64,000 nt of DNA, from NCBI GenBank assembly GCA_902628635.1, contig CACONQ010000001.1:62001-126000 (forward strand). Reading direction: 5' to 3'. The translations under genes and the position numbers were made by a program. Numbering within the stretch: position 1 is the first letter of the stretch; every line of letters starts with the position of its first letter. The notes beneath the pieces were generated by a model, which saw only the letters and a program-made list of their open reading frames with translations, was not told the origin of the DNA and did no database searches. The DNA is from an uncultured Pelagibacteraceae bacterium (GTDB taxonomy: Bacteria > Pseudomonadota > Alphaproteobacteria > Pelagibacterales > Pelagibacteraceae). Shown piece after piece: positions 1 to 64,000 of this stretch.

Positions 1-1
1 A

Positions 2-574
2 GAACTTAAAAATCAACTAATTTTTAATTTTAAAAAAATACCCAAGAAACTTAAATTAATAAATTGTGTTGGTGGAGGTAGCTCAGCATATGGCTTTTGG
101 AGTGAATTCATAGACTTTGAAAAAAAACAAGTTGAATTGATAGGAGTTGAGGCTGGTGGACCTAAAAAATCGCAGTTGCATGCTGCGCCTTTAAGTAGAG
201 GAGCTAAAATTGGAGTATTACATGGTGCAGCATCATATGTTTGTCAAAATAATGAGGGGCAAATTAAAGAAACGGAGTCAATTAGTGCTGGACTTGATTA
301 TCCAGGTGTAAGTCCTATTCATTGTTTTTTGAAAGACGCAAAAAGAGCAAGATATACTTTTGCAACAGATGAAGATGCATTGAGAGCATATAAATTAGTT
401 ACCAAATATGAAAAATTGAATCCAAGTTTAGAGCCAAGTCATGCCTTTGCAGAAGCGATTAAAATTGCACCAAAATTAAGTAAAGATACAATATGCATTG
501 TGAACAGTTGTGGAGATGCAAAAAAGGATCGAGATATTCTTAAAAAGAGATTAGGGAAAAATGTCTTTAATTAA
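2..574 (+). CDS. trpB: Tryptophan synthase beta chain, C-terminal part (cut by window edge)
   Basis: This is the PLP-dependent subunit that condenses indole with serine in the last step of tryptophan synthesis. The listed ORF starts at an internal ATA codon (137), but the same frame is open back to base 2 and encodes the phosphate-binding loop CVGGGSSAYG, so the gene enters from outside the window. Further on are VEAGG, the SAGLDYPGVSP segment and a C-terminal SGDAKKD-like end typical of TrpB. About 190 codons are visible out of roughly 400. It overlaps trpA by 14 nt, as is usual for the coupled alpha/beta subunits. Confidence 0.95.
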   Translation, partial: ELKNQLIFNFKKIPKKLKLINCVGGGSSAYGFWSEFIDFEKKQVELIGVEAGGPKKSQLHAAPLSRGAKIGVLHGAASYVCQNNEGQIKETESISAGLDYPGVSPIHCFLKDAKRARYTFATDEDALRAYKLVTKYEKLNPSLEPSHAFAEAIKIAPKLSKDTICIVNSCGDAKKDRDILKKRLGKNVFN

Positions 575-1358
575 AAAATCTTTTCAAAAATGTAAGATTG
601 AAAATAGACCAGCGCTTTTAACTTACACTGTTGCGGGAGACAACTCTAAAATTAAATCTTTAGAAATTTTAAATAAAATTTCTAAGTTTGCTGATATTTG
701 TGAACTAGGTTTTCCTCATAACACTCCTATTGCTGATGGTGGACAGATTCAAACAAGCTCATATAGAGCAATAAAAAATGGAATAAAAATAAAGGATGTA
801 TTTGACATTGTAAAAACTTTCAAAGCAAAAAATAAATCAAAACCAATAATACTAATGGGTTATTACAATATGATTTTTCAAATAGGTGAAAATAAATTTT
901 TAAAAAATTGTAAGAATGCCAAAGTTGATGGTTTAATTGTGGTAGATTTACCATATCCAGAAAATAAAAGTTTTGCAAAAAAATGTTTTAAAAAATCGAT
1001 ATGTTTTGTTCAATTAATTTCTCCTACAACCTCATCTGATAGAATGAAAAAAATAGTTAAAGACTCTCACGAGATGATTTATTACATAAGTATGTTATCA
1101 ACTACAGGAGGAAAGCTTAAAGTAAGGCCAGCATCAATCTTAAGAAACTACCAGAAAATTAAAAAAATTAGTAATTCTAAAAACTGTGTGATTGGTTTCG
1201 GCATTACAGAGAAAACTATAGGAAAATTAGGGAAAGCCGATGGATTAGTTGTGGGAAGTGCTATTTGCAGAGAGATTACTCGAAGCATAAAAAGAAGACA
1301 AAATCCTGTCACAAATGTAGGCAATATGGTAAAAAAATTAAAATCGAAAATAATATGA
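561..1358 (+). CDS. trpA: Tryptophan synthase alpha chain
   Basis: This TIM-barrel subunit cleaves indole-3-glycerol phosphate to indole, which is channelled to TrpB. The 265-residue length is normal. The catalytic acids are visible as E48 in CELGFP and D59 in PIADG, and the phosphate-binding end GFGI...ADGLVVGSAI is present near the C-terminus. The loop usually written FSDP reads FPHNTP here, a local divergence. The gene starts inside trpB and ends in an ATGA overlap with accD, so trpB-trpA-accD-folC look translationally coupled. Confidence 0.96.
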   Translation: MSLIKKSFQKCKIENRPALLTYTVAGDNSKIKSLEILNKISKFADICELGFPHNTPIADGGQIQTSSYRAIKNGIKIKDVFDIVKTFKAKNKSKPIILMGYYNMIFQIGENKFLKNCKNAKVDGLIVVDLPYPENKSFAKKCFKKSICFVQLISPTTSSDRMKKIVKDSHEMIYYISMLSTTGGKLKVRPASILRNYQKIKKISNSKNCVIGFGITEKTIGKLGKADGLVVGSAICREITRSIKRRQNPVTNVGNMVKKLKSKII

Positions 1359-2281
1359 ATTGGATAAAAAAAACACTTAAGATTGGCGAGAAGATAAAAA
1401 AGCTTCTTAAAACAAGACCGACAAAACAGGATATTGAAAATAGTGATTGGACATCATGTTGTAAAGGTCCGGTGCTAAAAAAAGATTTAGAAGATAATTT
1501 ATGGACATGCCAATTGTGTGGAAAGCACCACAGAATAAATTGTAAGCAAAGATTTGATATATTTTTTGGAAAAAATAATTATCAAATTTTAAATACACCT
1601 ATACCTATGGATGATCCATTAGATTGGAACGACTCTAAACCATACAAACAAAGACTAAAAGAGGCAAGAAAGAAAACAAATCAAGAAACTGCAGTACAAA
1701 TTGCAAAAGGTAGAATAAATAATATTGAAGTAACAGTTGGAGCTATAAATTTTGACTTCATTGGAGGATCAGTTGGTGCTGCTGAAGGTGAAGCTATTAT
1801 TTATGGTATTCAACATGCTATAGATAATAAAACACCCTTTATTTTTTTTCCATGTGGTGGTGGTCAAAGGATGTTTGAGTCTCCTATTGCATTATCGCAA
1901 ATGACAAGAACTACACTTGCGATAAATGAATTAAAGAAAAACAAACTTCCATATATAGTATGTTTTACAGATCCAACTGCAGGAGGGATAACTGCATCAT
2001 TTGCAATGCTTGGTGACATTTCTTTGTCTGAACCAGGAGCTTTAATAGCTTTTGCTGGAAAAAGAGTTATCCAAGCTACGGTGAAAGAAGATTTACCAGA
2101 AAATTTTCAAACTAGTGAATACTTGCTGAAATGCGGTTTTGTAGATTTAATTGTTGAAAGAAAGGATTTAAATCAAAAAATTGGACTCCTTTTATCCATA
2201 TTATTGAAACAAAATTCTGATATAAGCCTAAAATCAGATGAGAGTTCAACAACTATTAAAGAAATTAGAGAAGCATCATAA
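1355..2281 (+). CDS. accD: Acetyl-CoA carboxylase carboxyltransferase subunit beta
   Basis: This is the beta half of the carboxyltransferase that makes malonyl-CoA for fatty acid synthesis, working with AccA. The ORF track begins at 1265 inside trpA. The ATG at 1355 overlaps the trpA stop as ATGA and yields a 308-residue protein beginning MNWIKK, so I use that start. The crotonase-fold core is recognisable (FIGGSVGAAEGEAI, PTAGGITASFAMLGD, PGALIAFAGKRVI). The N-terminal zinc ribbon is atypical: the first Cys pair, normally CxxC, reads SCCKGP, while the second pair TCQLCG is intact. It lies between trpA and folC, a classic alphaproteobacterial order. Confidence 0.95.
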   Translation: MNWIKKTLKIGEKIKKLLKTRPTKQDIENSDWTSCCKGPVLKKDLEDNLWTCQLCGKHHRINCKQRFDIFFGKNNYQILNTPIPMDDPLDWNDSKPYKQRLKEARKKTNQETAVQIAKGRINNIEVTVGAINFDFIGGSVGAAEGEAIIYGIQHAIDNKTPFIFFPCGGGQRMFESPIALSQMTRTTLAINELKKNKLPYIVCFTDPTAGGITASFAMLGDISLSEPGALIAFAGKRVIQATVKEDLPENFQTSEYLLKCGFVDLIVERKDLNQKIGLLLSILLKQNSDISLKSDESSTTIKEIREAS

Positions 2282-3503
2282 AAAAAAAATTGATCTTAGT
2301 TTAGATCGAACTTTTAACTTACTTAACAAACTAGGTAATCCACAAAATAAACTTAAGAATGTAATAACAGTTGTTGGCACAAATGCAAAAGCTAGCATGT
2401 GTTATAGCCTTAAATCCATATTAAACCAGGCAGGATATAAGTGTAACTTATATACCTCACCACATTTACAATCACTTTCTGAAAGATTTGTTTTTAATGA
2501 TACTGAAATAGCTGAAGAGGACTTAATAAATTTATTAAATGATATTGAGAGATTTCTAGGAGCTGAAAATGCTAGTGTTTTTGAGATACTGACATGTGGA
2601 TTTTTAAAATATGCAGAAAGCTTCAAAAATAATATCAATATTATTGAGGCTGGTTTATTTCATCAATTTGATAGTACAAACGTTTTTAAAGAAAATCTTT
2701 TTTCCATGATAGGCTATATTGGTCTTGACCATACCCAGTGGATTCAAAATAAAACTATTGATGGAATTATACATGAAAAAACTACAAAATTATTAAATTC
2801 AAACATTTTTGTAAATAAGCAAGAAACAACTGAAATAGCAAATAAGATTAAAAAAGCATTAGATAATAATTTGTCCAAAAAATATTTTTTTAAAGAGGAT
2901 TTTAATATATCAAGAAATGAAAATAATTTTATACACTATCAAGATGACTTAGGGGAAATTTTACTACCTGAGCCAAGTATCCTTGGTGAACATCAGTTAG
3001 GAAATATTAGCACTTCTATAGCTGCAACAAGAAAAATTTTTCAAATTAAAGATGAATACATTAAACTTGGTGTTAAAAATATTAAACTAAAGGGCCGTCT
3101 TGAAGAGCTTAAAGAGGGTAAATTAAAAAAAGTAATAGGTAAAAATAAAATATTTTGTGACGGAGGTCATAACCTTGGCGCAAGTAGATCATTAGCTTCA
3201 TGGATAAAACAACAAAATCAAGAAGTTCATGTTGTAGTTGGGATGATGAAAGATAAAGCCCATAAAGAATTTATTAATCATTTAGCTAATTTTGCAAAAT
3301 CTATAACATTAATAGATATCCCTAACCAAGAAGGTTCAATTTCCAAAGAAGAATTTAAGAAAAAATTAGGTGATTTAGGAGATAAAATATTATTATCAAA
3401 TGATATAAAAGATGTTTTAATTGAGTTATCTAAAAGAAAAAATTCTATCTGTTTAATTACTGGCTCTCTTTATTTAGTTGGAGAAATATATAATTTAAAT
3501 TAA
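2238..3503 (+). CDS. folC: Folylpolyglutamate synthase / dihydrofolate synthase
   Basis: This Mur-ligase-family enzyme adds glutamate to dihydropteroate/folates using ATP. Support comes from an N-terminal LSLDRTFNLLNKLGNP segment, the ATP-binding region VVGTNAKAS, IGLDHTQW, a central LGEHQLGN, and DGGHNLGAS in the C-terminal domain. The length of 421 residues is normal. The nucleotide-binding loop is odd: FolC normally has GTNGKGS, and both variable positions are alanine here. The start lies 44 nt inside accD. The stop overlaps the convergent thioredoxin gene by 4 nt. Confidence 0.93.
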   Translation: MRVQQLLKKLEKHHKKKIDLSLDRTFNLLNKLGNPQNKLKNVITVVGTNAKASMCYSLKSILNQAGYKCNLYTSPHLQSLSERFVFNDTEIAEEDLINLLNDIERFLGAENASVFEILTCGFLKYAESFKNNINIIEAGLFHQFDSTNVFKENLFSMIGYIGLDHTQWIQNKTIDGIIHEKTTKLLNSNIFVNKQETTEIANKIKKALDNNLSKKYFFKEDFNISRNENNFIHYQDDLGEILLPEPSILGEHQLGNISTSIAATRKIFQIKDEYIKLGVKNIKLKGRLEELKEGKLKKVIGKNKIFCDGGHNLGASRSLASWIKQQNQEVHVVVGMMKDKAHKEFINHLANFAKSITLIDIPNQEGSISKEEFKKKLGDLGDKILLSNDIKDVLIELSKRKNSICLITGSLYLVGEIYNLN

Positions 3504-3817
3504 AGATTTTCTTTTAAAAAATCTCTCATTTGTTGCTCAGGAAGTCCGCCAACTTTTCTCGCTACCTCTACACCTTTTTTGTAGACTACAACGGTAGGCA
3601 CTCCTCTTACGGCTGCTGCGCTTGCAGAATTAATCGCTTTTTCATCGATATCAGCATAATAAAAATTTGCTTTTTCTTTAAATTCATCAGAAAGTTTTTC
3701 CATTATTGGCTTCAAAACTTTACAAGGCCCACACCATGAAGCAGAAAATTGTAAAATTGAAACCTCTTCATTTTTTACCTTACTGTCAAAATCTGAATCA
3801 ACGAAATCTTTAAGCAT
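3500..3817 (-). CDS. trxA: Thioredoxin
   Basis: Cytosolic disulfide reductase of 105 residues. The redox motif WCGPC is at residues 28-32 (SASWCGPCKVLKP), followed by the conserved cis-Pro segment RGVPTVVVYKKG. It has no signal peptide, so a cytoplasmic location is inferred. It is the first gene after folC on the opposite strand, an arrangement common in alphaproteobacteria. Which of several thioredoxins this is cannot be decided from the window. Confidence 0.94.
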   Translation of the reverse strand: MLKDFVDSDFDSKVKNEEVSILQFSASWCGPCKVLKPIMEKLSDEFKEKANFYYADIDEKAINSASAAAVRGVPTVVVYKKGVEVARKVGGLPEQQMRDFLKENL

Positions 3818-3851
3818 TCAAACTATTTAATAATTATATTTTTAAAGTCAA

Positions 3852-5282
3852 CTATGTATTTTCGTATTTTTTTTGGATAGACATAACAAAATCATTAAAT
3901 TGATCTAAAAATTTTAGTTTATCCTCATCATTTTCCTCGGAATACTTATTTCTTAAATTATCAATTTCAAAATAACATTCTTTGACTGTCCACCATTTTT
4001 CTTTTTTTTCACTTAATATTCTTCTTGCAATTTCACTTTTTATTTTTTGGTACATGTCTTTTGGTAACACCTCTGGCGCCTCCTGATAAATTATTTTCTT
4101 TCCAAAACCTATAAGTCTTTCATCGTCAAATTTATCAAGTAATTTAAGTTTTTCCTTCCATGGTGCTGCATGCCACGATGGAAACAAAGCTGTATCTTTA
4201 TTAGAGGTAAATTTTTTATATATACTTTCCTCTGCATAAATATCTTCTTGAGATTTTGACTGTTCTTTTTCTTCTGCTATTTCCCTTAAAGCTGTGAGAA
4301 TTTTTTTTGAAAAATTTTCATTTTTTCTTATTAAATTTGCACGTTGTGTAATCAAACTTGGATCCATAGCATTATATGGTTCAGCTTTCATCCCATATTC
4401 TGCACCAAGTATAATTGGAGCTTTATTTGATCTAATTGTTCTTAAAAATTTTGGAGTTTTCTTCATTTCAGACTTGAGGTCATTAATTGACATATTTAGT
4501 AACGGCTCAACATCAACTCTTAAATCTACTGCTTGTCCCCACTGATATACTGGATGAATACAATGATTTGGATGCAAAGGTGCGCAAAGATATAATCTCG
4601 ACTTACCATAAAAGTATTCATTTAGAGTTATAATACTCTCTTTTTTAAATAATGTTTCAGTATCAGACTTATTTGCAGTTTTTAAAAAATTATCCCAAGT
4701 TTTTGGTTGTCTTTTTTTAATTAAATTTAACACTTTGCATGTAAGTTGAGAATCAATGAGTGCGCTGTGGGCATCGCTTGAATCAAATCCATTCATTCGA
4801 CTTAAAGACTCTAGTTTAAAAACTGGGTTATTTTTCTCATTAATTTCAGTTTCTAATACTTCTGGATCAACCGCATAAGCGCCTCTAGCAATATTAAGTC
4901 CATCATGTCTTTTATTAGGACTTGCATTAGTTATATATGGGTATCTTATTCCTTTAAAAAATTCTTTTCTTATCATCTCATCATCAAATCCTATATTTGA
5001 CCATCCTAAAAAGATTGCAGGACTCCATTTTTTAAATATTTTTTCTATTTCACCAAGCATTTGGTAATGACTTAGGTTAACTTTAGTTAACTGATCAATG
5101 CTAGTTTTGTTTACTATAAGGGCCATTGCTTGAGGAATTTCACCTTCTGGTAATCGACATCTTAAATTAAATCGATCTTTTTCCTTAAAATTTTCATCCA
5201 CCAATACGCCACCAATTTCAATAATGCTTCCAAAGTCTGTATTGGCGCTTGATGACTCGATATCCCAAATAGCTAAATTCAT
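3852..5282 (-). CDS. sbcB: Exodeoxyribonuclease I
   Basis: A 3'-5' single-strand DNA exonuclease used in recombination and mismatch repair. The N-terminal DEDDh exonuclease domain shows the first acidic motif WDIESS (D7/E9), LGWSNIGFDDEMIRKEF (matching the E. coli LGYNNVRFDDE region) and the third motif DAHSALIDSQ. The remaining ~270 residues fit the SH3-like and helical ExoI C-terminal domains, and 476 residues matches the E. coli enzyme. Transcribed in the same direction as the PD-(D/E)XK nuclease and RmuC genes upstream, it forms a small DNA-processing cluster. Confidence 0.9.
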   Translation of the reverse strand: MNLAIWDIESSSANTDFGSIIEIGGVLVDENFKEKDRFNLRCRLPEGEIPQAMALIVNKTSIDQLTKVNLSHYQMLGEIEKIFKKWSPAIFLGWSNIGFDDEMIRKEFFKGIRYPYITNASPNKRHDGLNIARGAYAVDPEVLETEINEKNNPVFKLESLSRMNGFDSSDAHSALIDSQLTCKVLNLIKKRQPKTWDNFLKTANKSDTETLFKKESIITLNEYFYGKSRLYLCAPLHPNHCIHPVYQWGQAVDLRVDVEPLLNMSINDLKSEMKKTPKFLRTIRSNKAPIILGAEYGMKAEPYNAMDPSLITQRANLIRKNENFSKKILTALREIAEEKEQSKSQEDIYAEESIYKKFTSNKDTALFPSWHAAPWKEKLKLLDKFDDERLIGFGKKIIYQEAPEVLPKDMYQKIKSEIARRILSEKKEKWWTVKECYFEIDNLRNKYSEENDEDKLKFLDQFNDFVMSIQKKYENT

Positions 5283-5396
5283 ATTTTTTAAATTACATAG
5301 CTATGTTTGGATTTTGGCTTTGTGAGTTAAACCATCTGCATCTAAACGAGTAGCTATTAGTTAACTATATCGCTTTTAATATTTGAATGATCAAAG

Positions 5397-6083
5397 TCAA
5401 GTAATATTATTTATTTCATAAAATTTTTTGACTCTTCCTAAGAATAAATTTTGATACATTTCTAATTCAGCTCCTTCTATTTTAAATTCTTGAAATAAGT
5501 TATCCACAGTACATAAAAGTATTATTCCAGCTTTCATTTTAGTTCCATGAACAACGTCGTGTGCTAAAGTATATGCTCCAAGTTGTAAAAAATAATCTTG
5601 AATATAATCTGATTTTTTTGGTCGATTTGATTGTTTAAAATCAATCAAAACATCATGGCCTTGATACTTACAAATTAAATCAGCGGTGCCAGCATATTTT
5701 TCTGGATAATATAATGTTTCTTCCATTCCATAGATTTCATCTATTTTTCCCTTTATCCCCTTTTCAATAATTTCTTTAGCCATATTTTTGTATTGCTCAT
5801 TACTATCAAAAAAACTTTCGTTTACTCTTCCTCGTAAATAATCCTCAATATAACTATGCATTGAAGAACCTCTGCTACTAGCCTCGGTTTTTATTCTATT
5901 TGCTTCTTTATAGCCTACCCTTTTCTTCCATAATTCGAGTGACGCTTTATCCTCCTCAGATTTAGTAGCACTTAAAATAGCGGTAACACTTGGAAGTTTT
6001 TGATCTCCAAATAAATATTTTCTTAATCCATCTTCATTTGATCTTGAATATTTCGGATAAATATATTTATTATTCCATTTCAT
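5397..6083 (-). CDS. PD-(D/E)XK superfamily nuclease (MGME1/phage-exonuclease-like)
   Basis: A 228-residue protein with the marks of a RecB-like nuclease: an N-terminal RGSSMHSYIEDYL helix (RGxxxH type), then AGTADLI (D135) and DVLIDFKQSNRPKK, giving the catalytic D148-x-K150 pair, followed by the QLGAYTLA helix that usually carries the Q of motif III. Stand-alone proteins of this shape resemble mitochondrial MGME1 and T4-like/cyanophage exonucleases (family assignment by motif, not search). Cleavage polarity and substrate are unknown. It lies between exonuclease I and RmuC, suggesting DNA end processing. Confidence 0.75.
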   Translation of the reverse strand: MKWNNKYIYPKYSRSNEDGLRKYLFGDQKLPSVTAILSATKSEEDKASLELWKKRVGYKEANRIKTEASSRGSSMHSYIEDYLRGRVNESFFDSNEQYKNMAKEIIEKGIKGKIDEIYGMEETLYYPEKYAGTADLICKYQGHDVLIDFKQSNRPKKSDYIQDYFLQLGAYTLAHDVVHGTKMKAGIILLCTVDNLFQEFKIEGAELEMYQNLFLGRVKKFYEINNIT

Positions 6084-6096
6084 CCTTAATATTTTA

Positions 6097-7152
6097 TCAG
6101 GATACTTTTCTTTTATCTACTTGTCCGTATGTTCTTACTGGTGATGGTGAGTCTGGATTTGGATCATCTTCATCCTCTTTATTTTTTATATTCTCTAATG
6201 ATCTAGAAATTGATCTTGCGTCTTTTCCAAAACTATCAACAACAGACATGGCTTCCTCTAATTTTTTTCTTAATAAAAAAACATTATCAAAATGCTTTGA
6301 AAATCTCGTTGAAATAGTATTGAGATCATTAAAAATTTGTGTAGCATTTTTCTGGATTTTAAGACTTGTAAAGCCTAAATGAAAAGACTGGATTAGTGCA
6401 CAGATAGTATTAGGTCCTGCGATAGTTACTTTATATTTCTTTCTTAATTCTTCAATTAATAATTCTTTTGTTTTAGGATCTCTATAACTTACAAGTTCGG
6501 CGTATAAACCTTCTGTGGGCACAAAAATGATTGCGAAATCACATGTTATGGGAGGATTAATATATTTTTGATTAACAGCTTTCGATTTGGTTCTAAATGC
6601 TGATGCAAGCTCATGTCTAGCAGATGCAAGAGCCTCTTTATCTTTGTTTTGGAAGGCTTCGTCAACTGCTTTATATTTTTCGATTGGCCAATGACTATCA
6701 ATAGGACAAAGGACATCATTCTGGAGTTTCACTGCAAACTCTACTAAATCTCTTGTTTCATCAGGTTTCATTTTTGCGTTTGCTATATACTGAGATGCTG
6801 GAAGTAAGTCTTGCAGTAATGTTGCCAAGCTAAATTCACTCAATCCACCATACTGCTTTACCCCAGCAAGAATTCTGCTAAAATTATTTTGACTTGTTTG
6901 AATTTCTTGAACCTGTTTATTAAAAGAAGCTACTTTCTCATCAACACGAGACAAGGTTCCAGTCATGTCTTTGGAAACTTCTAAGCTCATTTTGCTAAAG
7001 GATTGGTTTATAGAGTCTTTTAATCCGTCAAAATCATTTTTAATCTTATCTAATTCATTTTCATCATTTTTTGGCTCTTTCTTAAACCTAATAAAAAAAA
7101 TAACATTAAGAATTAAAACAGCCAAAACTAAAATTATTAATAAACTATCCAT
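6097..7152 (-). CDS. rmuC: DNA recombination protein RmuC
   Basis: 351 residues: an N-terminal membrane segment (about residues 3-22, LLIILVLAVLILNVIFFI), a coiled-coil stretch with repeated DEKVASFNKQVQEI-type heptads, and then the RmuC nuclease-like domain with CPIDSHWPIEKYKAVDEAF, FAIIFVPTEGLYAEL and AGPNTICALIQSF. RmuC limits inversion at short inverted repeats in E. coli, though its exact biochemical action is poorly defined. The charged C-terminal tail (DEDDPNPDSPSP) is low complexity. It stands 13 nt upstream of the PD-(D/E)XK nuclease gene on the same strand. Confidence 0.9.
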   Translation of the reverse strand: MDSLLIILVLAVLILNVIFFIRFKKEPKNDENELDKIKNDFDGLKDSINQSFSKMSLEVSKDMTGTLSRVDEKVASFNKQVQEIQTSQNNFSRILAGVKQYGGLSEFSLATLLQDLLPASQYIANAKMKPDETRDLVEFAVKLQNDVLCPIDSHWPIEKYKAVDEAFQNKDKEALASARHELASAFRTKSKAVNQKYINPPITCDFAIIFVPTEGLYAELVSYRDPKTKELLIEELRKKYKVTIAGPNTICALIQSFHLGFTSLKIQKNATQIFNDLNTISTRFSKHFDNVFLLRKKLEEAMSVVDSFGKDARSISRSLENIKNKEDEDDPNPDSPSPVRTYGQVDKRKVS

Positions 7153-7188
7153 GATTCGTAGGATATACGTGTATGATATAAAATCAAC

Positions 7189-7869
7189 TTATCTCGATAG
7201 CTTTTTTATGATTTTTTTCACATCTTTAAAATTTTGAAATTTTTTAGATGTAAAAAGACATGCTGAGGAATTTAAAATTACTTCAACAATTTTTAAATTA
7301 TTTTGACGTAAAGTTTCACCTGTTGAACTAAGATCAACAATGAGATCAGATTTTCCAATAATATGTGAATTTTCAGTAGCACCAAGTGATGAAATAAGTT
7401 CATATTGCGTGATGCCTTTATCATTAAACCATTCTCTACTTAGGTTTTTAAATTTTGTTGCAACTCTCATAAGTCTTTTCTTTTTTTTATAAAATTCAAA
7501 AGATATTTCCTCTAAATCTGCAGAGTTTACACAATCAATCCAAGCTGTTGGAACTGCAACCACAAGATTTGATTTTCCCCATTCAAATTCTTTTACTAAT
7601 GATACTTTAGATTGAATACTCGGTTCACTTTCACGCCATAAATCTTTTCCACTAATACCTATTGCACAAATACCTTTTCCCAGGGCTTCTATAATTTCAG
7701 TTGCATTCATGTACATCACTCGTACAGTTGGGAAACCTTTGATTGAACCAATTAATGATCTTTCTGATTTTGATATAATTTTCAGACCATTTTTTTTAAA
7801 AACTTTTTCTGCTTGATCTTTAAGTCGTCCTTTAGACAATGTAGCGATATTAATTATCTCATTTTTCAT
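7189..7869 (-). CDS. hisG: ATP phosphoribosyltransferase, short-form catalytic subunit
   Basis: First enzyme of histidine synthesis, joining ATP and PRPP. At 226 residues it lacks the C-terminal regulatory ACT-like domain, i.e. it is the HisGS form that needs HisZ. Recognisable segments are IATLSKGRLKDQ at the start, ICAIGISGKDLW, RVATKFKNLSREWF and DLIVDLSSTGETLRQN, the PRPP-binding loop region. It overlaps hisZ by 4 nt (ATGA), consistent with stoichiometric production of the octameric HisG/HisZ complex. Confidence 0.94.
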   Translation of the reverse strand: MKNEIINIATLSKGRLKDQAEKVFKKNGLKIISKSERSLIGSIKGFPTVRVMYMNATEIIEALGKGICAIGISGKDLWRESEPSIQSKVSLVKEFEWGKSNLVVAVPTAWIDCVNSADLEEISFEFYKKKKRLMRVATKFKNLSREWFNDKGITQYELISSLGATENSHIIGKSDLIVDLSSTGETLRQNNLKIVEVILNSSACLFTSKKFQNFKDVKKIIKKLSR

Positions 7870-8909
7870 AACAAGCTCATATCAATAGCTGCACCAACTG
7901 CGGTTGTATTCTTTTTGCTCCCAAGATTTTTTAACAATCCATCATAACGCCCACCTGAAATGAGTGAGAATTTTTTTCCTTTTTTATTGACTGTTATGTT
8001 AAAAACCATGCCAGAATAATACTCAAGTGAACGGTTTATATTTGAAGAAAAATTTACCTTAATTTTTCTATTGATGGTTTTAACGACTGGAAAATAATCA
8101 TCGCTTATAAATAAATTTAATTTATTTTTTTTGAAAAATTTATTAAGTGTGCTAGGTGCGTTATCTATTGAACATGAGATTTTTAAATAATTTTTAATAA
8201 TTTTTACACTTTTTTTATCTGCTATTGATCTAGGTTCTTTAAAGTTTTTTAAATCAAAACGTTCCAAAATATCTTTAAGTGCTCTACCAGAATATAAAGT
8301 GCTTGGTTTTTGTTTTCTAAATTTTTCGGCAATTTTTTTATCTTTTTCTACCTCAGCAAAATTTATATCTGTATCACTTGAAAGCTTCCCTAATAATTGA
8401 TTAAAGTAAGCTTCTCGGCAAAAGTGTCGTTTGATTCTTTCTTTCCAACGTAAAGCTAGCGATAATCTATCTATTAATGCGTTAAATATTTCAATATTGC
8501 TTATATTTAATTCACCCTTTTTAAACTTTGATTTTTTGAAAATCTCAATTGATGTTTGAATAATTTCTTTATCATCTTTAATTTTATCATTTGAGGCAAA
8601 TATCTCAAAACCAGTTTGGTTAATTATTGGTGCATTATAATTTTTATTTTGTTTGCGGTATGCTTCACCAGTGTAAAACCATTTGGTTTTAGTATTTATT
8701 TTATTCTGGATGAATTTGACAACGCTGCTAACAGATAAATCAGGAACCAAAGACCATTCTTTTTGATTTTGATCGTAAAAAGAAAAAAGGAATTGTCTGT
8801 AACTACCTCCTGATCTTTTTAAAACATATTTAGACTCAATAATATTATCAAGTTTTACATTCTTAAAACCTTTTGATCTAAGAATTTTAAACAAATTTTT
8901 TGATTTCAT
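7866..8909 (-). CDS. hisZ: ATP phosphoribosyltransferase regulatory subunit
   Basis: A HisRS-like paralog without aminoacylation function that binds histidine and activates short-form HisG. The class II synthetase-like core is visible (FYTGEAYRKQNKNYNAPIINQTGFEIFA, YYSGMVFNITVNKKG, SLISGGRYDGLLKNLGS), while the anticodon-binding domain is absent. At 347 residues it is in the normal range. It is sandwiched between hisS (23-nt overlap) and hisG, so a true HisRS and its regulatory paralog are encoded side by side. Confidence 0.9.
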   Translation of the reverse strand: MKSKNLFKILRSKGFKNVKLDNIIESKYVLKRSGGSYRQFLFSFYDQNQKEWSLVPDLSVSSVVKFIQNKINTKTKWFYTGEAYRKQNKNYNAPIINQTGFEIFASNDKIKDDKEIIQTSIEIFKKSKFKKGELNISNIEIFNALIDRLSLALRWKERIKRHFCREAYFNQLLGKLSSDTDINFAEVEKDKKIAEKFRKQKPSTLYSGRALKDILERFDLKNFKEPRSIADKKSVKIIKNYLKISCSIDNAPSTLNKFFKKNKLNLFISDDYFPVVKTINRKIKVNFSSNINRSLEYYSGMVFNITVNKKGKKFSLISGGRYDGLLKNLGSKKNTTAVGAAIDMSLL

Positions 8910-10281
8910 TAATTAAATCAGATTTTGGAATTGTTTGATTATTTTTACCTTTTTCTCCTCTAAGGTTTTTGATCGTAATTGTGTTATCTTTAAACTCATT
9001 TTCTCCACAAATGATTGCGACCGCTAATTCGCGCTTATTTGCCAGATCAAGTTGCTTACTAAGATTTTTTTTCGTACTAAGAAATACTTCAGCATTTATA
9101 TTATTATCTCTCAATAAATCGACTATTTCATAGTAATTTTTCAGATATTTTTGCTCCATTACACAGACTAAAACAGGTTTTTGATCCTCTATTTTAATTT
9201 GATCCAATTGAATTAAAGCAAATAATAATCGATCAATACCAAAACTAATGCCTGTACCAGGAACATCTACCCCTTTAAATCTTGATATTAATTTTGCATA
9301 TCCTCCCCCTGAGCAAATACTGCCTAGGTCGACACGTTTACCTTTATTATTTGTAACTTCAAAATTTAGATTTGTTTCTAAAATAAAATCTGAATAGTAT
9401 GCAAGGCCACGCACAATTGTAAAATTTGTTTTTACTTGATTTGAATTAGATCCGTAACTTATTACCTCAAATACTTCCTCGAGTTCTTTTATTCCTTCTT
9501 GTGATAATGGATTTTTTAAATTTTCTTTCAATTCATTTAAATCTTTCATTTTTAAAAAATTTAATATTTTTGCCACTTGATCATTAGTTAAATCAGCTCC
9601 TTTAGTTACAGCACCACTTTGATCTTTTCTTTCTTTTTTAAGAAGATCTTCAACTCCTTTTAAACCAAATCCAGGCTTATCTAACTTATCGATTGCTCTA
9701 ATTACTTTTAATTGTTTATCTTTTGAAATCTTTAAATCATCAATTAACCCTTGAACTATTTTTCTATTACTTACATTAATTGTAAACTGATCTTTATTAA
9801 GACCGATGTCTTTAAGAGTGGTAGATATTAAGTTACATAGTTCGGCATTTGCCTGTGCAAAATTAACATTTCCGATAATATCAAAATCCCCTTGTAAAAA
9901 TTCCCTGTAGCGTCCGTTAGAAGGCTTCTCGTTTCTAAAGACATTTTGAATTGCATATCTTTTATAAATTGAAGGCAGTTCTTGATTATATTGTGCATAA
10001 AATCTTGCTAAGGGACTTGAGAGATCATATTTTAAACTGATTCTATTATCTCGATCGTCGTAGGTAAAAATGTCAGACATAGGATTATCCTCATCCTCTG
10101 CTAAAAACGATCCAATATTTCCTGTATACTCAAAGGATGGAGTTTCTAATGGTTCAGCTCCAAACCTTATAAAATTTTTTTCAATCACTTTTATAAGCTG
10201 TTTTTTAAGAACTAGCTTCTTGCCCCAACGATCTTCAAATCCAGATGGTAAGGATGGATTGAGTTTATTTTCTTTATTCAT
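8887..10281 (-). CDS. hisS: Histidyl-tRNA synthetase (alphaproteobacterial divergent type)
   Basis: Charges tRNA-His. Starting at the ATG at 10281 gives 464 residues beginning MNKENKLNPSLPSGFEDRWG. The longer ORF (10329) would be read through the tRNA-His gene, so I reject that start. Class II motifs: motif 2 YRYAIQNVFRNEKPSNGRYREFLQ-type sequence, motif 3 GTGISFGIDRLL, plus IVRGLAYYSDF and SICSGGGYAKL, where ordinary bacterial HisRS has RGLDYY and GGRYDGL. This matches the divergent HisRS known in alphaproteobacteria that accepts tRNA-His lacking G-1. The start codon lies only 4 nt downstream of the encoded tRNA CCA and has no separate Shine-Dalgarno. Confidence 0.9.
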   Translation of the reverse strand: MNKENKLNPSLPSGFEDRWGKKLVLKKQLIKVIEKNFIRFGAEPLETPSFEYTGNIGSFLAEDEDNPMSDIFTYDDRDNRISLKYDLSSPLARFYAQYNQELPSIYKRYAIQNVFRNEKPSNGRYREFLQGDFDIIGNVNFAQANAELCNLISTTLKDIGLNKDQFTINVSNRKIVQGLIDDLKISKDKQLKVIRAIDKLDKPGFGLKGVEDLLKKERKDQSGAVTKGADLTNDQVAKILNFLKMKDLNELKENLKNPLSQEGIKELEEVFEVISYGSNSNQVKTNFTIVRGLAYYSDFILETNLNFEVTNNKGKRVDLGSICSGGGYAKLISRFKGVDVPGTGISFGIDRLLFALIQLDQIKIEDQKPVLVCVMEQKYLKNYYEIVDLLRDNNINAEVFLSTKKNLSKQLDLANKRELAVAIICGENEFKDNTITIKNLRGEKGKNNQTIPKSDLINEIKKFV

Positions 10282-10285
10282 GTTT

Positions 10286-10359
10286 TGGTACCTTGGGTAG
10301 GTTACGCTCCTACGACTTCGGATCCACAAACCGACGTGATACTATTTCACCACCAAGGC
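10286..10359 (-). tRNA. tRNA-His (GTG), divergent
   Basis: Folds by hand as a cloverleaf: acceptor GCCTTGG/CCAAGGT, D stem GTGA/TCAC, anticodon loop TTGTGGA with anticodon GTG, T stem GTAGG/CCTAC, discriminator A73 and an encoded CCA. G1 pairs with U72, there is no encoded G-1 (the preceding base is C) and position 73 is A, as described for alphaproteobacterial tRNA-His. The elbow is aberrant: the D loop AATAGTA has A18 instead of G18, and the T loop is AGCGTAA instead of TTCRANN. Covariance scanners may score it poorly. It is followed after 4 nt by hisS. Confidence 0.88.
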
Positions 10360-10371
10360 GTCCTCTTTCTT

Positions 10372-10377
10372 TTTATA
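10372..10377 (-). promoter_or_regulatory. Putative -10 box of tRNA-His/hisS promoter
   Basis: On the minus strand TATAAA lies 12 nt before the mature 5' end of tRNA-His, the expected place for a -10 element of a tRNA transcript that also carries hisS, hisZ and hisG. No convincing -35 hexamer is seen in the AT-rich sequence upstream. Confidence 0.35.
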
Positions 10378-10524
10378 CTAATTGTTATTAAATTTAAATT
10401 TTAAAATGATTAATAGCTGGCTTAGCAGCCATGTAGATTATGTCTGTGTGTTTTTTTAAAGGTGTTTATATTCTTAATCATTGCAATGCTATTTAACACT
10501 TAAATAGATTTATGCAAGAGTAAA

Positions 10525-10566
10525 TTGTATAGGGTACTAGTCTTATGACTAGATACTCCTATACAA
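10525..10566 (-). terminator. Imperfect hairpin downstream of the cold-shock gene
   Basis: About 18 nt past the csp stop codon the minus strand reads TTGTATAGG ... CCTATACAA, a 9-bp stem, continuing through small internal loops (GTA/TAC) into TAGTC-ATAA-GACTA. It is the longest hairpin I find in an intergenic gap here. The tail (AATTTACTC) lacks a T run, so it may end or stabilise the csp mRNA rather than act as a classical intrinsic terminator. The rest of the 225-base gap 10360-10584 holds a 5-bp hairpin at 10418-10431 and no gene I can support. Confidence 0.4.
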
Positions 10567-10584
10567 GTTTTATTTACTGAAAAA

Positions 10585-10797
10585 TTAAGATTTTTTTTGA
10601 AGCTTAACAGCTGAAGGTCCCTTAGGGCCATCTTCTATTTCGAACTGCAGTTCATCACCTTCATTTAAAAAACGAAGTCCTGCATCTCTTACAGCGCTCG
10701 CGTGAACGAACACGTCCTTCTCTTTGTCTTCTCTTTCTATAAATCCGTAGCCCTTTTTACCGTTGAACCACTTGACCTTCCCGTTTAATGTACTCAT
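10585..10797 (-). CDS. cspA: Cold-shock domain RNA chaperone
   Basis: A 70-residue single cold-shock domain. RNP1 is KGYGFIE and RNP2 is DVFVHAS, preceded by GKVKWFN. It binds single-stranded RNA and melts secondary structure. It stands alone between tRNA-His and tRNA-Phe, with its own long 5' leader. I cannot tell which CspA-family paralog this is or whether it is cold-induced. Confidence 0.95.
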
Positions 10798-10851
10798 ACT
10801 TATTTTACTCTTTCTTCTTATTGTTAACTTATAGCTAAATTAGCTGATGAT

Positions 10852-10880
10852 TAACTATTAGATTTTAAAATTTATTGCAA
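10852..10880 (-). promoter_or_regulatory. Putative promoter of the cold-shock gene
   Basis: On the minus strand TTGCAA (10880-10875) is separated by 17 nt from TAGTTA (10857-10852). Transcription would begin near 10845, leaving a leader of about 48 nt containing the purine-rich AGAAGAAAGAG. The -10 match is modest. Confidence 0.3.
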
Positions 10881-10914
10881 GAGTATTATTTAAAGCAAAA
10901 TAGATGGATTAAGG

Positions 10915-10987
10915 TGGGTCCCCCTGGAAACGAACCAGGTCCTAACGCTTTTCAGGCGTTCGTGCGCACCAGCTACACCAGAGACCC
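10915..10987 (-). tRNA. tRNA-Phe (GAA)
   Basis: Acceptor GGGTCTC/GGGACCC, D loop with G18G19 (AGCTGGTGC), anticodon arm AACGC-CTGAAAA-GCGTT with anticodon GAA, T stem CCTGG/CCAGG and discriminator A73. The CCA is not encoded (the next bases are CCT). The T loop reads TTCGTTT, so the normally invariant A58 is U. It lies between csp and infA, 5 nt from the infA stop, on the same strand. Confidence 0.9.
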
Positions 10988-10992
10988 ATGTA

Positions 10993-11208
10993 TTAAAACC
11001 TAAAAATGATTCTTCCTTTTGTTAAATCGTATGGAGTCACCTCTACGGTAACGTTATCTCCTTGAAGAACTCTAATACGATTTTTTCTAAGTTTGCCAGC
11101 CGTATGTGCGGTTACCATATGTCCGTTTTCCAATTTTACCCTGAACATTGCATTTTTCAGTAACTCAATTACTTGACCATTAAATTGCAACAGATCCTGT
11201 TTTGACAA
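10993..11208 (-). CDS. infA: Translation initiation factor IF-1
   Basis: A 71-residue S1/OB-fold protein binding the 30S A site during initiation. Family sequence is clear: [21 protein letters not shown], then the conserved [17 protein letters not shown] and a C-terminal LTKGRIIFR. It starts 2 nt after the hisD stop and is followed directly by tRNA-Phe, so hisD, infA and the tRNA may share a transcript. Confidence 0.97.
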
Positions 11209-11210
11209 AT

Positions 11211-12485
11211 TTAGTTTCTCCTCATTCTTGATTTTATACTTTGAGTGTGAGCATGTAACTTCTCAAACTCGGAAAGAGTTATAGCTGGATTTCCAATTTT
11301 TTCTACCCCTAATTTACTTAAAGTTACAATAGATATTTTTTTAACAAATTCGCTTAAACTAAGACCAGAACTAAATTTTGCTGAACCTGATGTTGGCAAA
11401 ACGTGATTTGTACCTACAGTATAATCTGAAAGGCTCATTGGAGTATACTGACCGTTACAAATACTTCCAGCATTTATAATTTTATTTACATACTTTTTAA
11501 AATTTCTTACATTTATTTCTAAATGTTCAGGTGACACCTCGTTAATTACTTCGGTTATTTGCTTATCGGATTTTACTTTTATAATTAATCCATTCCTTTT
11601 AAGGGAATTGAAAGCAATTTTTTTTCTTGGAATAGTTTTTAAAATACTTTGAATTCTATTATTAACTTCTTTAATTAAGCTTTTATCTTTTGTAACTAAT
11701 ATGCATTGACTATCAGGATCATGCTCTGCTTGAGACACTAGAGAGGTAGCAACTTGATTTATATCAGTATATTTGTCCGCTAAAACACAAATTTCAGAGG
11801 CTCCACAGTACATTGACTCTGTGCCAACTAAATTTGTTGATAATTGTTTTTTTGCTTCAGCAACAAACTTATTTCCTGGTCCAACTATTTTATTAACCTT
11901 CTGTATGAAAGCCAAGCTTGCAATAGCTTGGGCACCACCCATTGAGTAAATTTCGTTAATACCAACTTTTTTTGCTGCATAAAGTACCGCTGGGTTTAAC
12001 ATTCCATTTATTTTAGGTGTAGCTAAAACTAGTCTTTTTACTTTTGCTATTTTAGCTGGAATAGTATTCATCAAGAGCGTTGATGGTAAATTACCTGGAA
12101 CATAAAATCCAACGGAGCTAATTGGAACATTTTTATATTGTAATTTATTTCCATAACTATCCCTATAAAAAATATCTCCAATTATTTTTTTTTGTTTTAG
12201 ATGAAAATTAAATATTCTTTTATATGCAAAATCTATTGCTTTTTTCACTTTTGGATCTAAATTTTTTATGGATTTTTTAATCTGATCTTTTGAAATATTT
12301 ATTTGTGTATTATTACCAAATCTTAACTCGTATTTTTTTAAAGCCTTAACCTTATTTTTTTTTATATCTTTTAATATATTCTGAACTATGCCGATGTCTT
12401 TATTCTCAGCAAATCTTCTTCTCTCGAGAAAGGTTGATAATTTTTTAAGAGATAAACTATTTTTATAATTCAGTATTTTTATCAT
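11211..12485 (-). CDS. hisD: Histidinol dehydrogenase
   Basis: Zinc enzyme for the last two oxidations of histidine synthesis (histidinol to histidine, NAD-dependent). Markers: [58 protein letters not shown] (zinc/catalytic His region), [10 protein letters not shown] and [17 protein letters not shown]. The length of 424 residues is standard. It overlaps the DUF2948 gene by 23 nt. The murA-DUF2948-hisD-infA order is characteristic of alphaproteobacteria. It is separate from the hisS/hisZ/hisG group but only about 1 kb away. Confidence 0.96.
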
Positions 12486-12876
12486 TTAAACTTTTTTGGT
12501 CCTCTAAAATAACTTCTATTATTTCTGCGGTTAAAGTTATAATTTTATTATTTAAAAACAATAGTGTTATTTCAAAAATATTATTTTTTTTGAATATATC
12601 AATCGATATAAGCTCCAATTCCTCATCTTGATTTTTTTGGTCTATATTTTTTGATTTTGAACCCTGAATATACTCAAATCTTATTATACTGTTTATTTTG
12701 ATTTGAGATTTTTCTATTTCTTTTGCATGTCGATTAATCGATATTAAAAATATTTTATTTTTTTGTAAATATTTTATGTCACTTACTTTTACAATTCCTT
12801 CTGAGCAACATGCTGAAATTATTTGTAAATCCTCTGGAGTTTGGGCAATAATTTTTTTTAAATATGGCTTATTCAT
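12463..12876 (-). CDS. DUF2948 family protein
   Basis: A 137-residue protein of unknown function. It resembles DUF2948 in layout and position: an N-terminal TPEDLQIISACCSEGIVKVSDIKYL, a central RFEYIQGSKSK (family RxxxRFE..) and a C-terminal ISIDIF...ITLLFLNNKIITLTAEIIEVILEDQ. The ATG at 12876 overlaps the murA stop by one base (TGATG), and the track's TTG start one codon earlier is less likely. Conservation between murA and hisD in alphaproteobacteria is known but gives no clear function. Confidence 0.8.
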   Translation of the reverse strand: MNKPYLKKIIAQTPEDLQIISACCSEGIVKVSDIKYLQKNKIFLISINRHAKEIEKSQIKINSIIRFEYIQGSKSKNIDQKNQDEELELISIDIFKKNNIFEITLLFLNNKIITLTAEIIEVILEDQKSLNDKNTEL

Positions 12877-14141
12877 CAAGATATACGTTTGATATTAACA
12901 CCAATCTTTGTAAGTTTTTTTTCAATTTTTTCGTAACCTCTATCTAAATGGTAAATTCTATTTATTGTAGATTTACCATTAGAAATCATTGCTGCCAAAA
13001 CTAATGCAACTGAAGCTCTCAAATCACTGGACATAACTTCTGCACCAACAAATTTTGTATTACCCCGAATTATTGCTTTATTCTTTTTTACTTGTATATC
13101 GGCACCAAGCCTTTGAAGTTCTCCAACATGAAGAAATCTATTCTCAAAAATATTTTCAGTAATAGTACTTTTCCCATTTGCCCTGCACATTAGAACCATT
13201 AATTGTGATTGCATGTCAGTAGCTACACCAGGCCATTCTTTTGTAACAATATTTTTAATCGGTTTTATTTTTTCAGGTCCAGCTATTGATAATAATTTTT
13301 CATTTATTTTTATTTTTGCTCCGACTTTTTTAAGAAGGTTTAATTCTGTATTTATTAATTTTGGATCAAAACCTTTTATTTTTAAATTTCCTTTTGAAAT
13401 TGTGGCTGCTACACAAAAAGTTCCACATTCGATTCTATCTCCCATAACCGAGTAACTTATTTTCTTCAAAGATTTTACACCTTTTATTTCTACTGTTCTT
13501 TTTCCAACCCATTTAATTTTTGCACCTGCTTGGTTTAAAAAGTTGGTTAAATCATTTTTTATCTCTGGTTCAATAGCACAATTTTTTAATATTGTTTTTC
13601 CATTAGCTAAGGTTGCAGCAAGGATTGCATTCTCAGTTGCTCCAACTGATATTTTGGGGAAAAAAATATTTGAGCCGGTTAATTTTGACTTTGCAAAAGC
13701 ATTTACATATCCCTTTTCAATTTTATAATTCATTCCAAGTTTTTTAAGAGCGTTAAGATGATAGTTTATTGGTCTCGCCCCAATTAAACATCCACCTGGG
13801 AGGGATGTTTTTGCTTTTCCAAATTTTGTTATTAAAGGGCCTAATACTAAAATACCAGCTCTCATAGTTTTTACTAAAGAGTAAGATGCAAAAGTATTTA
13901 TTTTTTTTGATTTCTTAATTACAACAGAATTTGAATTTTTATTTTGTTTAACGTTAAATCCAAGTGATTTTATTAACGACAGCATTGTATCTATATCTCT
14001 TACATTTGGTAAATTTTTAATTTCAACCATTTCATCAAATAATATAGATGCTGCTAAAATGGGGAGAGAAGCATTTTTGCTACCAGATATATTCACTGTT
14101 CCCTTGACTTTACAGGGACCTTTAATCAAAAACTTATCCAT
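12876..14141 (-). CDS. murA: UDP-N-acetylglucosamine 1-carboxyvinyltransferase
   Basis: Commits UDP-GlcNAc to peptidoglycan by enolpyruvyl transfer from PEP, in the cytoplasm. The 421 residues match the family. N-terminal ISGSKNASLPILAA carries the substrate Lys/Asn, and the catalytic loop LPGGCLIGARP has the active-site Cys (the fosfomycin target residue). Also present are SVGATENAI, WPGVATDMQSQ and ENIFENRFLHVGEL. Its ATG overlaps the dcd stop region by one base and it precedes the DUF2948 gene. Confidence 0.97.
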   Translation of the reverse strand: MDKFLIKGPCKVKGTVNISGSKNASLPILAASILFDEMVEIKNLPNVRDIDTMLSLIKSLGFNVKQNKNSNSVVIKKSKKINTFASYSLVKTMRAGILVLGPLITKFGKAKTSLPGGCLIGARPINYHLNALKKLGMNYKIEKGYVNAFAKSKLTGSNIFFPKISVGATENAILAATLANGKTILKNCAIEPEIKNDLTNFLNQAGAKIKWVGKRTVEIKGVKSLKKISYSVMGDRIECGTFCVAATISKGNLKIKGFDPKLINTELNLLKKVGAKIKINEKLLSIAGPEKIKPIKNIVTKEWPGVATDMQSQLMVLMCRANGKSTITENIFENRFLHVGELQRLGADIQVKKNKAIIRGNTKFVGAEVMSSDLRASVALVLAAMISNGKSTINRIYHLDRGYEKIEKKLTKIGVNIKRIS

Positions 14142-14695
14142 TATACTTTAGGTAAAGTTACTCCCTGCTGGTCCATATATTTTCCATTTCTATCTGAATA
14201 GGTAGTATTTGGTCTTTCGTCTCCTTTAAGAAATATAAATTGACAAGCTCCCTCATTTGCATAAATCTTTGCAGGAAGTGGTGTTGTATTTGAAAATTCT
14301 AAAGTCACATGTCCACACCATGATGGTTCTAATGGTGTTACATTCACAATTATTCCGCATCTTGCATAAGTAGATTTTCCAAGACATATTACCAATACAT
14401 CTTCTGGAACTTTAAAATATTCGACTGTACTTGCTAGCACAAAAGAATTTGGCGGTATTATGCATTCTTTTCCTTTTTTACTAATGAAGCTTGTAGGTTT
14501 AAAGTTTTTTGGATCTACTATCTCAGTATTTACATTGGTAAAAATCTTAAATTCATCAGCTACTCTTGCGTCATACCCGTACGATGAAACTCCGTAAGAA
14601 ATGCTGTTTCCTCTAATCTGTTTTTCTTCAAATGGAGAGATCATACCTTTATCTTTAGCCATTCTCGTAATCCATTTGTCTGAAAGGACTGGCAT
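14141..14695 (-). CDS. dcd: dCTP deaminase
   Basis: Deaminates dCTP to dUTP, feeding dTMP synthesis. The 184-residue protein shows [31 protein letters not shown] and the catalytic segment [14 protein letters not shown] with Glu in TLEF, and ends with [12 protein letters not shown]. Its ATG follows directly on the TAA of a 33-codon lysine-rich ORF (TAAATG), which supports both starts. Confidence 0.95.
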
Positions 14696-14797
14696 TTATT
14701 TATTCTTTTTCTTATTTTTTTTTTGGAAAATTTTTCTTTTTCTTAAATTTTTTTTTAATGCATTACTTAATTTAAGGTCCCTGCTTTTATTTGTCAT
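14696..14797 (-). CDS. Tiny basic protein (33 aa)
   Basis: Too short for the ORF track. The ATG at 14797 overlaps the last codons of the upstream 69-residue gene in another frame and reads MTNKSRDLKLSNAL then a run of K/R/N, ending in a TAA that touches the dcd ATG. More than a third of residues are Lys or Arg, with no predicted membrane segment. The exact fit between two genes argues for a real coupled ORF, but A-rich sequence makes Lys-rich ORFs cheap, so confidence is moderate. Function unknown; nucleic-acid binding is only a guess from charge. Confidence 0.5.
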   Translation of the reverse strand: MTNKSRDLKLSNALKKNLRKRKIFQKKNKKKNK

Positions 14798-14996
14798 TTT
14801 TTTTTTCAGGGTTTGTTAAGTCTTCAAGTGTAATGGGTTTTGCAATATCATGCATATTAGATTCACTTTTTGTTTGTTTAAAACCTTCCTTAGCAGCTCT
14901 TTTCGCTCTTCTCTCAGCAAGTTTTTTCTCCCTTTTGGCTTGCTTCTCCATCGCTTTAGCTCCTCGAGTAGATTTGTAATCGTAGTGAATTCCCAT
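14787..14996 (-). CDS. Small charged protein of unknown function (69 aa)
   Basis: Begins MGIHYDYKSTRGAKAMEKQ, followed by an Ala/Lys/Arg/Glu helix (KREKKLAERRAKRAAKEG) that would form a single long charged helix, then an acidic tail DLTNPEKKNDK. I do not recognise a domain. It heads a tight minus-strand run: its end overlaps the 33-codon ORF, which abuts dcd. Codon positions look coding, and the clear N-terminal motif before the helix suggests a conserved small protein. The opposite-strand ORFs here are shadows. Confidence 0.7.
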   Translation of the reverse strand: MGIHYDYKSTRGAKAMEKQAKREKKLAERRAKRAAKEGFKQTKSESNMHDIAKPITLEDLTNPEKKNDK

Positions 14997-15049
14997 AACA
15001 TATCCTTGAATATTTATAGACTATTTTTCACAAAAATTAAGGCAATAAT

Positions 15050-15078
15050 TTGAAAAAACTAATTTTATACAGTAAATA
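15050..15078 (+). promoter_or_regulatory. Putative promoter of tRNA-Thr
   Basis: TTGAAA (15050-15055), a 17-nt spacer, and TAAATA (15073-15078) place a start site near 15085, about 9 nt before the mature tRNA 5' end. The -35 is good and the -10 is weak. Confidence 0.35.
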
Positions 15079-15093
15079 TATCGTTTCCTAAAT

Positions 15094-15169
15094 GCCCCTT
15101 TAACTCAGGTAGTAGAGTATTTCCATGGTAAGGAAAAAGTCGTCCGTGCAAGTCGGGCAAGGGGCACCA
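15094..15169 (+). tRNA. tRNA-Thr (GGT), divergent elbow
   Basis: Acceptor GCCCCTT/AAGGGGC, D stem ACTC/GAGT, anticodon arm TTTCC-ATGGTAA-GGAAA with anticodon GGT, T stem GTCCG/CGGGC, A73 and encoded CCA. The D loop AGGTAGTA has A at position 18 where G is near-universal, and the T loop TGCAAGT has G at position 55 where U (pseudouridine) is near-universal. The CCA directly abuts the stop codon of the convergent membrane-protein gene. Confidence 0.92.
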
Positions 15170-15892
15170 CTACCTTTTAAAAAAGTATTTTCTCAAAATA
15201 AATGTAATTCCAAATAAAAATATTATTGCAAATATGGGCAAATAAATTTCTTTAGACTGTAAAAGATCCAAAATTTTTGGAAGGTTGTCGCTCTCGTAAA
15301 TTTTTTTTTCTATTGCAGATCCAAGTGAGCAAACTATGAAAGCTTGTATAATTACTCCTATTAAAGTTCCAAAAAAATAAAACTTTAATTTTATATCAAA
15401 CAAAACTGGAATTAGGTTTTGTATTTGAGTTGGTATACCTCCTATAAATCTTAAAATAGCAACAGCAAAAAATTGATTTTCTTTTATTTTATTATTTAAA
15501 TATTCAAAATTATTTTGGATTTTTTCTTTAATAAAATCTTTGAAAAAAAAGTTTGCAACTATAAAAGTAACACTTGCACCTAATGCAAATGTCAAAGAAA
15601 ATATTGCAGTTCCTAAATATGGTCCAAAAATAAAACCACAAATTAATCCTAGTGGGAAACCAAATCCTTGAAGTACAGATATCCAAATTATTCCAAATAT
15701 TACAAAACTTATAAATGTATAAATTAAATTGTTTTGTCTAAATTCTATTAAATACTCTGTATTTGATTTGATGAAACTATAGGATGTAAGCTCCTTTATA
15801 CCGATTTTTGTTATTAGCAAATATAAAAATATTCCTAAGAATACAATATATGAGATGCCTAATATAATTTTTAATTTTTTCATTGTTTGCAT
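15170..15892 (-). CDS. VTT/DedA-superfamily (TVP38/TMEM64) membrane protein
   Basis: 240 residues with an N-terminal membrane anchor (KIILGISYIVFLGIFLYLLI), a core with reentrant-type hydrophobic segments GFGFPLGLICGFIFGPYLGT and ALGASVTFIVANFFF, the family motif AILRFIGGIPTQIQNLIP, and a final helix IFAIIFLFGITFIL. Members are inner-membrane proteins, some implicated in lipid scrambling or ion homeostasis; the substrate here is unknown. An alternative start is the ATG three codons on (MKKLK). It is convergent with tRNA-Thr. Confidence 0.85.
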   Translation of the reverse strand: MQTMKKLKIILGISYIVFLGIFLYLLITKIGIKELTSYSFIKSNTEYLIEFRQNNLIYTFISFVIFGIIWISVLQGFGFPLGLICGFIFGPYLGTAIFSLTFALGASVTFIVANFFFKDFIKEKIQNNFEYLNNKIKENQFFAVAILRFIGGIPTQIQNLIPVLFDIKLKFYFFGTLIGVIIQAFIVCSLGSAIEKKIYESDNLPKILDLLQSKEIYLPIFAIIFLFGITFILRKYFFKR

Positions 15893-15949
15893 ATTATAAA
15901 TTTTACATTATAAGTACTAAAAATTTTAATACTACTTAATTGAAATCTT

Positions 15950-16084
15950 ATGAAAAGAACCTATCAACCAAGTAAATTAGTCAGAAAAAGAAGACATGGA
16001 TTTAGATCAAAAATGAATTCTAAGGGTGGTAGAAAATTGTTAGCAAGACGAAGGGCTAAAGGTAGAAAAAAACTAACTGTTTAA
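15950..16084 (+). CDS. rpmH: 50S ribosomal protein L34
   Basis: Missed by the ORF track because of its size: 44 residues, [18 protein letters not shown], then [26 protein letters not shown], matching the very conserved L34. It starts the rpmH-rnpA-yidD-yidC cluster; its TAA overlaps the rnpA ATG by one base (TAATG). Upstream, the 57-nt gap to the divergent DedA-like gene must hold both promoters. Confidence 0.98.
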
Positions 16085-16428
16085 TGAAATCTAAGATAGT
16101 TAGTCTTTCTAAAAATACAGAATTTTTATCACTTTTGAGTGGAAAAAAAATTGTAAATAAATATTCAACAATATTTTATAAAAAACTTAAGAATAAAAAT
16201 TATAAATTTTTAAATATAAGTTTTGTTGCTAAAAAAAAATTGGGAAATGCAGTAATAAGAAATAAAATTAAAAGAAGATTAAGAAATATATTTGACGGAA
16301 TAGTCAAAAATAACGAGGTGAACTTTGAATATTCCTATTTATTTATAGCAAAAAAAAATGTTTTTGATGATGATTTTGAAAAAATTAAGGGTATTTTAAC
16401 GTCTGATTTAAAAAAAATAAAAAAGTAA
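16084..16428 (+). CDS. rnpA: Ribonuclease P protein component
   Basis: Basic protein that assists the RNase P RNA in 5' tRNA processing. 114 residues, with the family signature as RNKIKRRLRNIFDG (consensus RNxxKRxxRE) and ISFVAKKKLGNAVIRN. It is coupled to rpmH by a one-base overlap and followed by yidD after one base, the universal bacterial order. Confidence 0.95.
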   Translation: MKSKIVSLSKNTEFLSLLSGKKIVNKYSTIFYKKLKNKNYKFLNISFVAKKKLGNAVIRNKIKRRLRNIFDGIVKNNEVNFEYSYLFIAKKNVFDDDFEKIKGILTSDLKKIKK

Positions 16429-16429
16429 A

Positions 16430-16666
16430 ATGAAGTTTATTATTATAAAAATAATTAAAATCTATAAGTTATTTATATCTCCATACATTGGTAATAATTG
16501 TAGATACCTTCCAACATGCTCGGATTATTTTATTGATTGTTTAAATGAGTTTGGACTTTTTAAAGGTTTTTTTCTGGGTTTAAAAAGAGTTTTATCATGC
16601 CATCCAATTAAATTTCTTGGGGGTGGTCAAGGGTTTGATCCAGTAAAAAGAAAGAAAGTTAAATAA
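16430..16666 (+). CDS. yidD: Membrane protein insertion efficiency factor YidD
   Basis: A 78-residue amphipathic protein. Family motifs: YKLFISPYIGNNCRYLPTCS with the conserved Cys, YFIDCLNEFG, LKRVLSCHPIKFLGGGQGFDPV. It is thought to aid YidC-dependent insertion at the inner membrane and lies 2 nt before yidC. Confidence 0.95.
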   Translation: MKFIIIKIIKIYKLFISPYIGNNCRYLPTCSDYFIDCLNEFGLFKGFFLGLKRVLSCHPIKFLGGGQGFDPVKRKKVK

Positions 16667-16668
16667 TT

Positions 16669-18345
16669 ATGGACTCAAAAAATGTAATTGCAGCAATTTC
16701 ATTGAGTGCAGCTGTAATAATTTTATATTCTCTTTTCTTTGCACCAAGTCCGCAGGAACTTAATAAAATAAATAAAGATAACGTTAAAAATGAATTAAGT
16801 TCTGAAACTCCTATGCTTGAGGAAAATAATAAGTTAACTGAAGTATCAAGGATAGATGCTTTAAATTTAAATAAAAGATTTAGTTTCAAAAATAAACAGA
16901 TGACAGGATCAATATCATTAATAGGTGGAGTTATTGATGATTTAACTTTTGAAAACTACACGCAGACACTCAATGGAAACGATAAAATTGTATTATTAAA
17001 TCCAAAACAAGTTAAAAACGGTTACTTTGTTGAGACAGGATGGGTAACAAATAATAAAAATATAGATATTCCTAATTCCAAAACAGAGTGGAGTATTAGT
17101 GGTAATAATAAACTTACACCAAATAATCCTGTTACATTGGTTTGGAAAAATAATCAAAATTTAGAATTTCAAAAAACTTTCAATATTGATGATAATTTTC
17201 TATTTAATGTTGACCAAAAAATCATTAATAAATCTGAAAAAATATTTAATTTCTATCCATATGGCCAGATCATAAGAAATGAAGCTCCAGATGTTACAAA
17301 TTTTTATATCCTGCATGAGGGACTTATAGGTGTTTTTGATGAAGAACTTGTTGAAGAGGATTACGATGATATTGTAGATAAAAAATTTTCAAGAAATGCA
17401 GATCAAGGTTGGTTTGGAATTACTGATAAGTACTGGATCACAACACTTATACCAGATAACAACAAAGAATTTAGATCAGACTTTGATTTTAAAAATAAAT
17501 TTAGAGCTAGCTACATAGAAACCGAGCCAATGGAAATTGATGCAAATAGTACTATTACAAGTAATACGAATATAATTATCGCAGCTAAAGAAGTAAATAT
17601 AATTGATGGTTATGCTGAAAGTTTAAAAATAAATAAGTTTGATTTAGCAATTGACTGGGGTTGGTTTTATTTTTTTACAAAAAATTTCTTTTTCGCTATT
17701 GATTATTTTTTCAAGCTAACTGGTAATTTTGGTATTGCAATTGTATTAATAACAATTTGTATAAGAGTCGTTTTCTTTCCACTTGCAAATTACTCGTTTA
17801 GATCGATGGCAAAAATGAAAGTCCTTCAACCTGAGATGACCAGATTAAAAGAGCTTCACAAAGACGATAAGATGAAATTGCAACAGGCTATGATGGCTTT
17901 GTATAAAAAAGAGGGAGTTAATCCTGTTTCTGGTTGTTTACCTATTTTTATACAAATACCTTTCTTTTTTGCCATTTATAAAGTTTTATTTGTTACACTC
18001 GAAATGAGACATCAACCATTTTTTGGATGGATTAAAGATTTATCAGAGCGCGATCCAACTTCAATTTTTAATTTATTTGGATTAATACCCTGGGACCCAC
18101 CCTCTTTTTTAATAATTGGGATTTGGCCATGTTTAATGGGACTAACGATGTATTTACAACAAAAACTTAATCCAACTCCTCCTGACCCTATACAACAAAA
18201 AATATTTATGTTCTTTCCTTTGTTTTTAACAATAATTTTAGCTCCTTTTCCTTCAGGATTAGTTATTTATTGGACAATAAATAACGTGCTAACTATGGCT
18301 CAGCAGCTAGTTATTATGAAACAAACAAAAGTTAAAACTAATTAA
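16669..18345 (+). CDS. yidC: Membrane protein insertase YidC
   Basis: 558 residues. An N-terminal membrane anchor (VIAAISLSAAVIILYSLFF) is followed by a periplasmic P1 beta-sandwich domain (~residues 55-340) and a C-terminal five-helix insertase core starting near FGIAIVLITICIRVVFFPL, which contains the conserved hydrophilic-groove Arg. The core also shows MKVLQPEMTRLKELHKDD and GCLPIFIQIPFFFAIYKVLF. The large P1 domain marks it as the Gram-negative form. It inserts inner-membrane proteins alone or with SecYEG. Confidence 0.97.
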   Translation: MDSKNVIAAISLSAAVIILYSLFFAPSPQELNKINKDNVKNELSSETPMLEENNKLTEVSRIDALNLNKRFSFKNKQMTGSISLIGGVIDDLTFENYTQTLNGNDKIVLLNPKQVKNGYFVETGWVTNNKNIDIPNSKTEWSISGNNKLTPNNPVTLVWKNNQNLEFQKTFNIDDNFLFNVDQKIINKSEKIFNFYPYGQIIRNEAPDVTNFYILHEGLIGVFDEELVEEDYDDIVDKKFSRNADQGWFGITDKYWITTLIPDNNKEFRSDFDFKNKFRASYIETEPMEIDANSTITSNTNIIIAAKEVNIIDGYAESLKINKFDLAIDWGWFYFFTKNFFFAIDYFFKLTGNFGIAIVLITICIRVVFFPLANYSFRSMAKMKVLQPEMTRLKELHKDDKMKLQQAMMALYKKEGVNPVSGCLPIFIQIPFFFAIYKVLFVTLEMRHQPFFGWIKDLSERDPTSIFNLFGLIPWDPPSFLIIGIWPCLMGLTMYLQQKLNPTPPDPIQQKIFMFFPLFLTIILAPFPSGLVIYWTINNVLTMAQQLVIMKQTKVKTN

Positions 18346-18350
18346 AATTG

Positions 18351-19199
18351 ATGGATCTCCAAAAAATTTTACCTGAGGCAGGACCTCCAGCTGACCAAGT
18401 ATCAAAATATATTGCGAAGTATAAAAATGATTTAATAGTCATTAAATATGGAGGAAATGTTTTTATAGATAGAGAAATATTTAATAACTTTATTGAGGAT
18501 ATAAGTATTCTCAGCAAACTAGGTATTTCAATAGTTATAATTCACGGTGGAGGACCAAGAATAAAAAGAGAGCTTGATAAATCAAATATTGAGTCAAAAT
18601 TTATTAGAGGTTTAAGAGTAACTAGTGAAAAAATTATAAATATTGTTGAAAAAGTCTTGATCGAATTTAATAAAGATATTGTATCTTCATTAAGTGAAAA
18701 GGGAATCAAAGCGATATCTTTAAACACCCAAGAAAATAATGTAATTAATGTTGTGCCTGAGTCTGAAGAGCTAGGTTTTGTTGGGATACCTGATAAAATT
18801 AACGTTGATATAATTAAAAATAAAATTAATCAGAAATTAATTCCGGTTATTTCTCCTCTAGGGTTAGGAAAGAATAATCAATCATATAATATTAATGGAG
18901 ATAATGCTGCTGGAGCTATCGCCAAATCTTTAAAATCTAGAAGACTACTATTGATGACTAATGTCGAAGGAGTATTAAACAAAAATAGCAAATTGATAAA
19001 TGAAATTTCGTCTTTAGAGATTACAGACATGATAAAAGATGGAACTATTACTGAAGGAATGATTCCTAAAATCAATACCTGTCTAGATGCAATTAATAAT
19101 GGTGTAACTGCTGTTGCAATTATTGATGGAAGAAAAAAACACTCTGTATTATTTGAAATTTTCTCCGACAAAGGTTCAGGAACATTAATTCGAAAATGA
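18351..19199 (+). CDS. argB: Acetylglutamate kinase
   Basis: Phosphorylates N-acetylglutamate in arginine synthesis. The track starts at a TTG; the adjacent ATG at 18351 gives 282 residues beginning MDLQKILPEAGPPADQ. Markers: VIKYGGNVFI, VIIHGGGPRIKREL, NINGDNAAGAIAKSL, LLMTNVEGVLNKNSKL and TEGMIPKINTCLDAI (the Gly-Met-x-x-Lys binding the substrate). It sits 5 nt after yidC, without the engB gene often found between them in alphaproteobacteria. Confidence 0.95.
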   Translation: MDLQKILPEAGPPADQVSKYIAKYKNDLIVIKYGGNVFIDREIFNNFIEDISILSKLGISIVIIHGGGPRIKRELDKSNIESKFIRGLRVTSEKIINIVEKVLIEFNKDIVSSLSEKGIKAISLNTQENNVINVVPESEELGFVGIPDKINVDIIKNKINQKLIPVISPLGLGKNNQSYNINGDNAAGAIAKSLKSRRLLLMTNVEGVLNKNSKLINEISSLEITDMIKDGTITEGMIPKINTCLDAINNGVTAVAIIDGRKKHSVLFEIFSDKGSGTLIRK

Positions 19200-19885
19200 A
19201 TTTAAAAGATAAAAAATACCTTTTGCTTGATCTTGATGGTGTTTGTTATGGAAAACATAATAACTATTCTTTAGAAAAAGTTTTTGGTCAGGTTTCAAAA
19301 AGAATGACAAAATTTATATCTGAAAGACTTAAAATAAATATGAATGATGCCAAAGAATTACAAACCAATTATTTTTACAAATATAATACCAGTTTAAATG
19401 GCCTAATGATACATCATGATATACCCCCTGAAGAATTTTTATCTTATGTTCACTCTATTGATTTAAGTTTTATGAAAGAAGATAAGATTATGAGAAATGA
19501 GTTAGTGCAATTAGATATGGAAAAATTTATTTTTACCAATGGTAGTGCAGAACATGCAAAAAATATATTAACCCATCTCGGAGTATATGATTTATTTGGA
19601 AGAGATAAAATTTTTGATATTCAGGATGCAGGGTATGTTCCAAAGCCTGAAGCAAAAACTTTCGATTTAATGGTAAAAAAATTTGGCATTAATCCAAATG
19701 AAACTATCTACATTGAAGATATTGCCAAGAATCTGAGTATTGGTCATGAAAGAGGATGTACAACTGTTTGGTTGATTAATGACGAGCATTTTGGAAAGAT
19801 GGACTCTGATAAAGATTATATTTCCCACAAAATTGAAAATCTGTCTTTATTTCTTAAAGAAATAAGGTTATTAAAAAGTAAATAA
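19196..19885 (+). CDS. HAD-superfamily pyrimidine 5'-nucleotidase-like hydrolase
   Basis: 229 residues with HAD motifs in order: motif I LLLDLDGVCYG, motif II FIFTNGSAEHA, the Lys of motif III within YVPKPEAKTF, and motif IV YIEDIAKNLSIG. The cap domain is helical (MTKFISERLKINMND...), as in the yeast SDT1/alphaproteobacterial pyrimidine 5'-nucleotidase family, often found next to argB and dapD in alphaproteobacteria. Dephosphorylation of nucleotide monophosphates is the family expectation; the substrate is unproven. It overlaps argB by 4 nt. Confidence 0.82.
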   Translation: MNLKDKKYLLLDLDGVCYGKHNNYSLEKVFGQVSKRMTKFISERLKINMNDAKELQTNYFYKYNTSLNGLMIHHDIPPEEFLSYVHSIDLSFMKEDKIMRNELVQLDMEKFIFTNGSAEHAKNILTHLGVYDLFGRDKIFDIQDAGYVPKPEAKTFDLMVKKFGINPNETIYIEDIAKNLSIGHERGCTTVWLINDEHFGKMDSDKDYISHKIENLSLFLKEIRLLKSK

Positions 19886-19891
19886 ATTGTT

Positions 19892-20719
19892 ATGACATTA
19901 GAAAAAATTATAAATGACGCTTGGGAGAAAAAAGACCAAATAAACCAAAACTCAGATCAATCGATTAAAGATGCTATAAATCAAGTTATAAAGGATTTAG
20001 ATAGCGGTAAAGCTAGAGTTGCTGAAAAAATTAATGGAGAATGGAAAACTCATCAACATCTTAAAAAAGCTATCATGCTAAGTTTTAGAATATACCCCAT
20101 GGAAAACCTAAATGGCCCTTACAGTAGCTGGTATGACAAATCACATTTATTGAAAGGTAAAACAGCAGGATGGTCAAAAGAGGACCATGAAAAAGCTGGC
20201 TTTAGAATGGTTCCTAATTCTCCGGTTAGGAAAGGATCGTTTGTTGGTAAAAATGCTGTGTTAATGCCATGTTATGTAAATATTGGAGCATATATTGATG
20301 AGGGAACAATGATAGACACATTTGCAAGAGCGGGTAGCTGCTGTCAAATTGGAAAAAATTGTCATATTTCAGCTGGATCAGGAGTTGGTGGAGTTTTAGA
20401 ACCAGCACAAGCTTTGCCTACAATAATCGAGGACAATGTTTTTCTTGGAGCTATGTCAGAAGTAGTTGAAGGAGTTATTGTTGGAGAGGGTTCAGTTTTA
20501 AGTATGGGTATGTATATTGGTCAATCAACCAAGATTGTAGATCGAAAAACAGGAAAAATTACTTATGGAAAAATACCACCTTACTCGGTAGTTGTTCCAG
20601 GTTCATTGCCTGATAAAAATAATCCATCTGCTCCATCTTTATATTGTGCTGTAATAATAAAACAGGTTGATGAGAAAACTAGATCGAAAACATCTATTAA
20701 TGATCTATTAAGAGATTAA
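19892..20719 (+). CDS. dapD: 2,3,4,5-tetrahydropyridine-2,6-dicarboxylate N-succinyltransferase
   Basis: Succinyl-CoA-dependent step of the lysine/DAP pathway. The 275-residue protein has an N-terminal helical domain, then a left-handed beta-helix of hexapeptide repeats ([54 protein letters not shown]) and [20 protein letters not shown]. It is followed 2 nt later by dapE, the enzyme acting two steps downstream on the succinylated intermediate, so the succinylase branch is co-encoded. Confidence 0.96.
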
Positions 20720-20721
20720 AA

Positions 20722-21879
20722 ATGAAAATTTTAAATGAGTTACAATTAGCAAAAGAGCTAATTAAATTTCCTTCAATCACTCCGGTTGATGCAGGTGTAA
20801 TGAAGTTTTTAGAAAAAAATTTGAAAAAACTTGGTTTCAAAACTAAAATAATAGAATTTAAAGAAAAAGGTTTTCAACCTGTTAAAAATTTATATGCAAA
20901 ATTAGGTACTAAAGAACCAAATTTATGTTATGCAGGTCACTTGGATGTAGTGCCTCCAGGAAATATAAAAGATTGGACAATAAAACCGTTTAGCCCATCA
21001 GTAAAAAAAGGCTATTTGATTGGAAGAGGTGCAAACGATATGAAAGGCTCTATAGCAGCGTTTGTTTCTGCTGTAAGTACTTTTTTATCAAAAAATAATA
21101 AATTTAATGGATCAATTAGTTTGCTAATTACAGGCGACGAAGAAGGTGATGCAATCAATGGTACGAGAAAAGTAGTTGAATATTTAAAAAAAAAAAGAGA
21201 GAAAATTAATTTTTGTTTAGTTGGGGAACCAACAAATCCAAATGTATTGGGTGAGATGATAAAAATTGGTCGTAGAGGCAGTTTGACTGGTAAATTAACT
21301 ATATTGGGTCTACAAGGTCACGTAGCGTATCCACATAGAGCAAATAACCCTTCAACAATAATTGTCAAAATTTTAAAGGAATTAAAAGAGATAAGATTTG
21401 ATAAAGGTACAAAAAATTTTCAACCTACAAATCTAGAAGTGACTAAAATAAATATAAATAATACCGCTGACAATGTTATACCAGCAGAAGCTGAGGCAAC
21501 ATTTAATATAAGATTTAACAATAAGCATTCTTCTAAATCTTTAAAAAAAAGACTTAATACAATTTTCAAAAAAATAAGTAAAAAACATAAATCTAAATTT
21601 AAAATTGAGTATAGGGTTTCAGGTGAAGCTTTTTTGACTAAGCCTAACAAGACAACATTTATGGTTCAAAATGTAATAAAAAAAATTACTAAAATTAAGC
21701 CAAAATTGTCCACCACAGGTGGGACTTCGGACCTACGTTTTATAAAAGCTATATGTCCTGGTCTTGAATTTGGTTTGGTTGGTAAAACGATGCACAAAGT
21801 AGACGAGGCAGTATCTTTGAAAGATTTGAAAAAACTGACCAAGATTTATTTAAATATTTTACAAAATTATTTTAAGTGA
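20722..21879 (+). CDS. dapE: Succinyl-diaminopimelate desuccinylase
   Basis: Di-zinc M20-family amidohydrolase releasing LL-DAP. Metal ligands and catalytic residues are visible: AGHLDVVPPG (His and Asp), GRGANDMKGSIAAF (bridging Asp), TGDEEGDAINGT (catalytic Glu pair), LVGEPT and a C-terminal GLVGKTMHKVDEAV (His ligand). The dimerisation domain is inserted around residues 185-295. 385 residues. The GTGA overlap with the next gene couples their translation. Confidence 0.95.
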   Translation: MKILNELQLAKELIKFPSITPVDAGVMKFLEKNLKKLGFKTKIIEFKEKGFQPVKNLYAKLGTKEPNLCYAGHLDVVPPGNIKDWTIKPFSPSVKKGYLIGRGANDMKGSIAAFVSAVSTFLSKNNKFNGSISLLITGDEEGDAINGTRKVVEYLKKKREKINFCLVGEPTNPNVLGEMIKIGRRGSLTGKLTILGLQGHVAYPHRANNPSTIIVKILKELKEIRFDKGTKNFQPTNLEVTKININNTADNVIPAEAEATFNIRFNNKHSSKSLKKRLNTIFKKISKKHKSKFKIEYRVSGEAFLTKPNKTTFMVQNVIKKITKIKPKLSTTGGTSDLRFIKAICPGLEFGLVGKTMHKVDEAVSLKDLKKLTKIYLNILQNYFK

Positions 21880-22799
21880 AGACTGCAATCATTAGCTCTG
21901 ACTCTTATGAAAAACATATCACAGGAGATGGTCACCCTGAACAACCAAAAAGGGTGATTGCAATTAAAGAAAAATTAAAGAAGAGAAAGGATCTAATATG
22001 GGAAAAACCAGACAAAGTGCCAGAAGAAATTTTATCAATGACTCATTCAAAAGACTACATTGAAAATTTAAAAAATTCCTTCCCGCAAAAAGGTCTTAAA
22101 TTCTTAGATGGGGATACAGTTGTATCACCTGATAGCAAAGATGCTGTTTTTGATGCAGCAGGTTCAACAATTAGAGCAATAGATGGCATAGAAAATAATC
22201 AATTTAAAAATGCTTTTTGTTTAGCGAGACCACCCGGACATCATGCTGAAAAAAATAAAGCTATGGGATTTTGTTGTATTTCAAATGCAGGTGTCGCAAC
22301 GAACTATTTAATAAATAAATACAAATACAAAAAAATTGCTTGTGTTGATTTTGATGTTCACTGGGGGAATGGAAATTATGATGTTATGCGAGGTAATAAA
22401 AATTCTTTATATATTTCTACTCACCAACATCCTTTTTACCCAGGAGGCGGGACAGATAAAGATAAGGGGGACTTTAACAACTCTTTAAATATCCCTTTGC
22501 CTGCTGGTACTAACTCTGAGGAATACTTTAATGCTTTTGATAGAGTTTTAGAAAGGTTGGTAAGATACAAACCCGACTTTCTTTTGTTTTCTGCAGGCTT
22601 TGACGCACATAAAGACGATCCCCTGGCACAGTTTGAGTTAAGCTCAAAAGATTTTTATGAAATAACGAAAAGAACATTAATTGCAACTAACAAATTTACT
22701 AATGGAAAAGTTGTTTCTATTTTAGAGGGAGGATATGACTTAAACGCACTTGCTGAAAGTGCTAACGAGCATGTTAACGCACTTTTAGAATTTTGTTGA
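21876..22799 (+). CDS. Histone deacetylase family (acetoin-utilisation-type) hydrolase
   Basis: 307 residues of the arginase/deacetylase fold. Zinc and catalytic motifs: DGHPEQPKR at the N-terminus, RPPGHHAEKNKAMGFC with the His-His charge relay, VDFDVHWGNGNYD with zinc ligands Asp and His, SAGFDAHKDDPLAQ with the third Asp, and LEGGYDLNALAES. Bacterial homologs act on acetylated small amines or proteins; the substrate here is unknown. The start codon is GTG overlapping the dapE stop. A SET-domain gene follows within 30 nt. Confidence 0.9.
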   Translation: MKTAIISSDSYEKHITGDGHPEQPKRVIAIKEKLKKRKDLIWEKPDKVPEEILSMTHSKDYIENLKNSFPQKGLKFLDGDTVVSPDSKDAVFDAAGSTIRAIDGIENNQFKNAFCLARPPGHHAEKNKAMGFCCISNAGVATNYLINKYKYKKIACVDFDVHWGNGNYDVMRGNKNSLYISTHQHPFYPGGGTDKDKGDFNNSLNIPLPAGTNSEEYFNAFDRVLERLVRYKPDFLLFSAGFDAHKDDPLAQFELSSKDFYEITKRTLIATNKFTNGKVVSILEGGYDLNALAESANEHVNALLEFC

Positions 22800-22829
22800 T
22801 TAAATAAATATTCTTAATAGATAAGACAC

Positions 22830-23300
22830 ATGAAGCTATATAAAGTTATAAAATCAAATATAGATAAAAAGGGATTAGTTGCAGCTAAAAATATTAAATC
22901 TGGAACTAGAATAATTCGCTATAAAGGAAAAATAATTTCAAATAAACAAGTTGAAGAAAATCCAAAATTTGACAACACTAAGGACATTTATTTGTTCGAT
23001 TTAAATAAAAAATTTTCTTTAGATGGAGATTTTTCTTGGAACACAGCAAGACTTATTAATCATTCGTGTAGTCCAAATTGTGAAGTTGAGGGTACTGGAT
23101 TTAAGATTTGGGTAACAGCAATTCGTGATATAAAAAAAAATGAGGAACTTACGTATGACTATGGATTTAGCTATGACTCTGATTATAAACAATTTCCTTG
23201 CAAATGTAGATCTAAAAATTGTTGTGGATATATAGTACGAGAAGAAAGTCGATGGAGAATAAACAAAAAATATAAGAAGAGCTTAAGAATTAGTAGATAA
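22830..23300 (+). CDS. SET domain protein (putative lysine methyltransferase)
   Basis: 156 residues forming nearly a complete stand-alone SET domain: KGLVAAKNIKSGTRIIRYKG (SET-N), the pseudoknot pair ARLINHSCSPNCEVEG and NEELTYDYGFSYDSD carrying the SAM-binding NHS and the catalytic Tyr, then a Cys-rich post-SET CKCRSKNCCGYIV that would bind zinc together with CSPNC. Target unknown; ribosomal or other lysine-rich proteins are possible in bacteria. It is 30 nt downstream of the deacetylase-family gene on the same strand, and its end overlaps the convergent truA by 11 nt. Confidence 0.88.
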   Translation: MKLYKVIKSNIDKKGLVAAKNIKSGTRIIRYKGKIISNKQVEENPKFDNTKDIYLFDLNKKFSLDGDFSWNTARLINHSCSPNCEVEGTGFKIWVTAIRDIKKNEELTYDYGFSYDSDYKQFPCKCRSKNCCGYIVREESRWRINKKYKKSLRISR

Positions 23301-24030
23301 CCTTTTCCAGAAATAATCCATACGGTGGTGCTGGTGGAGCACACAATTTTCTTTTCTTTGAAACTAAAACAGCTTTAAATTTTTTTATATTCCATTTTTT
23401 TTCTCCTAAAACTTTCAAACATCCAACCATAGATCTTACCTGTTGTTGTAAAAAAGACTTAGATTTGAATTTTATCACGATCAAATTTTTACTTTTTTTT
23501 ACTTTGACATAATTCATGGTTTTAATTGGACTTTTTGCTGAGCATGTAGAGGCTCTGAAAGTAGAGAAGTCTTTTTTTCCCTCTAATAACTTTGCTCCTT
23601 TTTTCATTGTTTGAATATCTATTTTATTTTTAATGTGCCATCCTCTATTCATGAAAATTGATGGATTACTCTCTCTATTAAATATTATATATTTATAAAT
23701 CCTAAATTTAGCCGAATATCTTGCGTGAAAATCATTTTTTTTTTTTATTATTGAAATAATTGAAATTAACTTTTTTTTTAAAAAGTAATTCAGAGAATTT
23801 AATAACTTTTTTTTATTATTAATAATTTTAGTAGTTTCAAAATGTGCTGATTGCTCTAATGCATGCACCCCAGCATCAGTTCGCCCAGCTCCTATCAATT
23901 TAACTTGTGATTTAAGTAACCTAGATAGTATTATTTCAATAGTTTTTTGAACAGAATTTCCTTTTTTTTGTGTTTGCCATCCAATAAATTTTGTGCCCTC
24001 ATACTCTATCAATATTTGGTATCTATACAT
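23290..24030 (-). CDS. truA: tRNA pseudouridine synthase A
   Basis: Makes pseudouridine at positions 38-40 of tRNAs. 246 residues; the catalytic Asp lies in GAGRTDAGVHALEQ, with YEGTKFIGWQ at the N-terminus and FLQQQVRSMVGCL and a Pro-rich CAPPAPPYGLFL near the C-terminus. It overlaps fmt by 8 nt; def-fmt-truA is a common alphaproteobacterial order. Confidence 0.96.
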   Translation of the reverse strand: MYRYQILIEYEGTKFIGWQTQKKGNSVQKTIEIILSRLLKSQVKLIGAGRTDAGVHALEQSAHFETTKIINNKKKLLNSLNYFLKKKLISIISIIKKKNDFHARYSAKFRIYKYIIFNRESNPSIFMNRGWHIKNKIDIQTMKKGAKLLEGKKDFSTFRASTCSAKSPIKTMNYVKVKKSKNLIVIKFKSKSFLQQQVRSMVGCLKVLGEKKWNIKKFKAVLVSKKRKLCAPPAPPYGLFLEKVIY

Positions 24031-24943
24031 TGTTTAAAAAAAGACCTTTTTTAATTTGAGAGCCTAATAAGAATTCTGCTGTTTTTTGAGGCTTTTTTCC
24101 CTCTCTCTGTATCATCATGACTTTAATAGACTTTTCTTTACAAGCAATCTCCAAACTATCTCCAATAATTTCACCAGGCTTTCCACTCAGATTATTTAAT
24201 TCAGCTTTAAGAATTTTGTATCTAGCTCCTTGGAAGATAAAATGAGCACCATTTAATCCATTTATTTTTGCGATAACACTCTTTGCTGGTGTGTTCCAAT
24301 CAATACTACTCTCTTTTTTATTAATTTTTTTTGCATAAGTAGCCTTGCTGTGGTCTTGATCTTTAAATTTAGCTTTATCATCTAATATGTCATCGATATC
24401 ATCTAATATTTTTTCAACTGCTAAATCAGATAATTTTTCTGATAAATCATCTGAGCTATCCTTTTCATTGATATCAATTTCATAAGACTTACATACTGGA
24501 CCTTCATCTAATTGAGAATTAATTTTCATAATACTTATTCCAGTTTTTTTTTCTAAATTCATTATGGCTCTTTGAATTGGAGCAGCTCCTCTATATTTAG
24601 GAAGTAAAGACGCATGAATATTTATAAATCCTTTTTTTGTTAAATTTAAAAAACTTTCAGGAATGATTTGACCATATGCTATCACTAGGCACATATCAGC
24701 ATCTATATTTTTTAAATACTCATACTCTTCTTGATTATTCTTTAAAGTGACAGGTGTTCTAACTTCTAAACTCAAAGTTTCAGAAATTGAATGAACAGGA
24801 GATTTGGTTACTCTCATACCTCTATTAGATTTTTTTGGAGCTTGTGTATAAACAGTAGCTATGGGATATCCATTCTGATAAAGAGATTTTAATATTTTTA
24901 CAGCAAAAACAGACGTACCCATAAAAATAATTTTTTTAAGCAT
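24023..24943 (-). CDS. fmt: Methionyl-tRNA formyltransferase
   Basis: Formylates initiator Met-tRNA using 10-formyl-THF. I take the ATG at 24943 (MLKKIIFMGTSVFAV, one base after the def stop) over the track's TTG at 24952. Markers: CLVIAYGQIIP, the catalytic INIHASLLPKYRGAAPIQRAI and MKINSQLDEGPV; the C-terminal OB-type domain includes ARYKILKAEL. 306 residues, normal size. Confidence 0.95.
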   Translation of the reverse strand: MLKKIIFMGTSVFAVKILKSLYQNGYPIATVYTQAPKKSNRGMRVTKSPVHSISETLSLEVRTPVTLKNNQEEYEYLKNIDADMCLVIAYGQIIPESFLNLTKKGFINIHASLLPKYRGAAPIQRAIMNLEKKTGISIMKINSQLDEGPVCKSYEIDINEKDSSDDLSEKLSDLAVEKILDDIDDILDDKAKFKDQDHSKATYAKKINKKESSIDWNTPAKSVIAKINGLNGAHFIFQGARYKILKAELNNLSGKPGEIIGDSLEIACKEKSIKVMMIQREGKKPQKTAEFLLGSQIKKGLFLNNV

Positions 24944-24944
24944 T

Positions 24945-25469
24945 TCAAACAACTATTCTATCTGGGTCTTGTTTAGTTTTTGAAAGTTTTTTAATTATTA
25001 TATCTCTTTTAAGTTTCGATAAATAATCAATTATCAAACGACCATCCAAATGGTTTATTTCATGTTGAATACAAGTTGATAATAAATCATCACATTTAAT
25101 TTCTTTTTTTTTTCCATCTATATCAATATATTCAATCCAGCAAAGTTTTGGTCTTTCAATTTCTATAAAAGTATCTGGCAAACTAAGACAGCCCTCTTCA
25201 TAAACCGATTTTTCATCGCTTTGTTTTTTAATTACAGGATTTATAAAACATAAGGGGTCTTTTTTTTTCTCATCTTTGGATACATCTAAAACTATTATTC
25301 TTTTTGGTATACCTACTTGGATTGCTGCAAGACCAATTCCTTTATTGTGGTACATAGTTTCGAATAAATCCTTAATAAGTTTTTTTTCCTCCTTACCAAC
25401 GTTTTCTAATGGTGCAGATATTTTTCTTAAAGTTTCACTAGGAACAGTAATTATTTTTTTTAAGGGCAT
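24945..25469 (-). CDS. def: Peptide deformylase
   Basis: Metallo-peptidase removing the N-formyl group from nascent chains. The three family motifs are present: GIGLAAIQVG, EEGCLSLP and QHEINHLDG (HExxH metal site). 174 residues. It begins the def-fmt-truA run, pairing the enzymes that add and remove the formyl group. Confidence 0.97.
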   Translation of the reverse strand: MPLKKIITVPSETLRKISAPLENVGKEEKKLIKDLFETMYHNKGIGLAAIQVGIPKRIIVLDVSKDEKKKDPLCFINPVIKKQSDEKSVYEEGCLSLPDTFIEIERPKLCWIEYIDIDGKKKEIKCDDLLSTCIQHEINHLDGRLIIDYLSKLKRDIIIKKLSKTKQDPDRIVV

Positions 25470-25490
25470 AAATATATTGTATTATTAAAT

Positions 25491-27245
25491 TTATGCTTTT
25501 AAAGGTATAGTTTTTAAAATCATATCGTTTCTAATTTTATCTATACCTAGTTTATTTAATGTAGATATTATAAAATAAAGGCTTTCTGTGCCTAAATCTT
25601 TTAAATTATCCTCGCCTATAATCTCAACCAATCTAAGTAATATCATTGCTATTTCACCATCGTTAATCATGACTTGAATATCCGTTGGTATATTTGCACT
25701 ATCTAATTCGAAATACTCTTTATTTTTTTCTGAAATTTGAACACCGTCAGATATAAGAGCCTCAATTACAATTAAGTCTTTAGTAGAAAAGTAATATTTT
25801 TGATTTTTTTTTATTTTCTTTAACATTTTATTAAGTTCTTTTTCAGCTTTTTCAACTTCCATATTATTTTCAAAATATCTAACTAATTTCGATTGATGAA
25901 TTATTTTATTATTTATTTTTATTTTTTTATTTTGGTTTTTTTTTTCAGCAAGATGGTAATTATAAAATTCCAAGTATTCTGATGGGATATTTTTTTCATC
26001 TATTTCCTCCAGCATTTCAACTAATTTTTTATCTAATGCATTACCAATTTCACTTTTATCAAAACTATTTTTTAAAATTTCTAAAATTTTGATTTTGTAA
26101 GCGTCATCTTTTGAGAGCAAATAACCCTGATATAACAATGCTCTTGACTGATTTTCAGGAAGTAGTTTGTAAGACTCTTCAATCGAAATGAGCTGATTAA
26201 TATTAAATTTATACCTAGTGTATAAATTTAACAAATCACTTTCTGAGTAGTTGCCCTTATGAGTTTCTTTTTCAATTGAAATAACCTTTGCATCATCTTC
26301 AATTACAACTTCATCTACACTAATTAATAAATTATTATTTCTTAGATAATTCCAAATAAGCTGATTTGTAGTATCTTTTGGTATATACGAAAAATTTGGA
26401 TTTGTTTTGTGAGATAAATGGAAATCTAAAATATTTTTTTCTGATATTGTAGCATCAATTTCGTTTGAATAACCCATTAAATATTCAAATTTTTTTTCAA
26501 AAAATTTATCTTTGAAACCATTTTCCTTTAAAAGATCAAATTGCATTTGAGCAATTTCATTTTGATCTTTATAAATAAAACAATAAACTTTGAATTTGGC
26601 CAAATATTTATCCTCATCAAAAGACTCTAAATTTGAAAGAATTTGGCAAGCATCATTTAAATTATTGTTTGATAAATTTTGTTCCAAATAATACTTAACT
26701 AAATCCTGGTCAATTTTTTCAGAATTTTTTAATAAGAATTCCTTTATAAGATTTAAATCATTTACTCTTATAAGCCAATTAGTCTTTAGTTTAAGAAATT
26801 CATCTATAGTTAAATTATTTTTTGGTGGAAGAGCATTGGTTAAAATTAATTTATTGTATAAATCTTTTGCATCATTTGACAAATTAAGTTTATTTAGTTT
26901 TTCAATAATATTTAATATTTTTTCTCCATCTGATAATTGCCACATGTTTAAAGTTAAATCATGTTCTGCAGGATCAAATAATCCTACAAGATAATTTTTT
27001 TCGTCTACATTTATTTTATTATCTAATTCGATTGATGTGGTTGATTGATTATTAAGTGTTTGTATAATTAATGAGTCACCTTCTAGTTCCTCTAAATTAT
27101 TTTGCTCAATACTATTCTCATTATTTGAGTTTTTATTGATACTCCATATATCTACTGGCTCATTTGAAAAGAGGTTTGTAAATAATAAGAAAGAAAATAA
27201 AATTTTAAATAATAAAATTTTATTTAATAACTTTAAGATTTTCAT
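25491..27245 (-). CDS. Secreted helical-repeat protein of unknown function (584 aa)
   Basis: Not recognised. An N-terminal signal peptide is likely (ILLFKILFSFLLFTNLFSNE, cleavage around residue 28), followed by ~550 residues rich in Leu, Asn, Lys, Asp and Glu with helix-pair periodicity reminiscent of TPR-like solenoids. No catalytic motif or further membrane segment is obvious. It probably resides in the periplasm (inference). Its start overlaps the upstream 61-residue membrane protein by 26 nt, so the two are likely co-translated. Proteins of this kind tend to be clade-restricted. Confidence 0.8.
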   Translation of the reverse strand: MKILKLLNKILLFKILFSFLLFTNLFSNEPVDIWSINKNSNNENSIEQNNLEELEGDSLIIQTLNNQSTTSIELDNKINVDEKNYLVGLFDPAEHDLTLNMWQLSDGEKILNIIEKLNKLNLSNDAKDLYNKLILTNALPPKNNLTIDEFLKLKTNWLIRVNDLNLIKEFLLKNSEKIDQDLVKYYLEQNLSNNNLNDACQILSNLESFDEDKYLAKFKVYCFIYKDQNEIAQMQFDLLKENGFKDKFFEKKFEYLMGYSNEIDATISEKNILDFHLSHKTNPNFSYIPKDTTNQLIWNYLRNNNLLISVDEVVIEDDAKVISIEKETHKGNYSESDLLNLYTRYKFNINQLISIEESYKLLPENQSRALLYQGYLLSKDDAYKIKILEILKNSFDKSEIGNALDKKLVEMLEEIDEKNIPSEYLEFYNYHLAEKKNQNKKIKINNKIIHQSKLVRYFENNMEVEKAEKELNKMLKKIKKNQKYYFSTKDLIVIEALISDGVQISEKNKEYFELDSANIPTDIQVMINDGEIAMILLRLVEIIGEDNLKDLGTESLYFIISTLNKLGIDKIRNDMILKTIPLKA

Positions 27246-27405
27246 TAGGGATTATTTTTTCAATCTTTTTATTTGGAGAGGGAAAATTAATTTGATCTAC
27301 TAAGAGTAGTATTATAAAAAATAAAAAAAATACTAAAGCAATTTTAATAATTAACTTTATTAAATAGTTAGACTTACCAATTGCTTGCTTTTTTTGAAAA
27401 TACAT
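27220..27405 (-). CDS. Small single-pass membrane protein (61 aa)
   Basis: Begins MYFQKKQAIGKSNYL with a basic cytoplasmic head, then a strong transmembrane segment (IIKIALVFFLFFIILLLVDQ, about residues 20-39) and a short polar tail with PSPNKKIEKIIPNENLK that would face the periplasm. No family recognised. It overlaps the secreted 584-residue protein gene by 26 nt and is transcribed first, divergently from aroK, which suggests a shared role at the envelope. Confidence 0.65.
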   Translation of the reverse strand: MYFQKKQAIGKSNYLIKLIIKIALVFFLFFIILLLVDQINFPSPNKKIEKIIPNENLKVIK

Positions 27406-27471
27406 ATAACGTTTTTATAATAAATCAAATTAAGACAATATTATGTTTTTTCAATAGAGATATTTATTTAT

Positions 27472-27975
27472 ATGAAAAAAAACCTTGTTTTATTAGGCAT
27501 GCCTGGATCTGGAAAAAGTAGTTTGGGTAAATTGTTGGCTAAAATTACTGGTCTAAAACTTTATGATATTGATAAATTAATTATTGAAGAAATTGGTTTA
27601 GAAATTGCAGAAATTTTCCAAACCAAAGGTGAAGAGTTTTTTAGAAAAATTGAGGAAAAAAAAACTTTAGAAATTCTAAAAAAATCAAACAATATTATTG
27701 CATTAGGAGGGGGAGCATTTCTAAATGAAAAAATCAGGTCAAAAATACTTAAAAATGATTATTCAGTATGGCTTAAATGGGATAAAGAAACTCTAACTTC
27801 TAGATTAACAAAGAGTAAAAAAAGACCTATTACTTATAGTTTAAAAAAGAATGATTTAATCAAATTGATCGAAAAAAGAGCTAAAATATATTCTTTGGCA
27901 AAATTTAAAATTAATTGTGATAAACTATCAAAACAAGAAATTGCCAAAAAAATTTTAGAAATATATGAAAAATAA
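27472..27975 (+). CDS. aroK: Shikimate kinase
   Basis: P-loop kinase phosphorylating shikimate. Walker A is GMPGSGKSSLGKLLA, the shikimate-binding segment is YDIDKLI then EEFFRKIEEK, the central loop is ALGGGAFLN and the lid is RLTKSKKRPIT. 167 residues. It overlaps aroB by 11 nt. Confidence 0.95.
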   Translation: MKKNLVLLGMPGSGKSSLGKLLAKITGLKLYDIDKLIIEEIGLEIAEIFQTKGEEFFRKIEEKKTLEILKKSNNIIALGGGAFLNEKIRSKILKNDYSVWLKWDKETLTSRLTKSKKRPITYSLKKNDLIKLIEKRAKIYSLAKFKINCDKLSKQEIAKKILEIYEK

Positions 27976-29071
27976 TAAAATTATAATCAGTACAGCGAAT
28001 TCTAAATATGAGATTTTAATTGGATCAAATCTAATAAATAAACTTGATAAAATTTTAAAATCTAAATTACCCAAGTCTGAAAAATATTTGATTGTGTTTG
28101 ATAGCAAAGTCCCATTTAAGATGATCAAAAAATTAAAACAAAAAATCAAAAAAAAAGTGATTTTGTATAAATTTTCCTCAAGTGAAAAAAATAAAGACCA
28201 GCATAATGTAAATAAATTACTAACTGTAATGCAAAAATATAACTTTAATAGAAATGATTCTTTAATTGCAGTTGGAGGCGGAGTTGTTGGTGATGTTTCT
28301 GGATTTGCTGCAAGTATTTTTAAAAGAGGACTAAAATTTATTAACATACCAACGACTTTATTAGCGCAAGTTGATAGTAGTATAGGTGGAAAAACTGGTA
28401 TTAACACAAGTTTTGGTAAAAATTTAATAGGATCTTTTTATCAACCAAATCTAGTTATAGCTGACATTGACTTCTTAAAATCTCTTCCAAAAAGAGAAAT
28501 CATTTGTGGATATGCAGAAATTTTTAAACACTCTATTATTTCTGACAAAAAGTTCTTTTATTTTTTACTTAAGAATTTTGATAAAATAATCAAACTTAAA
28601 CAACCATTTATTAATAAAGCTATTTATAAAAGTTGTTTGATTAAAAAAAGAATAGTTGAAAAAGACGAAAAGGAAAAAAACTTAAGAAAGACTCTTAACC
28701 TTGGACATACTTTTGCACATTCTTACGAAGCTGCATACAAATACTCAAAAAAGCTAAATCATGGTGAGGCGGTTTTGCTTGGAATTAATAGTGCCTCCGA
28801 ATTTAGTTTAAAGGAGAAATTTTTAAATCTTAGAGAGCATAATTTAATAATAAAGCATATTTACGCTATTAATAAATCACTCAATTTAAAAAATTATTTT
28901 AGTCGGAAAGATGTAAATAAACTTTTAGAGTTTATGAAGAATGATAAAAAAAATAATAGTAATAAAATAAACTTAATTTTAATTAAAAAAATCGGAAATG
29001 TAACATATAATAATTTTTTTGATTTAGATAAGATCTCTAAATTTATAAGGCTTCAATTTTATAATATGTGA
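27965..29071 (+). CDS. aroB: 3-dehydroquinate synthase
   Basis: NAD- and zinc-dependent second step of the shikimate pathway. Markers: VGGGVVGDVSGFAASIFKRG (NAD-binding glycine loop), NIPTTLLAQVDSSIGGKTGINT, the conserved GYAEIFKHSI with metal ligand Glu, and NLGHTFAHSYEA plus LNHGEAVLLGI with His ligands. 368 residues. Its 3' end overlaps the convergent bolA gene by 13 nt. Confidence 0.96.
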   Translation: MKNNKIIISTANSKYEILIGSNLINKLDKILKSKLPKSEKYLIVFDSKVPFKMIKKLKQKIKKKVILYKFSSSEKNKDQHNVNKLLTVMQKYNFNRNDSLIAVGGGVVGDVSGFAASIFKRGLKFINIPTTLLAQVDSSIGGKTGINTSFGKNLIGSFYQPNLVIADIDFLKSLPKREIICGYAEIFKHSIISDKKFFYFLLKNFDKIIKLKQPFINKAIYKSCLIKKRIVEKDEKEKNLRKTLNLGHTFAHSYEAAYKYSKKLNHGEAVLLGINSASEFSLKEKFLNLREHNLIIKHIYAINKSLNLKNYFSRKDVNKLLEFMKNDKKNNSNKINLILIKKIGNVTYNNFFDLDKISKFIRLQFYNM

Positions 29072-29319
29072 ATCTGGATTGAATGAATATAATTTTGAAT
29101 TTCATTTGATAGAATATTATAAATTTTTTTATTTGAGTCTATTTTACTTAATAACTTTAGCTCATTTGATTTAATAGTCAATTTGATATGATACTTATTT
29201 TTGTTATGACTTTTATGATTAACATGTAAAAATGTTTTATCCTCAATTGATATTTCTTCACAAGAAATTTTTTGTTGAATTTTTTTTTTAATTTCTAAAT
29301 TTAATGTTTTTATATCCAT
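29059..29319 (-). CDS. BolA family protein
   Basis: Using the ATG at 29319 (MDIKTLNLEIKKKIQQK) gives 86 residues, the family size; the track's longer start would run into the upstream divergent gene. The class II KH-like fold is suggested by IEDKTFLHVNHKSHNKNKYHIKLTI and a helix NKKIYNILSNEIQNYIHSIQIHIL. BolA proteins partner with monothiol glutaredoxins in Fe-S handling. It is divergent from the J-domain gene with only 22 nt between the start codons; bolA next to dnaJ-like-cobS-cobT is a known alphaproteobacterial arrangement. Confidence 0.82.
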   Translation of the reverse strand: MDIKTLNLEIKKKIQQKISCEEISIEDKTFLHVNHKSHNKNKYHIKLTIKSNELKLLSKIDSNKKIYNILSNEIQNYIHSIQIHIL

Positions 29320-29341
29320 AAAAATTATATTATTATATAGC

Positions 29342-29869
29342 ATGAAAACAATTTGTGATTGGAATAATTGCTTTGAAATAGGAGAGTACAAAGCGCCAAT
29401 AGAGAAAGATAATAGCAAGAACTTTAGACTATTATGCTTAAAGCATGTTAAAGAATTTAATAAAAACTGGAATTATTTTTCGGGTATGAGCGATAGAGAG
29501 GTGATACAGTTTCTTAAAAGTGACGCAACATGGCATAAGCCAACACAAGGTTTTAGCTCATCGGATAATTTTTTTAAGGTATTATGGAATAATGCATTAA
29601 ATGATGGATTTGATGATTTAAAATTTAAAAATCAATTTAATGCTAAAGGAAATTTGAAATTTACTAACAATGATATAAAAGCCTTTGCTGTCTTGGGTAT
29701 TTCAGTTGGTTTAAAATGGGACAAAATACAGCAGAAGTTTAAAAAACTTGTTAAAAAATTTCACCCTGATATTAATTCTGGAGATAAAAATTATGAAGAA
29801 AAGCTTAAAGTAATTACTTTAGCATACACACAATTAAAAAATACTTATAGGAAAAACATTGATAAATAA
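29342..29869 (+). CDS. J-domain protein upstream of cobS
   Basis: 175 residues. The C-terminal ~60 residues form a J domain with the Hsp70-activating HPD in FKKLVKKFHPDINSGDKNYE, preceded by FAVLGISVGLKWDKIQ. The N-terminal part contains CDWNNCFEIGEYKAP, LCLKHVKEFNKNWNYFSGMSDREV and TWHKPT, a small Cys/His-containing module typical of the alphaproteobacterial DnaJ-like protein located before cobS. The client is unknown; the neighbouring CobS/CobT complex is the natural candidate. Confidence 0.88.
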   Translation: MKTICDWNNCFEIGEYKAPIEKDNSKNFRLLCLKHVKEFNKNWNYFSGMSDREVIQFLKSDATWHKPTQGFSSSDNFFKVLWNNALNDGFDDLKFKNQFNAKGNLKFTNNDIKAFAVLGISVGLKWDKIQQKFKKLVKKFHPDINSGDKNYEEKLKVITLAYTQLKNTYRKNIDK

Positions 29870-30833
29870 TTTAAACATCAAACCTGATATAAAATTATCT
29901 GTTAAACAAACTTTTGGGATTGACTCTGAGATTGAGGTCGAGGCTTTTTCAAAAAAAAACGATTATGTTCCTGAAATTGATAAAAACTATATATTTGACA
30001 GAGATACAACGCTAGCGATACTTTCGGGATTCTCGTTTAATAAAAGAGTCCTTGTTCAAGGTTATCATGGTACAGGTAAATCTACTCATATAGAACAAGT
30101 AGCTGCAAGATTAAATTGGCCCTGCATTCGTATAAATCTAGACAGTCACGTAAGTAGAATTGATTTAATTGGTAAAGATGCAATAACAATTAAAGATGGT
30201 AAACAAATAACAGAATTTAAAGAAGGAATTCTACCTTGGTCAATTCAAAATCCTGTTGCTTTAGTCTTTGACGAGTATGATGCCGGTAGACCTGACGTGA
30301 TGTTTGTAATCCAAAGAGTTTTAGAGGCTGATGGAAGTTTTACACTTCTTGATAAAAATAAAGTAATAAAACAAAACAAATATTTTAGATTGTTCGCAAC
30401 ATCAAATACAGTTGGGCTAGGTGATACAACAGGTTTGTATCATGGTACTCAGCAGATAAACCAGGGACAGATGGACAGGTGGAATATTGTAACTTCTTTA
30501 AATTACTTAAGCCTAGAGAAAGAGATGGAAATAATTTTGGCCAAGAATAAAAATTTAAATAATGCGAAAGGAAAGGAAAAAGTTGCAAACATGATTAAAG
30601 TTGCAACTTTAACTAGGAAAGGTTTTATAGCTGGCGATATTTCTACAGTTATGAGTCCCAGGACCGTTTTACATTGGGTAGAGAATTCTGAAATTTTCAA
30701 GGATATTGGATATGGTTTTAGAGTGACTTTTTTAAATAAATGCGATGAGATTGAAAAGAATATAATCGCCGAATATTACCAGAGATGTTTTGGTGAAGAA
30801 TTGCCAGAGTCTATGTTAAATATTCAAAGTTAA
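29859..30833 (+). CDS. cobS: CobS-type AAA+ ATPase (cobaltochelatase subunit family)
   Basis: 324-residue MoxR-like AAA+ ATPase. Walker A is GYHGTGKSTHIEQ, Walker B is VALVFDEYDAG, sensor 1 is FATSNT; the N-terminal VKQTFGIDSEIEVEAFS is characteristic of CobS. No ATG precedes the conserved N-terminus, so the TTG at 29859, overlapping the J-protein gene by 11 nt, is the likely start. In cobalamin makers CobS works with CobT and CobN to insert cobalt; no cobN or other cobalamin gene is in this window. Confidence 0.9.
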   Translation: MINNLNIKPDIKLSVKQTFGIDSEIEVEAFSKKNDYVPEIDKNYIFDRDTTLAILSGFSFNKRVLVQGYHGTGKSTHIEQVAARLNWPCIRINLDSHVSRIDLIGKDAITIKDGKQITEFKEGILPWSIQNPVALVFDEYDAGRPDVMFVIQRVLEADGSFTLLDKNKVIKQNKYFRLFATSNTVGLGDTTGLYHGTQQINQGQMDRWNIVTSLNYLSLEKEMEIILAKNKNLNNAKGKEKVANMIKVATLTRKGFIAGDISTVMSPRTVLHWVENSEIFKDIGYGFRVTFLNKCDEIEKNIIAEYYQRCFGEELPESMLNIQS

Positions 30834-32633
30834 ATGAGTAAAGAAGATAATTTTAAAGAAAAATTTAAATTAGCCCTTTTATCGACCGCTAACGCTATTG
30901 CGGACGATTATTCTCCTGATAATGACAAAAAAAATAAAAAAAAATCAAAAATAGATCTTTTTGAATTAGATAAATTAGAAAGTAGAAGTGATTTTGTTAA
31001 ATATAGAGCCGAGATTGACTCAGGTGCTTTAAAAAGAAAATTTTCAAATACAGAAATATTTAGGAATAATTTTCCACAAAACTCATCATATAAACAGCTT
31101 TATGAATTATCTGAAAAAATAAGATGCGAAATATTAGGCTCAAATATACTTAAAGGTGTTGGTGCAAATCTGAAAGAAAACTACACAAATGAAATTTTAA
31201 CAAAAAAAAAGGATCAGTTATTTTCTAAGGAAGATGTAAGTGTAATAGAGGCATTTGAGTTATATATGCTTAAGAATTTCTATAAAATAAATTTAAATAG
31301 CCTTAATGAAAAAATTTTAAGTTATTGGGAAAATGATTTTGATAAATCCTTAAAAAAACATATAAATTTTTTACTAGAAAATTTAGAAAATCAAGACATA
31401 TATAATTCGAAAGTATCAGAGATATTACAAAATTTGGATATATTTGATGATACAAACGAAAGTAAAAACCAAGAAGATCAACAAAATGATAATAATGAGG
31501 CTGATGCAGATCAAAATAATACCGATACTGATAGCGATAATAATGAAGAAAATAAACAACGAGAAGAAAGCGAAGAAAGTTTTGACTCCGAATATGATTT
31601 TAGCGAGCACAAAATTGATGAACAGATTGTCGATACAGACTCGGAAAAGCAAAGTAGTGAGACTATTATTCAAAAAGGTGGAGGGGAATTTAGCGATAAG
31701 GATTATAAGGTTTTCACAAAAGAATTTGATGAAATTTCAAAAGCTGAAAATTTAGAAAGCTTAGAGGAAATAACAAAATTAAGAAAAAACTTAGATCAGC
31801 AATTAATTACTTTTCAAGATTTGATAACAAAGCTAGCAAATAAACTTCAAAGACAGTTATTAGCAAGTCAAAAAAGAGCTTGGGAATTTGATTTGGAAGA
31901 AGGATTATTGGATACTTCAAAATTAACAAGGGTTATTATGGATCCTTATAGTTCTTTATCATTTAAAAAAGAAAAGGACTATGAATTTAAAGATACAGTC
32001 GTTACTTTATTAATTGATAACTCTGGATCTATGCGAGGACGTCCAATAACAATCGCTGCAATTTGTGCTGATATTTTGTCGAGAACACTCGAGAGATGTG
32101 CGGTTAAAGTAGAAATTTTAGGCTTCACAACAAAAAATTGGAAAGGCGGTCAGTCGAGAGAAGATTGGAATAAGAGAAATAAACCAAAAAATCCTGGACG
32201 TCTTAATGATCTACGTCACATAATTTATAAAAGTGCAGATACTCAATGGAGAATATCTAAAAATAATTTAGGACTTATGCTAAAGGAAGGATTATTAAAA
32301 GAAAATATCGATGGTGAGGCAATTAATTGGGCTTTTAGCAGACTACAAAAGCGAAAGGAAGAAAGAAAAATCTTGATGGTTATTTCAGATGGTGCGCCAG
32401 TTGATGACAGCACTTTAAGTGTAAATTTTGGTGATTATTTAGAAAAACATTTAAAAAAAACTGTAAAATTTATTGAAAATAAAAGTAATGTAGAAATTTT
32501 AGCTATTGGGATAGGTCACGATGTCTCCAGATACTATTCCAAAGCTATTAAAATTACTGATGTTCAAGAACTTGGAGATGTTATGATAAATCAATTAAGT
32601 GATTTATTTAGCGAAAGAAAAAAACTCAATTAA
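30834..32633 (+). CDS. cobT: CobT-type VWA protein (cobaltochelatase subunit family)
   Basis: 599 residues: an N-terminal helical CobT region, a long acidic low-complexity linker (residues ~200-260, rich in D, E, N), and a C-terminal von Willebrand A domain with the MIDAS motif as [12 protein letters not shown] and the later metal-site loop [10 protein letters not shown]. It pairs with the CobS AAA+ ring and starts directly after the cobS stop. The ORF 31444..31755 in another frame is a shadow of the linker. Confidence 0.9.
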
Positions 32634-33897
32634 GATTTAAAGATCTAAGATTTTTATTTTTCCACAAAATTGTGATCTCAGCTCCCGATCTTGTTTTTGA
32701 ATTTTTACAAGTTACAGTAGCAAAATTTTTTTCTAGTAATGTTTTACCAATAAAAATCCCTAAACCTAATCCAGTTTTATTGCTCGACTTGGAGTCTTTT
32801 AAATAAGGCTCACCCAATTTATAGATTATATCTTTAGAAAAACCTTTGCCATCATCTTCTATTTTAATAATTGTTTCGTCATTATCACTTTTAAGATTTA
32901 TAAATATTTTTTTTTTTGAAAATTTATTTGCATTTCCAATAAAATTTCTGAGCCCATAAACAATCTCAATTAGTTTAGGCATTACAATTGGATTATTATT
33001 CTGATCAGTAATTAAAATAAATTCCTTTTTGCTAATTTCTTGAAAGGACCTTATAATTTGTATCAAATAATCTTTTAAAGAAATATTTTGATCTAAGAAC
33101 TCATCATCTGTAACGGGATTCATGCTAAGTTTTTGTAATATTTTTATACATCTATCAACTTGACTAGATAGTAAACTTATATCTTTGTTATTTTTAAACT
33201 CTTTTTCTAGGTCTGCCAATACGATTTTAATTGTTGAGAGTGGAGTACCTAGTGAGTGGGCTGCTGCTGCTGCTTGCCCTCCAAGAGACACTAGCTCGTG
33301 TTCTTTTGCCATTATAGCTTCCATTTTATTTAATGCATTCTCTCTAATCTTTCTTTCAGCCCCAAAAGATATTGAAAAAAAACTTAAAAAAACAAGTGCA
33401 ATTATTAATGATATTGGAATAGCATAATAATAGTAATCACTAATATGAAAATGTTCATTCAATGGCGCTGGTAAGCCTTTATTAAAAAAAGTTAGAAATA
33501 TTACAGATAAAATTGTTATTAAAACTAGGAAAATACTAGATTTTTTTCCTAAGTAGATAGATGAAAATATGCTTGGAATTATAATAAAAATACAAAAAGG
33601 ATTTACTATTCCACCGGTTAAATAAAGTAAAAAACTTAGTTGGAAAATATCCAAACATAAAAAAATAAAAGAGGATCTGTCAGAAACTTGATTTTTTTTG
33701 TAATAATAAATTAAAACTAGGTTACTTATTGCCCCAAGATAAATTATAAAATTTGATAGTATGTGATTAAATTCAAAACCAAGTCCATATTTAACAAAAT
33801 TTATTGTTATTAGCTGTCCAATTATAGCTATCCATCTAAGTCTAATATATTGTATTCTGTTTAGAGAATAAATTTTTGAAGTTTCAAAAAACCTCAT
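32626..33897 (-). CDS. regB: RegB/PrrB-type redox sensor histidine kinase
   Basis: 423 residues: about six N-terminal membrane helices, including the quinone-site motif GGIVNPF of RegB; a phosphoacceptor helix with [18 protein letters not shown] (RegB consensus AAAHELGTPLATI); and an ATPase domain with N box [11 protein letters not shown]1 IEDDGKGFS and G2 GLGLGIFIG. Cys in RCIKILQKL may correspond to the redox-active Cys. The residue after the phosphorylated His is Ser rather than Glu. No regA response regulator is adjacent. It overlaps cobT by 8 nt, convergent. Confidence 0.85.
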
Positions 33898-33900
33898 AAA

Positions 33901-35958
<2,058 letters not shown>

Positions 35959-35980
35959 TTATTTTTTTTGGAAAAAAAAA

Positions 35981-35989
35981 ATTATACCA
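35981..35989 (-). promoter_or_regulatory. Extended -10 promoter of gyrB
   Basis: The minus strand reads TGG-TATAAT, a perfect -10 with the extended TGn element, placing transcription start near 35974 and leaving a leader of ~16 nt before the gyrB ATG at 35958. The -35 region (TTTATT) is poor, as expected when an extended -10 is present. Confidence 0.5.
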
Positions 35990-36002
35990 TTTTTTAAAAT
36001 TT

Positions 36003-36031
36003 AAATAAAATAGCTTTTAAACAAGAAGCTA
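36003..36031 (-). terminator. Weak stem-loop with T-rich tail after the glycosyltransferase gene
   Basis: On the minus strand TAGCTT-CTTGTTTAA-AAGCTA is followed by TTTTATTT. The 6-bp AT-rich stem is weak, but the position, downstream of the glycosyltransferase stop and before the gyrB promoter, suits a terminator. Confidence 0.3.
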
Positions 36032-36113
36032 AATAAGCCTTATCTATTGTGGTTTTTTTGATATTTATTTATTTTTTTTCTAAATTTTAAAAATTTACAA
36101 ATATTAGTGATTT

Positions 36114-36929
36114 TTATTCCTTTTTTTTAAAAAATAATAAAAATTTTACAATTGCATAGATAAAACATAAGCTTTCGAATGCTTTTTTTAATTGAAAGGT
36201 CAAACTAAAAAAGATCATTAAAAAAAAGAATTTTATTGGTTCACGTATAATTTTGATTTTTTTCAATTTATTGTATTTTAATTGAAAAATTAACTCTCCA
36301 TATTTAAAATAAACTTTTCTAATTATAAAACTTTTTAGATTTTCTTTTACCGACTTTTCTCCAATATGATTTGCATATGCGCTCATATTTAAATAAATTT
36401 TAAAGTTATTTTTTTCTATTGCTCTACATAAATCGACATCTTCCCAATAAAAGAAAAATTGCTCATCAAACATACCTATTTTTTCAAATCTTTTTTTTTC
36501 AGCGAGAAATATAGCTCCCAAAATTTTATTTACTGGAAATATCTTTTTACTTTTTTGGCTATTTTCAAAATTTTTAAATTGTTTTATTCTTGGGACTGAG
36601 ATTATACTATCCTTTTTGACTTCTAAAGTTCTTTTCAATCTGAGTATTGATTTTTTTGAAATATCTGTATCAGGCTGCGTACATAAAAAATACTTTGTTT
36701 TTACTTTTTTTACTAAAAAATTTATTCCTTTTGCAAAACCTTTGTTCTCGCTAGAAACACCATAATACTTAATTTTTGGAAATACTTTTTTAACTTTCTC
36801 CTTTAATTCTAAATCGTTGCTTTGATCTAAAATATATAAGTCAAAATCTTTATAGTTGTTTAGCTTAGTTATAACTTTTTCTGGTGTTCTATAAAATAGA
36901 ATTACAACAGATATGTTACTAGATTTCAT
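36114..36929 (-). CDS. Glycosyltransferase family 2
   Basis: 271 residues with a GT-A fold: SVVILFYRTPEKVITKL at the start, nucleotide-binding ENKGFAKGINFLV, the DxD-type metal site in LCTQPDTDIS, and the acceptor/catalytic region FDEQFFFYWEDVDLCRAIEKN. The pattern resembles rhamnosyl-/WbbL-type transferases, so a role in surface polysaccharide or lipid glycosylation is likely but not proven. The C-terminal ~50 residues are hydrophobic/basic and may anchor it to the membrane. It lies just downstream of tRNA-Ser. Confidence 0.82.
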   Translation of the reverse strand: MKSSNISVVILFYRTPEKVITKLNNYKDFDLYILDQSNDLELKEKVKKVFPKIKYYGVSSENKGFAKGINFLVKKVKTKYFLCTQPDTDISKKSILRLKRTLEVKKDSIISVPRIKQFKNFENSQKSKKIFPVNKILGAIFLAEKKRFEKIGMFDEQFFFYWEDVDLCRAIEKNNFKIYLNMSAYANHIGEKSVKENLKSFIIRKVYFKYGELIFQLKYNKLKKIKIIREPIKFFFLMIFFSLTFQLKKAFESLCFIYAIVKFLLFFKKKE

Positions 36930-36972
36930 TTTTTTATTATTAACTTAAATAATCTATATATCAAAAAAAAAA

Positions 36973-37062
36973 TGGCGGAGAGAGTGGGATTCGAACCCAC
37001 GAAAGAGTTACCCCTTAACACGCTTTCCAAGCGTGCGCCTTAAACCACTCGGCCATCTCTCC
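36973..37062 (-). tRNA. tRNA-Ser (GGA)
   Basis: Acceptor GGAGAGA/TCTCTCC, anticodon arm CACGC-TTGGAAA-GCGTG (anticodon GGA), a long variable arm typical of tRNA-Ser, canonical T arm GTGGG-TTCGAAT-CCCAC, G73 and encoded CCA. Both elbow loops are canonical, unlike tRNA-His and tRNA-Thr here. It sits 3 nt past the upstream methyltransferase-like gene on the same strand. Confidence 0.97.
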
Positions 37063-37065
37063 AAA

Positions 37066-37914
37066 TCATTTTTTTTGTATAATAGCTACTTCGTTAATTT
37101 TACCTTTATAAATTTCAATGCTTTTGAAATTTTCTAAAAAATATTTTTTATCTTCGTCTTTGATATATTTTGAGTCAAAATCTTGATTTGATTTAATAGC
37201 CAATAAAATTTGCTTTAGGTCAGGATACTCGTTTCCTAAATTCATATCTTTCCTTGTCTCTGGGAAATCAAGTTCCTCACACACAAAAATTCCATTGGGT
37301 AATACCTTTCTAAAAAGTAAGAATAAACTTATAATTTGATCTTTTAAGGTGTGCGAAGCATCTTCAATTATAATATTAAAGTTATCCTTATTTTTAATTA
37401 AAATTTCATCTATTGAACTCATGCTTGAAGTATTAATGTAAAAATTTTTCAATCTAGATGATTTATATCTAAAAAGATCAGGACATATATCTCCTGAAAA
37501 GATTTTTGAGTTTTTAAAATAATAATAAAAAGCTCCCGCTGCATTTCCATAAAAAGATCCAAGTTCTAATACGTTTAAATTATCACCTCTTATTTTTTCA
37601 AAATACTTCTCATATATTTTTGAGTAACCATGAGCATCTATTCTTTTATTATTTCTCTTTATTGGTTGCATATACTGATTGATGTAATATTCCCCTTTAT
37701 CACTGTTAAAATATTCGAATAGAAAATCTAAATCTTTTTTAAATAATTCACTGTTTTTTTTTGAATGATAATCTAGATTTATCACTTTTGGTAAATATGG
37801 AATATTCATTAAATACCTAAATGGTAAAATAATGAGAATATAAACCTTAAGAAATATATTAGCTTTTTGAACTCTGTGCCTGTAGAAAATATTATAAAAT
37901 GTTTTAATCCTCAT
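37066..37914 (-). CDS. Class I SAM-dependent methyltransferase-like protein
   Basis: 282 residues. A Rossmann-like SAM site is seen as VLELGSFYGNAAGAF, an acidic strand end IFSGDICPD, and the NIIIEDASHTLKDQI motif usual for the macrocin O-methyltransferase/cephalosporin-hydroxylase-like group, preceded by the signature FNSDKGEYY ... HGYSKIYEKYF. The N-terminal ~40 residues include a hydrophobic stretch. A relative (61278..62054) occurs in this window. Neighbouring glycosyltransferase and tRNA-Ser suggest a sugar-modification role (inference); the substrate is unknown. Confidence 0.75.
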   Translation of the reverse strand: MRIKTFYNIFYRHRVQKANIFLKVYILIILPFRYLMNIPYLPKVINLDYHSKKNSELFKKDLDFLFEYFNSDKGEYYINQYMQPIKRNNKRIDAHGYSKIYEKYFEKIRGDNLNVLELGSFYGNAAGAFYYYFKNSKIFSGDICPDLFRYKSSRLKNFYINTSSMSSIDEILIKNKDNFNIIIEDASHTLKDQIISLFLLFRKVLPNGIFVCEELDFPETRKDMNLGNEYPDLKQILLAIKSNQDFDSKYIKDEDKKYFLENFKSIEIYKGKINEVAIIQKK

Positions 37915-37916
37915 AT

Positions 37917-39722
37917 TTAATCTTTATTGATTTTTAAAACTCCTATGAAGGCTTCTTGAGGAATTTCAACTTTTCCAAATTGTTTAGATCTTGCTTTACC
38001 TTTTTTTTGTTTATCTAATAACTTCCGCTTTCGATCTCTTGCCCCTCCACCATGAATTTTGGTTAAAACATCTTTTTTGAAGCCTTTTATAGTTTCTCTA
38101 GCAATAATTTTTCCACCTATTGCAGCTTGAATAGGTATCATAAAATTATGTCTAGGTATTAAATCCTTAAGCTTTTCACATACCTCTCTTCCGATAGTTT
38201 GCGCAAAGTCTTTGTGAACCATCATAGCTAAAGCATCTACTGGTTCTCCGTTAACTAAAATTGATAACTTGACTAACTCACCCTCTCTATGTCCTATTAT
38301 TTCATAATCAAAGCTTGCATAGCCGCTTGTTATAGACTTAAGCCTATCATTAAAATCAAATACTACCTCATTAAGTGGTATCTCATAATTCAGGACAGCT
38401 CTATTGCCTGAATAATTTAAATTTGTTTGAATCCCTCTTTTATTTTGACATATTTTTATTATTGGTCCTAAATACTGATCAGGCGTGATAATTGTGGCCT
38501 TAATCCAGGGCTCCTCAATATATTTTATTATAGTTGGGTCAGGTAAATTGGATGGATTTTGTAAATCTAGAACTTTATCGTTGTTTTGATGAACCTTATA
38601 AACAACTCCGGGAGTGGTTGTTAGTAAGTTGATATCAAATTCCCTTTCAAGTCTTTCTGTAATAATTTCAAGGTGAAGTAAACCTAAAAACCCACACCTA
38701 AAACCAAGTCCTAAAGCTGATGATGACTCTGGTTCGTAAGAAAAACTAGAGTCATTTAATTTTAATTTAGCCAATCCATCTTTTAGTTTTTGATACTCAG
38801 AACTATCAACAGGAAAAAGTCCGCAAAATACAACTGGCTTACTTGGTTTAAATCCAGGTAAAGCCTCTTTTAATGGTTTATTAGCTTCGCATATTGTATC
38901 ACCAACTTTTGTATCTGATAGATTTTTAATTCCAGTTATTATAAAACCTATTTCTCCTGAATTTAGTTCATCCATGTCTTTTGGTTTAGGGGTAAAAACA
39001 CCAACCTTTTCAACAATATATTCTTGGTTAGTAGACATCATTTTTATTTTCATATTTTTTTTAATTTTTCCATCTATTACTCTTATTAAAATTACAACTC
39101 CGAGATAAGAGTCGTACCAACTATCAACAAGAAGACATTTCAAAATATCATTTTTATTACCTCTTGGAGGTGGTAAAGTTTGAATAATCTTCTCTAATAT
39201 CTCATCAATACCTTCACCAGTTTTTCCTGAGCATGGTACTGAATTTGAGGTATCAATACCTATAACTTCTTCAATTTGATTTTTTGTTTTTTCAATCTCT
39301 GAGGCTGGTAGGTCTATTTTATTTAAAATTGGAATGATTTCATGATTTGTATCCATGGCCTGATATACATTTGCGAGAGTTTGAGCTTCAACACCTTGAG
39401 TACTATCAACAATCAAAATTGATCCCTCGCAAGCATATAAAGATCTGCTTACTTCATAACTAAAATCTACGTGACCTGGAGTATCAATAATATTTAGTAT
39501 GTAATCTTTACCATCCTTTGATTTATAGTTTAACTTTACAGTTTGTGCTTTGATGGTAATACCTCTTTCTCTTTCAATATCCATAGAGTCTAGAACTTGG
39601 GCTTTCATCTCTCTCTCTGTTAAGCCGCCACATTTATGAATAATTCTATCAGCTATTGTAGATTTGCCATGATCAATATGTGCAATAATTGCGAAGTTTC
39701 TTATATTATTAATTGTAGACAT
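37917..39722 (-). CDS. lepA: Elongation factor 4 (LepA)
   Basis: Translational GTPase that back-translocates ribosomes or aids initiation complex biogenesis. The ATG at 39722 ([22 protein letters not shown]) lies one base past the pheT stop, giving 601 residues; the track's 613-residue form starts inside pheT. GTPase motifs: [25 protein letters not shown]; the LepA-specific C-terminal domain ends in [19 protein letters not shown]. Confidence 0.96.
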
Positions 39723-39723
39723 T

Positions 39724-42132
39724 TTAGGATCTAATTTTTGCGCCTGTCTTAGTCTCAACAGTTGAAATAATCAAATTATTTATTTTTTCTAGATCTTTAT
39801 CATTCAAAGATTTTTGTAATGATTGAATTGTTACATTCAAAGCAATTGACTTTTTATCGCTTGGAATATTTTCTCCTTCATATAAATCAAAAACCTTTAC
39901 ATTTTTAATTAAGTTATTATCGATCTTATAAATAATTTTTACTAACTCTTGTACATTTAAATTTTTATCTATTATAAATGCGAAGTCTCTTTCAGACTTT
40001 TGAAAATCTGAATATTCATATTTATTTTTTTGATCCTTAAGTTTATTTTTATTAAGCTCAATTTTATCTAAAAAAATTTCAAATAATATTATTGCTTCAG
40101 TTTTAATCTGTAATTTTTGATTAATATTTGGATGAATTTCACCAAAAAAGGCTACAGGGTAATTAGATTTTGAGTCTTGATAAATGGCTCCAGATTTTCC
40201 TGGATGATAGTAATTTGGTGCATTTGAGTTGATATGAAATTTTTTGTCATCTAACCCTGTCTCAATTAAAGTTTGCATCACATCTCTTTTTGCATCAAAA
40301 ACATCAACTTTTCTCTCTTTCTCAATCCAATTAAGTCTGGAAATCATGCCAGACTTTATTCCTGCAATAACTATCTGTTGCTGTCCTGGTTTTTTTCCAC
40401 TAAAAATTGGTCCAATCTCAAATAGAGAAATATCTTTTACATCTCGATCTAAATTTTTTTTTAAATAAAAAATTAGGTTTGAAAAAATTGAGCTTCTCAA
40501 AACATTTAGATCCGAGCTTATTGGATTTACTATTTTTACTTCATGTTTTTCCTCTTTAAATAACTCATTTATTTTTGAGTCTGTAAATGACCAAGTTACA
40601 GTTTCATAGTAACCCTTTGATGCAACTGATCTTTGTAAGAAATGGAATAATTTTTGATTTGCATTTAAAGTTTGTTTATTTCTGGTTTTTTCTGGTAATT
40701 CAGTTTTAATTCTATCGTATCCCTTAATTCTCACTATTTCCTCAACAATATCAATTGGTTGTAAAATATCTGGTCTCCAGGTAGGTACTTTAAGATTTAG
40801 TTCTTTTTTATTTTTTTTTACTAAAAAACCAAGATCCAATAAAATCTTAGTCATTTCCCTTACGTCAACTTTAAAACCAGTTATATTATTAAATAAATCA
40901 ATTGGAAACTTAATAGCTCTGTCCTTTGATTTTTCTTTTTTTGTAATATTTATTTTGCTAATTGTACCGCCACATATATTCTGTATTAATTCAGCTGCTT
41001 TAATCAATCCTTCTTCAATTGAATTTGGGTCTATGCCTCTTTCAAATCTATATTTTGCATCTGTATCTAAATTTAAGATTTTTGAAGTGGATCTAATAGA
41101 TTTTGGTTTGAAATAAGCTGACTCTAAAAGAATATTCTTTGTATTGAGTTCTGTTCCTGACCTAACGCCTCCTATAATGCCACCTAAACCCAAAACACCT
41201 GATGCATCAGATATAACACACATATTATCATCAAGTACATATTTTTTATTATCCAATGCCTCAAAGCTTTCTCCTTTTTTGGAATTTCTAACAATAATAC
41301 CTTTATCAATTTTATCTGCATCATAAGCATGAAGTGGCCTGTTAAGATCCATCATAACATAATTTGTTACATCCACTACTGCAGAGATTGGTTTTTGTCC
41401 TAATGATAATATTTTTTCTTTTAACCATTTTGGACTTTCGGTATTTTTTATTCCTTTGATGAGTAAACTACCAAACTTTGTGCATCCTTGACTTTTATCA
41501 CTAGTTATTTTGACTGTTATTTTATTTAAGCCTGAAAAATTTATTTTACTTTTATTATTGTTTTTTAATTTGCCAGCCCCGGCTGCTGCTAGATCTCTTG
41601 CAATTCCTCTAACACCAAGGCAATCTGCTCTATTTGGTGTAATTGAAAGATCTACAACTTTTTGATTTTTGTTAACGAAATATTTTTTTCCAACTTGTTT
41701 GCTGTATTTTTTTGAGGAAAGAGTAATAATTCCCTCACTTTCATTTGATAATTTTAGTTCTGATTCTGAACAAAGCATACCATAAGATGTTACACCTCTG
41801 ATTTTACTAACAGAGAGCTTTGTTTGACTTTTAGGAATAGTTGCCCCAGGAGGAGCATAAACAGTCAAAAGATCATTTTTAGCATTTGGAGCTCCACACA
41901 CGACTTTCACTTTTTCGTTTTGTCCAATATCAACATCGCATAACTTGAGTCTATCTGCATTAGGATGTTTTTCTGCCTTAATGATTTTGGCAACTATAAA
42001 TTTATCTAATTCAGAGGATTGACTTTCAAAACTTTCAACCTCTAGACCTATACTTGTTAATTTATCAATAATTTTTTGATCGTCGAGTTTTGTATCTAAA
42101 TGTTCTTTAAGCCAATTAATTGTAAATTTCAT
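39724..42132 (-). CDS. pheT: Phenylalanyl-tRNA synthetase beta subunit
   Basis: 802 residues. An N-terminal EMAP-like tRNA-binding OB domain ([29 protein letters not shown]), B3/B4 editing region ([17 protein letters not shown]), B5 domain and catalytic-like core ([10 protein letters not shown]), and a C-terminal ferredoxin-fold anticodon-binding domain ([21 protein letters not shown]). It overlaps pheS by 4 nt (ATGA). Confidence 0.96.
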
Positions 42133-43196
42133 CTACTAAGGCCTCTGTAGTTTGAGGGAACATCTAAAGGATCAAATCCAAAATGATTTAACCATCTGTA
42201 ATCAGTTTCAAAAAAAGCTCTTAAGTCATTAATGCCGTATTTTAGCATTGCAAGCCTATCTATCCCCATCCCAAAAGCATAACCTTGGAACTTTTGTGGA
42301 TCTACTTTAACATTTTTTAAAACATTTGGATGCACCATTCCGCATCCAAGAATTTCTAACCATTTGTCACCTTCTCCAATTATTATCTTCCCATCTTTTA
42401 ATCTATAACCAATATCAACTTCTGCCGAAGGTTCAGTAAAAGGGAAGTGGCTTGGTCTAAACCTCATTTTAATTTTGTCTATTTCAAAAAATTCTTTAAT
42501 AAAATAGTTTAAACATCCCTTTAGGTGACCCATGTTTATATTTTTGTCTATATGAAGACCCTCTACCTGATGAAACATAGGTGCATGGGTTTGATCACTA
42601 TCAGATCTATAAGTTCTTCCGGGAGCAATAATCTTAAAAGGTGGTTTTCCTCCCAACATAGTTCTCACTTGGACTGGTGAAGTATGAGTTCTTAATAAAT
42701 ATTCTTTATTATCATCTAGATAAAAAGTATCATGCATATCTCTTGCTGGATGATTATCTGGTGTATTAAGTGCAGTGAAATTATTATATTCATTTTCAAC
42801 ATCAGGCCCCTCTGCAACACTAAAACCTATTTCAGAAAATATAGAAGATATTTCATCAATTACTTGTGATACGGGATGTATTTTTCCTCTTTTAAAACTT
42901 CTTTCTGGCAAAGTAACATCTACTTTTTCGTTTTGAAGTTTTAGATTAATTTCTTTTATTTCAATATCTTTAATTTTTTTCTCAATAGTTTCCTGGAGTT
43001 CATCTTTAATTGCGTTAAGATCAGATGCAAACTTTTTTCTACTATCTGGAGACATAGATCCCATTTTTTTAAACTCATTTGAAATTTTTCCAGTTTTGCC
43101 AAATAGTTCTGACTTGATTTGATTAATATTATTTAAATCTAAATCATCTTTTAATTTTAAAAGATATTCTTCTTTAATTTTTATAATATCAGACAT
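42129..43196 (-). CDS. pheS: Phenylalanyl-tRNA synthetase alpha subunit
   Basis: 355 residues: an N-terminal coiled-coil tRNA-binding arm, then the class II catalytic core with [30 protein letters not shown] (motif 1 region), [22 protein letters not shown] (motif 2) and [16 protein letters not shown]-like motif 3 (seen as [13 protein letters not shown]). It is part of the rpmI-rplT-pheS-pheT series. Confidence 0.97.
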
Positions 43197-43239
43197 TTTA
43201 GTAGAATATTTCTTAACTTAGGAAAAACAATAAAGAAAA

Positions 43240-43596
43240 TTAGTTTAAAGCGGCTTGAGCCTTTTTAACTATTGTTTTAAATGCCTCTGGGTTATCATAT
43301 GCTATTTCTGCTAGAATTTTCCTATCCAATTTAATACCAGACTTATTTAAACCATGAATAAATTTTGAATATGTCAATCCTTCAGCTCTTACGCCTGCAT
43401 TTATTCTTTGTATCCATAGTGATTTAAATTCTCTTTTTTTATTTCTTCGATCTCTGTAAGCATACTGCATGGATTTCTCCATAGCTTGTCTAGCAACCCT
43501 AATAGTATTTTTTCGTCTTCCCCATTGGCCTTTTACAGCTTTAAGGACTTTTTTATGTTTTGCTCTACTCGTTACACCTCTTTTTACTCGGGCCAT
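43240..43596 (-). CDS. rplT: 50S ribosomal protein L20
   Basis: 118 residues, [18 protein letters not shown] at the N-terminus with the basic RNA-binding tail, and [25 protein letters not shown] in the globular part. Early 50S assembly protein. It follows rpmI by 1 nt. Confidence 0.98.
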
Positions 43597-43597
43597 A

Positions 43598-43804
43598 TTA
43601 TCCTCTTAGACTGTAAGGCATGTAAGATTTTACAATTTTTCCATCTTGTTTGGACATTGTTGTTGTGCCTCTTTGCTTTCTTATCTGTGAATTAGTTCTT
43701 TTTATCATTCCATGCCTCTTTCCTGCCTGAGCCATAATCACTTTACCCTTTGCAGAAATTTTGAACCTTTTTTTTGCTGAACTTTTTGTTTTCAATTTTG
43801 GCAT
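43598..43804 (-). CDS. rpmI: 50S ribosomal protein L35
   Basis: 68 residues, [20 protein letters not shown] then the conserved [20 protein letters not shown]. It is located between infC and rplT as in most bacteria. Confidence 0.98.
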
Positions 43805-43857
43805 GGGCGAACTTATACAAATATAATTTTAGATTTACAACCCTAATTTAGTGCTTA

Positions 43858-44400
43858 CTACAAAGGCTGAATTACCATTATCATTTGTTTTCCGTCAAAC
43901 TTTGGATGAAGTTCTATTTTTCCAATTGAAGACATATCGGCTTTGATTTTTTCCATTAATTCGTTACCGAGATGTGTATGCTGTAGTTCTCTTCCCTTAA
44001 ATCGAATTGTAAACTTTACTTTATCTCCCTTTGACAAGAATTTTTGAGCGTTTTTTATTTTAAAAGTGTAGTCATGCACTTCTGTTACGGGTCTAAGTTT
44101 AATCTCTTTTAAGTCTATTTTTTTTTGTTTCTTTTTTGCTTTATTGGCTTTTTTTTGAGCATCATATTTATATTTTCCCATATCCATAATTTTACAGACG
44201 GGTGGCTTTGCATTCGGTGAAATTTCTATTAAATCTAATCCCTCATTTTTTGCCATAGATATTGCTTGGGTAGTATTTAATACGCCCAGATTTTCTCCAT
44301 CACTTGAAATAACCTGAACCTCAGGTGAATAAATTCTATTATTAGATCTCGGACCTCTATCTTTAGTTCTTCTCTGAAAGTAATTTTTTTGATCTGCCAC
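43858..44400 (-). CDS. infC: Translation initiation factor IF-3
   Basis: 180 residues with the IF3-N signature (AISMAKNEGLDLIEISPNAKPPVCKIMDMGKYKYD) and IF3-C (IKLRPVTEVHDYTFKIKNAQ, KFTIRFKGRELQH). The start codon is GTG, directly following the thrS TAA stop (TAAGTG). A non-ATG start fits the usual IF3 autoregulation, in which IF3 itself discriminates against weak start codons, although AUU rather than GUG is the classic version. Confidence 0.96.
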   Translation of the reverse strand: MADQKNYFQRRTKDRGPRSNNRIYSPEVQVISSDGENLGVLNTTQAISMAKNEGLDLIEISPNAKPPVCKIMDMGKYKYDAQKKANKAKKKQKKIDLKEIKLRPVTEVHDYTFKIKNAQKFLSKGDKVKFTIRFKGRELQHTHLGNELMEKIKADMSSIGKIELHPKFDGKQMIMVIQPL

Positions 44401-46320
44401 TTAGTTTGAAGGTGCTTGACTTAAAGCAGTATATTGTTCTAAAAATTTATCTAACTTCATATTTTCTTGTTTATTATTATCTAACTTTCTAATAGTTACA
44501 CTATTACTGTCAACTTCTTTTTTACCACAAATTAATAGAACTGGTATCTTGGAAAGTGAATGTTCCCTTATTTTGTAATTTAAATTATGGCTTTTTAAAT
44601 CTACTATACAATTAATGCCCTTATCATTTATCTCATTAGAAACTTTTTTAGCATAATCATCAAAATCATCTGATACTGGAATTACAACAACTTGCAAAGG
44701 ACTTATCCAAAAAGGTAGCTTGCCAGCGTAATTTTCAATTAGGATTCCAATAAATCTTTCTAGCGATCCAAATAATGCTCTGTGAAGCATTACTGGAACT
44801 TTTTTTGATCCATCTTTATCAACATAAGATGCACCTAATCTTTCTGGTAAATTAAGATCTACTTGCAATGTTCCACATTGCCAATCTCTTCCGATTGCAT
44901 CTCTTAATACAAATTCAATTTTTGGACCATAAAAAGCTCCCTCACCTTTATTGATACTATACTCTAATTTTGTAGCTTTAACTGCTTCAAGTAGAGCAGC
45001 CTCAGACTTATCCCAAACTTTATCGTCACCAACTCTAACTTCGGGTCTATCTGAATATTTCAATATTACATCGCTAAACCCTAAATTTTTATAAATATCT
45101 AAAATTAGATTTGTAACGCTTAAAGACTCGCTTGTGATTTGATCTTCGGTACAAAAAATATGTGCATCATCTTGAGTGAAAGCTCTTACTCTCATTAAAC
45201 CATGTAATGCTCCAGATGGCTCGTACCTATGTACCTTTCCAAACTCAGACATTTTTAAAGGAAGGTCTCTATAACTTTTTAAACCTTGATTAAAAACTTG
45301 AACACAACCAGGACAATTCATTGGTTTGATGGCAAATATTTTCTCATCAGGAGTGGTTGAAGTGTACATATGTTCGCCAAACTTCTCCCAGTGGCCTGAT
45401 TTTTCCCATAAGCTTCTGTCTAAAATTTCAGGTGTATTTATTTCTTTATAGCCAGCCTTTCTTTGTCTTAGTCTCATATAATCAATTAATTTTTGAAAAA
45501 GACTCCATCCTCTCTCATGCCAAAATACAGATCCTGGACTTTCCTCTCTAAAGTGAAAAAGATCCATTTCTTTTCCAAGCTTTCTATGATCTCTTTTCTC
45601 AGCCTCTTCCAATCTTTCGAGATATTTATCTAGGTCTTTTTTATTAGCCCAACCAGTCCCATAAATTCTTTGAAGCATCTCATTATTAGAGTCTCCACGC
45701 CAGTATGCTCCTGAGACTTTCATCAATTTAAAAGCTTTACCAATTTTGCCGGATGATAGTAAATGCGGTCCTCTACATAAATCATACCAAGTATCACCGT
45801 GATGATAAATTGTAAGTTCCTCATTTTTTGGGATACTTTCAATTATTTCAGCCTTATATTTTTCTCCAATTTTTTTAAAATGACTTATAGCTTTTTCTCT
45901 TTCCCAAACTTCTCTTCTCACTTTCACATCTTTATCAACTATTTCTGACATTCTTTTTTCAATTTTATTTAAATCCTCGCTGGTGAATGGTTCTTTTCTT
46001 GCAAAATCATAATAAAAACCATTTTCAATAACTGGACCAATAGTCACTTGCGTTCCTGGATATAATTCTTGAACAGCCATAGCCATTATATGAGCAGCGT
46101 CATGTCTAATTACTTCTAATCCCTCAGGATCTTGCGCTGTAAAAATTTTTACAGAGCTATCTTCTTTAATTATATGATATAAATCTTTTAATTCTCCATT
46201 TACACTCATGACTAAAGCTTGCTTGGCTAGAGACTTGCTTATTTTTTCTGCAACCTCGGAGCCATTTACAGGTTTCTCAAACTTTATTATTTTTCCATCA
46301 GGAAGTGTGATGTTTGTCAT
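44401..46320 (-). CDS. thrS: Threonyl-tRNA synthetase
   Basis: 639 residues: TGS domain (NITLPDGKIIKFEKPVNG), editing domain with HDAAHIMAMAVQEL and the YDLCRGPHL zinc-like motif, a class II core with FAIKPMNCPGCVQVF (zinc Cys) and MRVRAFTQDDAHIFC (motif 2), and the anticodon-binding C-terminus (LQVVVIPVSDDF). Its cognate tRNA-Thr in this window has an altered elbow. It overlaps the upstream glycosyltransferase gene by 4 nt. Confidence 0.97.
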   Translation of the reverse strand: MTNITLPDGKIIKFEKPVNGSEVAEKISKSLAKQALVMSVNGELKDLYHIIKEDSSVKIFTAQDPEGLEVIRHDAAHIMAMAVQELYPGTQVTIGPVIENGFYYDFARKEPFTSEDLNKIEKRMSEIVDKDVKVRREVWEREKAISHFKKIGEKYKAEIIESIPKNEELTIYHHGDTWYDLCRGPHLLSSGKIGKAFKLMKVSGAYWRGDSNNEMLQRIYGTGWANKKDLDKYLERLEEAEKRDHRKLGKEMDLFHFREESPGSVFWHERGWSLFQKLIDYMRLRQRKAGYKEINTPEILDRSLWEKSGHWEKFGEHMYTSTTPDEKIFAIKPMNCPGCVQVFNQGLKSYRDLPLKMSEFGKVHRYEPSGALHGLMRVRAFTQDDAHIFCTEDQITSESLSVTNLILDIYKNLGFSDVILKYSDRPEVRVGDDKVWDKSEAALLEAVKATKLEYSINKGEGAFYGPKIEFVLRDAIGRDWQCGTLQVDLNLPERLGASYVDKDGSKKVPVMLHRALFGSLERFIGILIENYAGKLPFWISPLQVVVIPVSDDFDDYAKKVSNEINDKGINCIVDLKSHNLNYKIREHSLSKIPVLLICGKKEVDSNSVTIRKLDNNKQENMKLDKFLEQYTALSQAPSN

Positions 46321-47474
46321 TGGTTTACTAATTTTTTATATTCTGAATACGTATTTAAGCACATTTTTTCAATATTAAATCTATTTATAACGTTTTTTCT
46401 TCCTTCTCTACCCATTAAATCTAAAGTTAAAGTATCTAATTTTATAATTTCGTTTAGTTTGTCGCATAAAGATTTAGGATTTCCACTTTCAAATAAAAGT
46501 CCAGTTTTATTATCAATTACAGTTTCTTTTGACCCACCAATGTTACTAGCAATAATAGGTTTTTTCATTGCTTGGGCCTCTACAGAAACTCTACCAAAAG
46601 CTTCGGGTTCTATAGATGATGATACAATTACATCAGAAATATAATAGGCAACTGGCATCAAGTTACAATTATCAACAAATTTAATATTTTGTGTAAGGTT
46701 AAATTGCTCGACAAGTCTCTCAAGTTTTTTTCTGAAAACGGTCCTACCTTGATCATCACCAAGAATTACAGCAACAAAATCTAACTCAGGGTTACTTTGT
46801 TTAAACAAATTTATTGCCTCTATGAACATTTCTTGTCCTTTCCAAGCGGTTAATCTTCCAGGTAATAGTATAATTTTCTTATTATCATCGATTTTCCAAG
46901 TGGCTTTGAGTTTAACTATGTCTTTTTTTTTGATTGTGTCAGAGTCAAAATATTCAGTATTAATTCCTCTAAAGATAACTAAAAACTTTTTTTTTGAATT
47001 TAAAAATTTTTGATAATTTTCCGAAATATGAGAGAAGATAAAATTTGAACCTGCAATTAATACATCCGACTTGACCATTATTGAGTTATAAAACTTTTTT
47101 ATTGAATTTTTAAAATTGTAAGTACCATGAAATGTTGTAACAAATTTTCGTCTTGTAATTTTTGTTGCTATATAACATGACCATGCTGGTGCCCTGCTTC
47201 TAGCGTGAACAATGGAAATATTTAAAAATAAAATCAAAAGAGTTAAGGCAATACTATTAATGAGAATTATTAAAGGATTTTTACTTTGAACAGGTAGTTT
47301 TATAAGCTTCACTTTCTTTTTATCAATGTATTTAATGAGCTCACCACCACTAGTTACTATATAAGACTTACAATCCTGTTCATGCAAATAGTGTGCTAAA
47401 TCATAACATCCTGTTTCTGCTCCTCCGTAGCCTAATCTTGGTATAACTTGTAAGACTTTTAATTTTGATGCCAT
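46317..47474 (-). CDS. Glycosyltransferase family 4
   Basis: 385 residues, GT-B fold. N-terminal domain: VLQVIPRLGYGGAETGCYDLA and VHARSRAPAWSCY; C-terminal donor-binding domain: LLPGRLTAWKGQEMFIEAI, and the E-x7-E type EPEAFGRVSVEAQAMKKPIIAS. It probably transfers a sugar to lipopolysaccharide core or another envelope lipid (inference). It overlaps thrS by 4 nt and is divergent from the alpha/beta hydrolase gene, with a 43-nt gap for both promoters. Confidence 0.88.
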   Translation of the reverse strand: MASKLKVLQVIPRLGYGGAETGCYDLAHYLHEQDCKSYIVTSGGELIKYIDKKKVKLIKLPVQSKNPLIILINSIALTLLILFLNISIVHARSRAPAWSCYIATKITRRKFVTTFHGTYNFKNSIKKFYNSIMVKSDVLIAGSNFIFSHISENYQKFLNSKKKFLVIFRGINTEYFDSDTIKKKDIVKLKATWKIDDNKKIILLPGRLTAWKGQEMFIEAINLFKQSNPELDFVAVILGDDQGRTVFRKKLERLVEQFNLTQNIKFVDNCNLMPVAYYISDVIVSSSIEPEAFGRVSVEAQAMKKPIIASNIGGSKETVIDNKTGLLFESGNPKSLCDKLNEIIKLDTLTLDLMGREGRKNVINRFNIEKMCLNTYSEYKKLVNQ

Positions 47475-47517
47475 TGAATTAAAATATACATTATCAATTG
47501 ATGTAAATAAACTTTAT

Positions 47518-48273
47518 ATGATTAAATACAAATACTTACGATTGAATAAATATAAAAAGTTAAGATATTTATCAATAAACAATCAATCAAAAATTTGTAT
47601 TGTTTTTCTTCATGGTTTTATGTCTGACCTAGAGGGCAAAAAACCAAAGAGTCTTTTGAAATTCTGTAAAACGAACAAATTAGGTTTTGTAGCTCTTGAA
47701 TACTCTGGGCACGGCAAGTCCTCAGGAAAATTTACAAAAGGGAATATTAGTACTTGGTCTAATGATACCAAAAAGATAATTAAAAAATTTGTAAAAAAAA
47801 GAAAAATTATTTTGATTGGATCGAGTATGGGATCTTGGATAGGGCTGAAACAATTCAAATATTTTTCAAATCAAATAATCGGTTTTATTGGAATAGGATC
47901 TGCTCCAGAATTTTTAGAACTTTTAATGTGGAAAAAATTTTCAAAAAAAATAAAAATTGAAATTAAAACAAAAAAAATTTATTATTTAAAAAGTGAAAAT
48001 TATGAGTATCCAATAACCTACCAAATAATACGAGATGGCAAAAAAAATAAGGTCTTAAACAAAAAGATTTTATCAAAAATTAAAGTGACAATGATACATG
48101 GTAGCAAAGATGAAGTAGTTCCAACGGTTTATTCCAAAAAGGTATTAAAACTCTTTCCTAATGCTAAAAAAAAATTAGTTATTATTAAGAATGGCGATCA
48201 TAGTTTATCAGACAAGAAAAACCTAAAAAGAATAATTAATGAATTAAAAATTCTTATCTTTAATAAATTTTAA
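47518..48273 (+). CDS. Alpha/beta hydrolase
   Basis: 251 residues. Oxyanion segment VFLHGFMSDLEG, nucleophile elbow LIGSSMGSWIG (Ser in GSSMG), acid in GSKDEVVPT and catalytic His in IKNGDHSLSD. It resembles the small acyl-carrier/palmitoyl-thioesterase-like (ABHD10-type) hydrolases seen in alphaproteobacteria; the substrate is unknown. The 3' end overlaps the convergent epimerase-like gene by 30 nt. Confidence 0.85.
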   Translation: MIKYKYLRLNKYKKLRYLSINNQSKICIVFLHGFMSDLEGKKPKSLLKFCKTNKLGFVALEYSGHGKSSGKFTKGNISTWSNDTKKIIKKFVKKRKIILIGSSMGSWIGLKQFKYFSNQIIGFIGIGSAPEFLELLMWKKFSKKIKIEIKTKKIYYLKSENYEYPITYQIIRDGKKNKVLNKKILSKIKVTMIHGSKDEVVPTVYSKKVLKLFPNAKKKLVIIKNGDHSLSDKKNLKRIINELKILIFNKF

Positions 48274-49098
48274 TCCTTCAACAAAAGAAGGAAATTTAAG
48301 CTTATATTTAAAGAATTTTTTCATTTTATCGTTATTAACTTTTTTTGAGTCTCTATAAAAATTTTTGAGCATGCCGTCTTGTAGTTTGTCTGGTGCGATT
48401 TTTTCAGGAATTTTAATTTTTAATAACTCAGCTGCAAAAGTAGTAATTTCCTCAGTGGATGCAGGTCTGTCATCTGATATATTAAAAATTTCACCTCCCT
48501 TAAAGTTCACCATCGACTTAACCAAAATATTAGTAATATCGTCTAGGTGTATTCTTGAAAAAAAATGATTTTTTTTATCAATTATTTTTGCACTTCCATT
48601 TTCAAGTCTTTTCAAAATATTATTAGAGTTTGAATAGATACCTGAAAGTCTAAAAATTTGAATAGGAAGATTTGACTCCTTATATATTGAAATCCACTTA
48701 TTCTCAGCAGCCAATCGACTTATTCCATTTTCAGAAGTTGGTTTCGTTAAACTTTTTTCATTTACCCAGTCCCCATTGTGGTCTCCATAAACACTTGTTG
48801 CAGATAAATATGTAATCCACTTAGCTTTAATTTTTTTTAATTCACTTTCAAAGTGTTTAAAGACTATATCTTCTCCATTAATTGGAGGAATTGATATTAA
48901 AATAAAATCTGCTTCATGTATTTTTTCAACTATTTTTGAATCAAAGTAGTTTTCATTTAATTCAAAAATATTATGAGTATTATTTATGTTTTTTGGTGAC
49001 CTGGAAGTGTAACTAAGATTTATTTTATTTTTTTTGGAAAGTTCATTTATAAAATTTACTGCAACTTGTCCGTAGCCGAAGCAAAAAATATTTACCAC
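48244..49098 (-). CDS. NAD(P)-dependent epimerase/dehydratase-like SDR protein
   Basis: 284 residues of the extended SDR type, YeeZ-like. The nucleotide loop reads FCFGYGQVAVNF (GxGxxA variant); the central SATSVYGDHNGDWVNE has the SDR Tyr region but the Lys spacing is not classical; RLSGIYSNSNN and RIHLDDITNIL follow. It starts with GTG one base after the gltB stop region, so it is likely co-transcribed with gltD-gltB. Substrate unknown. Confidence 0.8.
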   Translation of the reverse strand: MVNIFCFGYGQVAVNFINELSKKNKINLSYTSRSPKNINNTHNIFELNENYFDSKIVEKIHEADFILISIPPINGEDIVFKHFESELKKIKAKWITYLSATSVYGDHNGDWVNEKSLTKPTSENGISRLAAENKWISIYKESNLPIQIFRLSGIYSNSNNILKRLENGSAKIIDKKNHFFSRIHLDDITNILVKSMVNFKGGEIFNISDDRPASTEEITTFAAELLKIKIPEKIAPDKLQDGMLKNFYRDSKKVNNDKMKKFFKYKLKFPSFVEGLKFIKDKNF

Positions 49099-49099
49099 T

Positions 49100-52000
49100 T
49101 TAACTAACTTTTTTAATTGTAGATTTTGTTGTAATTGGATGTTTTAATTTATCTAACATTTCCTTAGGGCATACCTGTACAAAATTTAAAATTTCCTTGT
49201 CAAAATTTTTGATAATTTCATTTGATAATTTTGAATTTGTCTCTTTTGAATGCTCATCAATAATATTTTTTAAAAACTCTTTCCAGTATTCAGTTTCAAC
49301 ATTTTGCCAAACTACTGTTTCAGGATTAACTTTTTTCTCAAATTGTTTACTTTTATCGTAGATAAATGCCATACCACCAGTCATACCAGCAGCAAAGTTA
49401 TCACCAACCTCGCCTAGTATAATAATTGATCCACCTGTCATATATTCACATCCATTCGAGTCACATCCTTCAATAACCGAAGTTGCACCTGAATTTCTTA
49501 CAGCAAATCGTTCGCCTGCCTGTCCTGCAGCAAAAAGTTTTCCCGATGTAGCTCCATATAAAACTGTATTTCCAATAATTGTATTTTCAGATGAAACTAG
49601 ATTACTTTCATCTGCTAATTTAATTGATATTGTTGCTCCAGATAATCCTTTAGCTACATAATCGTTAGCATCACCTTTCAAAACTAATTTTAGTCCTTTC
49701 ATTGCAAACGCTCCGAATGATTGTCCCGCAGAACCTTTGAAATTTAGAGTTAAAAATCCCTCATCTAACTTATCATGCCCAAACTTTTTATATAAATTAT
49801 GTGATATTCTTGTTCCAACAGCTCTATGCGTGTTTTCAATTTCAAATTCTTTAATTATTTTTTTAGGATTATCTAAATGATTTTCAATTTCAGGCCATAT
49901 GTTTTGATCAAGAGTATTTGGCACGTCATTAATAATTTGTTTTTCACAATATCTCTTATTTTCACCTGGATCAGCTTGAACAAAGAGTGGGTTAAGATCA
50001 AGATCATCCAAATTAGCTGATGCTTTGCTTACTTGTCTTAATAGATCAGTTCTGCCAATTACATCATTTAAAGATTTAAAACCTAATTCTGCTAGAATTT
50101 CACGAACTTCAGTTGCAATAAAAGTAAACAAATTTACAACTTTTTCAGGAGTTCCAGTAAATTTTTCTCTAAGTTTATCATCTTGTGTACAAACTCCTAC
50201 TGGACAAGTATTGGAATGACACTGTCTTACCATTATACATCCCATAGCTACTAGAGCAGTTGTCGCCACTCCAAATTCTTCAGCACCCATCATTGCTGCT
50301 ATAACAACATCTCTTCCAGTTTTTATCCCTCCATCAGTTCTCAAAGTAACGCTGTGCCTTAAATTATTTAAAGTTAAAACTTGATTAGCTTCAGTCAAAC
50401 CCATCTCCCAAGGTACTCCAACATACTTAACACTTGTTTGAGGACTTGCGCCTGTTCCACCATTATGTCCTGAAATTAAAATAATATCTGCTTTTGCTTT
50501 TGCTACTCCTGCAGCAATTGTTCCAATTCCTGATGATGCAACCAATTTTACGCCAACTCTTGCTTTAGGATTTATTTGTTTAAGATCATAAATTAATTGT
50601 GCCAAATCCTCAATTGAGTAAATGTCGTGATGTGGTGGTGGAGAAATCAATGTAACTCCAGGTGTTGAGTGTCTTAATCTTGCAATTTCTGCTGAAACTT
50701 TAAAACCAGGTAATTGTCCACCCTCCCCAGGTTTTGCACCTTGTGCCATTTTTATTTCTATTTCATTACAATTATTTAGATAATTAATCGTTACTCCAAA
50801 CCTGGCTGATGCTATTTGTTTAACTCTTGAATTTGCACTATCCCCATTTTCCATTTTGGTGAACCTTTTTTCATCTTCACCGCCTTCTCCACTGCAAGAA
50901 GCACCTCTTATCCTATTCATTCCAATTGCAAGAGTTTCATGAGCCTCTTTTGATAATGCACCATGAGACATGCTTCCACTTCCAAATCTTTTTAGGATAT
51001 TTTCAATAGGTTCTACTTCAGATATATCTATTGATTTATTCAAATATCTTTTTCTAAAGTCAATTAAATCTCTTAAATTAATTGGAGGTAGATTATAAAT
51101 ACCCTCAGCATATTTTTTGTAAACTGTATAAGATCCACTCCCAACTGCACTTTGAAGCATATGGATTAATTTACCTTGGTACTGATGTAACTCACCATTT
51201 TTTCGATAACGATAAATTCCCCCAATCGGTAAAACACTGTCCTCGCTTTCAAATGCCTCATCATGAATTACTCTTATTTTTTTTTCAATTCCAGTCAGAC
51301 CGATACCAGAAATTTTAGATACAACTCCTGGAAAATAATCAGAAACAATCGTTCTACTCAAGCCAACAGTTTCAAAGTTACAACCTCCTCGATAGGAACT
51401 TAGAACAGAAATTCCCATTTTTGACATTATTTTTAACAAACCACTATTCACTGATTTAATGTATCTTTTGATACAATCTTCATACTCAAAGTTACCAAAT
51501 AATTTTTTTTCAAATCTTTGATATAGACAATCAAGTGCCAAATATGGATTTACTGTTGTTGCTCCTACGCCTAAAAGGGTTGCAAAAGAGTGTGTATCTA
51601 AAGCTTCTCCTGTTTGTACATTTATAGACACATACCCTCTTAATTTATTATTTATTAGGTAAGAATTAATAGCACCAACAGACAATAGCATTGGAATAGG
51701 AAGTCTTTTTTCGGAGATATTTTTATCAGACAAAATTAATTGTTTAACTCCTTTTCTAACCTCAATTTCAGCTTCTTTTTGTATTCTTTCTAATGCAACC
51801 TCTAAATTTTCACTTTTTTCAAATGTACAATCTATTTCATAAGAGTTTTTGCCAAAATAATTTATAAATTTTTTGAGTTGAGAATTAGATAAAATAGGTG
51901 AGTCTAAAACATAGATATTATCCTTAGTAAGATTATCAAAATTTAATATATTTCCTAAGTTACCAAATCTCGTTTTTAAACTCATAACTTTATTTTCTCT

Positions 52001-53605
52001 CAAAGAATCGATGGGTGGATTAGTAACTTGGCTAAAATTTTGTCTAAAAAAGTGATATAAGGGTCGATACTTATCTGAAAGCACAGCTAGGGGTGTATCA
52101 TCACCCATTGAACCTGTTGCTTCTTTAGCATCTTCAGCCATTGGATGCAAAATAAGTTCTAAGTCCTCTAAGCTTATACCAAAAGCATGTTGTCTTTTCT
52201 TTAAATCACTACCTTTAAATAAAGCTTTTTCATTTGAAACTGTAATTTTTTTATCTAGATCAATTATTTGACTATTAAAATGTTTATATTCTTTTGCGAG
52301 ATAATTTTTTATCTTCTCATTAGTAAATAATTTTCCTTTTTCAATTCTTACACCAATTATTTCTCCTGGTCCTAATCGCCCTTTGGCTAATATTTTTTTT
52401 TCATTTAATTTAATCATTCCTGTCTCAGAACCTGCAAACAAAAATTTATCTTTTGTGATAGTGTATCTAAGTGGTCTCAAACCATTTCTGTCATTAGCTG
52501 CTATTACCCACTCGTTATCAGTTCCTGCAATTGCTGCTGGTCCATCCCATGGTTCCATAGTACTGTTTAAAAAATTAAATAGTTGTTGATGATCTTTTGA
52601 TAAAACTTTACTTTTTTTTGACCATGCATCTGGGACCAACATAAGTTTAGCAAGTGGAGCAGGTTGTCCTGATATATTTAACAACTCAAATACATTATCT
52701 AGTGCTGCTGAGTCCGATGTTCCTGGTTGAATAACTGGTTTCAAATTCTCTATATCTTCAAATAAATTACTATCCATTTCTTGCTCATGGACTTTCATCC
52801 AATTTTTGTTTCCTCTAAAAGTGTTTATCTCACCATTATGTGCGATGGCACGGAAAGGTTGGGCTAAATCCCAACTTGGTGCGGTATTGGTCGAAAATCT
52901 TTGATGAAAAATAGCAAATCTGGAGACAAAACGTTCGTCTTGTAAATCAATATAAAAATCAGATATCGACTCCGCCAAAAACATACCTTTGTAAATAATT
53001 GATTTTGAGCTTAAAGAACAAATATAAAATCCACTTAACGATTTTTTAATTGCCTCGTTTTCAATTTTTCTTCTTGTCTCATAAAGTTTTCTCTCTAGGT
53101 TTTTGCCACTTAATTCCTTTATGTTATGTTTAAATAGAACCTGAGCAATTTCAGGTCTTGTTCTGTCTGCTTTCTCTCCCAATACTTTTGGATTTACAGG
53201 TACTTGTCTCCATCCATAAATGCTAAAGTTACTTTTTGTTAATTCACTCTCAACAATAGTTCTGCATGTTTCCTGCGCATCAAAATTATTTCTTGGCAGA
53301 AAGATCATGCCAACACAAATTTCAGTATTATCAAATTTGTGTCCAGTTATTTCAATTTTTTCTATGAAAAAATCTTTTGGAATTTCTAAATGTATACCCG
53401 CTCCATCGCCTGTTTTTCCATCTGCATCCACGGCTCCTCTGTGCCAAACAGCCTTTAAAGCTTGTATTCCATAATCAACAACTGCTCTTGATTTTTTTCC
53501 CTCCGTAGATGCAACTAAACCAACTCCACAAGCATCATGCTCCATATCTTTAGAATAAACGTTATTCTTTTTAAGGAGATCTAAGTTTTTTTTATATCTT
53601 TCCAT
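49100..53605 (-). CDS. gltB: Glutamate synthase (NADPH) large subunit
   Basis: 1501 residues. An Ntn-type glutaminase domain whose mature N-terminal Cys is C26 in EHDACGVGLVAS after a short propeptide; a central linker domain; the FMN-binding synthase domain (HGALSKEAHETLAIGMN, GEGGEDEKRFTKM, SGHNGGTGASPQTS) with the 3Fe-4S Cys cluster in CIMVRQCHSNTCPVGVC; and the C-terminal beta-helix (GSAGQSFGAFAMKGL). It converts glutamine plus 2-oxoglutarate into two glutamates. Transcribed after gltD with a one-base overlap. Confidence 0.97.
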   Translation of the reverse strand: MERYKKNLDLLKKNNVYSKDMEHDACGVGLVASTEGKKSRAVVDYGIQALKAVWHRGAVDADGKTGDGAGIHLEIPKDFFIEKIEITGHKFDNTEICVGMIFLPRNNFDAQETCRTIVESELTKSNFSIYGWRQVPVNPKVLGEKADRTRPEIAQVLFKHNIKELSGKNLERKLYETRRKIENEAIKKSLSGFYICSLSSKSIIYKGMFLAESISDFYIDLQDERFVSRFAIFHQRFSTNTAPSWDLAQPFRAIAHNGEINTFRGNKNWMKVHEQEMDSNLFEDIENLKPVIQPGTSDSAALDNVFELLNISGQPAPLAKLMLVPDAWSKKSKVLSKDHQQLFNFLNSTMEPWDGPAAIAGTDNEWVIAANDRNGLRPLRYTITKDKFLFAGSETGMIKLNEKKILAKGRLGPGEIIGVRIEKGKLFTNEKIKNYLAKEYKHFNSQIIDLDKKITVSNEKALFKGSDLKKRQHAFGISLEDLELILHPMAEDAKEATGSMGDDTPLAVLSDKYRPLYHFFRQNFSQVTNPPIDSLRENKVMSLKTRFGNLGNILNFDNLTKDNIYVLDSPILSNSQLKKFINYFGKNSYEIDCTFEKSENLEVALERIQKEAEIEVRKGVKQLILSDKNISEKRLPIPMLLSVGAINSYLINNKLRGYVSINVQTGEALDTHSFATLLGVGATTVNPYLALDCLYQRFEKKLFGNFEYEDCIKRYIKSVNSGLLKIMSKMGISVLSSYRGGCNFETVGLSRTIVSDYFPGVVSKISGIGLTGIEKKIRVIHDEAFESEDSVLPIGGIYRYRKNGELHQYQGKLIHMLQSAVGSGSYTVYKKYAEGIYNLPPINLRDLIDFRKRYLNKSIDISEVEPIENILKRFGSGSMSHGALSKEAHETLAIGMNRIRGASCSGEGGEDEKRFTKMENGDSANSRVKQIASARFGVTINYLNNCNEIEIKMAQGAKPGEGGQLPGFKVSAEIARLRHSTPGVTLISPPPHHDIYSIEDLAQLIYDLKQINPKARVGVKLVASSGIGTIAAGVAKAKADIILISGHNGGTGASPQTSVKYVGVPWEMGLTEANQVLTLNNLRHSVTLRTDGGIKTGRDVVIAAMMGAEEFGVATTALVAMGCIMVRQCHSNTCPVGVCTQDDKLREKFTGTPEKVVNLFTFIATEVREILAELGFKSLNDVIGRTDLLRQVSKASANLDDLDLNPLFVQADPGENKRYCEKQIINDVPNTLDQNIWPEIENHLDNPKKIIKEFEIENTHRAVGTRISHNLYKKFGHDKLDEGFLTLNFKGSAGQSFGAFAMKGLKLVLKGDANDYVAKGLSGATISIKLADESNLVSSENTIIGNTVLYGATSGKLFAAGQAGERFAVRNSGATSVIEGCDSNGCEYMTGGSIIILGEVGDNFAAGMTGGMAFIYDKSKQFEKKVNPETVVWQNVETEYWKEFLKNIIDEHSKETNSKLSNEIIKNFDKEILNFVQVCPKEMLDKLKHPITTKSTIKKVS

Positions 53606-55044
53606 TAAGCTACTTTTTCTTGATTAATAGTTTTTTGCTTTAAAAATTTTTTAATATTTATAGCTGCATCACGTCCATCTTTAATGGCCCATACAACTAG
53701 AGAAGCTCCTCTAATGATATCTCCTGCAGCAAATACACCAGGTAAATTTGTTTCCATGGTATCAAAATCTGTTTTAATCGTGCCCCATCTAGATACTTGA
53801 AGTTCTTTACTTCCAAAAAGTGTTGGCAAATCTTCAGGATCAAAACCCAATGCTTTGATCACCATGTCAGACTTTATTTCAAACTCTGAATCTTTTTGAA
53901 TTTCGGGTTTACGTCTACCAGTCTCATCTGGTTCTCCAAGTTTAATTTTATTTACTTTTAAGCTTTCAATTTTATTTTTTCCTATAAATTCTTTAGGTGC
54001 TGTAAGCCATACAAACTCTACTCCCTCCTCCTCAGCATTAGCCACCTCTCTAGCTGATCCAGGCATATTTTCTTTATCTCTTCGGTATAGGCATTTCACT
54101 GATTTAGCATTCTGTCTTACTGCGGTCCTTACACAGTCCATTGCGGTATCTCCGCCACCTATAACTACAATATTCTTTCCTTCTGCATTGAGTTTGCCAT
54201 TATCAAATAATTCAACTTTATCACCTAATCCTTTTTTATTGGATGCAGTAAGAAATTCCATAGCAGGAAAAATATTCTCCAAATCGTTTCCGGGTAAATC
54301 AATCTCTCTAGCTTTATAGACACCAGTTGCAATCAAAATTGCGTCATGTTTTTCTCTTAATTCCTCAAGAGTTGAGTCTTTTCCAACTTCAAAATTTTGT
54401 ACAAATTTAATCCCACTTTCCTTTAAAAGTTTTGTTCTTCTTTCAACTACAAATTTTTCAAGCTTAAAGTTTGGTATGCCATATATTAAAAGTCCTCCAG
54501 GTCTATCGTATCTATCATATATTGTTACTTTATATCCTGAGGTTCTTAATTGTTCTGCACATGCTAAGCCTGCTGGACCTGATCCGATTATTCCTATACT
54601 CTGATTAATTTCATTTTTTACTTTAATTGGTTTAATCCAACCATTCGCCCATGCATTTTCTGTTATATATTTCTCAACAGAGCCTATTGTTACGGTTCCA
54701 TGCCCTGATTGTTCGATCACACAATTCCCTTCGCATAACCTGTCTTGAGGGCATATACGACCACAAACTTCTGGCATATTGTTTGTACTTTGAGATAATT
54801 CATAGGCCTCTTTAAGCCTTCCTTCTGCGGTTAATTTAAGCCAATCTGGAATATTGTTACTTAAAGGGCAATGGACTTGGCAAAAAGGAACTCCACATTG
54901 AGAACACCTACTTGATTGTTGGGTTGCTTTTTCGTTTATAAATTCATCATAGATCTCTTTAAAATCCTCTTTTCTAAGATCAATCTCTCTCTTAGGTGGA
55001 TTTTGCTGACCTATATCAGTAAACTTTAACATTTTTTTTGACAT
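53605..55044 (-). CDS. gltD: Glutamate synthase (NADPH) small subunit
   Basis: 479 residues. N-terminal Fe-S Cys motif CSQCGVPFCQVHCPLSNNIPDWL and CGRICPQDRLCEGNCV, FAD loop GSGPAGLACAEQL, NADPH loop IGGGDTAMDC, and a C-terminal GVFAAGDIIRGASLVVWAI. It passes electrons from NADPH to GltB. Here gltD precedes gltB, the reverse of the E. coli order. The 179-nt gap to the divergent uppP gene carries its promoter; no riboswitch-like structure is evident there. Confidence 0.96.
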   Translation of the reverse strand: MSKKMLKFTDIGQQNPPKREIDLRKEDFKEIYDEFINEKATQQSSRCSQCGVPFCQVHCPLSNNIPDWLKLTAEGRLKEAYELSQSTNNMPEVCGRICPQDRLCEGNCVIEQSGHGTVTIGSVEKYITENAWANGWIKPIKVKNEINQSIGIIGSGPAGLACAEQLRTSGYKVTIYDRYDRPGGLLIYGIPNFKLEKFVVERRTKLLKESGIKFVQNFEVGKDSTLEELREKHDAILIATGVYKAREIDLPGNDLENIFPAMEFLTASNKKGLGDKVELFDNGKLNAEGKNIVVIGGGDTAMDCVRTAVRQNAKSVKCLYRRDKENMPGSAREVANAEEEGVEFVWLTAPKEFIGKNKIESLKVNKIKLGEPDETGRRKPEIQKDSEFEIKSDMVIKALGFDPEDLPTLFGSKELQVSRWGTIKTDFDTMETNLPGVFAAGDIIRGASLVVWAIKDGRDAAINIKKFLKQKTINQEKVA

Positions 55045-55223
55045 AATTTTTACTTGTATATACTAAGAAAATTGAATTTTAACTAATATTTAGGACAGTT
55101 TCTATTACCTATTTTAAGTAAAAAAATCAGTATTTATGTAGCTAATTCTTTTTTTGCATAGCACATATTCCAACATCTTATCGCTTTATTTTAAATTTAT
55201 ATAAGCTACTTAAGAATCTTTAG

Positions 55224-55991
55224 ATGTTTTCAAACTTTTTCGAATTAACTATTTTATCTGCAATTCAGGGAATTTCTGAATTTTTACCAGTAAGCTCATC
55301 TGCACATTTAATTTTAGCTAATGATATTTCAAATCTAGGGATTGGATCAATTTATCTTGATACCGGAATGCACCTAGGTTCTCTGCTAGCTGTAATCTTT
55401 TATTTCAGGAATGATTTAAAAAAAATTACTAAAAATAAAAAATTATTGTGCTTAATGATATTTGGTTCTTTGCCAACAATTTTTTTAGGTGCAATTTTAT
55501 ATTTTACAGGATTAATTAACCTCTTAAGAAATATAGAAATAATTGCATGGACAACTTTTATATTTGCTATCCTGCTATGGGTTGCTGACAAATTTAAGGT
55601 TGAAAAAAAAATAGACAGTGATCTAAATATAATATCAATTTTGCTTATTGGCTTATTCCAAATGTTATCACTTATCCCAGGCGTAAGTAGATCAGGGATT
55701 GTAATCACAGCTGGTCGTTTTTTAAATTTTGATAGATTTGAATCCACAAAAATTTCGTTCTATTTATCTATACCTGCAATTGCGGGTGCAAGTTTTTTAA
55801 CTTTAAAAGATTTAGGTTCATCAATTGTTGATAATAATATAATAATTATGCTTGGAATATGCTTTTCATTTATTTTTTCCTATCTAACGATTAAATATTT
55901 TTTAATTTATATAAAAAATTTTACTCTGTTTGCATTCATAATTTATAGAGTTATTTTATCTTTTATATTATTTTATATAATTTATATCTGA
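55224..55991 (+). CDS. uppP: Undecaprenyl-diphosphatase
   Basis: 255-residue polytopic membrane enzyme recycling the undecaprenyl carrier for peptidoglycan and O-antigen. Family motifs: SAIQGISEFLPVSSSAHLIL (catalytic Glu region and His) and LIPGVSRSGIVITAGRFL (catalytic Arg). About eight hydrophobic helices. The 3' end overlaps the convergent transporter gene by 10 nt. Confidence 0.96.
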   Translation: MFSNFFELTILSAIQGISEFLPVSSSAHLILANDISNLGIGSIYLDTGMHLGSLLAVIFYFRNDLKKITKNKKLLCLMIFGSLPTIFLGAILYFTGLINLLRNIEIIAWTTFIFAILLWVADKFKVEKKIDSDLNIISILLIGLFQMLSLIPGVSRSGIVITAGRFLNFDRFESTKISFYLSIPAIAGASFLTLKDLGSSIVDNNIIIMLGICFSFIFSYLTIKYFLIYIKNFTLFAFIIYRVILSFILFYIIYI

Positions 55992-56875
55992 GATTTTTTT
56001 AATTCAGGAATAATTTGAGAAAACAATACACCAGCGAGTATTAAACAACAGCCAATTATATTATTCAGATTTAATATCTGAGATAATACAATCCAAGCTG
56101 CGATTGCGGCAAAAACACCCTCAAGTGAAAATATTATAGCTGATGGCGTTGGTGAAATATTTTGTTGTGCATAAATTTGTAAAACAAATGCGATGCCACC
56201 TGATAAAACTCCCGCATATAATATCTGTATTTTTTGATCTAATATGTTTGCTAAAATGAATTCCTCAAACATAAGTGCGGGAACTAGTGAACAGATTGAA
56301 ACGATAAAAGTTTGGATTAAACCAACTAGTATTGGAGCATCAAACTCCTCAACTAAAATACCAATAAAAATAATATGCAGGCTCCAAAAAAGAGCACAAA
56401 TTAGTACAAGAGTATCTCCTAAGCGTACAGTTGCATCATGGAAATTTGTCAGAAGGTATGCTCCTAAAATACATAAAAATATGGATGGCCAAACACTCCA
56501 GTGAATTTTTTTTTTAAATAAAAAAAAAACAATAATTGGAACCATTGGCACGTAAAATATTGTGATGAATGCTGCATTAGCAACATCGGTAAATAGAAGC
56601 GCTACTTGTTGAAGTAAAGAAGCTAAAAATAAAAAAATACCTATTGAGATAGATAAATAAATAAATCTGTTTCTATTTTTTGATAAGACTTCACGTGTTG
56701 TTTTTTTTTCTAAAAATAAATAGAAAGGTATTAAAGCTAAAAATCCTACAAAAAATCTAGTAGTATTAAAGACATAAGGCCCAATTAGCTCCATGCCTGT
56801 ATCTTGAGCTATAAAAGTTGTTCCCCAAATAAATGTACAGAAAAATGCAGCTATCATTGATTGAGGTTTTGTCAT
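55982..56875 (-). CDS. EamA/DMT-family transporter
   Basis: 297 residues with about ten transmembrane helices in two EamA repeats (FFCTFIWGTTFIAQDTGMEL opening the first; LVLICALFWSLHIIFIGIL opening the second), ending IIGCCLILAGVLFSQI. Members export or import small metabolites such as amino acids, carboxylates or nucleotides; the substrate cannot be read from sequence. It ends one nt before the aceF ATG region, downstream of aceE-aceF on the same strand, so co-transcription is likely. Confidence 0.88.
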   Translation of the reverse strand: MTKPQSMIAAFFCTFIWGTTFIAQDTGMELIGPYVFNTTRFFVGFLALIPFYLFLEKKTTREVLSKNRNRFIYLSISIGIFLFLASLLQQVALLFTDVANAAFITIFYVPMVPIIVFFLFKKKIHWSVWPSIFLCILGAYLLTNFHDATVRLGDTLVLICALFWSLHIIFIGILVEEFDAPILVGLIQTFIVSICSLVPALMFEEFILANILDQKIQILYAGVLSGGIAFVLQIYAQQNISPTPSAIIFSLEGVFAAIAAWIVLSQILNLNNIIGCCLILAGVLFSQIIPELKKSQI

Positions 56876-57787
56876 TTAGATTGCTAACCTGTATGCAAAA
56901 TTTTTACCCAAATTTTCTTTAAGTTCATTATTAAATCTTGCTGCCTCAGCGCCATCAATAATCCTATGATCATAAGATAAAGATAAAGGTAGCATAATTC
57001 TCTCGTTAAATTTTCCTCCTGAGTGCGAATGAACTTTTCTCAACTTTCCGATCCCTAAAATGGCTACCTCAGGAAAATTAATTATAGGAGTAAAAAAAGA
57101 GCCTCCTATGCCGCCAAGGCTGGTTATAGTCATTGAGCCACCGTAAAAATCCTTTTTATCTATCTTAAGTTTTCTGCACTTATCACTTGTCGTTTTGAGT
57201 TCTTCTGCGATTTGATTAATATTTTTTTGATCCACATTTCTTATCTTTGGCACCATCAAACCATGCTCAGTATCAACAGCTATACCAATATGAAAATATT
57301 TTTTGATTGTCATTTTTCCGTTTTCTATGTCATCAATTGAACTATTAAAAGATGGAAACTTTTTTAAAGTTGCAACTAAAGCTTTAGTTATAAAAGCAAG
57401 AGGTGTTATTTTCTTTTTTTCACCAGTATGCAAATCCTTAAGTGAATTTCTAAAATTTTCCATATCTGTAACATCTGCTTCATCATGGTTTGTTACATGA
57501 GGAATCGTATTCCATGCGTGAGAAAGGTGTACAGCAGCTATTTTTTTAACTCTTGGAATATCTTTGATTTCTATCTCGCCAAAATCTGAATGGGTAAATT
57601 CTGTTTTGAACTCATTTTTACTTTGTGTATTTTTTTCTTGACCAACATGTTTAACAAATTTTTTAATATCCTCCTCAACTACTCTACCATCTCTTTGTGA
57701 ACCTAATACTAAGTTGATATTAACTCCTAATTCTCTAGCAAACTTTCTGGTTTTTGGACTTGCTGGAACTCTTTTTTTTTCATTCAT
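56876..57787 (-). CDS. aceF: Dihydrolipoamide acetyltransferase (E2) lacking a lipoyl domain
   Basis: 303 residues. It begins almost immediately with the peripheral subunit-binding domain (PASPKTRKFARELGVNINLV then RDGRVVEEDI), a ~40-residue linker, and the catalytic acetyltransferase domain (KDIPRVKKIAAVHLSHAW, GIAVDTEHGLMVPKIRNVD, SLGGIGGSFFTPIINFPEVA, and SYDHRIIDGAEAARF with the catalytic His). Typical E2 proteins have one to three lipoyl domains first; none exists here, and the upstream ORF ends 3 nt before the start, so nothing was missed. The lipoyl domain is on the neighbouring E1. Confidence 0.93.
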   Translation of the reverse strand: MNEKKRVPASPKTRKFARELGVNINLVLGSQRDGRVVEEDIKKFVKHVGQEKNTQSKNEFKTEFTHSDFGEIEIKDIPRVKKIAAVHLSHAWNTIPHVTNHDEADVTDMENFRNSLKDLHTGEKKKITPLAFITKALVATLKKFPSFNSSIDDIENGKMTIKKYFHIGIAVDTEHGLMVPKIRNVDQKNINQIAEELKTTSDKCRKLKIDKKDFYGGSMTITSLGGIGGSFFTPIINFPEVAILGIGKLRKVHSHSGGKFNERIMLPLSLSYDHRIIDGAEAARFNNELKENLGKNFAYRLAI

Positions 57788-57790
57788 AAT

Positions 57791-60700
57791 TTATAATTTG
57801 CTTGGAAAAGATCTTTTTGTATCAATATTATATTTTTTTATTGCATCTTTGACTGGCTTAGATGAAATTAGTTGCTCATTTGACAGAACACTTAGTGCAT
57901 ATGTAACTATGTGTTCTTTATCAACCTCAAAGAATTTTCTCAAATTTTTTCTTGTATCACTTCTTCCAAAACCATCAGTTCCTAGTGAATAAAAACTATT
58001 TTTTACAAAAGGTCTTATTTGCTCTGAATGACTTCGCATATAATCAGAAGCTGCCAAGACAGGGCTATTTGATTGGCCCAAACATTGTTCTACATATGAA
58101 GCTTTATTTTTTTCATCTGGATTTAAAAGATTGTATCTTTCAGTTTCCATACCATTTCTCGCAAGCTCATTAAAACTAGTTACACTCCAAATTTCACTAT
58201 CAATTCCATATTCATTTTGTAGTATTTCAGCACCACTAATAATTTCTCTTAAAATTGCACCAGATCCAATTAGCTGAATTTTTGTTTTTTTATTTTTATT
58301 AAATTCTTTAAACTTATACATGCCCTTTAAAATTCCCTCCTCACATCCTTTATCTTTTGGCATAGCAGGATGAGGATAATTTTCGTTCATAGTTGTAATG
58401 TAATAAAATATATTCTCTTTTTTTTCATGCATACGTCTAAGTCCTTCTCTAAAAATTACAGCAAGTTCGTAAGCAAAGGTTGGATCATAAGAAATACAAT
58501 TTGGTATAGTAGAGGCTAGAAGATGACTATGTCCATCCTGATGTTGTAATCCCTCACCTGCCAAAGTAGTCCTACCTGAGGTGGCACCAATTAAAAAACC
58601 TCTAGCTTGACTATCACCTGCTGCCCAAGCAAAGTCTCCAACTCTTTGAAAACCAAACATAGAGTAAAACAAGTATATTGGTATCATTTCAATATCATGA
58701 TTTGTATAAGACGTTCCTGCAGCAATCCAAGATGCCATTGATCCTGCCTCGTTAATTCCTTCTTCTAGAACTTGACCTTTTTTATCTTCTCTATATGAAC
58801 TTAATTGCTCAGAGTCCTCTGGTTCATATTTTTGTCCCTCGTGAGCGTAAATTCCAATTTTTTGAAAAAAACCTTCCATACCAAATGTTCTAGCCTCGTC
58901 AGGTATAATTGGCACAAGTCTAGGTGCAACATTTTTATCTCTTAGAAGGTTTGTTAATAATCTTACTAATGCCATTGTTGTTGACATCTCTTTTTTTCCT
59001 GTTGACTCTTTTAAAAAATCAAAAATATCTTTTTGAGGAGCTTTTATTTGCTTGGCATAAGTAGTTCTTTCTGGAATGAAGCCACCCAGTTTGATTCTAC
59101 GATCTTTTAAATATTTAATTTCCTCAGAATTTTCATCAGGTCTAAAATATTGAATTTCCTCTACCTGCTTGTTGGTTAGTGGAACGTCAAATCTATCTCT
59201 GTAATACATTAAATCTTCAACACCCATTTTTTTTTGCTGGTGGGTGGTATTAACACTTTCTCCTGTTTTTCCCATTCCATATCCCTTAATAGTTTTTGCA
59301 ATGATTACAGTAGGTCTACCTTTGTTTTTTGAAGCTTGATCATAAGCTGCATAAACTTTATGTGGGTCGTGGCCCCCTCGGTTTAATCTCCATATATCCT
59401 TATCAGAGAGAGTGGATACCAGTTCCTTTGTCTCAGGATATTTGCCAAAAAATTTCTCTCTAACATATAAACCATTTCTTGCTTTAAAAGCTTGATATTC
59501 ACCATCGACTGTTTCATTCATTATTTTTACCAGGTGTCCAGTTTTATCTTTTGCTAATAAAGGATCCCAATAAGAACCCCATATTACTTTAATCACATCC
59601 CAGCCTGCTCCTCTAAAAATACCCTCTAGCTCTTGAATAATTTTTCCATTTCCTCTAACTGGACCGTCTAATCTTTGAAGATTGCAATTAACAACAAAAA
59701 TTAAATTATCTAAGTTTTCTCGTGCTGCTAATCCAATAGCTCCCATAGACTCTGGTTCATCCATTTCACCGTCACCAAGAAATGCCCATACTTTTCTACC
59801 TTCATCTTTTATAAGTCCTCTATTAATTAAGTATTTCATAAATCTAGCTTGGTAGATTGCCAACATAGGACCTATTCCCATAGAGACAGTTGGGAACTGC
59901 CAAAAATTTGGCATGAGCCAAGGATGTGGATATGAAGATAAACCACCTGGGTTTACCTCTTGCCTAAAATTATCTAATTGTTTTTCGCTCAACCTTCCTT
60001 CTAAGAATGCTCTGGCATACATACCAGGAGCACTGTGACCTTGAAAATATATTAAGTCTCCTCCAAACTTATTGTTCTTTGCTCTCCAAAAATGATTCAT
60101 ACCAACGTCATATAAAGTTGCAGCAGATGCAAAAGTTCCAATGTGACCACCAAGTTCAGGAAATTTTTTATTTGCTCTCACGACCATTGCAGCAGCATTC
60201 CATCTAATTAAAGATCTTATCCTTCTCTCAATATTTTGATCACCAGGAGATTTAGTCTCTTTATCTGGAGATATAGTGTTTACATATGGTGTATTCCTTG
60301 AAAGTACTAAATCTGAACCTTGTCTATATGAATGCTCAATTAGTTGTTTGATTAAAAACTGAGCCCTTTTACTTCCATCTGTTTCTAAAACGGAGGATAA
60401 TGAATCTATCCATTCTTTTGTTTCGATTGGATCAATATCTCCATCTTTGACAACGTTTGAGATTCGATCCTCAGCAATTTTTATAGTTTCTTTTTGTATT
60501 TGTGGTTGGGGTATATCTTTTATCTCTTTTTGAATTTCAGTTTCTTGAACATGTTTTATCTCTTTATGAATATTTTTTTCTGCCTCTTCGATTAAATTTT
60601 TTGTACTTTTTGGAATTTCATCTGGTGATACCTTTCCATTTCCCTCAACTTCTAAAATTAAATCTCCTTTAGAAACCTTGTCTCCTACTTTAACATTAAT

Positions 60701-60871
60701 ATTTGATATTTTACCTTCAACTGTTGAAGGAACTTCTACACTAGATTTATCACTTTCAAGTGTGACCACTGGATCATTTTTCTTTATACTCTCACCAGCT
60801 TTTACTATGACTTCAATTATTTCTACTTGTTCAAAATCACCTATATCTGGAACTTTTAACTGAGTTGACAT
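57791..60871 (-). CDS. aceE: Pyruvate dehydrogenase E1 (AceE type) with N-terminal lipoyl domain
   Basis: 1026 residues from the ATG at 60871 (the GTG at 60886 is an alternative). Residues ~1-80 are a lipoyl domain (LKVPDIGDFEQVEIIEVIVK; lipoyl-Lys in TLESDKSSVEVPS), then a charged linker of ~65 residues rich in Lys, Glu, Gln and Pro, then a full homodimeric E1: GGHIGTFASAATLYDVGMNHF, the ThDP motif region AFLGDGEMDEPESMGAIG to VVNCNLQRLDGPVRGNG, YIPDEARTFGMEGFF-like region and GATSGRTTLAGEGLQHQDGHS. E. coli AceE is 887 residues without a lipoyl domain. It decarboxylates pyruvate and acetylates the lipoyl arm, here its own. Confidence 0.93.
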   Translation of the reverse strand: MSTQLKVPDIGDFEQVEIIEVIVKAGESIKKNDPVVTLESDKSSVEVPSTVEGKISNINVKVGDKVSKGDLILEVEGNGKVSPDEIPKSTKNLIEEAEKNIHKEIKHVQETEIQKEIKDIPQPQIQKETIKIAEDRISNVVKDGDIDPIETKEWIDSLSSVLETDGSKRAQFLIKQLIEHSYRQGSDLVLSRNTPYVNTISPDKETKSPGDQNIERRIRSLIRWNAAAMVVRANKKFPELGGHIGTFASAATLYDVGMNHFWRAKNNKFGGDLIYFQGHSAPGMYARAFLEGRLSEKQLDNFRQEVNPGGLSSYPHPWLMPNFWQFPTVSMGIGPMLAIYQARFMKYLINRGLIKDEGRKVWAFLGDGEMDEPESMGAIGLAARENLDNLIFVVNCNLQRLDGPVRGNGKIIQELEGIFRGAGWDVIKVIWGSYWDPLLAKDKTGHLVKIMNETVDGEYQAFKARNGLYVREKFFGKYPETKELVSTLSDKDIWRLNRGGHDPHKVYAAYDQASKNKGRPTVIIAKTIKGYGMGKTGESVNTTHQQKKMGVEDLMYYRDRFDVPLTNKQVEEIQYFRPDENSEEIKYLKDRRIKLGGFIPERTTYAKQIKAPQKDIFDFLKESTGKKEMSTTMALVRLLTNLLRDKNVAPRLVPIIPDEARTFGMEGFFQKIGIYAHEGQKYEPEDSEQLSSYREDKKGQVLEEGINEAGSMASWIAAGTSYTNHDIEMIPIYLFYSMFGFQRVGDFAWAAGDSQARGFLIGATSGRTTLAGEGLQHQDGHSHLLASTIPNCISYDPTFAYELAVIFREGLRRMHEKKENIFYYITTMNENYPHPAMPKDKGCEEGILKGMYKFKEFNKNKKTKIQLIGSGAILREIISGAEILQNEYGIDSEIWSVTSFNELARNGMETERYNLLNPDEKNKASYVEQCLGQSNSPVLAASDYMRSHSEQIRPFVKNSFYSLGTDGFGRSDTRKNLRKFFEVDKEHIVTYALSVLSNEQLISSKPVKDAIKKYNIDTKRSFPSKL

Positions 60872-60930
60872 GTTTAATTTTACCACATTTTAATCTTTTT
60901 TTGGACAACGTTAAACTGGATAAAGTGCTC

Positions 60931-61047
60931 ATGTTTAAGTTATTAATTAAAAAATTAAATAAAATTAAAGCCGAAGAGACTATAGATGCAAGATATTGGA
61001 TTCAAATGGCAATATTGAAGAAGAACTATATTTCTACAAAATACTAG
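60931..61047 (+). CDS. Possible small protein (38 aa)
   Basis: Below the track's size except as an extension of an antisense ORF. The ATG at 60931 reads MFKLLIKKLNKIKAEETIDA, then RYWIQMAILKKN, ending KY. The first half is an amphipathic basic helix and the composition is richer than the surrounding AT-rich spacer, which argues for coding. No Shine-Dalgarno is obvious. Its stop codon lies inside the direct repeat shared with the thiolase 3' end. Function unknown. Confidence 0.45.
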   Translation: MFKLLIKKLNKIKAEETIDARYWIQMAILKKNYISTKY

Positions 61048-61068
61048 TCTCTTTTCAAGCACATAGCA
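61043..61068. repeat. Imperfect 26-bp direct repeat, copy A
   Basis: ACTAGTCTCTTTTCAAGCAC-type sequence matching copy B at 62131-62156 in 23 of 26 positions by direct comparison. Read on the minus strand, it and the bases beside it encode ...FLESAMCLKRD-stop, resembling the thiolase end AMCIERD-stop; the frame is closed by a stop about 20 codons upstream. It thus looks like a leftover or copied gene 3' end. Confidence 0.6.
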
Positions 61069-61277
61069 CTCTCAAGAAATGTTATTGCTGTTGTAGAGCT
61101 TGATGTTTATAAAAAAAAACCATTATACAAAAGTAATAACCAAAATTTTTATCACATGTTTTATTAAGACCTCATGTGGGTTATCTAACTGCTTAAAATT
61201 ATAGTTTGTTAAATACACATACAATAGAAAGATTGGAAGTTTGTGTAAATGAGAAACTAATCAGTATAATAAAATGA
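61048..61277. other. Intergenic spacer between small ORF and methyltransferase-like gene
   Basis: About 230 bases, very AT-rich. Besides repeat copy A at its left edge and the ~20-codon thiolase-like C-terminal remnant on the minus strand, I see no ORF, tRNA-like fold, strong hairpin or clear promoter. With the 44-nt gap before the 38-codon ORF, the region 60887-61277 is the loosest stretch of the window. Confidence 0.5.
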
Positions 61278-62054
61278 TTATTTTTTTTTAATAAAGGCGA
61301 TATAGGAATCATCTTGAATTCCTTTGTGTATTGAAATGTCTAAAATGTTATTAAAACAATAATTTTGAAACTCTTCATCTAAAGTACTTGACTTAAAAAT
61401 TTGACCATTCTTTAAAAGTTTCAAAATTTCTTCGATCCCTAGTGAATCAGAAGATGAGTCATTAAGGTGAGAATAATATTTATAATGATTAAGATCCTCA
61501 ATAACATAAAAACCACCTGATTTAACTTTTTTAAAAAAAATTTTGAAGTTGTTCAGTATATCAGAATATATGTGGGATGCATCATCAATGATGATATCAA
61601 GATTTTCTGATTTCTTCTTAATTAATAAATTTTCAAACTTTTTAAGTTCATTAATGTTTCTAGTATTACAATTAAAAAAATTTATTCTACTAGATTTAAA
61701 TTGAAACTTATAATTTCGATCTAAACAAAATATTATTGCTTTGCTGAAGTAATGATGAAATGAGGCTATGGAACCTCCTTTCCATGTTCCAATCTCTAAT
61801 AATTTAATTTCTTTATTTTTTAAATAACTAAAATGGAATTCATAAAATTCAGCATAACCATGCCCTATTAAACTCTTATCTAAATTATCTTTATTCTTAC
61901 TATATGGGTTTTTTACAGCTGACCCTTTATCAGTTTCAAAGTGATTAAATAGTTCATTTAACGAATTCAAATTTAATTTTTTTAAATCTAAATCTATTTT
62001 TTTTTTTAATTTAAATATTAACTCTTTATAAAATTTTAAAATTAATTTTTTCAT
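61278..62054 (-). CDS. Class I SAM-dependent methyltransferase-like protein
   Basis: 258 residues. FETDKGSAVKNPYS and GHGYAEFYEFHF precede the SAM loop LLEIGTWKGGSIASFHHYF, acidic strand IFCLDRNYKF, and NLDIIIDDASHIYSDIL with GGFYVIEDLNHYKYYSH. This is the same arrangement as the 37066..37914 product, and the two appear to be diverged paralogs. Homologs are often found in polysaccharide and glycan loci; the substrate is unknown. The gene is flanked by imperfect direct repeats of the neighbouring thiolase 3' end, suggesting it was inserted there. Confidence 0.75.
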   Translation of the reverse strand: MKKLILKFYKELIFKLKKKIDLDLKKLNLNSLNELFNHFETDKGSAVKNPYSKNKDNLDKSLIGHGYAEFYEFHFSYLKNKEIKLLEIGTWKGGSIASFHHYFSKAIIFCLDRNYKFQFKSSRINFFNCNTRNINELKKFENLLIKKKSENLDIIIDDASHIYSDILNNFKIFFKKVKSGGFYVIEDLNHYKYYSHLNDSSSDSLGIEEILKLLKNGQIFKSSTLDEEFQNYCFNNILDISIHKGIQDDSYIAFIKKK

Positions 62055-62130
62055 ATATAAATATTCATTATATACTGGTTAAATTAACAATTATGACAAA
62101 AAAATAAGCAAGACCTTGCTGCTTAAAAAA

Positions 62131-62156
62131 ACTAGTCTCTTTCTATGCACATAGCA
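62131..62156. repeat. Imperfect 26-bp direct repeat, copy B (thiolase 3' end)
   Basis: Contains the last codons and TAG stop of the thiolase gene (minus strand ATGTGCATAGAAAGAGACTAG). It matches copy A at 61043-61068 in 23 of 26 positions, with the methyltransferase-like gene between them. Confidence 0.6.
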
Positions 62157-63253
62157 ATACCCATACCACCACCAATACACAAAGTTGCCAATCCTTTTTT
62201 TGAATTTCTTCTTTTCATTTCATGTAGCAAAGTAACTACAATTCTACAGCCAGATGCACCAATAGGATGTCCAAGTGCAATAGCTCCACCATTTACATTT
62301 ACAATTTCTTCTGGAATTTTTAGTTCTTTAATAACTGCTAAGCTTTGAGCTGCAAATGCTTCGTTCGATTCAACTAAATCTAAATCATTAATACTCCAAT
62401 TAGCTAATTTAAGTGCTTTATTAGAGGAAGGAATTGGTCCAGATCCCATTAGCGCTGGATCTACTCCGCATGATGCCCAAGATACAATTTTACCAAGTGG
62501 CTCTAAATTTCTTTTTTCAGACTCTTCTCTATTCATAATCAAGACTCCTGCTGCTCCATCGTTTATTCCTGATGAGTTACCTGGTGTCACCGTTCCATTA
62601 TCTTTAAATACTGGTTTAAGTTTAGATATATCTTGTAAACTAATGTTTAGTCTTGGATGTTCATCTTGGTAAGATTTATATTTTTCATCTTTAATGATTT
62701 CATCTTTAAATTTCTCTTGTTTAATAGAATTCTGTGCTTTTTTTTGAGAGCTTAAAGAAAAATTATCTTGATCTTCTCGAGAAATATTCCATTTTTCTGC
62801 AACATTTTCTGCTGTCACCCCCATGTGATAATTATTAAAAGCATCTATTAAACCATCTTTAATCATCAACTCCTTATTTGAACAAGACATACTCTCTTGA
62901 CCACCAGCAATTATAATCTTTGACTCTTTGAGTAATATTGATTGATAAGCTAATACTATTGCACGTAAACCAGATCCACAAACTTGATTGACTATATATG
63001 AAACTTTTTCATTAGGGATATTTGCACCGATTGCTGCTTGCCGAGCAGGGTTTTGTCCTACATTGCTTGTCAGAACTTGACCTAATATAACTTGATCAAT
63101 TTTATCATGGTCAATAGCTGTTTGCTTTAATAAATCTTTAATTACTAATTTTCCTAAATCATGAGCTTGAACTTTGCTCCACATTCCATTGTATTTTCCA
63201 ATTCCAGTCCTTGTAGCACATGTAATAACTACATCTTGGGAAGATTTCTGCAT
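62132..63253 (-). CDS. Acetyl-CoA acetyltransferase (thiolase)
   Basis: 373 residues from the ATG at 63253 ([20 protein letters not shown]); the track's TTG three codons earlier is less likely. Catalytic residues: nucleophilic Cys in [16 protein letters not shown], His in [15 protein letters not shown], and the second Cys in [12 protein letters not shown]. The usual ~390-residue thiolase has about 17 more residues after GGQESMS; here [20 protein letters not shown] skips the common glycine-rich loop, a small internal deletion. It degrades or forms acetoacetyl-CoA or longer 3-ketoacyl-CoAs; the specificity is open. Confidence 0.93.
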
Positions 63254-63325
63254 AAGAAACAATTATTATTTGATTTAAAATTACATTAATAAATTATAAA
63301 TATATAGTAAAAAAAATTTAAATAT

Positions 63326-63402
63326 GCGCCTGTAGCTCAACTGGATAGAGCGCTTGGCTACGGACCAGGAGGTTCTGGGTTCGACTCCTAGCAGGCGCAC
63401 CA
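63326..63402 (+). tRNA. tRNA-Arg (ACG)
   Basis: Acceptor GCGCCTG/CAGGCGC, D loop with canonical G18G19, anticodon arm CTTGG-CTACGGA-CCAGG (anticodon ACG, read as ICG after TadA deamination), T arm CTGGG-TTCGACT-CCTAG, A73, encoded CCA. The minus-strand ORF 63318..63530 across it is a tRNA shadow. Confidence 0.97.
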
Positions 63403-63417
63403 ATTATTAAGGAGATT

Positions 63418-63501
63418 ATGAAAGTATCTTTACAAAAATCCGTAGTTCTTTTCTTTTCAATTGTGTTTATAATATTAATTATTTTAACAATATTTCTATA
63501 A
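63418..63501 (+). CDS. Putative 27-residue membrane peptide
   Basis: Not in the track. Preceded by a clear Shine-Dalgarno GGAG 4 nt before the ATG, unusual in this window. It reads MKVSLQKS followed by a single hydrophobic helix (VVLFFSIVFIILIILTIFL). It lies between tRNA-Arg and the hotdog thioesterase gene, 8 nt before the latter's ATG. Good ribosome site plus a clean single-pass topology support it; the function is unknown. It could also serve as a leader ORF for the thioesterase. Confidence 0.5.
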   Translation: MKVSLQKSVVLFFSIVFIILIILTIFL

Positions 63502-63509
63502 ATTTTATT

Positions 63510-63911
63510 ATGACTATAAAATTTGAACAACTAAGTTCTGCCTCAGGCTTTATGAAGCATAACGGAGGTCTTTTATTTAGAACAATTTCAGAAGATCAAT
63601 ACGAATTTAAAACAATCGTGACAGAAAATCATCTGAATAGAGTAAAAATAACTCATGGAGGTTATATAGCTTCAATAATAGATGCAGGACTTGGGACTGC
63701 AGCTAGTAGATGTGCGGGCAATGTCCCATGTGTTACAATATCTTTAGACATAAAATATATTGCACCATCAAAGGAAGGAGACGAAATTATTGGCTTTACA
63801 AAAATTTTAAAAAAAACTAAGACCATGGTTTTTCTTACGTGTGATTTAAAATGTAATGATAAGATTATTGCTAATGCTTCGGGGGTTTGGAAAATTTATA
63901 AAAATAAATAG
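63510..63911 (+). CDS. PaaI-type hotdog-fold thioesterase
   Basis: 133 residues. Hotdog motifs: NRVKITHGGYIASIIDAGLGTAA (HGG plus Asp, the PaaI/4HBT active-site pattern) and VTISLDIKYIAPSKEGDEI, ending ANASGVWKIYK. Hydrolyses acyl-CoA thioesters, commonly aromatic or medium-chain; the substrate is not predictable here. It may relate to the nearby thiolase in CoA metabolism (weak inference). The 89 bases after it contain only a 23-codon ORF and no clear terminator. Confidence 0.87.
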   Translation: MTIKFEQLSSASGFMKHNGGLLFRTISEDQYEFKTIVTENHLNRVKITHGGYIASIIDAGLGTAASRCAGNVPCVTISLDIKYIAPSKEGDEIIGFTKILKKTKTMVFLTCDLKCNDKIIANASGVWKIYKNK

Positions 63912-64000
63912 AAATGAGAACTTTTAGATCAATGATTCGGACTAGTTTTAGTCTATTTTTGTTCTATACACACAACAATATATAGTATTAAATTTTAATG

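Follow-up and report, generated by a model that had tools for sequence, protein, structure and literature searches.

In the window, a 64,000-nucleotide stretch of the genome of an uncultured Pelagibacteraceae bacterium (SAR11), two neighbouring genes on the same strand, with 3 bases from stop to start, encode the E1 (AceE) and E2 (AceF) components of pyruvate dehydrogenase (PDH). Their features are given in Table 1. A first-pass annotation of this DNA had placed the pair at 56876-60871 and described an AceE-type E1 that opens with a complete lipoyl domain (LD), next to a 303-aa E2 that begins at its subunit-binding domain and lacks an LD; the coordinates and the gene description were exact, and both domain arrangements were recovered by the profile searches described below. 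An Rfam scan of the upstream region returned no RNA element except a tRNA.

Table 1. Features of the aceE and aceF genes, in window coordinates
Feature	Position	Strand	Evidence
aceE, homodimeric-type pyruvate dehydrogenase E1 with N-terminal LD, 1026 aa	57791..60871	-	TIGR00759, PF17831, PF00364
E1 LD, residues 4-74; lipoyl lysine K42 = codon 60746-60748	60650..60862	-	PF00364, ESDKSS motif
Flexible linker joining the LD to the AceE body, about residues 79-143, ~62 residues	60443..60637	-	AlphaFold2; lengths and sequences in relatives
Conserved linker motif IPKSTKNLIEEAE, residues 86-98, predicted helix	60578..60616	-	regular expression
AceE catalytic body, including the N-terminal segment predicted to bind the E2 subunit-binding domain	57791..60442	-	catalytic residues, 9h1n match
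aceF, LD-less dihydrolipoyl transacetylase E2, 303 aa	56876..57787	-	PF02817 and PF00198, no PF00364
Peripheral subunit-binding domain (E3_binding), residues 7-41, extreme N-terminus of E2	57665..57769	-	PF02817, 39.5 bits
E2 catalytic domain (2-oxoacid_dh), residues 75-293, with SYDHRIIDG	56909..57565	-	PF00198, 252.6 bits

A lipoyl domain precedes a complete AceE

The Pfam model Biotin_lipoyl (PF00364) matched E1 residues 4-74 at 67.8 bits (cut-off 22.1; E 7.5e-19), and the NCBIfam aceE equivalog TIGR00759 matched residues 144-1024 at 1445 bits (cut-off 860). Inside this second part, PDH_E1_M (Pfam) was found at residues 625-835 with 352 bits, residues 144-1022 matched E. coli E1 structures (1l8a and others), and residues 144-184 matched the E1 N-terminal peptide of 9h1n (E 8e-7, a comparison of sequence only). 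The eight E. coli AceE positions checked (H106, H142, E401, H407, E522, E571, Y599 and H640), histidines, glutamates and a tyrosine that we take to be the catalytic residues, are all identical in the window E1. The protein is a full-length AceE-type E1, and is predicted to form a homodimer with pyruvate decarboxylase activity.

The E1 LD contains the lipoyl-lysine motif ESDK42SSVEVP, and its beta-strands were modelled by AlphaFold2 at a pLDDT of ~70-85. By score the domain is of the E2p type found in PDH and not of the ODH type, with 79 bits against TIGR01348 vs 34 bits against the sucB model. On E1, all 115 first and all 4 second LDs have the lipoyl lysine; on E2 it is present in each of the 77 first LDs and in none of the 4 second ones. 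The E and the D that precede it were invariant in the 40 E1s compared. K42 is predicted to be lipoylated.

Between the LD and the catalytic body, residues 96-142 have pLDDT values <50 and appear disordered in the AlphaFold2 model, and residues 87-108 were modelled as a helix. The linker motif IPKSTKNLIEEAE was matched, as a regular expression, in 102 of 116 E1s and in 0 E2s. The idea that a longer E1 linker compensates for a lost E2 arm found no support: mean linker lengths were 57 vs 48.5 residues, but the association was not significant once phylogeny was taken into account (7 independent pairs, median p 0.5).

The adjacent E2 lacks a lipoyl domain and keeps the predicted docking arginine

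A Pfam search of the window E2 gave no match to Biotin_lipoyl (PF00364). Against TIGR01348 the protein scored 314 bits, under the cut-off of 552, the 1-3 N-terminal LDs expected of the AceF type being absent; the remaining AceF-type features, a subunit-binding domain and an acyltransferase domain with its catalytic histidine (H274), are both there, and the fold predicted for the protein agrees with that of the E. coli E2p catalytic domain (4n72). In E. coli, the pair E242/D244 of the LD makes the key LD-E2 contact with R407 of E2 (PMC8421416). The counterpart of this arginine, R79, and H274 were invariant in 24/24 relatives, LD-less and LD-bearing. The counterparts of two further E. coli LD-contact residues, K391 and K396, are mostly acidic here, and this holds for LD-bearing relatives too. 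The residues predicted to dock the LD, namely R79 of E2 and the E and D beside the lipoyl lysine of E1, are intact.

The fusion is family-wide in Pelagibacteraceae

The order was sampled with 197 genomes, comprising 144 Pelagibacteraceae and 53 of a sister family, and AceE was found in 134 of the former and in none of the latter. All but two of the 134 AceE frames are ~1000-1130 aa long, which leaves room for an added domain. The two shorter frames measure 931 aa (locus L192, frameshift) and 944 aa. When loci were read individually, the LD was found on AceE in 115 of 116 Pelagibacteraceae loci, single-contig genomes included; these loci are partly redundant, some genomes being present twice (L004 and the window, for instance). 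In the one exception, L192, the LD lies in another frame just upstream and the frameshift falls within the linker; no intact gene examined lacks the E1 LD.

Outside Pelagibacteraceae, an LD on AceE was found in 0/10 of the longest AceE frames fetched from the class and phylum samples, among the matches listed. Elsewhere in the class sample, few genomes (6) have an AceE-type E1, and this rarity, together with its absence from the sister family, is compatible with transfer, as suggested in the first-pass annotation, or with differential loss.

The E2 lipoyl domain has been lost repeatedly

Most members of the family carry an LD on E2 (frames of ~415-455 aa) as well as on E1. E2 frames of LD-less size (<340 aa) account for 25 of 131 family matches, about a fifth, one of them being cut by a contig end. 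In a tree of LDs, those of E1 and those of the family E2s grouped together, away from the SucB LDs, and the outgroup AceF LDs formed a starred branch of their own; a single clade of E1 LDs gave p 0.29 in this tree, which has 78 columns and many weak forks. Most simply, and most likely, the E1 LD arose when the E2 LD was copied within the operon, although 78 columns cannot prove it. The first-pass annotation had proposed that the LD moved from E2 to E1; this describes the net result at the window locus but not the path, as the many relatives with an LD on both proteins contradict a simple move, the fusion is family-wide and the loss from E2 came later.

The LD state of E2 requires 9 changes on the E1 tree (FastTree; IQ-TREE, 60 rows) and 8 on the tree of E2 catalytic domains, the loci fetched for the trees having been chosen so that LD-less E2s were over-represented. 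Change counts alone give no direction, and we read these changes as losses because LDs are present on the outgroup AceFs. The grouping of all LD-less E2s in one clade was rejected with AU p values of 3e-38 on the E1 tree and 3e-9 on the E2 tree. Immediately before the subunit-binding domain, the LD-less E2s have short leaders that are dissimilar from one another, which is also compatible with separate deletions. We conclude that about eight or nine independent events removed the E2 LD, and that the window genome represents one of them.

Could the E2 LD have been lost only once, and the LD-less gene then have spread by recombination? SAR11 recombines, and a few LD-less rows (L083, L188) shift position between the E1 and E2 trees; however, recombinational spread of one LD-less E2 is at odds with the rejection of a single clade for the E2 catalytic domains themselves (p 3e-9) and with the unlike leaders, and we consider it unlikely.

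PDH very probably has no dedicated arm besides the E1 lipoyl domain

The genome that contains the window is 84% complete and totals 989 kb on 26 contigs. Its single 2-oxoacid_dh domain belongs to the window E2; Biotin_lipoyl occurs twice in it, once as the E1 LD and once in a frame of 141 aa, the size of a BCCP. SucB and E3 were not found in this 84% complete assembly, and their genes presumably lie within its missing part; since the single E3 gene adjoins sucB in relatives, a single gap in the assembly would account for the absence of both. In near-complete relatives with an LD-less E2, E3 is indeed single, about 466-471 aa long, and encoded beside sucB where this was compared (e.g. G017, G115, G128). 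Eight such relatives (91-99% complete), among them the nearest one, G115 (87% E2 identity), all have exactly three LDs, on E1, SucB and BCCP, and a search of 12 family genomes, all complete or nearly so, gave no acyltransferases but SucB and AceF. Because other PDH LDs are absent from the near-complete LD-less relatives, the window genome very probably has no dedicated PDH arm other than the E1 LD, as the first-pass annotation had held, and the second lipoyl-bearing aceF whose discovery would have overturned that claim was found neither in the sequenced part of the genome nor in the eight relatives.

It may be argued that the E1 LD is inert or purely regulatory, and that PDH borrows in trans the LD of SucB, the E2 of 2-oxoglutarate dehydrogenase. 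Every near-complete LD-less relative does have a SucB with an LD, the single E3 is common to both complexes, and a hybrid PDH-ODH complex is described for Corynebacterium (PMC7568260). Against such borrowing, the E1 LDs do not vary at the lipoyl lysine or at either of the acids next to it, which is not expected of an inert domain, the domain scores as E2p-type (79 bits vs 34 for sucB), and none of the intact genes examined lacks it, in contrast to the repeated losses of the E2 LD; we therefore regard an idle E1 LD as decidedly unlikely, although PDH may make some use of the SucB LD as well.

A second lipoyl-bearing PDH E2 hidden in the unsequenced 16% of the genome is very unlikely: although SucB and E3 are likewise absent from the sequenced 84%, the eight LD-less-E2 genomes, G115 included, add no LD to those of E1, SucB and BCCP, and the 12 family genomes add no acyltransferase to SucB and AceF. 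An assembly or amplification artefact that joined lipoyl-E2 sequence to aceE, which the first-pass annotation had raised and for which the fragmented assembly of the closest public record (AG-912-F15, L004) might speak, is ruled out for practical purposes by the same fusion in 115/116 loci of many independent genomes, single-contig assemblies such as G001, G003, G020 and G026 among them.

Discussion

Taking these results together, we hold it to be highly probable that the window encodes a working E. coli-type PDH complex with its swinging arm on E1, and that this arrangement arose by addition of an LD to AceE followed by repeated loss of the E2 LD. An ancestor of Pelagibacteraceae would first have gained an E2p-type LD on AceE; this gain would have made the E2 LD redundant, which could then be deleted independently many times.

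The E. coli-type PDH, with a homodimeric AceE and a cubic 24-mer of AceF, has E1 and E2 catalytic domains of the same families as the SAR11 enzyme, and the two complexes are alike in the E1 N-terminal segment, the E2 subunit-binding domain and the catalytic residues. They differ in that the LDs of E. coli are on E2 (PMC8421416), whereas the one PDH LD of the window is on E1. Departures of the arm from E2 have been described elsewhere. In Mycoplasma hyopneumoniae it is off E2 and on E3 (PdhD), whose lipoylation was detected by mass spectrometry (PMC7873978), vs the homodimeric-type E1 here. For Zymomonas mobilis, an LD in PDH E1beta is on record (Ute et al. 1999, cited in PMC7873978). Both this enzyme and that of the window are alphaproteobacterial PDHs with an LD on the E1 component; however, the Zymomonas E1 is an alpha2beta2 heterotetramer, another E1 type, and the window E1 is a single-chain AceE (TIGR00759, 1445 bits). 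In addition, the Zymomonas E1beta LD is an extra arm and not the sole one. An E3 with an LD is attributed to Neisseria meningitidis and Alcaligenes eutrophus in work cited in PMC7873978. In these species, as here, the LD is fused to a partner of E2, but that partner is E3. They also retain their E2 LDs.

A search of largely open-access literature returned no report of an LD on AceE and, within the same scope, no paper that links SAR11 or Pelagibacter to a PDH LD, the few co-mentions being off-topic; SAR11 aceE copies are mentioned, with no domain analysis in the portion of the text consulted, in PMC10030771. LDs off E2 are thus known on E3 or on an alpha2beta2 E1, and an LD on AceE, of which no report was found, is apparently new.

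How such a complex may operate can be outlined from its parts. By its subunit-binding domain the E2 core would keep hold of both E1 and E3, with the E1 N-terminal segment, which directly follows the LD linker, docking on that domain. The LD would hang from E1 by the ~62-residue, mostly disordered linker, on which it could reach the active site of its own or of the partner chain, the core and E3; such a linker would permit acetylation in cis, as proposed in the first-pass annotation, or in trans. The LD would undergo reductive acetylation at one of the active sites of E1, visit an active site of the E2 core to pass the acetyl group to CoA, and be reoxidised by the shared E3, encoded next to sucAB in relatives. 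This catalytic route, like the number of arms per complex, is what we infer from the domain arrangement.

In the textbook picture of active-site coupling the arms are tethered to the E2 core, and in E. coli the number of arms per complex follows the number of E2 chains. In the SAR11 complex, arm number should instead follow the E1 chains bound, and E1 occupancy would set it. It is probable that a homodimeric E1 holds the only lipoyl arm of this PDH, that the arm was added once and SAR11 lineages then deleted the E2 arm in parallel, on about eight or nine occasions, and that PDH can work without an arm fixed to the E2 core.

SAR11 is among the most abundant bacterial groups of the ocean, and the owner of the tether has changed in one of its central enzymes. 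That the E2 arm has been lost again and again, and the E1 arm in none of the intact genes seen, offers a direct test of which tether is needed, and why, for which relatives with both arms, with extra E1 arms or with a dead second E2 arm provide natural points of comparison. If this reading is true, the parallel E2-arm deletions would amount to a natural replicated experiment.

A conserved motif follows the lipoyl domain of E1

The linker that follows the lipoyl domain (LD) of the AceE-type E1 carries a conserved motif, IP..TE.II..AE, which is present in 102 of the 116 Pelagibacteraceae E1s read, against none of the E2s. A helix is predicted for this segment, and in the g4 E1s that have two LDs (L203, L209) a shorter version of the motif lies between both domains. 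The motif is possibly a docking or spacer element.

Position of the E1 linker motif in the window
Feature	Window position	Strand	Location
Motif IP..TE.II..AE	60578-60616	-	Shortly C-terminal to the E1 LD

Variation in lipoyl domain number and reading frame

Two tandem LDs were observed on E1 at four loci (L203, L204, L209, L210), with the lipoyl lysine kept in both domains. A second LD was also observed on E2 at L201, L202, L208 and L209, where the lipoyl lysine is missing (EDEENAYEIP is an example of such a site); because of this absence, the domain looks like a dead arm.

At three loci a frame is broken: the E1 frame of L192 (genome G185) is split within the LD linker, the E2 frame of L044 is split, and the E2 of L065 is truncated. 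These breaks are either sequencing errors or real.

Genomes lacking aceEF and a shorter AceE paralogue

aceEF was not found in the Pelagibacteraceae genomes G040, G076, G105, G140, G142, G154, G165, G173, G177 and G183, each at least 90% complete, nor in the sister family f2. An E1alpha-like frame of about 327-352 aa is present in G040 and G142.

Some Pelagibacteraceae genomes have an additional, shorter AceE paralogue (about 890-900 aa; L221, L222, L223), which carries no LD. The catalytic position H640 (E. coli AceE numbering) is replaced by Q or S in all three, and H142 by Q in one. The short paralogue may not be a pyruvate dehydrogenase.
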